From assembly GCA_947457515.1 (NCBI GenBank), contig CANGWC010000001.1:1-34152 (forward strand): a stretch of 34,152 bases of DNA. The letters are read 5' to 3'. The position numbers were made by a program, and so were the translations under genes. Shown here piece after piece: positions 1 to 34,152 of this stretch (positions within the stretch are counted from its first letter, which is position 1; each line of letters opens with the position of its first letter). The notes under the pieces are model-generated. The model did no database searches. It was not told where the DNA came from and saw nothing but the letters and a program-made list of their open reading frames with translations. This stretch comes from Silvanigrellaceae bacterium. GTDB lineage: Bacteria; Bdellovibrionota_B; Oligoflexia; Silvanigrellales; CANGWC01.

Positions 1-423
1 AAAAGAATTACTGTTGAAACTAATAATTCTATTGAATACGTATGGTTAGGTCTAACTGAGATCAGACTTAAAATACTTTCTTTCTTTGGAAAAGGAGTCC
101 AATCTTTGTATTCTATAAATACCGGATAGACCCTGCTCAATGTCGGTAGTATAGCTGAAATTATTGATGATTTTTTAGCCATTAAAGATTCTGAAGCAGA
201 ACTTCCAGATATTGAACGTTTTGATCGTCCAACTCCCTTTGATGAAACTACTTTTTATGAAAAATGATGGAGAGGACGATTTAGAAAAACCGGCATGACA
301 CGCAGTATGGCAGACATACTTATTGGTACCACTGCATCCGCACATGAACTCACGGTGGTTATCAGAAATGTGAGAGATTTTCTAGACTGTGATGTACCAG
401 TTTTTGATCCTTTTGTTGAGTAG
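1..423 (+). pseudogene. VapC/FitB-like PIN-domain toxin remnant, N-terminus outside window, two in-frame stops (TAG 127-129, TGA 265-267)
   Basis: Frame 1 reads KRITVETNNSIEYVWLGLTEIRLKILSFFGKGVQSLYSINTG*TLLNVGSIAEIIDDFLAIKDSEAELPDIERFDRPTPFDETTFYEK*WRGRFRKTGMTRSMADILIGTTASAHELTVVIRNVRDFLDCDVPVFDPFVE*; the (A)D-x-LIG-TA...L-V-x-RNVRDF block is typical of VapC-family PIN domains. Confidence 0.75.
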
Positions 424-465
424 TGATATCCCAGCTAAGGCAGCTAATTTCTAAAGAGCTACAGA

Positions 466-1515
466 GTGACCATGTACGAATTGAGTTCTAAATATCAAGA
501 AATGCTAGAATCCCATGATTTTAAACATTTTAGTCTTTTAGATCTTAAATCAGAATCTTTAATTCCCCATGTAGAATCTCTAAAAACTTGGCTCAGCAAA
601 AACTATCATGGCTCTATGTCTTATATGGAGAAACATCCTAGAGATAAAGCTGAAACCATTTTAGAAAGTGCAAAATCTGCTTTAATTGTTTTGTTTCCTT
701 ATGCTCAAGGCATGAGACGAAATCAAGAATCTTTAAAATCTCCTGTCTTAGAAAAAATAGGAAAATATGCTCATTATCAGGATTATCATTCTCTAATTCG
801 AAAATCTTTACGTAACTTAGGAAGAGATCTTTCCTTAGATTTTCCTGATTTACAATTTAGACCTATTGCAGATTCGGCACCTTTTCTTGAGAGAGCAACG
901 GCTCAATTAGCCGGGCTAGGCTTCTTTGGTAAGAATACTTTATTAATTAAACCCGGAAGAGGATCATTTTTTTTGATTGGAACCCTTTTCCTTTCTATAC
1001 CTGCTTCTTCTTTAGGGACACCTTCTCAACCTCATTCCTGGAGTGGTTGTGGATCGTGCACTCGTTGTTTAGATGCTTGTCCTACAAATGCATTCCCTGA
1101 AGCTTTTACTTTAGATGCTCGTAAATGCCTTTCATATCTCACCATTGAATATAAAGGCATTGTTCCTAATGAATATCTTCCTCATTATAAAGAAACATTC
1201 TTTGGATGTGATATCTGTCAAAATGTTTGTCCTTATAATCAAGTTACATCTTCACATATCTATTCAAAGTTTAATCACTTAAATCTTGATCCGGATCTGA
1301 AAGTAGAAGATATTGCCATGATGAATCAGCAAGATTTTAAAACATGGTTTCACGGATCTCCTCTTTTAAGGGCGACTTATCCCGGGCTTGTGAGAAATGC
1401 TTTGTATCATCTGTATTCTATTCATTCTCCTTTTTTAAGAACTATCTTAGAAAAAAGAATGGAAGATCCTGAACCCCTGATTAAGGAAGTTGTGAACCAA
1501 TTGATGCAAATATGA
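466..1515 (+). CDS. queG: Epoxyqueuosine reductase QueG
   Basis: ADSAPFLERATAQLAGLGFFGKNTLLI, GCGSCTRCLDACPTNAF and CDICQNVCPYN (two 4Fe-4S motifs); GTG start. Confidence 0.92.
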   Translation: MTMYELSSKYQEMLESHDFKHFSLLDLKSESLIPHVESLKTWLSKNYHGSMSYMEKHPRDKAETILESAKSALIVLFPYAQGMRRNQESLKSPVLEKIGKYAHYQDYHSLIRKSLRNLGRDLSLDFPDLQFRPIADSAPFLERATAQLAGLGFFGKNTLLIKPGRGSFFLIGTLFLSIPASSLGTPSQPHSWSGCGSCTRCLDACPTNAFPEAFTLDARKCLSYLTIEYKGIVPNEYLPHYKETFFGCDICQNVCPYNQVTSSHIYSKFNHLNLDPDLKVEDIAMMNQQDFKTWFHGSPLLRATYPGLVRNALYHLYSIHSPFLRTILEKRMEDPEPLIKEVVNQLMQI

Positions 1516-2384
1516 AAAATTTTATCCTACGTATTTTATCCAGTATTGTTTTTTTAGGGCTTGTTGGTTTAGGGCTTTTTCCTAACGAGTATTCTTTAAT
1601 GATTTTTAAAGTTCTATGGACAGGGATCCTCCTTTTAAGTTTAGGAGAGTTCTTTTCTATTCTTATTTCCAAAACCAAACCCGTTCCTTTAGATAAAACT
1701 CAAACTTTAGGAAGTCCTATTTCTCCCACAACGGTTCCTTTATCTAAAAAAGCGATTCTCCCTTCTCTTGTTTCATTTTTAGGTGTCTTTCTATCCACTT
1801 TCACTGTTGCTGAAATCACAGTTATCCTCACAGGATTTCTCAATCGTAGAGATCCTAAAACCTGGATAAAATATGTGGCTTTTGGGGTTTTATCCCAGGC
1901 TTTTATCACGCAACCCCTGACGATTTTATTATATTTAAGAGAAGACCATGTTTTTCATATTTATCTTTGTTTAGCTGTTGGAATCGGAAGTGATACAGGA
2001 GGGTATCTCTTTGGTCATTTAAGTCGAATCATCTCTCGATTCATAAAGTCTTATGAGCCTTATCTCATTGTTCCTTTTATCTCGCCCCATAAAACTCTAG
2101 AAGGCTCTCTAGGAGGTTTCATAGGCTCATTGATTCTCTGTTATGTTCTTTCTCAGGTAACTGGATTCTCTATCCCTTGGATGTATGTTCCTGCCATGAC
2201 CTTAATGTGTCAAATGGGCGATCTTTTAGAAAGTGGATTTAAAAGAAGTCTTCATGTGAAAGATAGTGGATCTTTGATCCCTGGACATGGCGGAATCCTA
2301 GATCGAATTGATGGGTACTTACTTTTATTACCCTTTTACGAAACTTTGGTGCGCAGCTATGTTGAGACGATCTTGCTTAGGTGA
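1512..2384 (+). CDS. cdsA: Phosphatidate cytidylyltransferase
   Basis: Multi-TM protein with C-terminal SGFKRSLHVKDSGSLIPGHGGILDRIDG (CdsA signature); ATGA overlap with queG stop. Confidence 0.92.
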   Translation: MKNFILRILSSIVFLGLVGLGLFPNEYSLMIFKVLWTGILLLSLGEFFSILISKTKPVPLDKTQTLGSPISPTTVPLSKKAILPSLVSFLGVFLSTFTVAEITVILTGFLNRRDPKTWIKYVAFGVLSQAFITQPLTILLYLREDHVFHIYLCLAVGIGSDTGGYLFGHLSRIISRFIKSYEPYLIVPFISPHKTLEGSLGGFIGSLILCYVLSQVTGFSIPWMYVPAMTLMCQMGDLLESGFKRSLHVKDSGSLIPGHGGILDRIDGYLLLLPFYETLVRSYVETILLR

Positions 2385-2834
2385 AGGAAATACAAGAGTT
2401 TTAGAGTCTATTTTTGCATTACCATCCCATTTAGCTAATTCCATAAGACTCATGGCACTGATCACTTTCATTTCAAGCTCCTCTCCAAGACGATTCATTT
2501 CATGTCGTCTCGAATAGGCTGAAAATAGACCTATTACGCCCCCTAAGGTTGCTCCAGCAATGATAAGCCTTGTTAAGAAAAGATACACGATTTGAACTGC
2601 TTCTTTATTAATCCAAGCAAACTGAGTAGCATCATTAGCAGCCCACTGCATTAAAGGATCTTGAATACCTCGGAGTGTTAAATAAACAATAACAGGACCT
2701 AAGATTCCTAAAAGAATACCTTTAGATACACTTCCTATCCATAAAAGGTAAGAACGAGATTGATAAAGTCTTATCCGTTTTGCATGTTCTGGAAAGACAA
2801 GCTTTGCTTTTTCATAAACATTTTGATTCATCAT
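2328..2834 (-). CDS. Hypothetical membrane protein
   Basis: ORF with two hydrophobic segments, 4 nt downstream of the PPTase ORF on the same strand; 3' end overlaps cdsA by 57 nt. Confidence 0.65.
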   Translation of the reverse strand: MMNQNVYEKAKLVFPEHAKRIRLYQSRSYLLWIGSVSKGILLGILGPVIVYLTLRGIQDPLMQWAANDATQFAWINKEAVQIVYLFLTRLIIAGATLGGVIGLFSAYSRRHEMNRLGEELEMKVISAMSLMELAKWDGNAKIDSKTLVFPSPKQDRLNIAAHQSFVKG

Positions 2835-2838
2835 CCTT

Positions 2839-3498
2839 CTAATCTAACATATTCTTAAAAGTAGAGAGGAGCGGAAGACTTTGCCGAGAATAGACGTTGA
2901 CGTTTTTAGGAAGAAGACATGTTAAAAAATAGTCATCGATATTCTTCTCCCTAAAACTGTATTTATATCCCTCTTTCTCAAATTCTTTAGGAATAAAAGG
3001 CATAGGAGGTTTCTTCTCAAAAGCTTTTATGTAAGCTTCTCTTCGACTCCACTGAGTAATATATTCTTTCCCCCAAGGACTTTCTTTTTCAATATCAATT
3101 CCTATAAAAAGATCTTTAGACAGTACATGAGCTGCTATGACAATAGCTGCATAACCCAATCGATGGCTGACACTGAAAGGAAGGAATTGCTTTTGGTCTA
3201 TGAGAAATTTAGGTTTTCCAGAATGGCTGTAATGTATAAGAATATCTTTGATTCTTTGTTTCTCTAAATTTAAAATTTGAGCAATCATTAACCTTAAAAA
3301 AGCTCTGCAATAGAGAAACTCTGACTTCTGATGATAATTTTGAATCTGATAATATCTTTCCGTTTCTTCGTCTGAAAGAAGTTTTAACCATGGAATGTCT
3401 ATTTGAGAAACTTCATAAATTGAGAAATGAATGATTTCAAAGGTGGGTAATGAATAATAAGCATTGCGTCTTTTTTCTGACACATTTTGGTAATCCAT
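2839..3498 (-). CDS. 4'-phosphopantetheinyl transferase superfamily protein (Sfp-like)
   Basis: SVSHRLGYAAIVIA, FIGIDIE and WSRREAYIKAF motifs. Confidence 0.82.
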   Translation of the reverse strand: MDYQNVSEKRRNAYYSLPTFEIIHFSIYEVSQIDIPWLKLLSDEETERYYQIQNYHQKSEFLYCRAFLRLMIAQILNLEKQRIKDILIHYSHSGKPKFLIDQKQFLPFSVSHRLGYAAIVIAAHVLSKDLFIGIDIEKESPWGKEYITQWSRREAYIKAFEKKPPMPFIPKEFEKEGYKYSFREKNIDDYFLTCLLPKNVNVYSRQSLPLLSTFKNMLD

Positions 3499-3530
3499 AC
3501 AAATTAAAGAATCATCTCCGATAAATCATT

Positions 3531-4922
3531 ATGGCTCATCACACACTTCCTCAGCTTGTTGCAAAAGCACTGAGCGCTCTTTTTTTTAGAAATATTTATA
3601 TTTCTGGAAAACCTCATATGGGTAAGTCTACTATTTGGGCCGCAAATCATACAAGCGGTATCGTAGATGCCGTTGTTCTGCATTCTGTATCAGAACAATC
3701 CTTAAGACCTCTTTCAAAGCATACATTATGGGAAAATCCCGTCATGAAAGTCTTTCTCAATTGGGTCAAGGCAATACCTGTTTATAGAGTTCAGGATATC
3801 AAAAAAGATGTCACTGCAAATAAAATAGCTGCTGTAACCTCTCCTGACGAACAATTATCTAGTAATACTAATAATGAAGCATTTCAGCAAGTTGCAGAAG
3901 TTATTCTCTCAGGCGGATGCCCTCTGATTTTTCCAGAGGGTGTGAGTCATGACACCACAAAGATCTATAAACTCAAGACAGGTCTAGCTCGAATGGCGAT
4001 TCAAACTTTATATAAAGCAACAGATCCTGAATTTACACTCTGGATTCAGCCTGTCACCATAGACTATTTTGAAAAAGATGAATTCAGATCTGATCTTGCT
4101 ATTCATTTCTGTGAGCCTATTGCTCTTTCATCTGTAGATTTTACCGTTCATGAAATTACAGAAACACTTCAAAATGCATTAAATGATAATTTAGCGACTT
4201 TCGAAACTTGGGAAGAAAAAAGAAACTGGCAATTTATTTTTGAAATGATCTATGGAAGGAAACACCGAAGTGCTCGAGAGTTTAAGCTAGCTATTTCTCA
4301 TTACAAACCCATCTTAGATAAGACAACAGGCTTCCTTGAAAAAATACAGATTATGAGACATATGCTTTTAGCAATGCGCTTGGAGCCTAGACAACTGATC
4401 TGGGGAGAAATCAATGATAAAAGCGGTCATTTTTTAAGAAAGTTTGTACAAGAATCCTGGTTCTACTTAATTTTTGGACTGATTTCTAGATATACCATTG
4501 CTACAATATGGGTATTTCCTTTTTGGCTTTGTCATAAACTCGCAGAATCCAGCACTAAAGATAGAGATGTTGTTTCTACCTTTAAGATAGGTCATGGACT
4601 GTATATTCTTCCCTTATGGAGCTTCCTATACATTGGAGTGGTTGTAACTATTATAGAGTCTTTTTCTTCTTTTGATCGTCCATTTCTTTTGTGGCTGATC
4701 ATGCATCTTTGGGTAACACCTCTGACTATTTTTGCATTATGGTGCATCGAAAAAACAGATTTCTTCCCTGGATTTTGGCAACTCGCTCAACTGAAGATTC
4801 TCTACCCTAGAAGATATAAAAACGTTATGGACGAGTGGCGTAATTTAAACACTGAACTTGCCATCAGTCTTCATCTTCCTATGGATGAAGTCCCTGAACA
4901 AGATCTCAAAAAATCTGCTTAA
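3531..4922 (+). CDS. PlsC-type acyltransferase (1-acyl-sn-glycerol-3-phosphate acyltransferase-like) with C-terminal TM region
   Basis: NHTSGIVD (H-x4-D) and IFPEGVSHD motifs. Confidence 0.85.
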   Translation: MAHHTLPQLVAKALSALFFRNIYISGKPHMGKSTIWAANHTSGIVDAVVLHSVSEQSLRPLSKHTLWENPVMKVFLNWVKAIPVYRVQDIKKDVTANKIAAVTSPDEQLSSNTNNEAFQQVAEVILSGGCPLIFPEGVSHDTTKIYKLKTGLARMAIQTLYKATDPEFTLWIQPVTIDYFEKDEFRSDLAIHFCEPIALSSVDFTVHEITETLQNALNDNLATFETWEEKRNWQFIFEMIYGRKHRSAREFKLAISHYKPILDKTTGFLEKIQIMRHMLLAMRLEPRQLIWGEINDKSGHFLRKFVQESWFYLIFGLISRYTIATIWVFPFWLCHKLAESSTKDRDVVSTFKIGHGLYILPLWSFLYIGVVVTIIESFSSFDRPFLLWLIMHLWVTPLTIFALWCIEKTDFFPGFWQLAQLKILYPRRYKNVMDEWRNLNTELAISLHLPMDEVPEQDLKKSA

Positions 4923-5641
4923 TTTGTTTTAAGCAACTCTTTTGCTTTGTCTACTAAGGCTGATTGCCCTGGACACACATAATGATCTTTACAATTTGGG
5001 ATTGTTTTTAAGGCCTTTCGGACTCTCATTCGTGCTTGTTTCCAGATATCTTTATTTATCTTTCCTTTTTCTAAAATTTTAACATCATAAATAAAAGACG
5101 AATAAATTTTATTTTTACCGTAATAGAATTCTGAAATCTGATTATAATGATTCAAGACCCTATCTTGAAGTTTATTCATTCTTCTCTGAGCTTCCTGAGC
5201 CAACGCATCTTGCGGATATCTTTCTTTAAAAGCCTCGTACGCTTCAAAAGCAATCAAAGTGATAGATTGATCTCTATGGCTATCTTCAGAAGACTGTTTT
5301 TCCCAACACTCTGCAATACGAAAGATCGCATCTTTAACACGGGGATTTTTAGGACTCAGTTTTATATATTCTTGGTAAGAATCTAACGCTTCTACATATT
5401 TTTGAGATTGGTAATAAGCATCTGCTTGAAGAAACCTAGCTTCTGAAGAATAGGCTACATAAGGATACCTTGTTTTATAAGCATCAATATCATGAATCAG
5501 CTCTTCCCATCGATGATCCTCATAATAGGACTGAATTCTTTTTTGACCTTCTTCAGGAGAAAGATCTTGAATGGCTAATGTTTGACAAGCACATAACGTC
5601 ATACTTAAAAATAGATTTCTATATCGCATGCATCTATGCAT
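4919..5641 (-). CDS. bamD: Outer-membrane assembly lipoprotein BamD/YfiO-like (TPR)
   Basis: N-terminal hydrophobic stretch plus Cys (MTLCAC), TPR-like YYQSQKYVEALDSYQEYIKLSPKNPRVKDAIFRIAECW. Confidence 0.8.
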   Translation of the reverse strand: MHRCMRYRNLFLSMTLCACQTLAIQDLSPEEGQKRIQSYYEDHRWEELIHDIDAYKTRYPYVAYSSEARFLQADAYYQSQKYVEALDSYQEYIKLSPKNPRVKDAIFRIAECWEKQSSEDSHRDQSITLIAFEAYEAFKERYPQDALAQEAQRRMNKLQDRVLNHYNQISEFYYGKNKIYSSFIYDVKILEKGKINKDIWKQARMRVRKALKTIPNCKDHYVCPGQSALVDKAKELLKTN

Positions 5642-5645
5642 AATT

Positions 5646-6050
5646 TTAAGTCAGGAAAAGTACAAGTATTAATACGAGTAAAAGAGAACCAGCAACAATA
5701 AACCAATTCAGAGGAAAGGGGTCAGAAGGCACCGTTACATCGGATACTAAAGGTTTTCCTGTTTCACTTTCTTTTACAGATTCCTCAGTTGATTCCTCGC
5801 TTGTAGCTTCTTTGAGAGATTTTTGATTTGAAGCTTCTTCAGATGTTTTATCTTCACCCTCTTTTTTGAGAGAAGTTTTTTCTTTCTGATCTCCATGTGA
5901 AGAAGATTTCTCACTCTGTCCATCACGAGTTTCCTCTTCCGATGAAGTGACTTGTTTATGAGAAGATTTCTCTTTCCCATAAAGATCCTGAGGGTTTATC
6001 ACTAAAAAACCACTGATCCCTAAGAGTATTCTTTGATAATATGCTGCCAC
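5646..6050 (-). CDS. Hypothetical protein: N-terminal hydrophobic segment, E/K/S-rich low-complexity stalk, C-terminal TM segment
   Basis: GKEKSSHKQVTSSEEETRDGQSEKSS...SEESTEESVKESE... WFIVAGSLLLVLILVLFLT. Confidence 0.6.
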   Translation of the reverse strand: MAAYYQRILLGISGFLVINPQDLYGKEKSSHKQVTSSEEETRDGQSEKSSSHGDQKEKTSLKKEGEDKTSEEASNQKSLKEATSEESTEESVKESETGKPLVSDVTVPSDPFPLNWFIVAGSLLLVLILVLFLT

Positions 6051-6364
6051 AAATTTTTATCCTTATCCGTAAAAAATTCTAGGCCATAAAAGAAAAGATT
6101 TAAAGCACTCCCACCGATTAATAATGAACTTACCTTAGGTAAAGTGAGAGTATAAGTGAAAAAAGGCTCTTGATAATGAATACAAAGATCAATTCTTTGA
6201 ACCAGTGCTGGACGCAGATCTTTAAAAAAAGAAATTAAGCCTTCTTGATCTTCTGTTTTTAAAATACCTAATGAAAGATTTAATCCTTCTTCTGTTACCT
6301 GAGATATATTTCCACAAAAACCATGATAAAAACATCCGCAAACGATCCAGACTTCACATTCCAT
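6020..6364 (-). CDS. Hypothetical protein
   Basis: ORF of 114 aa, 31-nt overlap with next ORF on the same strand. Confidence 0.55.
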   Translation of the reverse strand: MECEVWIVCGCFYHGFCGNISQVTEEGLNLSLGILKTEDQEGLISFFKDLRPALVQRIDLCIHYQEPFFTYTLTLPKVSSLLIGGSALNLFFYGLEFFTDKDKNLWQHIIKEYS

Positions 6365-6594
6365 AACATACTAGGTTATACAATAATCCTAGCATTCACC
6401 AAGAGTTTTTTGGTTGTAATATTTTTAATCTTTATTTTATCTAAAAAATGATCTTCCATACAGAGACTCAACTTTCAAAACATTCAAACTCTAGTTAAGT
6501 ATTTTGATCCCAAATCATACCTAAAAGTTCAGATGTTTAAGTTGATCTCATATTTCAAATATCGTAGGTTGAATCCTTTAACATAAGGAACTCT

Positions 6595-7107
6595 ATGTAT
6601 TCTATAATGATATCAATAGCATTAAGCCTATTTTGCCACACTCTGTATGCAGATAGCTCTTATTCTAATTATGGTCTTGATCTGCTCAGAAAATCTGATA
6701 TTCAAATTGAAAATTATATTCAAAATTTGATTTCAGATAGAAACTTGGAATCTACTTTTATGGACTTTCTAAAGAGGGGTACTTCTTATAAAGAGAGTAT
6801 GATACGCCATGAAAGAATAGAGAGATCTTTACAGATTCTCAATCGTCCAGATATTTATCCATTTAAAAAAGATATGACTATTAGACACTATAGATCTTTT
6901 TGGAATGCTTTTGCATATAAACTTCGCGAATCTGAATTAATCACTCGTTTAGAATATTCTGAGATCAAATCTGTATTTGCAAGACTTGCTGAAGCTAAAG
7001 AACAAACCGAACCTTTAAAATATATCGCTGCGGATCTTGCGCGTATTATATTGATGGAAAACTTATATAAAGCACATAAAAATATTCTTCCAAAAAGAAA
7101 AAGATAA
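6595..7107 (+). CDS. Hypothetical secreted protein
   Basis: N-terminal signal peptide MYSIMISIALSLFCHTLYA; upstream purine-rich RBS (taaggaact). Confidence 0.65.
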   Translation: MYSIMISIALSLFCHTLYADSSYSNYGLDLLRKSDIQIENYIQNLISDRNLESTFMDFLKRGTSYKESMIRHERIERSLQILNRPDIYPFKKDMTIRHYRSFWNAFAYKLRESELITRLEYSEIKSVFARLAEAKEQTEPLKYIAADLARIILMENLYKAHKNILPKRKR

Positions 7108-7223
7108 TTTCATCTCCCAAAACTCTTTCATAATCAATAGATTAAAAAATATTTAGTCTATTTCAAAAATCTCTATTACTTAACGTTTCATCATTCCGAT
7201 ATCATAGAATAACTTGTTCGTTT

Positions 7224-7652
7224 ATGATTCTTGAATTCTTAATACTTTTTCTTCTATTTTCCTGTGGTACCCCCACTGAATCCATTGCGAGAAGTACATC
7301 TTCTGTTCAAACAATCACTACGACGACTTCTACAGTAACCTCCACAGCTACTACGCCTGCAACCTCTTTTGTATGGGATTCTGATTTTCAGCAAGAAACA
7401 GCTCAAGATATCTGTGATAACTCTTCATCAGTGCCTCCTCAAAATCAGTGCTACACTCTTTTTAAATACTGTGGGAGTTGTCATGGATCTTGGGTCACAA
7501 GCATGCCTTCTTTATCTCTGAAAAAAACTACCCTTCTTCAACACCTTCAAGGCACGCTTGATCCTATGCCTAGAGGTCGCTGGCAAGCTTTTTATAATTC
7601 TCCCGAAGGGAAAGATCTGATTAACTGGTTTAAAATAGGCATGCCTAAATAA
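7224..7652 (+). CDS. Lipoprotein with single CxxCH haem-binding motif (cytochrome c-like), copy 1
   Basis: Lipobox LLFSC|G; FKYCGSCHGSWV; LQGTLDPMPRGRWQAFYNSPEGKDLINWFK. Confidence 0.75.
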   Translation: MILEFLILFLLFSCGTPTESIARSTSSVQTITTTTSTVTSTATTPATSFVWDSDFQQETAQDICDNSSSVPPQNQCYTLFKYCGSCHGSWVTSMPSLSLKKTTLLQHLQGTLDPMPRGRWQAFYNSPEGKDLINWFKIGMPK

Positions 7653-7736
7653 CTTTAATATTTCTGATAATTTAGAGAGATTTCTATAATTTATAAGAAT
7701 AAGCATCCAATATCATTAAAAAGGCTTAAACTGTTT

Positions 7737-8375
7737 ATGATTTTAGAATTTATCCTACTATTTCTAAATTTCTCATGCGGAAAAGTCATAAAACTGTACA
7801 CTCCTCATCAAAAAGAGCCTCATCAAAAAATTGAGACCCCTGAATCTTTAAAATCAGAATTCACCTCACTCACTTCAACGGAAACTCCCCCTGCTATGAC
7901 AGAGATACCCTCTGCTCCACCTGTTACCCCCGATACCATTTCGAAAGCCGACCCAATAACCTTTCCTGTGGATAACTCTACAGTCACGCCTGCACCAGCA
8001 GATAACTCGTCGACACCACCAGCACCCATAATAGCTAAAGAAGCAGAAAATCCATCAAGTACTCCGACCTCCGTCATAACTTCTTCACTGGTTTGGGACT
8101 CTGAATTGCAACAAGATGCTGCGGAAGAAGTTTGTAATCGTTCTTCAAATATTCCTCCTCGGAATCACTGTCTCACTCTTTTCAAGTATTGTGGCAATTG
8201 TCATGGATCTTGGGTCACTAGTATGTCTTCTTTATCTTTAAAAAAAGATCCTATTCTTCAGCATCTTCAGGGAACGATTGATCCTATGCCTAAAGATCGT
8301 TGGCAAATTTTTTATGATTCCCCAGAAGGGAAAGCTTTAATCGAATGGTTTAAAGCTGGTATCCCGCTCCAATAG
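7737..8375 (+). CDS. Lipoprotein with single CxxCH haem-binding motif (cytochrome c-like), copy 2 with expanded P/T/S-rich linker
   Basis: Lipobox-like LNFSC|G; FKYCGNCHGSWV; LQGTIDPMPKDRWQIFYDSPEGKALIEWFK; paralogous to preceding gene. Confidence 0.75.
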   Translation: MILEFILLFLNFSCGKVIKLYTPHQKEPHQKIETPESLKSEFTSLTSTETPPAMTEIPSAPPVTPDTISKADPITFPVDNSTVTPAPADNSSTPPAPIIAKEAENPSSTPTSVITSSLVWDSELQQDAAEEVCNRSSNIPPRNHCLTLFKYCGNCHGSWVTSMSSLSLKKDPILQHLQGTIDPMPKDRWQIFYDSPEGKALIEWFKAGIPLQ

Positions 8376-8958
8376 TTAAAGAAACAGTTGTCAAAGATCC
8401 TAAAGCAAATCCACTAATGGCTCCATATCCCAAGAGAAATTCTGTTTTGATCCATCCATGACTATCCCAAGGATAATTAAGTCCTGAACCTATAGAGTAA
8501 CTTAACATTTCCCCTTCTAAAGTTAATCGACTTCCTGGTCTACGATACAGTGGATTGGTGGTATCCATAATCGATCTGAGATCATAGGTTCCCCAATACA
8601 ATGTAGAGATACCGTAAATATGCACAGTAGGTACCCATTGAATTTGAATATTTGATGGATGCTCTAAAGAAACAGGAGCGATTCCATACAAAGAATACTT
8701 TGCTTCTAACTGTGCTCCTTGAGCAAAGATCTGTTGCTGACCAAGGTTAATTTCATAAGCTCCTCCTAATTGAAAACGATGATCAAATGCCTTATGGGCA
8801 TGAATTTTAAGTCCCGCTAAGGAATACACTGTAAGAGTTTTTTTAGAGGGTTCTGGTTTCAAAAGAAAAAATCTAAGGGGTATGTCAGCGGAAACTTCAT
8901 AAGCATAAATTTTAAAAGTTGTTATAAAAGCAACGATGATAAGAGCGAGTCTTATCAT
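8350..8958 (-). CDS. Hypothetical exported protein, possible outer-membrane beta-barrel
   Basis: Signal peptide MIRLALIIVAFITTFKIYA; alternating hydrophobic/aromatic strands; start overlaps upstream ORF stop as ATGA (8955-8958). Confidence 0.6.
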   Translation of the reverse strand: MIRLALIIVAFITTFKIYAYEVSADIPLRFFLLKPEPSKKTLTVYSLAGLKIHAHKAFDHRFQLGGAYEINLGQQQIFAQGAQLEAKYSLYGIAPVSLEHPSNIQIQWVPTVHIYGISTLYWGTYDLRSIMDTTNPLYRRPGSRLTLEGEMLSYSIGSGLNYPWDSHGWIKTEFLLGYGAISGFALGSLTTVSLTIGAGYQL

Positions 8959-9524
8959 TTAGAAATGCTGCGAATCATCTGAGCCGCTTCCTCATTAGAT
9001 GGATCATATTGCAAAGCTTTTCGATAGAAAGTTAATGCGTTTTTTTTATCATTTTTTAAATAGTAAAAGTTTCCCATAAGAGAATGAAAAATACTGACTC
9101 TTTCATATGAGTCTTTCATCTGTTCATAAAGTTTAAGAACTTGAACATCATCTTTTTGAGTGATGAATTTTTGAAGCTTAAAGATCATTTGCATATTTTC
9201 ATTTAAAGCCACAGAAAATTCTGTCTTTAAAGAATTTTTAACCCAATCTCCACTCATCTCTTGAAGAGAAAGGTTAATGCTAATATTTGCATCTCCTATT
9301 TTAGGAATCACAATACCTTTAGAGATATAACCTTCTTTTTGAGTTTCTAAGAGGAGAATTTGATCGCTTTTAGGCATGGTCGTTAAGTTAATGGGAGTTT
9401 TACCTAAAAGGTTTTTTCTTTTCCCAGAGTTGTCTAAAACATAGATAGCAGCACCTGTAGGTTCGGTATCTATTTTGAGACCATGGGCGCATTGTGAAAG
9501 GAAAAAAAGAAAGAGTATCGACAT
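8955..9524 (-). CDS. PEGA-domain/TPR lipoprotein
   Basis: Lipobox FFLSQC|A; IDTEPTGAAIYVLDNSGKRKNLLGKTPINLT (PEGA-like); C-terminal TPR FYYLKNDKKNALTFYRKALQYDPSNEEA. Confidence 0.72.
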   Translation of the reverse strand: MSILFLFFLSQCAHGLKIDTEPTGAAIYVLDNSGKRKNLLGKTPINLTTMPKSDQILLLETQKEGYISKGIVIPKIGDANISINLSLQEMSGDWVKNSLKTEFSVALNENMQMIFKLQKFITQKDDVQVLKLYEQMKDSYERVSIFHSLMGNFYYLKNDKKNALTFYRKALQYDPSNEEAAQMIRSISK

Positions 9525-9555
9525 CGTTTGTTATTTTAAAATACAATATGATCAA

Positions 9556-11193
9556 ATGCTAATTCTACTCTTTTTATTTTCGTCTTGTATTTCTTCTCAA
9601 GTAAATTCTGAGACTTCACCCTTAGATGATTCAACCCCTCAATCAGCTTCCACAAAGAAAGCTCCTATACCTAATTCATCTTTAAATTCAATGTCTTCTA
9701 CAACAGCATTTAATTCTGGACCGAATTTATCACCTGCAAATGCTGAAAGTGATCTCAATACAAGTAATGTGGAAATGACAAATTCTGCTCCTATCCAAAA
9801 CTCTGTACCTATAGAAAACGCTTCTCAAAACTCACAACTTCAAAATCCTAATTTGGAGAATAACTCTGAAAGCTTAGATAATGAAGAAAACTTATCCGGT
9901 AATATTACAAATGGAAACGAGATCAATACAGCTCTAGATAACAATTCTACAAATGAACTCAATACACCTGTATCAACGCCCAAAAAAGTTTCTATAAAAC
10001 AAAAGACAACTCCTGATCTCAATACAGTTTTAGATCAAAAAACATTAACAGAATATGAAGTTAAAAAAGGTAACACCTTGTGGGATATTTCTAAAAGATA
10101 TTTACATAATCCCAGAAGCTGGAGAAAAATTTGGACAAAGAATAAACCAAAGATTCCTAATCCCGATAAAATCTACCCCCATCAAAAAATTATCGTAGAA
10201 AGTTCAGCTTCTATGTCTGGAGATGCTTCTTCCTTAACTCTGTCTGATTCCCAAAAAATTGCTTCTGGATCTTCTTTAAATCCAGAAGCAATTAAAGAAT
10301 TTGACCCCCACTCTATCGCTACAGTGGTCAGAGGTGAAGAAATTGGTGTATTCAAACCTATAAGATTGCAGCATAATGATATTATAGAACTTTTTAAGCC
10401 TTTGCCTGTGAATCCTGAATGGTTAGATAAAGACGGAGAAATCATTCCTACTCATGAAGTTACCGAATCTGATGACTTCATTGTTTTCGAGAACTTTATT
10501 CCCGAAACTCAGATGCTTCTTAAGAATCCTGGGTTTCTTACAAAAAATCCTCCTTTTACCGTGGGAGAAATTTCTTCTTCCCCTTCAACCTCTTTACTGG
10601 GACAATGGGGGAATACCCAATCTAATAGTGTATTTGCAACTTTTGATTATCGTCTTAATCTAAAACCTGGACAGCTTTTTCATACGATTCGAAAAAATGA
10701 ACTTTCCTCAACTCTTTTTTATGAACCAGAACAGTCCGGAGAGTTTTGGTCATATACAGGAACTGTAGGAGTTCTTAAGGTTGGTCCTGAACTTGTAGAA
10801 CTTTATACAGAGTCTAGCCCTATGGGAATTTCCGCTGGAGATAAGATCATTCCTTATAAAAATATCTATAAAACGATTAATTTAAATAAAATTGAGGATA
10901 CATTTACATTCCAGTCCCGGGTGGAAGCTATTGCTGAAGGTATTGGATATTTAGGAGGGAAAAATCAATTTATCTATCTCTGGAAAAACGCTTCCAGCAT
11001 TCAAGTGAATGATGAATTTGATCTTTATATGCCACCCTCTGGGATCATGGGCTTTGGAGATGTTGCTACTCATGGACTCAAGCAAGTTGCTAGAGCGAAA
11101 GTGATCGATATGAATGATGAATCTATCACTGCTATTATCCTAAAATCACTTCAAGAAGTTAGTTTAGGTGCTTACGCCTGGCCAGGTAAATAA
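9556..11193 (+). CDS. LysM-domain lipoprotein with N/S/T-rich linker (start re-assigned from 9475)
   Basis: In-frame ATG 9556 gives MLILLFLFSSC (lipobox); YEVKKGNTLWDISKRYLHNPRSWRKIWTKNKPKIPNPDKIYPHQKIIV = LysM. Confidence 0.82.
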   Translation: MLILLFLFSSCISSQVNSETSPLDDSTPQSASTKKAPIPNSSLNSMSSTTAFNSGPNLSPANAESDLNTSNVEMTNSAPIQNSVPIENASQNSQLQNPNLENNSESLDNEENLSGNITNGNEINTALDNNSTNELNTPVSTPKKVSIKQKTTPDLNTVLDQKTLTEYEVKKGNTLWDISKRYLHNPRSWRKIWTKNKPKIPNPDKIYPHQKIIVESSASMSGDASSLTLSDSQKIASGSSLNPEAIKEFDPHSIATVVRGEEIGVFKPIRLQHNDIIELFKPLPVNPEWLDKDGEIIPTHEVTESDDFIVFENFIPETQMLLKNPGFLTKNPPFTVGEISSSPSTSLLGQWGNTQSNSVFATFDYRLNLKPGQLFHTIRKNELSSTLFYEPEQSGEFWSYTGTVGVLKVGPELVELYTESSPMGISAGDKIIPYKNIYKTINLNKIEDTFTFQSRVEAIAEGIGYLGGKNQFIYLWKNASSIQVNDEFDLYMPPSGIMGFGDVATHGLKQVARAKVIDMNDESITAIILKSLQEVSLGAYAWPGK

Positions 11194-11232
11194 AAGATAT
11201 AAAAATAGTTTAAAAATTATAAGCTAAGCCTA

Positions 11233-11262
11233 TTGATCATAAACTGAAACTTGTGCTATGTA
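11233..11262 (+). promoter_or_regulatory. Candidate sigma70-like promoter for the ncRNA: -35 TTGATC (11233-11238), 18-bp spacer, -10 TATGTA (11257-11262)
   Basis: Hexamer match and spacing read directly; predicted start near 11269. Confidence 0.5.
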
Positions 11263-11268
11263 TGGTCA

Positions 11269-11448
11269 GTACCCTTGGTACACCGAGATAAGCATGCTCA
11301 GAGCTTCATCTCGACCTTTCTTTATAAGATAACTCTCCTATTGAATTCCAATCGTGCGATCTTTTCCGCGTTATCTTCCACCTTCCTCACGCTTGAGGCT
11401 TGACGGAGCTGTCGGCAGCCTGAGCATGCCCGCAGCTCAAATTTTTTT
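11269..11448 (+). ncRNA. Candidate structured non-coding RNA (~180 nt), family unidentified
   Basis: Locally higher GC, no ORF; stems GTACC/GGTAC (11269-11281), CGAGATAAGC/GCTTcATCTCG (11284-11313), AAGATAAC/GTTATCTT (11326-11333 / 11370-11377), CCTCA/TGAGG (11385-11398), terminator GAGCTG..CAGCTC + T7. Confidence 0.65.
11406..11448 (+). terminator. Rho-independent terminator of the candidate ncRNA
   Basis: GAGCTGtCGGCA-gcctgagca-TGCCcGCAGCTC followed by AAATTTTTTT. Confidence 0.75.
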
Positions 11449-11785
11449 ACGACGTATATTTCTTTACAACCGGCATCCCAGGTTGATCATAAATAGATGA
11501 TAAAACATCACAAGCTAGTTCAAAATCATCAATATTGAGATAGTTTTTCTCAGACATCACAAGTTTTAATTTCTTAAACATTTCCTGTAAGTGGATATTC
11601 TGTTCTGTGAGATAATCAACTTCAGATCTGAGTTGAATCACATCACTTCCCATTCTCGTGATAGCATCCATCATGTACTGTAATTGTTGAGCTGTGATAA
11701 CTTCTTCTTTTGCCAGTGGCGCTGGAAGAAAATCTAAGATAATTTTATCTGTACCTTTTTGAACTAAGGTTTTAATGTTAGACAT
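11447..11785 (-). CDS. Hypothetical coiled-coil protein
   Basis: 112-aa ORF, heptad-like QLRSEVDYLTEQNIHLQEMFKKLKL; own RBS region (gggggaaga). Confidence 0.6.
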   Translation of the reverse strand: MSNIKTLVQKGTDKIILDFLPAPLAKEEVITAQQLQYMMDAITRMGSDVIQLRSEVDYLTEQNIHLQEMFKKLKLVMSEKNYLNIDDFELACDVLSSIYDQPGMPVVKKYTS

Positions 11786-11869
11786 TCATCTTCCCCCTAC
11801 ATGTAGTAATTAGGTATCGGAGTTTATTTTTAACTTTCATCAGGCAAAAAATTCTAGGATAACGAAAAT

Positions 11870-14362
11870 ATGATGGGTCTATTTAAAAAAGTTTTTGGAA
11901 CTAAAAACGAACGAGAACTTAAGAGTATTCAATCAATTCTTGAACAAATCAATCAGTTCCAAGATCCCTTAAGGCAGATCTCTAATGAAGATCTTCAAGC
12001 TAAAACTCCTTATTTCAAGGAACAGCTAGGTAATGGCTGCCCACTGGATAAGCTATTACCTGAGGCTTTTGCTGTGGTCAGAGAAGCCAGTGATCGTATC
12101 TTGAAGAAACGTCATTTTGATGTTCAGCTTTTAGGAGGAATCGTTCTCCATCAAGGGAAAATCGCTGAAATGAAAACAGGAGAGGGTAAAACTCTAACGG
12201 CTACTGCCCCTGTTTATCTCAACGCTTTGATGGGTAAAGGCGTTCATGTTGTGACTGTGAATGAATATCTTACTCGTATTCAAGCAGAAGAGATGGGACG
12301 TGTTTATCAATTTCTTGGATTATCATTAGGTTGTGTTATGACAGGCCAATCGGATTCCGAAAGGAAAAGTGCTTATCAAGCAGATATCACTTATGGAACA
12401 AATAATGAGTTAGGCTTTGATTATCTCAGAGATAATATGAAAGTCAGTAAACAAGATTTCTGTCAAAGAGGTCACTTCTTTGCCATTGTGGATGAAGTGG
12501 ATTCCATCCTTATTGATGAAGCAAGAACTCCTTTAATTATCAGTGGTCCCACAGACCAAACCTCAGATAAGTATCTGATTGCTAATACTGCCGTAAGAGG
12601 CCTCAGAAGAGATATTGATTACACTGTAGATGAAAAAGGAAGAGCATGTTCTCTTTCTGAAGTGGGAACTCAAAAAGTCGAAGAGAGACTGGCATTAGGC
12701 AATCTCTATTCTCCTGAAAACATTGATCTTGTTCATGCTGTGAATCAGGCTCTCAAAGCCCAAGTTCTTTTTCAAAAAGATGATCATTACATTATTCAAG
12801 AAGGCCAAATCATTATTGTAGATGAATTTACAGGCCGACTCATGCAAGGAAGACGTTACTCTGATGGTCTTCATCAAGCTTTAGAAGCTAAAGAAAATGT
12901 TTCTATCCAAAAAGAAAATCAAACTCTTGCAACGGTAACTCTCCAAAACTATTTTAGAATGTATCAAAAACTTTCTGGAATGACAGGAACTGCAGATACA
13001 GAAGCTGTGGAATTTCATAAGATCTATGGCCTAGATGTTGTGGTGATCCCTACAAATAAATCCATGATCAGAAAGGATCATGATGATATTCTCTTTGCAA
13101 AACAATCTTCTAAATTCTCAGCTGTTGCTGATGAGATATTAGCTGCTTACCAAAAAGGACAACCTGTTCTGGTAGGAACTGTCTCCATCGAGAAAAGTGA
13201 ACTCCTCAGCACTCTTCTCAATCAAAAGAAAGTTCCCCATGTTGTTCTGAATGCTAAACAACATGAAAAAGAAGCTACGATTATTGCTGAAGCTGGACAA
13301 CAAGGCAAAGTCACCATTGCAACCAATATGGCTGGACGAGGAACGGATATTATCTTAGGACCTGGAGTTGTAGAACTGGGTGGTCTCTATGTCATTGGTA
13401 CTGAAAGACACGAAAGTCGTCGTATTGATAATCAACTCCGAGGAAGATCTGGACGTCAAGGAGACCCCGGAGAGAGTAAATTCTACCTTTCTTGGGAAGA
13501 TGAACTCATGAAACGTTTCAATAATAGAGCAAGTCAGATTGTAATGCGTTTTGCAGGAGATGAGCCTATTACCGATCCTAGCCTCACTAAAGTCATTGGC
13601 CAAGTTCAGAAACGAGTAGAAGGCTTTAATTACGATCTGAGAAAGCATCTTCTAGAATATGATGATGTCCTCAATAAACAACGTAAAGCCATTTATGAAA
13701 CACGCATGGCCATCCTCGAAAAAGCTGATATTAAAACACTTCTTTTCGCAGAAACTTTAGGTACCGTTGTTCTCACTTTCTGTGAATCCACACTTCCTCA
13801 TTTCTCTTCTCAAGATGTGATCTCCGTTTCTTTCCCGGAATTAGAAAGAAACCTTTTCCGTAAATTTAATCTTGTGATCCCTTTCACTGAAGCAGAAAGA
13901 AAACAACCTCTCTTCGCTAAAAAAGAACTTCTCGATCTCCTCTCCCAAAAACTCATTCAAAGTTACGAAGAGAAAGAAGCTCAATTTGATAAAGAGAACC
14001 TTCGGGAATTAGAGCGTTGGACCATGCTCCAAACCATCGATTCTCTTTGGAAAGATCATCTTCTTACCATCGATCATATTAAAGATGGAATTGGCCTGAG
14101 AGGCTATGGCCAGAAAGATCCTCTTCAAGAGTACAAGAAAGAGGCCTTTGAACTCTTCCAAAGGCTTATTGTGGATATTAAAGTTCAATCCTTAGAGCGT
14201 ATCATTAGCATTCAACCTAACCTTGCTATGCGCCTTGCAGAAGAGATTGAAAAAGAAATGAGAACTGAAATTGAAGCTTTACAGAAAGCAGAGCTTTCAT
14301 CTCAGGATAAAGTGATCTCTTTAGATTCTAAAAAGAAACAGAAGAAAAATAAAAAATCTTAG
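11870..14362 (+). CDS. secA: Preprotein translocase subunit SecA
   Basis: Walker A MKTGEGKT, VDEVDSILIDEARTPLIISGP, GRGTDIILG, LRGRSGRQGDPG. Confidence 0.97.
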   Translation: MMGLFKKVFGTKNERELKSIQSILEQINQFQDPLRQISNEDLQAKTPYFKEQLGNGCPLDKLLPEAFAVVREASDRILKKRHFDVQLLGGIVLHQGKIAEMKTGEGKTLTATAPVYLNALMGKGVHVVTVNEYLTRIQAEEMGRVYQFLGLSLGCVMTGQSDSERKSAYQADITYGTNNELGFDYLRDNMKVSKQDFCQRGHFFAIVDEVDSILIDEARTPLIISGPTDQTSDKYLIANTAVRGLRRDIDYTVDEKGRACSLSEVGTQKVEERLALGNLYSPENIDLVHAVNQALKAQVLFQKDDHYIIQEGQIIIVDEFTGRLMQGRRYSDGLHQALEAKENVSIQKENQTLATVTLQNYFRMYQKLSGMTGTADTEAVEFHKIYGLDVVVIPTNKSMIRKDHDDILFAKQSSKFSAVADEILAAYQKGQPVLVGTVSIEKSELLSTLLNQKKVPHVVLNAKQHEKEATIIAEAGQQGKVTIATNMAGRGTDIILGPGVVELGGLYVIGTERHESRRIDNQLRGRSGRQGDPGESKFYLSWEDELMKRFNNRASQIVMRFAGDEPITDPSLTKVIGQVQKRVEGFNYDLRKHLLEYDDVLNKQRKAIYETRMAILEKADIKTLLFAETLGTVVLTFCESTLPHFSSQDVISVSFPELERNLFRKFNLVIPFTEAERKQPLFAKKELLDLLSQKLIQSYEEKEAQFDKENLRELERWTMLQTIDSLWKDHLLTIDHIKDGIGLRGYGQKDPLQEYKKEAFELFQRLIVDIKVQSLERIISIQPNLAMRLAEEIEKEMRTEIEALQKAELSSQDKVISLDSKKKQKKNKKS

Positions 14363-14411
14363 TATATTTAATATATTAACGCACATATTATTCTGTTTTT
14401 AAATATTTATA

Positions 14412-16844
14412 TTGATTTTGATAAGATTTTCGAATAAGACCAAAAAAAGGTTTATTGTGTTTTATTTCATTATTACAAATGTTTTAGCATTATTCTTTCC
14501 GCAAGCCTTAGCAAATTCCCCATCTCCAGAAATTGAAATACTACCCGCCGAAACAACAGTTTATAATATCAGTAGTAATCAAATTAAAGAACTGATAAAA
14601 GCCATAAGAACCAAGCCCTTCACTCAACTTGAACCTGTCATGAATCTCATTTTAGAGATCGTGACTGGTTCAACCTTCTTAGAAAAGAAAGTTAACTCCT
14701 ATAATGCTGCCACTGCCTTTGGTGACTATTATCAAAGTTTTAGTGTGGATGAAAGATACCATGTATCTGAAATTCTTCTTGAAAAGCTGACTCAATCTTT
14801 TATTTTTTTAGATACATCTACCCAAATATTAGAAGAAAAAATTGAGAAATTGACTCAAAAATTAGGAATAACCAAACCAGTAATTAGCTTTAGTAGGGAA
14901 ACTCAAACTGCATGGGCAAGACAGGAAATTTCAGAAGATCTTGACTCTTTTGAGTTGAATTTATTCCGCTTTATATTAAAAATAAAAAACTATTTTAAAA
15001 GTACTGATATTGAAATTTCATTAGATACCCTACTCAAGTTTATCATGGAAGATGACCTCGTGTTTGATATAAATTTTTATAAATACACGATAAACCCAGA
15101 AGAATACAGAGAGTACATTAATCTTAACTCTCAAGATAAGAAACTGATCATTTTATTTTTCTTAGAGAATAGATTATCAGATAAAAGCTTAATTTTAAAA
15201 GGCAAAATAGAAACAATGACTCTCAATGAGTTGTTAGCTTTCTTAAAGAGTGGCATTGGAAAACCCTACCGTTATCACAAAATATCTAGCGTATTAAAAG
15301 ATCCTACTGGCTGGGAATACCAAATCAAAAAATATACAGAACAATATTATGGGAAAGAGGAAAACAACATTCTATTTTTATTACTCTGTTACTCCCAAAA
15401 ACTTCAAAAAGACGCTCAACCAGGCGTTTCTTTAATAACCAAAGAACATTCATCTGAATGGATAAGAAGAAATATTGATATTTTTCTAGGTCTTCATCAA
15501 ACATTTTCTCTAGATAAATTTATAGACGAAACAGTAAAATTTCTCCCCCTTAGTCACCCACAACCTATAGCTCAGATAACCCTTCAAGATACTGTTTTAT
15601 TTTTAGAAAGTTTAGATGGTTTACAAAGCAAATACTCGGGACCCTCTGATCTTTATAATTCAGAGCACGTATTTCATAAAATCATTGATTTTACCACTCA
15701 GACAAACGTAACAGCCATCTCAAACCAAGAAAGCTATCAGCTGATTATAAAATATATAGATTCTCTTCCTAAAGAAACACAATCTAGCCTGAGATGGTTT
15801 TTATTATTAAGTTTAGAACAAAATAGCGCTTTTAATATCACAAAAGAATTAAGCAAATACTTACTCTATAAAGTATATAAAACTCATGACGATTATTTCT
15901 TGATTTATCAATGTATTCATCAAAAATACCAATTACAAAATGGAATTCAAAGAGGCTTACTTAAAATACCTAAAGCAGATTTTAATAATTTTTCTTTATT
16001 TAAAGTAACAGAAGGGCATGTCATAAAATTAATAGAACTTATGATTGTTCCATCTGAATACCGCCACTCTATGAAAGTTGTTTCTTATCTATTTAAACTT
16101 ATGACTGAAACAGATCTCTGTTTACCTGAAAATCAACATTTGTATTCAAAAGTTTTGAGTCAATTTAATAATTATTTTAACATCATACATTATAATTATT
16201 CTGATAAAGATGAAGAAGATTTAATCACTCTAAAACTCTTACGAAATTTTATAAATTTTTTCAATCATTCTGGAAGCTATTCTAAATATTTAAAAAGAAA
16301 TTTAGATCTATTATCTGTTAAGAGAATACTAGAGCTTGTTAAAAACGATATGAATAGATACCCTACTCATACTCTGGGAGAGAACTATCCCCCTATCACT
16401 TCTAAACCACCTAAACCTCTCTATGACTTTAAATTAGCTACAGCTTATTATGAGGATCTTACTAAGATTTCATCCTTTATTGATTCTTTAGATATAACAA
16501 CTGAATCTATACAAAGAGTAGCTGATATCACAGCATATCTTTTTTATAGAACTGATATATTGTTCACTCCTCCAGACCTTAAGCAGAATGTGCGATCTAA
16601 GTTTATGAATTATGTTGCCATTTCTAATTTAAACCTTTACGAAAACTTTCTAGAACCTTCTTTACGGAAGTATATAGACAAAGTAACCTTCGAAGTTTTC
16701 GCTCCCGTATTTATTAAAAGCTTACACAGAATACTTCTTCTTCCCAATTTCTGTTACATAACTATACATTTTGACTCACTGGATAGTATCATTAACTTAA
16801 CATCAGAATTTATGACCTATTATAGCGATAAAATAAAAATTTAA
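14412..16844 (+). CDS. Large hypothetical secreted protein (810 aa)
   Basis: Signal peptide KTKKRFIVFYFIITNVLALFFPQALA|NS; TTG start; long uninterrupted ORF with no recognised domain. Confidence 0.7.
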   Translation: MILIRFSNKTKKRFIVFYFIITNVLALFFPQALANSPSPEIEILPAETTVYNISSNQIKELIKAIRTKPFTQLEPVMNLILEIVTGSTFLEKKVNSYNAATAFGDYYQSFSVDERYHVSEILLEKLTQSFIFLDTSTQILEEKIEKLTQKLGITKPVISFSRETQTAWARQEISEDLDSFELNLFRFILKIKNYFKSTDIEISLDTLLKFIMEDDLVFDINFYKYTINPEEYREYINLNSQDKKLIILFFLENRLSDKSLILKGKIETMTLNELLAFLKSGIGKPYRYHKISSVLKDPTGWEYQIKKYTEQYYGKEENNILFLLLCYSQKLQKDAQPGVSLITKEHSSEWIRRNIDIFLGLHQTFSLDKFIDETVKFLPLSHPQPIAQITLQDTVLFLESLDGLQSKYSGPSDLYNSEHVFHKIIDFTTQTNVTAISNQESYQLIIKYIDSLPKETQSSLRWFLLLSLEQNSAFNITKELSKYLLYKVYKTHDDYFLIYQCIHQKYQLQNGIQRGLLKIPKADFNNFSLFKVTEGHVIKLIELMIVPSEYRHSMKVVSYLFKLMTETDLCLPENQHLYSKVLSQFNNYFNIIHYNYSDKDEEDLITLKLLRNFINFFNHSGSYSKYLKRNLDLLSVKRILELVKNDMNRYPTHTLGENYPPITSKPPKPLYDFKLATAYYEDLTKISSFIDSLDITTESIQRVADITAYLFYRTDILFTPPDLKQNVRSKFMNYVAISNLNLYENFLEPSLRKYIDKVTFEVFAPVFIKSLHRILLLPNFCYITIHFDSLDSIINLTSEFMTYYSDKIKI

Positions 16845-16872
16845 GGAATCATGCCTTATTTAATTGATTGAT

Positions 16873-17457
16873 TTAAGCTTTTTTCTGTCTCAATAACCCA
16901 ACTTGATCTCGAAGATACTCTGAAATCTTTTGAACTGCTTCTGCTGTCACACCTTTAAGTTCAATCCCATAGCCCGTAGCATCTTTCTCAACTCTCACAA
17001 CTTTACCTTTAAGAACCATAGGCTTACCAAGGCCTTGAGTTTGTTTAATAGCGATATGAATAGATTCATTGAGTTGAAGACCTTTTTCTTCTGTTTTCAA
17101 AAAGACTCCATTTAAAGAAATATTAGAAAGCACACAAGAAAATATTTTCTTATTATTATGGACAACAACTGTTTCTTTAATACTTGCTCTTAATCCAGAA
17201 ATTCTTTTTTCTGAAGTTTCTTCTACAAATGGAGTTACTTTAGAAACTTCAGGTTTTTTAATAGGTAGAGGAAGAGGTGGTTTAACATCTACAGCTAATT
17301 CAGGAACATCTTTTAAAGATTTCCAATTTTCCATACCTTCACGAAAAACAAGATCTGTTTGTTTGATATCCCCTTGAGAAATAAACACTTCAAGCTCTGC
17401 TTGGGTGACTGGACCCATTTGCTTTTTCTGAACGTAATAATACCAGATTCTTTCCAT
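16873..17457 (-). CDS. GYF_2 domain plus PilZ-like domain protein (start likely MERIWYYY...; ORF extends to 17496)
   Basis: WYYYVQKKQMGPVTQAELEVFISQGDIKQTDLVFREGMENWKSLKDVPEL (GYF_2); C-terminal RISGLRASIKETVVV...SNISLNGVFLKTEE (PilZ-like). Confidence 0.75.
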   Translation of the reverse strand: MERIWYYYVQKKQMGPVTQAELEVFISQGDIKQTDLVFREGMENWKSLKDVPELAVDVKPPLPLPIKKPEVSKVTPFVEETSEKRISGLRASIKETVVVHNNKKIFSCVLSNISLNGVFLKTEEKGLQLNESIHIAIKQTQGLGKPMVLKGKVVRVEKDATGYGIELKGVTAEAVQKISEYLRDQVGLLRQKKA

Positions 17458-17604
17458 ACTTGCTTTTCGGACTTTAAATTTAAGATTTAATCTCACTAGG
17501 GGTTATTTTGACGAAATACCTTAGCAACTTCTGTAAACACTTAATTCTATAGCATTCTTTTAAAGGCAGGTTTTGCATGAAATCTTCAAAAAAGAGGAGT
17601 TAAA

Positions 17605-18828
17605 CTATTTACTGAGATTTATTGTTTGATATTCGATGCCGTTTTTGACGTATTCTTTGAGTTTATTTTCATCTTGAGACTTACCTGTATAAATCCAAAC
17701 ACTGAAAACATGTAAGGCTTTATCCATCTGGGTCACATCATAGAAGAGTCCAAAATCGGAATTTGGAGAGGAATATCCTAATTTTTCCCAATCATTGGGT
17801 TCCATTTTAAAGGGAGCTATGCCAGTGGTTCCCTTTAAAGGCCTAAAGCCCATAAAGACTCTGTCATTATCTTTACTCCAAACAATAGAACCTGATTTTC
17901 TAGGTTTATCTTTAGACCATCTGGGAAGATCAAATTTATAACGGGAGCGGTTATCTCCATAATTAAACCCATAAAGAACACCGCTGCCTTTTTGAAAAGA
18001 CTTTCCTTCAAAAGGAAAGTCGATAACTATTGGGAAATAAAGAGCATTATCGTATACAGTCAGATCACAACAAATCTGATCACTGATTTTCATTCCTAAA
18101 AGATTTAAAGAAAGCGCAAATTCTACACCGGTTCCCACAGGCCCAGAAGTTACCCCGGTAATAGGAGTCTGAAAGTTTTCATGGGTAAATTCTGAAGTAA
18201 ACAAAAACTTTGAGAGCAGTTTTCCATTAATTTGACCATTTTTAAAGATATCATGAGATTTCATCTTCAGATTATTTAATAGAATATTATTTTCACCAGA
18301 AAATTCATAAGAATAATCTTTCCATTTGAACTTCTTGGATTTAATAGGCGTTTTTAAGGAGAATTGTTTGAATTTTTTCTTAAAAGAAGGACATTTTCCA
18401 ATAAAAATAGACTTTTGAGAGAATTTTAGCTTAACAGAGTACAGTAAAGGGCATTTTTCTTTAAGTTTCTGTTGATTTTGTTGACATTTATTATCGCAAG
18501 TCGAAAAATCCTCATCATCTACAATGAATCGGTGAATGGAATAATTCAAATCCCCTAATTTACCTTTGATTTTACCTTTAAAGGGATCCCCTTTCTCTGG
18601 TGGAGTGAAAGATGCTCTCCCTTTTAACTTGATTTGTGGACTACGAAAAACAAGAGACCCTGATTCCACCTCTTCAATTTGGATAGGAATAGATTTATAG
18701 TTTTGTCCATTAATGGCAACAATATCTTTTCGATATGTATTGATGAGTTTAGGGAAATCTTGCACATCCATCAACACAGGATGCGCATAAAGCCGAACCA
18801 TAAGTAAAAAATAGAATAGAATTTTCAC
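17605..18828 (-). CDS. Hypothetical exported protein
   Basis: Signal peptide MKILFYFLLMVRLYA|HP; 407-aa ORF. Confidence 0.65.
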   Translation of the reverse strand: MKILFYFLLMVRLYAHPVLMDVQDFPKLINTYRKDIVAINGQNYKSIPIQIEEVESGSLVFRSPQIKLKGRASFTPPEKGDPFKGKIKGKLGDLNYSIHRFIVDDEDFSTCDNKCQQNQQKLKEKCPLLYSVKLKFSQKSIFIGKCPSFKKKFKQFSLKTPIKSKKFKWKDYSYEFSGENNILLNNLKMKSHDIFKNGQINGKLLSKFLFTSEFTHENFQTPITGVTSGPVGTGVEFALSLNLLGMKISDQICCDLTVYDNALYFPIVIDFPFEGKSFQKGSGVLYGFNYGDNRSRYKFDLPRWSKDKPRKSGSIVWSKDNDRVFMGFRPLKGTTGIAPFKMEPNDWEKLGYSSPNSDFGLFYDVTQMDKALHVFSVWIYTGKSQDENKLKEYVKNGIEYQTINLSK

Positions 18829-18875
18829 AAAATTATATTATAGTCTAAATCAATCTGAGAAATATATCGAACTCT

Positions 18876-19475
18876 ATGACACATATCCGTAACCAAGTCA
18901 CAATTCCTATTCTAAACGGTAAGCTTAAAGCTCAGTTTATCACATTTCATGGATTATGTGATTCCTTAGAGCATGTTGCCTTAGGCTTAGGACCCTGGGA
19001 AACCTCTCAAATCCCTTTAGTCAGATTACACTCTGAATGTTTCACAGGAGATACCTTTATGTCTTCTCGCTGTGACTGCGGAGCTCAACTTCAAGAAGGT
19101 CTTTGGAGATGTTCTGAAGAAGGAGGAATCCTTCTTTACTTAAAGCAAGAAGGAAGAGGAATAGGCCGTTATAATAAAATTGATGCCTACTCCTTACAAA
19201 TTAATGAAGGTCTCGATACATTCAGTGCCAACAAGGCTTTACATCTTCCTATTGACTCCAGAAGTTATCAAAGTGCTGCTGAAATGCTTTTAGCTTTAGA
19301 TAAACCTAGAATTAGACTTCTGACTAATAACCCAGAAAAACACAAACAGCTCTTAGACTGGGGAATCGATGTTGTAGAGATCATCCCTACGGGAACTTAT
19401 ATGAATCCTGATAATGAAGACTATCTGAGAGCTAAGATGAAGACTGGTCATACCCTTCAGTTGACCAAACAATAG
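18876..19475 (+). CDS. ribA: GTP cyclohydrolase II
   Basis: LHSECFTGDTFMSSRCDCGAQL and EGRGIGRYNKIDAYSLQ. Confidence 0.92.
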   Translation: MTHIRNQVTIPILNGKLKAQFITFHGLCDSLEHVALGLGPWETSQIPLVRLHSECFTGDTFMSSRCDCGAQLQEGLWRCSEEGGILLYLKQEGRGIGRYNKIDAYSLQINEGLDTFSANKALHLPIDSRSYQSAAEMLLALDKPRIRLLTNNPEKHKQLLDWGIDVVEIIPTGTYMNPDNEDYLRAKMKTGHTLQLTKQ

Positions 19476-20841
19476 TCCCTTCTTTCTTCAAGATAAAATG
19501 AGGAAAAGTTGTATCAGAAACTTCATAACCTTGTGACATCAAATCATCTCTCAAACGATCTGATTCTTTCCAGTTTTTGTGTAATTTAGCTTCTAATCTT
19601 AACCGGCACTGTTCCTTAATCTCTGAAGACATCTCAATGACTTTCTGAGAATGAGAAGTCTTCTGTGTGATTCCTAATATCTTTAACATTGCGGGAATAC
19701 AGATTTGAGCATTGGGTTTATCTATGACTTTCCAAAGAACAGCTAATGCTTTAGGTGTATGAAAATCTTCACATAAGTGCTGCATAAACTCTTTTAAATC
19801 AGGATCATCTTTTGGGTATTCTTTTAAATCTTGTCCCATAAAAGGTTTGAGTCTTTGTAAACTGATCTGAGATGATTTTAAGCTCTCCCATGAAAAAATA
19901 AGTTCTTTTCGATAATGGGCCTGTAGACAGAACCATTTAAACTCTTGAGCCGTAAATCCTTTATCCTTGATGGTTCTTAAGGTTACAAAGTTACCTAAAG
20001 ATTTAGACATTTTTTCATTTTTAAGATTTAAGAAACAAGTGTGTATCCAATACTTTGCTAAAGATGTTCCAAATGCTCCCTGACTCTGAGCAATTTCATT
20101 GGTGTGATGAATGGGAATATGATCTTGTCCTCCACCATGCAAATCAAAATAGTGTCCTAAATATTTTGAAGACATTGCCGTGCATTCAATATGCCATCCG
20201 GGAAATCCAACTCCCCAAGGACTAGGCCATTCCATCTGTCTTTTAGGAGACTCAGGGCTAAATTTCCATAAAGCAAAATCAGTGGAACTTCTTTTCTCTC
20301 CCATATCAACTCTTGCTCCTGCAAGAATATCTTTGATCTTAAGTCCTGACATAATGCCATAATCCGGGCATTTCTGTGTATCAAAATAAATTCCATCTTT
20401 TGTTTGGTAAGACCAACCTTTAGATTCTATTGCCTGAATGACTTCTATTTGTTCCTGAATGTAATCTGTTGCTTTACACCAAACTGTAGGTTCTAAAAGA
20501 TCTAAACTCCGCCAATCTTTTTGGAAAATATCTAAATACTCCTTTGACACTTCCCAAACTGATTTACCTAATCTTCGCGCACCTTTCTCCATTTTATCTT
20601 CACCCTGATCTTCATCATCAGTGAGGTGTCCAACATCTGTAATATTAACAACATGAGTCACAACATAACCTAAATGCTCGAGAACTCTTCGAAAAAGATC
20701 TTGAGAAATATAGGTTCGAAAATTACCAATATGGGCTTCATCGTAAACGGTTGGACCACAAGCATAAAATCCTACTTGATCAGGTTTTATGGATTGAAAA
20801 ATTTCTAAGGAACGGCTGTAGGTATTATAAATTTTAAGCAT
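19432..20841 (-). CDS. cysS: Cysteinyl-tRNA synthetase
   Basis: GPTVYDEAHIGNFRTYISQDLFRR; GWHIECTAMSSKYLG; KMSKSLGNF. Confidence 0.96.
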   Translation of the reverse strand: MLKIYNTYSRSLEIFQSIKPDQVGFYACGPTVYDEAHIGNFRTYISQDLFRRVLEHLGYVVTHVVNITDVGHLTDDEDQGEDKMEKGARRLGKSVWEVSKEYLDIFQKDWRSLDLLEPTVWCKATDYIQEQIEVIQAIESKGWSYQTKDGIYFDTQKCPDYGIMSGLKIKDILAGARVDMGEKRSSTDFALWKFSPESPKRQMEWPSPWGVGFPGWHIECTAMSSKYLGHYFDLHGGGQDHIPIHHTNEIAQSQGAFGTSLAKYWIHTCFLNLKNEKMSKSLGNFVTLRTIKDKGFTAQEFKWFCLQAHYRKELIFSWESLKSSQISLQRLKPFMGQDLKEYPKDDPDLKEFMQHLCEDFHTPKALAVLWKVIDKPNAQICIPAMLKILGITQKTSHSQKVIEMSSEIKEQCRLRLEAKLHKNWKESDRLRDDLMSQGYEVSDTTFPHFILKKEGTIVWSTEGYDQSSS

Positions 20842-20858
20842 ACATTTAGAGTATAAGA

Positions 20859-21071
20859 TTATAGGGTTTTGACATACTTCAAAGACTTACCGTACCCCAA
20901 AGTCAGAAAAATCAAAATAATTAAAGGATGAGGATTTAGAAAACTGATCAAAAACACATGTGCAGCCACAATAGATAAAAGAAAAAACTTCTCTTTAAAA
21001 GGCCATAGCAGAAAAACAGTCCCCCATAATGCTGCAAATAAATCTTTAGAATAAAGAGAAATGAAATCCAT
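20859..21071 (-). CDS. Small hypothetical membrane protein
   Basis: 70-aa very hydrophobic ORF, 17 nt upstream of cysS start on the same strand. Confidence 0.4.
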   Translation of the reverse strand: MDFISLYSKDLFAALWGTVFLLWPFKEKFFLLSIVAAHVFLISFLNPHPLIILIFLTLGYGKSLKYVKTL

Positions 21072-21415
21072 AAAATGGATATCGGTTTATCTTTTGATCT
21101 TATGTGAAAGAGGATTGACGTATCTTAGAATAAGAATAAATCAATTCTATTTTAGATTAAATTCAATAAGTTACCTAAATCCTGCTGCATTTGGATTTAT
21201 CGATCTTTTAAGATTTCTTTCCAGCTTGTCTGACTTCAATCTTCGTTGAAGAAATGTCTCCCATCTGCTTTGTAGTAAAAGCTAATCAAATGGCTTTGTA
21301 AGTCGTTTTGTCAGTGCAGTTTTAAGGATTTTAAGGTGATTTCGGAAATACAAAAACTTTAAAAATCTCCAAAATATTTCACGAAGAATCAGAAGTATCC
21401 ATATATCCCTAATAA

Positions 21416-21440
21416 GATTCAATTCCCGGCTCCTCCACCA
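21416..21440 (+). other. tRNA/tmRNA 3'-end fragment (T-loop TTCAATT, acceptor CTCCTCC, discriminator A, CCA) without a 5' half; candidate attachment-site core
   Basis: gaTTCAATTCCCGGCTCCTCCACCA; no matching 5' acceptor or T-stem 5' strand upstream. Confidence 0.55.
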
Positions 21441-21451
21441 TTTCTTCTATA
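21432..21451 (+). repeat. Direct repeat copy 1 flanking abiE cassette (CCTCCACCATTTCTTCTATA)
   Basis: 18/20 identical to 23186-23205. Confidence 0.5.
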
Positions 21452-21560
21452 AATTATTGTTAATATTTAATCTTTTTTAGTGATAGCCCTTTTTTGCACC
21501 ATTTGTGGGTCTGCTTTTCTCGTTCTTCCAAGACGTTGTCTGGTAAAATAGTTTCTAAAA

Positions 21561-22445
21561 TCAGGCTTGGTATGAGTTAGCTCCGATTAAATTATGCTCG
21601 TCGAGATAGAGATTGATTTCATTCATCACTGTTTGAATGTCAGTATCCAAGTCTTTTTGAACTACAGGGTCGATAGCCTTTAAATATATGCTCCAATACC
21701 GTTGGATGTTTTTAATTTGGTCTTTTGGAATAGATAATTTTTGAATGCTGGTTCCCCGGTTTGTGAATGTGGCCTTGATTGCTGTCTTTACCACTTTTTT
21801 GTCGACCACATCGCCACGGACTAATAATAAAAGATCGTGATAATCTTTCATGCGACTATTTCGATCGGACCGTGCCACGGCAGTTTCTAATTTTTCAGCA
21901 AAGATGCTTTCAACTGGATAGGCCCATAGATGAATTTCTTTTTCAAATAATGGAGCTTTTTCTGTTCCTAAAAGTTTCATTGTGATTTCGGTTGGCTTCA
22001 CAGAATCGCCGACACCAACATCAATAAAGACTTTGGTTTTTGTGTTTCCTAATTTTCCAATGACCGATACTTGATAACCTGGATATTTCATATGGACATG
22101 GGGTAATGGCCCCACATCTAAATTTTCAAAAATAAAACCATCAGCCAATGTCAGAGCCGATACTTCACTCAAATATTTTCTTACATCGTCAATAGATGCG
22201 GTCAGGTCTTTAATTAAAAAATCGAGATCACGTGTTTCCCTTTGTAGTTCAATATAGCGGAGCAAGCACATTGCTCCTTTGAAAATAAAGTTTTTCCTAT
22301 ACGGTGAAATTGCGAGCCGAGCGAGCCACCTCTCAAGGACCACTTCTTGCCAAACATCATTAAAAGTTCGGTTCTGTTTTTGCGCGATGTTTTTTACTTT
22401 TTCTTTGGTGGAATCCTCAATAGCTTTGGAGTTGATTTGGTTCAT
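21561..22445 (-). CDS. abiEii: AbiEii/AbiGii-type nucleotidyltransferase toxin (start likely MNQINSK at 22445; ORF extends to 22499)
   Basis: FIFKGAMCLLRYIELQRETRDLDFLIKDL (NTase core), downstream ESIFAEKLETAVARSDRNSRMKDYHDLLLL; start overlaps upstream stop as ATGA. Confidence 0.85.
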   Translation of the reverse strand: MNQINSKAIEDSTKEKVKNIAQKQNRTFNDVWQEVVLERWLARLAISPYRKNFIFKGAMCLLRYIELQRETRDLDFLIKDLTASIDDVRKYLSEVSALTLADGFIFENLDVGPLPHVHMKYPGYQVSVIGKLGNTKTKVFIDVGVGDSVKPTEITMKLLGTEKAPLFEKEIHLWAYPVESIFAEKLETAVARSDRNSRMKDYHDLLLLVRGDVVDKKVVKTAIKATFTNRGTSIQKLSIPKDQIKNIQRYWSIYLKAIDPVVQKDLDTDIQTVMNEINLYLDEHNLIGANSYQA

Positions 22446-23026
22446 GTCAGTGCCTCTATATATGGAACGATGTCGACCCGTAGTTCTTTCGCATAACAAG
22501 CGAGCTTAGATAGATCGGGCTTATGTTCATCTGTTCTTTTTAGGTAAGATTTTAGGGAATACATGGCGGATTCTTTTGATAGTTTTTTAAAGGCATCCAC
22601 CACGCATCTTTCTTTATCAAAAATGTAGGTCTTATATTCGCCGAGCTTGAGCCGAACCCGGCCCAGTTTAAAATTGCGGGTGCGGATGATTTTTGTTTTA
22701 GGTCTTTTTATAAGTCCGCCTTCATGAGGAACGGCGATCCAGTATTGCCTTTGAATTTCTTGTGTAAGTCCATAGTAAGAAAGTGCGGAAATAAGGCAGA
22801 TGGTTCCATCGGGGATGCTGTTGGCCATTTCAAGTAGGTCTTGCCATTCAAACGGTGCGGAACTTTCAACCTTGGGGTTTCTATAAACCCCGTGAGAAAC
22901 CCGCTCTATGGCCCCTGTCTTCGCATAATAAGCCAGACTGTTGGCTTTGATACCAAGAGCCTTAGCTTCCTTGCTTGTAAAGGAGGGCCGTTTTAGAAGT
23001 TTATTGAGATCCTTATTTATTGCCAT
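22442..23026 (-). CDS. abiEi: AbiEi-type antitoxin / transcriptional regulator (wHTH)
   Basis: RPSFTSKEAKALGIKANSLAYYAKTGAIERVSHGVYRNP; directly upstream of AbiEii. Confidence 0.85.
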   Translation of the reverse strand: MAINKDLNKLLKRPSFTSKEAKALGIKANSLAYYAKTGAIERVSHGVYRNPKVESSAPFEWQDLLEMANSIPDGTICLISALSYYGLTQEIQRQYWIAVPHEGGLIKRPKTKIIRTRNFKLGRVRLKLGEYKTYIFDKERCVVDAFKKLSKESAMYSLKSYLKRTDEHKPDLSKLACYAKELRVDIVPYIEALT

Positions 23027-23037
23027 AGGAAAATTCT

Positions 23038-23076
23038 AATATTCTTACCCAAAAAGATCAACTGGGTAAGAATATT
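23038..23076. promoter_or_regulatory. Perfect 14-bp inverted repeat, candidate AbiEi operator
   Basis: AATATTCTTACCCA (23038-23051) / TGGGTAAGAATATT (23063-23076), 11-nt spacer, 11 bp upstream of abiEi start. Confidence 0.7.
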
Positions 23077-23185
23077 CAAATTCAAAAGTCTGGTGAACCC
23101 TAAAATTTAATATTAATATGAGGCCCAACGAGGCACGCAACAGGCTAAATAACTAAAAACACTGAATTAAATTTTATTAAAAATA

Positions 23186-23205
23186 CCTCCACCACTTCTT
23201 CTGTA
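23186..23205 (+). repeat. Direct repeat copy 2 flanking abiE cassette (CCTCCACCACTTCTTCTGTA)
   Basis: 18/20 identical to 21432-21451. Confidence 0.5.
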
Positions 23206-23358
23206 CGTACTTTTTAAATCTTAGTTATTTAACATCTATCGTTATATATTTGTTATGATTAAATAATTTTGATTTTAAATCGACTTTTTCAAAATAAATA
23301 TTGAAAAATAATATTTATTTCTATAATATCTGAAAATAATATAAAGGGAAAAGTCTAA

Positions 23359-26300
23359 ATGAATGATAATAAAGTATTTTTAAATTTTCTCTACAGTGTT
23401 TTGCAGACATCTATAGCGATCCTTGTTTGCATATCATTTGATGCCCATGGCGAACTCTTACCTAGCGAATTACCCACCAATTTTCACAGTTCTTCGCAAA
23501 CATTATTAGAAATTAACAACAATCTAATACATCCGCTTAAACCCGATACTTTAGAAGCATGGTCAAATACCTTCACCCAGATCTGGTCCACTCTGGGTCC
23601 ATCGGCTTTTTTCCAATACATACCTCGTATAGAAGAAAACCAACTTACTTGGGACAACATCCACGGACATACTTTTCATATTATCCGGGGAGATTTTAGG
23701 CGTTCGTCTATTTCTGTGGAAAGTAACGTGCATACGTTAAAGTTAAAAAATACAGAAAGTATTTTTGAAATATCTAAGTTATTGCGTAACTTCACACGTA
23801 GCACTGAACTGAATCCCTATTGTACTACAGCTGAATCCTTGGCATGCCGTGCAGAACATGGTCAAGCACCCATGATCTGGAAGGAAGGTCAAATTCAAGC
23901 CATTCAAAACATGGTAAAATTTTTAACTCAAAGCGATGAAAATATTTTAATGACTGTAGGTCCTACAGCTCTCAGTAAAACAGCCATTATGCATTGGACT
24001 TTAGATTATATTTTAAGCCAAAATCCCAATCGGAAAATTTTAGTGATTACCGAAAGGGCTAAAGTTATTGAAGAACATTCTTTAGAATTCAAAGAACGTT
24101 ATCCACAGTTTTCATCAGTGGTGAAAACCGCTGAAATGGATACATTAGATCAATTAAACTCTGATACTCAGATTCTTTTTATCACTTTAGACAGTTGGAC
24201 CCAAAAAAGAAAATCCATTGCTTTTATCCCAACGGACATTGCTTTTGATGAAGCTCAACATGCCGGTGGGTCTGAAATTTTAAAATATTTAAAACCGTTT
24301 GTTAAAAATAAAGACAACCGTTTAATGGGATTTACCGCCACACCTATTAACGATAATAAAGCTTTTTATGAATTATTTGATCCTGAAAATTTTTTTTATA
24401 CCCATTTTTCAAAAAAATATTCGTGGGAAAAAGAAGATATTTTAACTCAACAAGCGAATGCTGCCGCTAAAAATGGGGAAATTTTGAATTTGGATGAGAT
24501 CCATTATTTCAATATCAAGCCTTCGGGAAATCATGATCTGCTTGTACCATCTAAAACATCTAATAGATTTGTGATCAATCAAGCCTACTATCCATCCCTG
24601 ACTAAATATGTGATGCCTTTTCTTGAGAAACATAAAGAAAATGGTGGATTTATCCGTATGGCTGATCGAGATGCAGCAATAAGATATCATAAATTCTTAG
24701 TAGAAACAGGAGTCCCTTATCGATTTGGCTTGTATATTTCAGATGTAGATCACCAAGCAACATTGGAAGCCTTTGATAAAGGTGAAATTGATTTTCTCAT
24801 TACGGTTGCTATGTTAAATGAAGGATTTAATCGGCCTCGTTTAGGTTTATGTGTTGACTTTGCTCCACCCACAACAACCTCTAATCCTAAGGTGTTCTTT
24901 CAAGGAATAATGGGCCGCATTCTCAGGCAATTTCCTGGTAAATTTAATGTTGATCTGGTACGTCTTTCTTTTTACTCCATGCGAATGCTTGCCGAGGCCA
25001 CTGCTGAGGCAATGACTGTTAGTGATACGTTATCAGAAAACAATGAGTGGGAAGAGTTTACTTTACATCGTGGAACGGGAAGTTTGGTCTCTTTTCTAAA
25101 CAAGGCCGTGAGTATAGAAATGAATGCCCGCGAATTTATGATTGATTACAGTAGAAAACTTGAGGAACATAAACAAAACTTACAAAAAATAGCATCTGCT
25201 AAAGCAAGAGCTTTAGAAATACTCCAAATATTTATAGAAAATGAAGGAAAGTTTAGTCAGAGTGAAAACGTTTCTGATAACCAGATCAAAACTGAAATCG
25301 GACTTTATCGGGAATTAAGAGATCTTCGTCGTAATGGGTTTGTTGCACAATTTTTACAAGAACAAGGTGAAAATGGACTTAATGTAATGAAATACATTCC
25401 GCATTTACCATTAATTAAACGTTATCTAAATCAAATACGGACTGCAAAATTTGATACAGATAATAATGCAGATACTTTATATTATTTAATGTTTGATTTT
25501 AGTGATCTAAACAAGAAAGCTCTGGAAGAAGATAACGCAATTGTTTTGGATTATTTTGAAAATGATCATGAAGGTAGGAATATTAAGATTTATACGCAAA
25601 TTATGAATAGTCTGAATAAAACAGAAAATCTTGATACTAAAAGGATAAACTTTAAAGAGAAGATCAAATCTTTTCAAAAAAAAGTCAGTGAACGAAGAGA
25701 AAATAAAGAACTAAAAAAAATGTCTGAAATATCTGATTTAGAAACAATTGAAAAATTATTCAATGCGTACCAAGAAAATAATGGGCATTTTAATAATCTA
25801 AATTTGGATCCAAAGTACGTATATGAAAAGGAATATAATGATTATTTGCTTTTTGCAAAGATAAGAGAAAAAGACTGTATACAAGAATTTTTATCACAAA
25901 AAGGAACACTGGCAGAATCTTTAAAAAATTATAATCCCTATCCTTATTTACTCGAAAATCTTTTTGATCAGCTTTTAAATAGTGAGCATATTAACTTTGA
26001 TCTCAGATTAGAAATCTTTCTGAGAATAATAGATGATCCTATTATCAAAATCGAGTGTGACCAATATTTTGAAAAGACAAAAAAAATAGAGCATCGTTAT
26101 CTTTATAAAGATTTATATGAAAAATCTTTAATAAAGTCTGCAGGTTATTCGCAAAGTGCATTTTATAATTATTTAGAGGTATTTCCTCGTTTTTATAAAA
26201 ATATTACAAACACAAATATTAGACACCATATAGATAGGTTTGAAAGTAAAAATAAAAATATATTTTTTATACGAACCTTTGTTATTGAATTATCAAAGCT

Positions 26301-26973
26301 AAATGATAAATTTTTTTCAGGACCTTCAAAAACTAGATTTGAAAAAGCAATTCTTGAAGACAGTATTTTCCAAAACTTTAAAAAAATACTATCTCAATTT
26401 CATGAAGGAATAAACTCAAATTTAGTAGAAGATACTATTAAAAATGAATTTGGATTTACGGAAGAGTCAAGTGAATTTTATATTATTCAGAAACTATTTA
26501 AAGCGATTAAAGAAAAATGTTTAGACAAGAAAGATCTTTTAGAAATTATAGATGAGTTACTTTTAAATAGAGCATTGAAATCATTTATAAGCACCAGTAA
26601 TGTTAATGAGCGCAATCTTCGAAGCAGCTCAACTATAACGGGTATCAAAAGAGAAATTGAACTTTATGAGAAATTAAAGCAGCTTCTCAAAAATGATAAA
26701 CTAAATAATTTTTTAAAAAATCTTCCCGAGGGAACGAGTTTAACAGAATACAATCTTCCCAGGAGTTATATCATGTGGATCTATAATTATAGAGGCTCTA
26801 TTGTCTACCGTTCTGAGTTACAATTTATGACCACATATATCGTAGAAAATCATATTGATTCATTTGATATAGAAACAATGCCTTCAGAAGACAAATATAG
26901 AGCTCCGAAATTCTTAGAGTTTATAGAGATACTTAAATCAGAAAGTTATAAGCTTCAATTATTTAAATTTTAA
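23359..26973 (+). CDS. SF2 (DEAD/DEAH-like) helicase-fold protein with putative Sec signal peptide and degenerate Walker A
   Basis: VGPTALSKT (P-loop position), IAFDEAQHAG (motif II), MGFTATP (motif III), FFQGIMGRILRQ (QxxGRxxR motif VI); N-terminus MNDNKVFLNFLYSVLQTSIAILVCISFDAHG|E. Confidence 0.78.
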   Translation: MNDNKVFLNFLYSVLQTSIAILVCISFDAHGELLPSELPTNFHSSSQTLLEINNNLIHPLKPDTLEAWSNTFTQIWSTLGPSAFFQYIPRIEENQLTWDNIHGHTFHIIRGDFRRSSISVESNVHTLKLKNTESIFEISKLLRNFTRSTELNPYCTTAESLACRAEHGQAPMIWKEGQIQAIQNMVKFLTQSDENILMTVGPTALSKTAIMHWTLDYILSQNPNRKILVITERAKVIEEHSLEFKERYPQFSSVVKTAEMDTLDQLNSDTQILFITLDSWTQKRKSIAFIPTDIAFDEAQHAGGSEILKYLKPFVKNKDNRLMGFTATPINDNKAFYELFDPENFFYTHFSKKYSWEKEDILTQQANAAAKNGEILNLDEIHYFNIKPSGNHDLLVPSKTSNRFVINQAYYPSLTKYVMPFLEKHKENGGFIRMADRDAAIRYHKFLVETGVPYRFGLYISDVDHQATLEAFDKGEIDFLITVAMLNEGFNRPRLGLCVDFAPPTTTSNPKVFFQGIMGRILRQFPGKFNVDLVRLSFYSMRMLAEATAEAMTVSDTLSENNEWEEFTLHRGTGSLVSFLNKAVSIEMNAREFMIDYSRKLEEHKQNLQKIASAKARALEILQIFIENEGKFSQSENVSDNQIKTEIGLYRELRDLRRNGFVAQFLQEQGENGLNVMKYIPHLPLIKRYLNQIRTAKFDTDNNADTLYYLMFDFSDLNKKALEEDNAIVLDYFENDHEGRNIKIYTQIMNSLNKTENLDTKRINFKEKIKSFQKKVSERRENKELKKMSEISDLETIEKLFNAYQENNGHFNNLNLDPKYVYEKEYNDYLLFAKIREKDCIQEFLSQKGTLAESLKNYNPYPYLLENLFDQLLNSEHINFDLRLEIFLRIIDDPIIKIECDQYFEKTKKIEHRYLYKDLYEKSLIKSAGYSQSAFYNYLEVFPRFYKNITNTNIRHHIDRFESKNKNIFFIRTFVIELSKLNDKFFSGPSKTRFEKAILEDSIFQNFKKILSQFHEGINSNLVEDTIKNEFGFTEESSEFYIIQKLFKAIKEKCLDKKDLLEIIDELLLNRALKSFISTSNVNERNLRSSSTITGIKREIELYEKLKQLLKNDKLNNFLKNLPEGTSLTEYNLPRSYIMWIYNYRGSIVYRSELQFMTTYIVENHIDSFDIETMPSEDKYRAPKFLEFIEILKSESYKLQLFKF

Positions 26974-27465
26974 ATAAAGGGAGTTTACTTTACTCTGTGG
27001 TTTCCCTAGCCCACTATCTTGAGCAAACTATTAGTCTATTTTTATCATCGTAACGAATTAATTTCATTAATAATTAGCAGGATTAGCACGTTTCCTCATC
27101 CCTAAATACTCACATAACACAAAAAATCAACCACACTAAATTAAAGTAACGACTACTTTATGGCTAGTTGTTGCCAATGCTGGTGAATGCCTGTGTACGT
27201 AAGTGGATCTCTATGAAAGAGGTCTTTTATGATAAGTTTTTGTTAAGTTAAAGTTATGTTTATTTATCAAGTGTTTCTTTAACAAGAATTTTATTCCTGA
27301 TAAAAGGGATACTCTTTTGAATTAAGCGATATTCTCAATGTTTTGAGTTGATACGCCTTTTTTGAATTCACTATAAGTCTTTGTCTTCATTGACTTGACC
27401 AAAGACATTATCTGAGTTTCTGATATGAACTTAGATATTACAAATATTTTTTGAAAGGAAATTTA

Positions 27466-27888
27466 ATGATTACAGACACAAGATGGTCTATTCACTCCTA
27501 CCCTTTTACAGTTTTAGAAACTCACGTAGATTCTTTAGATCATATGAATAATGTTTATTACTTACAGGTTTTTGAAGAAGCCCGTTGGCAAATGATAACC
27601 GATCGTGGATACGGATCTGATGTCATAAAATCCCTTCAAACAGGGCCAGTGATTGTGAGTATTGAGATTCAATTTCTCAAAGAAATTCTGTTAAGACAAA
27701 AAATGGAGATCAAATCATTTGGGGTTGCTTATGAAGGTAAAGTTGGAAAACTTCGACAACAGATATTCTCTGAGTCGGGAGATCTTCATTGCCAAGCTGA
27801 TTTCAAAATTGGACTTTTCGATATTAAGGCTCGAAAACTCATTCTTCCCACCAAAGAATGGCTTAAAGCTTGTGGCCATCTAACCTGA
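27466..27888 (+). CDS. Acyl-CoA thioesterase, 4HBT/hot-dog fold (start likely ATG 27466; ORF track starts at TTG 27451)
   Basis: VDSLDHMNNVYYLQVFEEARW; RBS gaaagg. Confidence 0.82.
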   Translation: MITDTRWSIHSYPFTVLETHVDSLDHMNNVYYLQVFEEARWQMITDRGYGSDVIKSLQTGPVIVSIEIQFLKEILLRQKMEIKSFGVAYEGKVGKLRQQIFSESGDLHCQADFKIGLFDIKARKLILPTKEWLKACGHLT

Positions 27889-30800
27889 GATCTCTTTTGC
27901 TTTGATACAGTTGTCATCTGAAATTTTATCAATCAGTTTATTTAAAGGATCAACTCCTGCTTTGGATGGTTCTTTATCAACCTCTATTACAAACTGATTC
28001 TGTCCACTTTTGATTTTTTGTTTTTCTAGATATTGAATCTTACCTTCTTTATCAAAAATGCCGATATCAATGAGATCATTCATAGGGATTTCTTTTTCCT
28101 GACCAACATCATCGGCTCTGGTTTTTTTATTGAAAGAAAGAATAGTCACTTTATATTTACCAGAATCTAATTTTTCATAAGAAACATTCTCAGTTCTATT
28201 ATCGTAAAAAGTGATATTTTCAAACATATCTTCAATCAGATATTTCTTATCTTCTGGTGTTACATCTTTAAGACGTTTCACTAAGTCTATGGAACGGGTA
28301 AAGGGAGGATTTTGGAAAGCAAAATCCTTGATGTATTGCTTTAATACTTTGTTAACCGTATCTTCTCCGAGATAATCTTTTAATGCGTAAAACACTAAAC
28401 TTCCTTTTTCATAATGAATGTATTGTTGATTTTCATTTAACATGAGGGGGAGTTCTTTTTTAGATTCATGGGCTCGGCCTGCTAAATACTTATCGAGTTC
28501 ATACTTTAAGAATTTTTGCATCTTATGTGGACCATATTCTTTCTCCTGAACCATAAGAGATGAGTATTGAGCTAAAGACTCAGAAAGCATGGTAGAACCT
28601 TGTACATTTGCACCAATGACTTGATGAGCCCACCACTGATGGGCAACTTCATGAGCTGTAATGTAGAAAGGATAATCAATCCCTTCCTCTTCTCCATCCT
28701 TCACTCTAGCAATAAATCCTATCCCTTCTGAAAAGGGAATTGTATTAGGTGATGCTTGCGCATAAGTTGCATACCTTGGGAATTCTATGATCCTAAGTTG
28801 CTTAAACTGATACAAAGAAAAATTCTCAGTGTAATACTCTAAAGATTTTTTAATAGCATTCATCATTCTAGATAAATTAAAAGTATGTTGAGGATGATGG
28901 TAAATTTCTATTTTAATATCTTTCCAATAATCTTCAAAAACATCATAACGGGCAGATAAAATCTCATACACATTTAAAATAGGCTTATCCATTTTATATT
29001 TAAAATAAGCTCTATGATTATCTGTCCACTTTTTCTCAAGGTAACCAGGTGCTATAGCGATTTGGTCTGAAGATGTACTGATCTGTGCTTCAAAATCAAT
29101 CCATGTTCCTGATTGAGTGGCATAGTTTTGTTGGAGTGCTTTTTGATCATTGATCCCATGCATTCTTGATTTATGAGGAAGCTGATATTTTGTCCGAATT
29201 TTATCATCGGATATTTCTTGTTCTGAAAGGTATCCAATGATGGGGAAAAAATCATTCCCACTAAAATACGTGCCATTTTCAACTATTTTTTTGGAAAATT
29301 CAGAATTTTTAAATCCTTTGGGCTGGTATTTAATTTTAAAAACCAATTCTATTTCTTCATTAGCTTGAATAGAATCTTTAAAATCATAAATCCAAACTCC
29401 CATTTTTTGATCTAATTTAGATAAATCTGTAGGCTTACTCCACTCAAGCTCAAGGACTTCTGATTCTTGATTCAAGTTAAGAAGAATTCTTTTAATGGGG
29501 TACTTTGACTGATTACGGTATTTAAAAGTACCACTCCCATTCATGCTTTGTGTTTCAGGAAAGATATCTACTTGGATATTAACGGATACAACTTCGGGTA
29601 ACGGGAGCTCTTCAAAAGTCTTATAGGTTCTTTCATATTCAACCTGTTCCCTTTCCTGAGTCACCTTATTTTGGTAAGTATTGAGGATATTTGTATTATA
29701 ATAAATAAAAACCCCTAAACTTACCCAACCAGCTAAATTTCCCATAATAAGAACTTTATAAGAAGACCTCATACGAGATCTGAGTTCACTCATACGGTCT
29801 TTCAAAGAAAGGATCATCCCTCTTCTCCAAAGCAAAATGGTAAATAAAGAAACACCACAATGGAAAAACCCCCAATAGATAGCAAGGGTCATGTATGGAT
29901 AAAAAGAAGTCCCAAATTGATTCATATCGGAATAGATAGCTCTAGGAAGTATTCCAATTAAATAAAGATGATGATTAAATCCTAATGATGGTAGCCATGA
30001 TAAAAGGATAAAATAAAGGATCATGATAAAATGTCCTATGTATTTATTTGGAGATATTGTCTGTACAAAAAGAGCTAAGATGCCTAAGAGTACCCATGGA
30101 AAAAAATCATAGAAAAATAGATGCTTAAAATAAACATCCCACTCGAAATGATAATACCCTTTAAATATTTGTATAAGAACACAGCTAATTAAAATAAGAA
30201 TAGATAAAAAAACCTGAATACTGATCAAAGAAAATAACTTGGAAAGATATAAGTAAACATTTGAAATAGGCTTTGAATCAATGAGTTCAAAGATATGTTG
30301 ATCTCTATCTTTCCAAACTAATTCTCCGGAGTAATAAGTCATGATAATCAAAATAAAAAGAGCAAATGATCCCCCTATAACTTCAAGAACTTGATAGGTT
30401 ACTGGCAAGACCTGGGTCCCATAAATTTTATCAACTTGACCACTGACAGCAAAGATATAAAGGACTCCACATAATAAGATGATGAGAAAATAGATATTTG
30501 AGAACACCTGCTTAAATTCAGAAAGACACAATTGATAAAATACTTTGAAAGAATCTGGCGTTAAAATCAGATCTGTATTCCTTACTTTTGGGGATGTGGG
30601 GGTGTTATTTAAGAGTGGGTTGTTTTTCTTCTGCTTTCGACTTTGATTTAACTTAAAAGGATCAAAGAATTTGTAAGCTAAACCTAAAAAAAGACTTCCT
30701 ATAATTAACCAAAGCATCCGATTATAAAGGAAATAACCTGTGATAGGGATCGATCTGGTTTTCTGCTCTGCAATAGACCAATATCGAGTGATATGATGTA

Positions 30801-31464
30801 CGGCTTGAAACCCAAAAGGTTCAATTAAAGAGGCTATGAATTTATTATCTAATTCTCTTACGATACTTTTAGAAATTAACCATCCTGTAAAAAGAGATAT
30901 ATTTGCTACGTAAACAGGCATCATTTTTTTAAAAAAAGAAACGACAGCCATAAAAATAGCTCCAAATACCATCGTATTAAAAATGATATTGGAGAGATAA
31001 GGAGAAATGTAAAACCAAATCTTATTTTGAGATATGACTTGAGAATCGATAAAAGGCATAAGAGTTGCTATAAAAATAGCTAAACCTATGGATGATAAGA
31101 TCATCACAACAGAGATTAAAGAACCTAAATACCGAGTGAAAAAATAAACTGATTTCTTAATAGGTGTTGAAAAGATAATTTGATGAAATCCTGTTTCAAA
31201 ATCTTGATAAATACTTTGGCCAAAAATAGGAGCGGTAATCAAAATCCCAAAATACCCCATCAAAGAAACAATATAATTAATAACTATAGGACTGTTTAAA
31301 GAAAGCTTAGTACTTAAACCAAAGTTAACATTGACCCCATTAAAGACACCGGTAAAAGCTATTGATATAAGAAAAGAAATGATAAAATAGGTTAAAAAAT
31401 AAGCTAACGCAGATAATCTTCCTAATCTATTTTTAATTTCAAACCATAAGAGTTGTAAAAACAT
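27880..31464 (-). CDS. ABC-2 type permease fused to C-terminal M1-family (gluzincin) aminopeptidase-like domain
   Basis: Two multi-TM permease blocks, then HEVAHQWWAHQVIGANVQGSTMLSESLAQY (HExxH-x18-E). Confidence 0.88.
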   Translation of the reverse strand: MFLQLLWFEIKNRLGRLSALAYFLTYFIISFLISIAFTGVFNGVNVNFGLSTKLSLNSPIVINYIVSLMGYFGILITAPIFGQSIYQDFETGFHQIIFSTPIKKSVYFFTRYLGSLISVVMILSSIGLAIFIATLMPFIDSQVISQNKIWFYISPYLSNIIFNTMVFGAIFMAVVSFFKKMMPVYVANISLFTGWLISKSIVRELDNKFIASLIEPFGFQAVHHITRYWSIAEQKTRSIPITGYFLYNRMLWLIIGSLFLGLAYKFFDPFKLNQSRKQKKNNPLLNNTPTSPKVRNTDLILTPDSFKVFYQLCLSEFKQVFSNIYFLIILLCGVLYIFAVSGQVDKIYGTQVLPVTYQVLEVIGGSFALFILIIMTYYSGELVWKDRDQHIFELIDSKPISNVYLYLSKLFSLISIQVFLSILILISCVLIQIFKGYYHFEWDVYFKHLFFYDFFPWVLLGILALFVQTISPNKYIGHFIMILYFILLSWLPSLGFNHHLYLIGILPRAIYSDMNQFGTSFYPYMTLAIYWGFFHCGVSLFTILLWRRGMILSLKDRMSELRSRMRSSYKVLIMGNLAGWVSLGVFIYYNTNILNTYQNKVTQEREQVEYERTYKTFEELPLPEVVSVNIQVDIFPETQSMNGSGTFKYRNQSKYPIKRILLNLNQESEVLELEWSKPTDLSKLDQKMGVWIYDFKDSIQANEEIELVFKIKYQPKGFKNSEFSKKIVENGTYFSGNDFFPIIGYLSEQEISDDKIRTKYQLPHKSRMHGINDQKALQQNYATQSGTWIDFEAQISTSSDQIAIAPGYLEKKWTDNHRAYFKYKMDKPILNVYEILSARYDVFEDYWKDIKIEIYHHPQHTFNLSRMMNAIKKSLEYYTENFSLYQFKQLRIIEFPRYATYAQASPNTIPFSEGIGFIARVKDGEEEGIDYPFYITAHEVAHQWWAHQVIGANVQGSTMLSESLAQYSSLMVQEKEYGPHKMQKFLKYELDKYLAGRAHESKKELPLMLNENQQYIHYEKGSLVFYALKDYLGEDTVNKVLKQYIKDFAFQNPPFTRSIDLVKRLKDVTPEDKKYLIEDMFENITFYDNRTENVSYEKLDSGKYKVTILSFNKKTRADDVGQEKEIPMNDLIDIGIFDKEGKIQYLEKQKIKSGQNQFVIEVDKEPSKAGVDPLNKLIDKISDDNCIKAKEISG

Positions 31465-31475
31465 ATATTCTTTCT

Positions 31476-32351
31476 TTATAGAGAAATCAGATTTTTGATA
31501 AATGAAAAATAAACATCTTCTAAATCAGCATCAATAGGATCAAATGATGTGTCAGGCTTATCATCAGAGAAAACTTTTAAAATGCTCTGACCATGGAATA
31601 GTCGAGAAGAGATCACTTGGAATTTTTCTGAATAAAGATCTTTCTCTGATTTAGAAATGATCTTTTTCCAAATCTTACCTTTAAGTAACTCAATCGCTTC
31701 AAGAGGTGATTTTTGAATCAAGAGTTTGCCATGATTAATAATAGCCATATCATTACAAAGCTCAGTGACATCAGATACAATATGTGTAGATAAAATAACG
31801 ATAACACTGTCACCAATTGTGCTTAAAAGATTATGAAATCGATCTCTTTCTTCGGGATCAAGTCCAGCTACAGGTTCATCAACAATAATAATTTTTGGTT
31901 TTCCTATTAAAGCTTGAGCAATTCCAAATCTTTGTTTCATTCCCCCTGAGTACGTGCCTAAATTTTTTCTTCGATGTTCTGAAAGATTTGTAACTTCTAA
32001 AAGATAATCAATTTCTTCTTTTCTTTTTTTTCGATTGTCTAATCCTTTGAGAATCGCCAAGTGATTCAAAAGATCTTCAGCGGAAATTGTAGGATAAACT
32101 CCAAATTCTTGAGGTAGATAGCCAAGAATTTTTCTCATCTGATCTTTTTGCTCTAAAATATTAAGATCATCAAATGTGATAGAACCACTATCCGGTTCCT
32201 GTAATGTCGCTATAGTACGCATCAGACTAGATTTACCTGCACCGTTAGGACCTAAAAGACCGAACATACCTTTATCAATTTTTAATGTAATATCGCTTAA
32301 AGCCTTAACTCCATTAGGATATGTTTTATTTAAGCTTGAGATACAAAGCAT
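31476..32351 (-). CDS. ABC transporter ATP-binding protein
   Basis: GLLGPNGAGKSSLMR (Walker A), YSGGMKQRFGIAQALIGKPKIIIVDEPVAGLDP. Confidence 0.94.
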   Translation of the reverse strand: MLCISSLNKTYPNGVKALSDITLKIDKGMFGLLGPNGAGKSSLMRTIATLQEPDSGSITFDDLNILEQKDQMRKILGYLPQEFGVYPTISAEDLLNHLAILKGLDNRKKRKEEIDYLLEVTNLSEHRRKNLGTYSGGMKQRFGIAQALIGKPKIIIVDEPVAGLDPEERDRFHNLLSTIGDSVIVILSTHIVSDVTELCNDMAIINHGKLLIQKSPLEAIELLKGKIWKKIISKSEKDLYSEKFQVISSRLFHGQSILKVFSDDKPDTSFDPIDADLEDVYFSFIKNLISL

Positions 32352-32467
32352 ATCTTGATTCCTATCTTTCTAAAAATATATTGTTTTTATGTATTATTTC
32401 TGAAATTTTGTCATTAATTCCCCATTTCACATCTGAAGTGCAACACTTGGGTTAAATCGAAAAAAAT

Positions 32468-33583
32468 CTATTTCTCAATTTTCACATTTTCTATCAAAAA
32501 CTTGAATTGTTCTTTGGATAGGTCTAAAAAATCTTGATATCTCATAAATTCACCTTCTGCATTTCTAGGTAAAAAAGTCACATTAGGGTTCATCTCAGGA
32601 ACACTCTCAAAAAATTTATTTATAAGATTTTGAATATCAATTGTTATGGATTTCTTTAACGAAACTTGATCTTGAGGGGCGACAAGATCAGATATCATAT
32701 TTGATAACATTTCTTTAAAAGATAGGCTCATTTTAACATTCGGTAGCCCCCACGTTGAACCTAAATGATAATCAGACTTTAAATGTGTTTGATATTGAGT
32801 AAATACGTTACCTAAATCAAAATCTACTACTGCTCCAATTTCCATAATCACCAGATCATATAAAGTCATATAATCTTTATGAAGATGTTTGTTCTTGAGT
32901 AGGTACTGAAGAAAAAACAAAAAGTGATTCACGAGTTTTTGATAGACTTTAACCATAAGAGGGGGAGTGACGACAATACCTGCTTTCATAAACGCAGTAT
33001 CACGAAGGTACATAGCTATACTCGAATGAGGATCTACAACTGGTAAAGCACCGTCATGAGCAAATCGATAAAGATACTGGAAAGAATCCTGATAGAGAAA
33101 TGGATAAGTATAGTTAAATAAATATCTCTTTGCTGGAGTTCTATAGAATTTCAAAGGTATTAAAAGATTTTGTTGATCCTCATTAATTCTTTGCGCAATA
33201 TTGTTGAAATAATCCACAGTCGGAGTAACATACCGAGGTAACTTATTTTCTTCACGTACTTCATAAAACCCAAATACAAAACTTAAATCACGAGATATGT
33301 CTTCAAGATCTGAAAATGAAGTTATTCTATCTGGAAAAATTAATCCGTTAAGAGAGGCAATAGTTTTAAATTGGTAACCTCCTTGAGTAGGAGTCATTCC
33401 CCAATAATTAAAATTTTTCCTATAATAAGAACTTGCTGTTTCATAAAAAGCTCTTATTTCTTCCAAATATTCTGGAGATAGATCAAAGTAGTGCAATCCA
33501 CTGACTTCAGTTACAATAAAAGGCTGATTTTGAGCAAATAAACTCATTTTAAAACAAAGTACTAAAACCAAAGCATAAAACAT
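32468..33583 (-). CDS. Hypothetical secreted protein (371 aa)
   Basis: Signal peptide MFYALVLVLCFKMSLFA|QN. Confidence 0.65.
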   Translation of the reverse strand: MFYALVLVLCFKMSLFAQNQPFIVTEVSGLHYFDLSPEYLEEIRAFYETASSYYRKNFNYWGMTPTQGGYQFKTIASLNGLIFPDRITSFSDLEDISRDLSFVFGFYEVREENKLPRYVTPTVDYFNNIAQRINEDQQNLLIPLKFYRTPAKRYLFNYTYPFLYQDSFQYLYRFAHDGALPVVDPHSSIAMYLRDTAFMKAGIVVTPPLMVKVYQKLVNHFLFFLQYLLKNKHLHKDYMTLYDLVIMEIGAVVDFDLGNVFTQYQTHLKSDYHLGSTWGLPNVKMSLSFKEMLSNMISDLVAPQDQVSLKKSITIDIQNLINKFFESVPEMNPNVTFLPRNAEGEFMRYQDFLDLSKEQFKFLIENVKIEK

Positions 33584-33876
33584 ATTATTTCCCTAGACAT
33601 CCAATAATTATAATAAAATAAAAAAAATATCAATATATTTTTAAAAAACAACATTTTAGGTAATACTCAATAACCCTTAAAAAATAATTACTATTAAAAT
33701 CAAGTATTTGAATTTTTCAACCCCAGAATTTTCATAAAAAACAAACGATCTCAATAAAGTACTGATTTACTCAAAAAAACAATATATTTATCAATGCCTT
33801 AAAGAAATTCAATGATTTTTAGTTAAAATTTTAAAAGATTTTGTCATTTTAATTTCTAGACAAGAAATATAACTCT

Positions 33877-34152
33877 ATGACATACATACTTTTTCGAAAG
33901 GTTTCTCAATCAAAAAAATCACTCTATCTACCTTTATTATATTCACTCTTTGTTTGAGTTATGCTTTATTTTCAATAAATCATATAAAATCAGACGTTGC
34001 CTTAATAAAAGAATCAGATTTAAAAAATGGCCAAGAATTTTTAACACCAGATCAGCAAAAAAAAGAACTAGAAATTGTACTCCAAAGCATTCAAATTGCT
34101 TACGCAGGGTGGGATTTTTTAACCAATTATCAGAAAAATACTTTTAAAATTC
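33877..34152 (+). CDS. Exported protein N-terminus, runs off window; needs one -1 shift at A7 (33912-33918) to join ATG to signal peptide frame
   Basis: ATG frame MTYILFRKVSQSKK then -1 frame ITLSTFIIFTLCLSYALFSINHIKSDVALIKESDLKNGQEFLTPDQQKKELEIVLQSIQIAYAGWDFLTNYQKNTFKI open to the window end. Confidence 0.5.

Follow-up and report, generated by a model that had tools for sequence, protein, structure and literature searches.

Several bacterial RNAs without a coding function, among them 6S and CsrB, hold or titrate their proteins, while RepG of Helicobacter pylori, an organism without Hfq, makes use of a C/U-rich terminator loop. RepG is an sRNA that pairs with a G-rich mRNA leader (PMC8295292). 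The LhrC RNAs of Listeria (PMC4132741) and the staphylococcal UCCC-type sRNAs are, like the RNA described here, stand-alone, ended by a terminator and present in more than one copy; they carry several unpaired CU or UCC motifs and belong to low-GC hosts in which Hfq is not needed. No sequence relationship to them is known (the comparison was made through Rfam only), and the present RNA differs in that its CU-rich linker lies between two hairpins with complementary loops and in that target pairing is here only putative. In comparison with RepG, the terminator loop is not CU-rich and is conserved as the partner of the RNA's own 5' hairpin loop.

Two further classes share general traits with the locus. 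6S RNA (RF00013) is of similar length and also stand-alone, whereas the present RNA consists of separate hairpins with no long open duplex or central bubble; this identity was rejected, since the Rfam 6S model places 6S at another locus in the relatives, in line with the first-pass annotation, which had been unable to match the sequence to 6S. 6S RNA itself was found in 15 of 15 order relatives and not in the 74%-complete genome of the window (G000). CsrB/C-type sponges are likewise stand-alone and structured, and the host order encodes CsrA; they were set aside as well, as the repeated GGA hairpin loops are absent and the window RNA contains a single GGA (GACGGAG).

Here, we describe a segment of the window (the whole 34,152-nt stretch of DNA that was analysed), some 180 bases long and flanked by two protein genes, which, judged by comparative sequence evidence, is an undescribed stand-alone non-coding RNA gene of Silvanigrellales. 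It would add a covariation-supported RNA family to an order that includes Fluviispira and the Daphnia parasite Spirobacillus. The explanation that we hold, on balance, to be probable as a whole is that of an independent RNA of this order, with a contact between the loops of its 5' hairpin P1 and of its terminator, which regulates mRNAs post-transcriptionally in trans without Hfq or ProQ.

The RNA locus and its homologues

All the parts of an RNA gene proposed by the first-pass annotation were found in the window where they had been placed. The features of the locus, with the evidence on which each rests, are the following:

9547-11193, plus strand: LysM protein gene, upstream neighbour syntenic with the RNA (homology search)
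11233-11262, plus strand: predicted promoter, TTGATC (11233-11238), 18-nt spacer, TATGTA (11257-11262), with a TG extension (TGCTATGTA) (window sequence and relatives)
11269-11448, plus strand: predicted RNA gene, about 180 nt (covariance-model match, synteny, homologues)
11269-11281, plus strand: P0, 5' hairpin GUACC-CUU-GGUAC (fold; a 5' hairpin of other sequence in every copy A)
11284-11313, plus strand: P1, long hairpin (CGAGATAAGC...GCTTcATCTCG), loop at 11294-11302 with a kissing sequence (fold, covariation)
11296-11301, plus strand: putative kissing sequence 1, GCUCAG (GUUCGG in relatives), in the P1 loop (10-nt complement spanning 11292-11301)
11314-11384, plus strand: CU-rich linker with conserved motifs (CCUUUC; CUCUCCUAUUGAAUUCC; UUCCACCUUCC) (alignment of relatives)
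11326-11377, plus strand: window-specific stem AAGAUAAC/GUUAUCUU inside the linker (window fold; absent from the relatives' consensus structure)
11385-11398, plus strand: P3, hairpin CCUCA-CGCU-UGAGG (CCCUC-nnnn-GAGGG in relatives) (consensus structure, covariation)
11406-11448, plus strand: P4, terminator hairpin plus U7 (GAGCTG...CAGCTC, then T7) (window sequence, consensus structure, covariation)
11420-11425, plus strand: putative kissing sequence 2, CUGAGC (CCGAAC in relatives), in the terminator loop (10-nt complement spanning 11420-11429)
11447-11785, minus strand: convergent 112-aa ORF, conserved adjoining secA in order relatives (homology search)
11870-14362, plus strand: secA

From the position of the promoter we infer a transcription start at about 11267-11270, and the covariance-model match in the window extends over 11267-11449 (E 2.3e-34, the window sequence itself being part of the model). 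The GC content of the RNA region, claimed to exceed that of its surroundings, reaches 52%, compared with about 27-35% just outside. The minimum free energy is -57.6 kcal/mol (z = -2.0) and 5 of 200 shuffles were equally good, so that the folding energy by itself gives only modest support.

The suggested comparison with Rfam (Rfam 15) produced no match to the RNA that reached the gathering threshold, whichever strand was searched and in the relatives as well as in the window, and the window RNA was unmatched on both strands even with permissive thresholds. The window contains no tRNA or tmRNA, and the reading frames of the RNA hold no candidate coding sequence of note. A lack of conservation or covariation, or a strong match to a known family, had been named among the outcomes that would speak against an undescribed structured RNA; both were looked at, and the homologues at the equivalent place covary and Rfam is without a match. 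A library search on Silvanigrella and small RNA returned no relevant paper. The genome paper of S. cienkowskii counts, in its part on ncRNAs, six of them with no further detail there (PMC12321486), and the present RNA may have been automatically annotated among these six.

The genome of the window is 1.17 Mb and 74% complete, and the genomes compared include no relative from its own family. A blastn search of the RNA across the relatives gave noise only; as the RNA is too diverged for blastn, homologues were sought via synteny. Homologues of the LysM protein were found in seven relatives of the order, and directly 3' of each of them lies an RNA whose parts follow one another as in the window. 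The first covariance model, built from the window and these seven LysM-linked homologues, detected the RNA in 15 of the 16 order genomes (E 1e-34 to 1e-65) at a LysM/TPR-linked locus, the sole genome without a match being a 72%-complete assembly; seven members of the genus g2 lay outside the model and were matched all the same (E about 1e-38 to 1e-41). Each of these seven also has a second, shorter paralogue (copy B, E 1e-19 to 1e-25) at another locus, with about 53% RNA identity to copy A, while most genera and the window genome have a single detected copy. In 63 genomes of the class (the phylum set being the same 63) a second model gave no convincing match beyond the order; the weak matches there (E 0.01-0.13) were rejected, and the two inspected (L085, L086) lack the motifs. 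RNA identity is 45-76%, against 13-65% for the flanks, and is the higher of the two in every pair compared.

A weak third relative of about 30 bits in G013 (L098, G013:C83:1329-1547, minus strand), without the kissing hexamers, was left out; it is possibly a decayed or diverged copy of the RNA.

The promoter TTGATC-N18-TATGTA claimed by the first-pass annotation is present, and relatives keep in copy A a TTGC[AG]-like (TTGCA-like) -35 element and a TGnTA extended -10 element, with constant spacing (17 or 18) between them. In 4 of 6 copy-B loci the elements are TTGCAA and a TATAAC-like -10, and the 3' end of the family is formed by P4 followed by a T-rich tail. A simple promoter and terminator scan of the window did not list these particular sites, probably because the promoter is off consensus and the terminator too irregular for the pattern; both are better judged by their conservation in relatives. 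What the comparison establishes is a predicted discrete unit of about 180-200 nt (P0, P1, P3 and P4/terminator) with its own promoter, conserved across the order and with a paralogue in one genus.

Copy A follows a LysM gene or a TPR lipoprotein gene (the latter in the genus g2, in which sequence search found no LysM homologue); opposite it stand a small convergent gene and a gene for leucyl aminopeptidase. Copy B follows a gene for an HflX-like GTPase, with msrA or other genes opposite it. The gene next to the RNA on its 3' side is convergent or distant in the loci examined. In the comparison of secA-upstream regions, proposed at the outset, the relatives have no RNA at their secA junction, where an ABC transporter or other ORFs are found, and the RNA lies instead 5-13 kb away beside the LysM or TPR gene, so that the apparent non-conservation at the junction was discarded. 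These 5-13 kb are missing in the window, with the RNA still retained, and the window RNA therefore faces the secA-linked convergent ORF. Convergent downstream genes and the survival of the RNA through a deletion of about 5-13 kb argue for a stand-alone RNA and not a riboswitch.

The 112-aa ORF is a member of a conserved but unnamed family with a motif around DDFxLACDV, found beside secA in the relatives examined and without a Pfam match. In Spirobacillus-like genomes (loci L039 and L040, in both at 173-1441) the gene 3' of the secA-linked ORF is, by eye, Cas1-like, with a Cas2-like ORF beyond. Elsewhere in the window (7224-7652 and 7737-8375), two tandem paralogous small lipoprotein-like ORFs, neither with a Pfam cytochrome match, share a C-terminal segment in which a CGxCH (haem-like) motif occurs.

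Hairpins, linker and putative mode of action

In the alignments (A3-A6, built from locus references) the covariation of P1, P3 and P4 is strong and supports the predicted hairpins. P1, of 10-13 pairs across the family, shows compensatory double changes in 9 of 11 pairs (32 cells), with a covariation of 0.662 compared with 0.334 in shuffled and at most 0.21 in slid alignments; P3 and P4 have double changes in 10 of 15 pairs, and P3, P4 and the kissing pairs taken together are paired in 94% of cells, with a score of 0.384 against 0.156 for shuffles, none of 500 of which did as well. Sliding the partners by 1-3 columns lowers pairing from 87-94% to 37-55%. P1 of copy B is made of different pairs (GAAGCC/GGCUUC type) and has a larger loop in which GUUCGG is retained. 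The long stem AAGATAAC/GTTATCTT described from the window is indeed there, but it is peculiar to this genome and falls outside the conserved core; what the linker conserves are CC-rich motifs common to both paralogues.

The RNA would regulate mRNAs in trans and post-transcriptionally, and neither Hfq nor ProQ would take part; the CU-rich motifs of its linker would pair with mRNA segments rich in purines (Shine-Dalgarno-like). Hfq and ProQ were detected in none of the 16 order genomes, while the positive controls matched, and CsrA was detected in 15 of 16, absent only from the incomplete window genome. A linker rich in C and U points to pairing that needs no Hfq, as with LhrC (PMC4132741). By its sequence the RNA fits the trans-acting CU-rich sRNAs in being a stand-alone unit with promoter and terminator; an Hfq-dependent trans-acting sRNA would be at odds with the failure to detect Hfq in any of the 16 genomes, and a riboswitch or attenuator with the lack of a co-directional regulated gene downstream in the loci examined.

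Pairing was evaluated between the linker and the translation-start regions in 400 kb of G005; a Shine-Dalgarno signal is present in these regions, and CU-rich RNA binds them better than it binds coding sequence. With the copy-A linker 25 of 60 dinucleotide shuffles were equally good, and the copy-B result is marginal (1 of 60 shuffles as good, 4 of 60 against the coding control). A search for perfect antisense sites to the M3 motif returned mainly the RNA itself and no dedicated mRNA target. A bolder proposal, tentative and somewhat doubtful, is that of a new RNA class, a ring closed by kissing of the 5' hairpin and the terminator loop, acting, together with its paralogue, as a main post-transcriptional regulator in an order where Hfq and ProQ go undetected; in such an order the RNA offers a handle on how these bacteria regulate mRNAs.

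The same pairing results are among the points in favour of an RNA in which the conserved linker motifs and the looped architecture hold or titrate a protein instead of pairing with mRNA, since start regions were bound by the copy-A linker no better than by shuffles and by the copy-B linker only marginally. The long conserved unpaired motifs common to both paralogues and the occurrence of CsrA would also suit it. GGA motifs are, however, too few for a CsrA sponge, there is no 6S-like open duplex, and 6S lies elsewhere in the relatives; we judge protein binding unlikely, and trans-acting regulation of mRNAs is the preferred reading.

The probable loop-loop contact

The first-pass annotation had pointed to exactly complementary 10-nt segments at 11292-11301 and 11420-11429, and these are exact and the sole distant inverted 10-mer pair in the window RNA; when loops are shuffled, complementarity as good as that of the two loops arises with P = 0.0002. 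Both paralogues carry GUUCGG in the P1 loop and CCGAAC in the P4 loop. The window has GCUCAG/CUGAGC, in which two of the six pairs differ from the relatives on both sides, and by these two compensatory changes the contact is supported: the P1 loop probably pairs with the loop of the P4 terminator, as had been suggested. Copy A of G003 and G007 has CCGGAC, with the pair maintained as U-G, and in G012 five of the six loop bases pair. No block in the 5' half of the RNA is more conserved than the kissing hexamers (TTCGG is invariant in relatives), which are conserved in the P4 loop too. In alignment A5 the window loop is one base out of register and the pairing counts omit the window kissing pairs; the hexamers of window and relatives were compared by hand. 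As the kissing helix shows one independent double-change lineage and U-G variants, with near-invariance elsewhere, its support is good, not final.

The contact would bring both ends of the RNA together around the CU-rich, mostly unpaired linker and would protect or present the RNA, which makes it a precise, testable structural prediction. It might form inside a single molecule, or else join separate molecules or the paralogues. Dimerisation by kissing of copies A and B, or of two A copies, would explain why both keep GUUCGG/CCGAAC despite their low overall identity; but a single copy is all that was detected in most genera and in the window genome, and covariation cannot separate intramolecular from intermolecular contact, so we consider it improbable.

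Less support was found for the other role suggested for these loops, a conditional terminator or switch in which pairing of the P1 loop opens or closes P4 and thereby controls read-through. The ten complementary bases of the window could invade the terminator, but relatives have only about six, confined to the loops, the convergent next gene in the relatives examined leaves nothing co-directional to control, and P1, P3 and P4 are retained at the second, unrelated locus of copy B; a switch is therefore very unlikely. Finally, that the RNA is only the structured 3' UTR and terminator of the LysM gene, without a function of its own, is scarcely credible: it does lie directly after that gene on the same strand, but its promoter is conserved, its conservation is stronger than that of the flanks, copy A is kept in g2 behind the TPR lipoprotein gene, where sequence searches revealed no LysM homologue, and the paralogue stands after an HflX-type gene.
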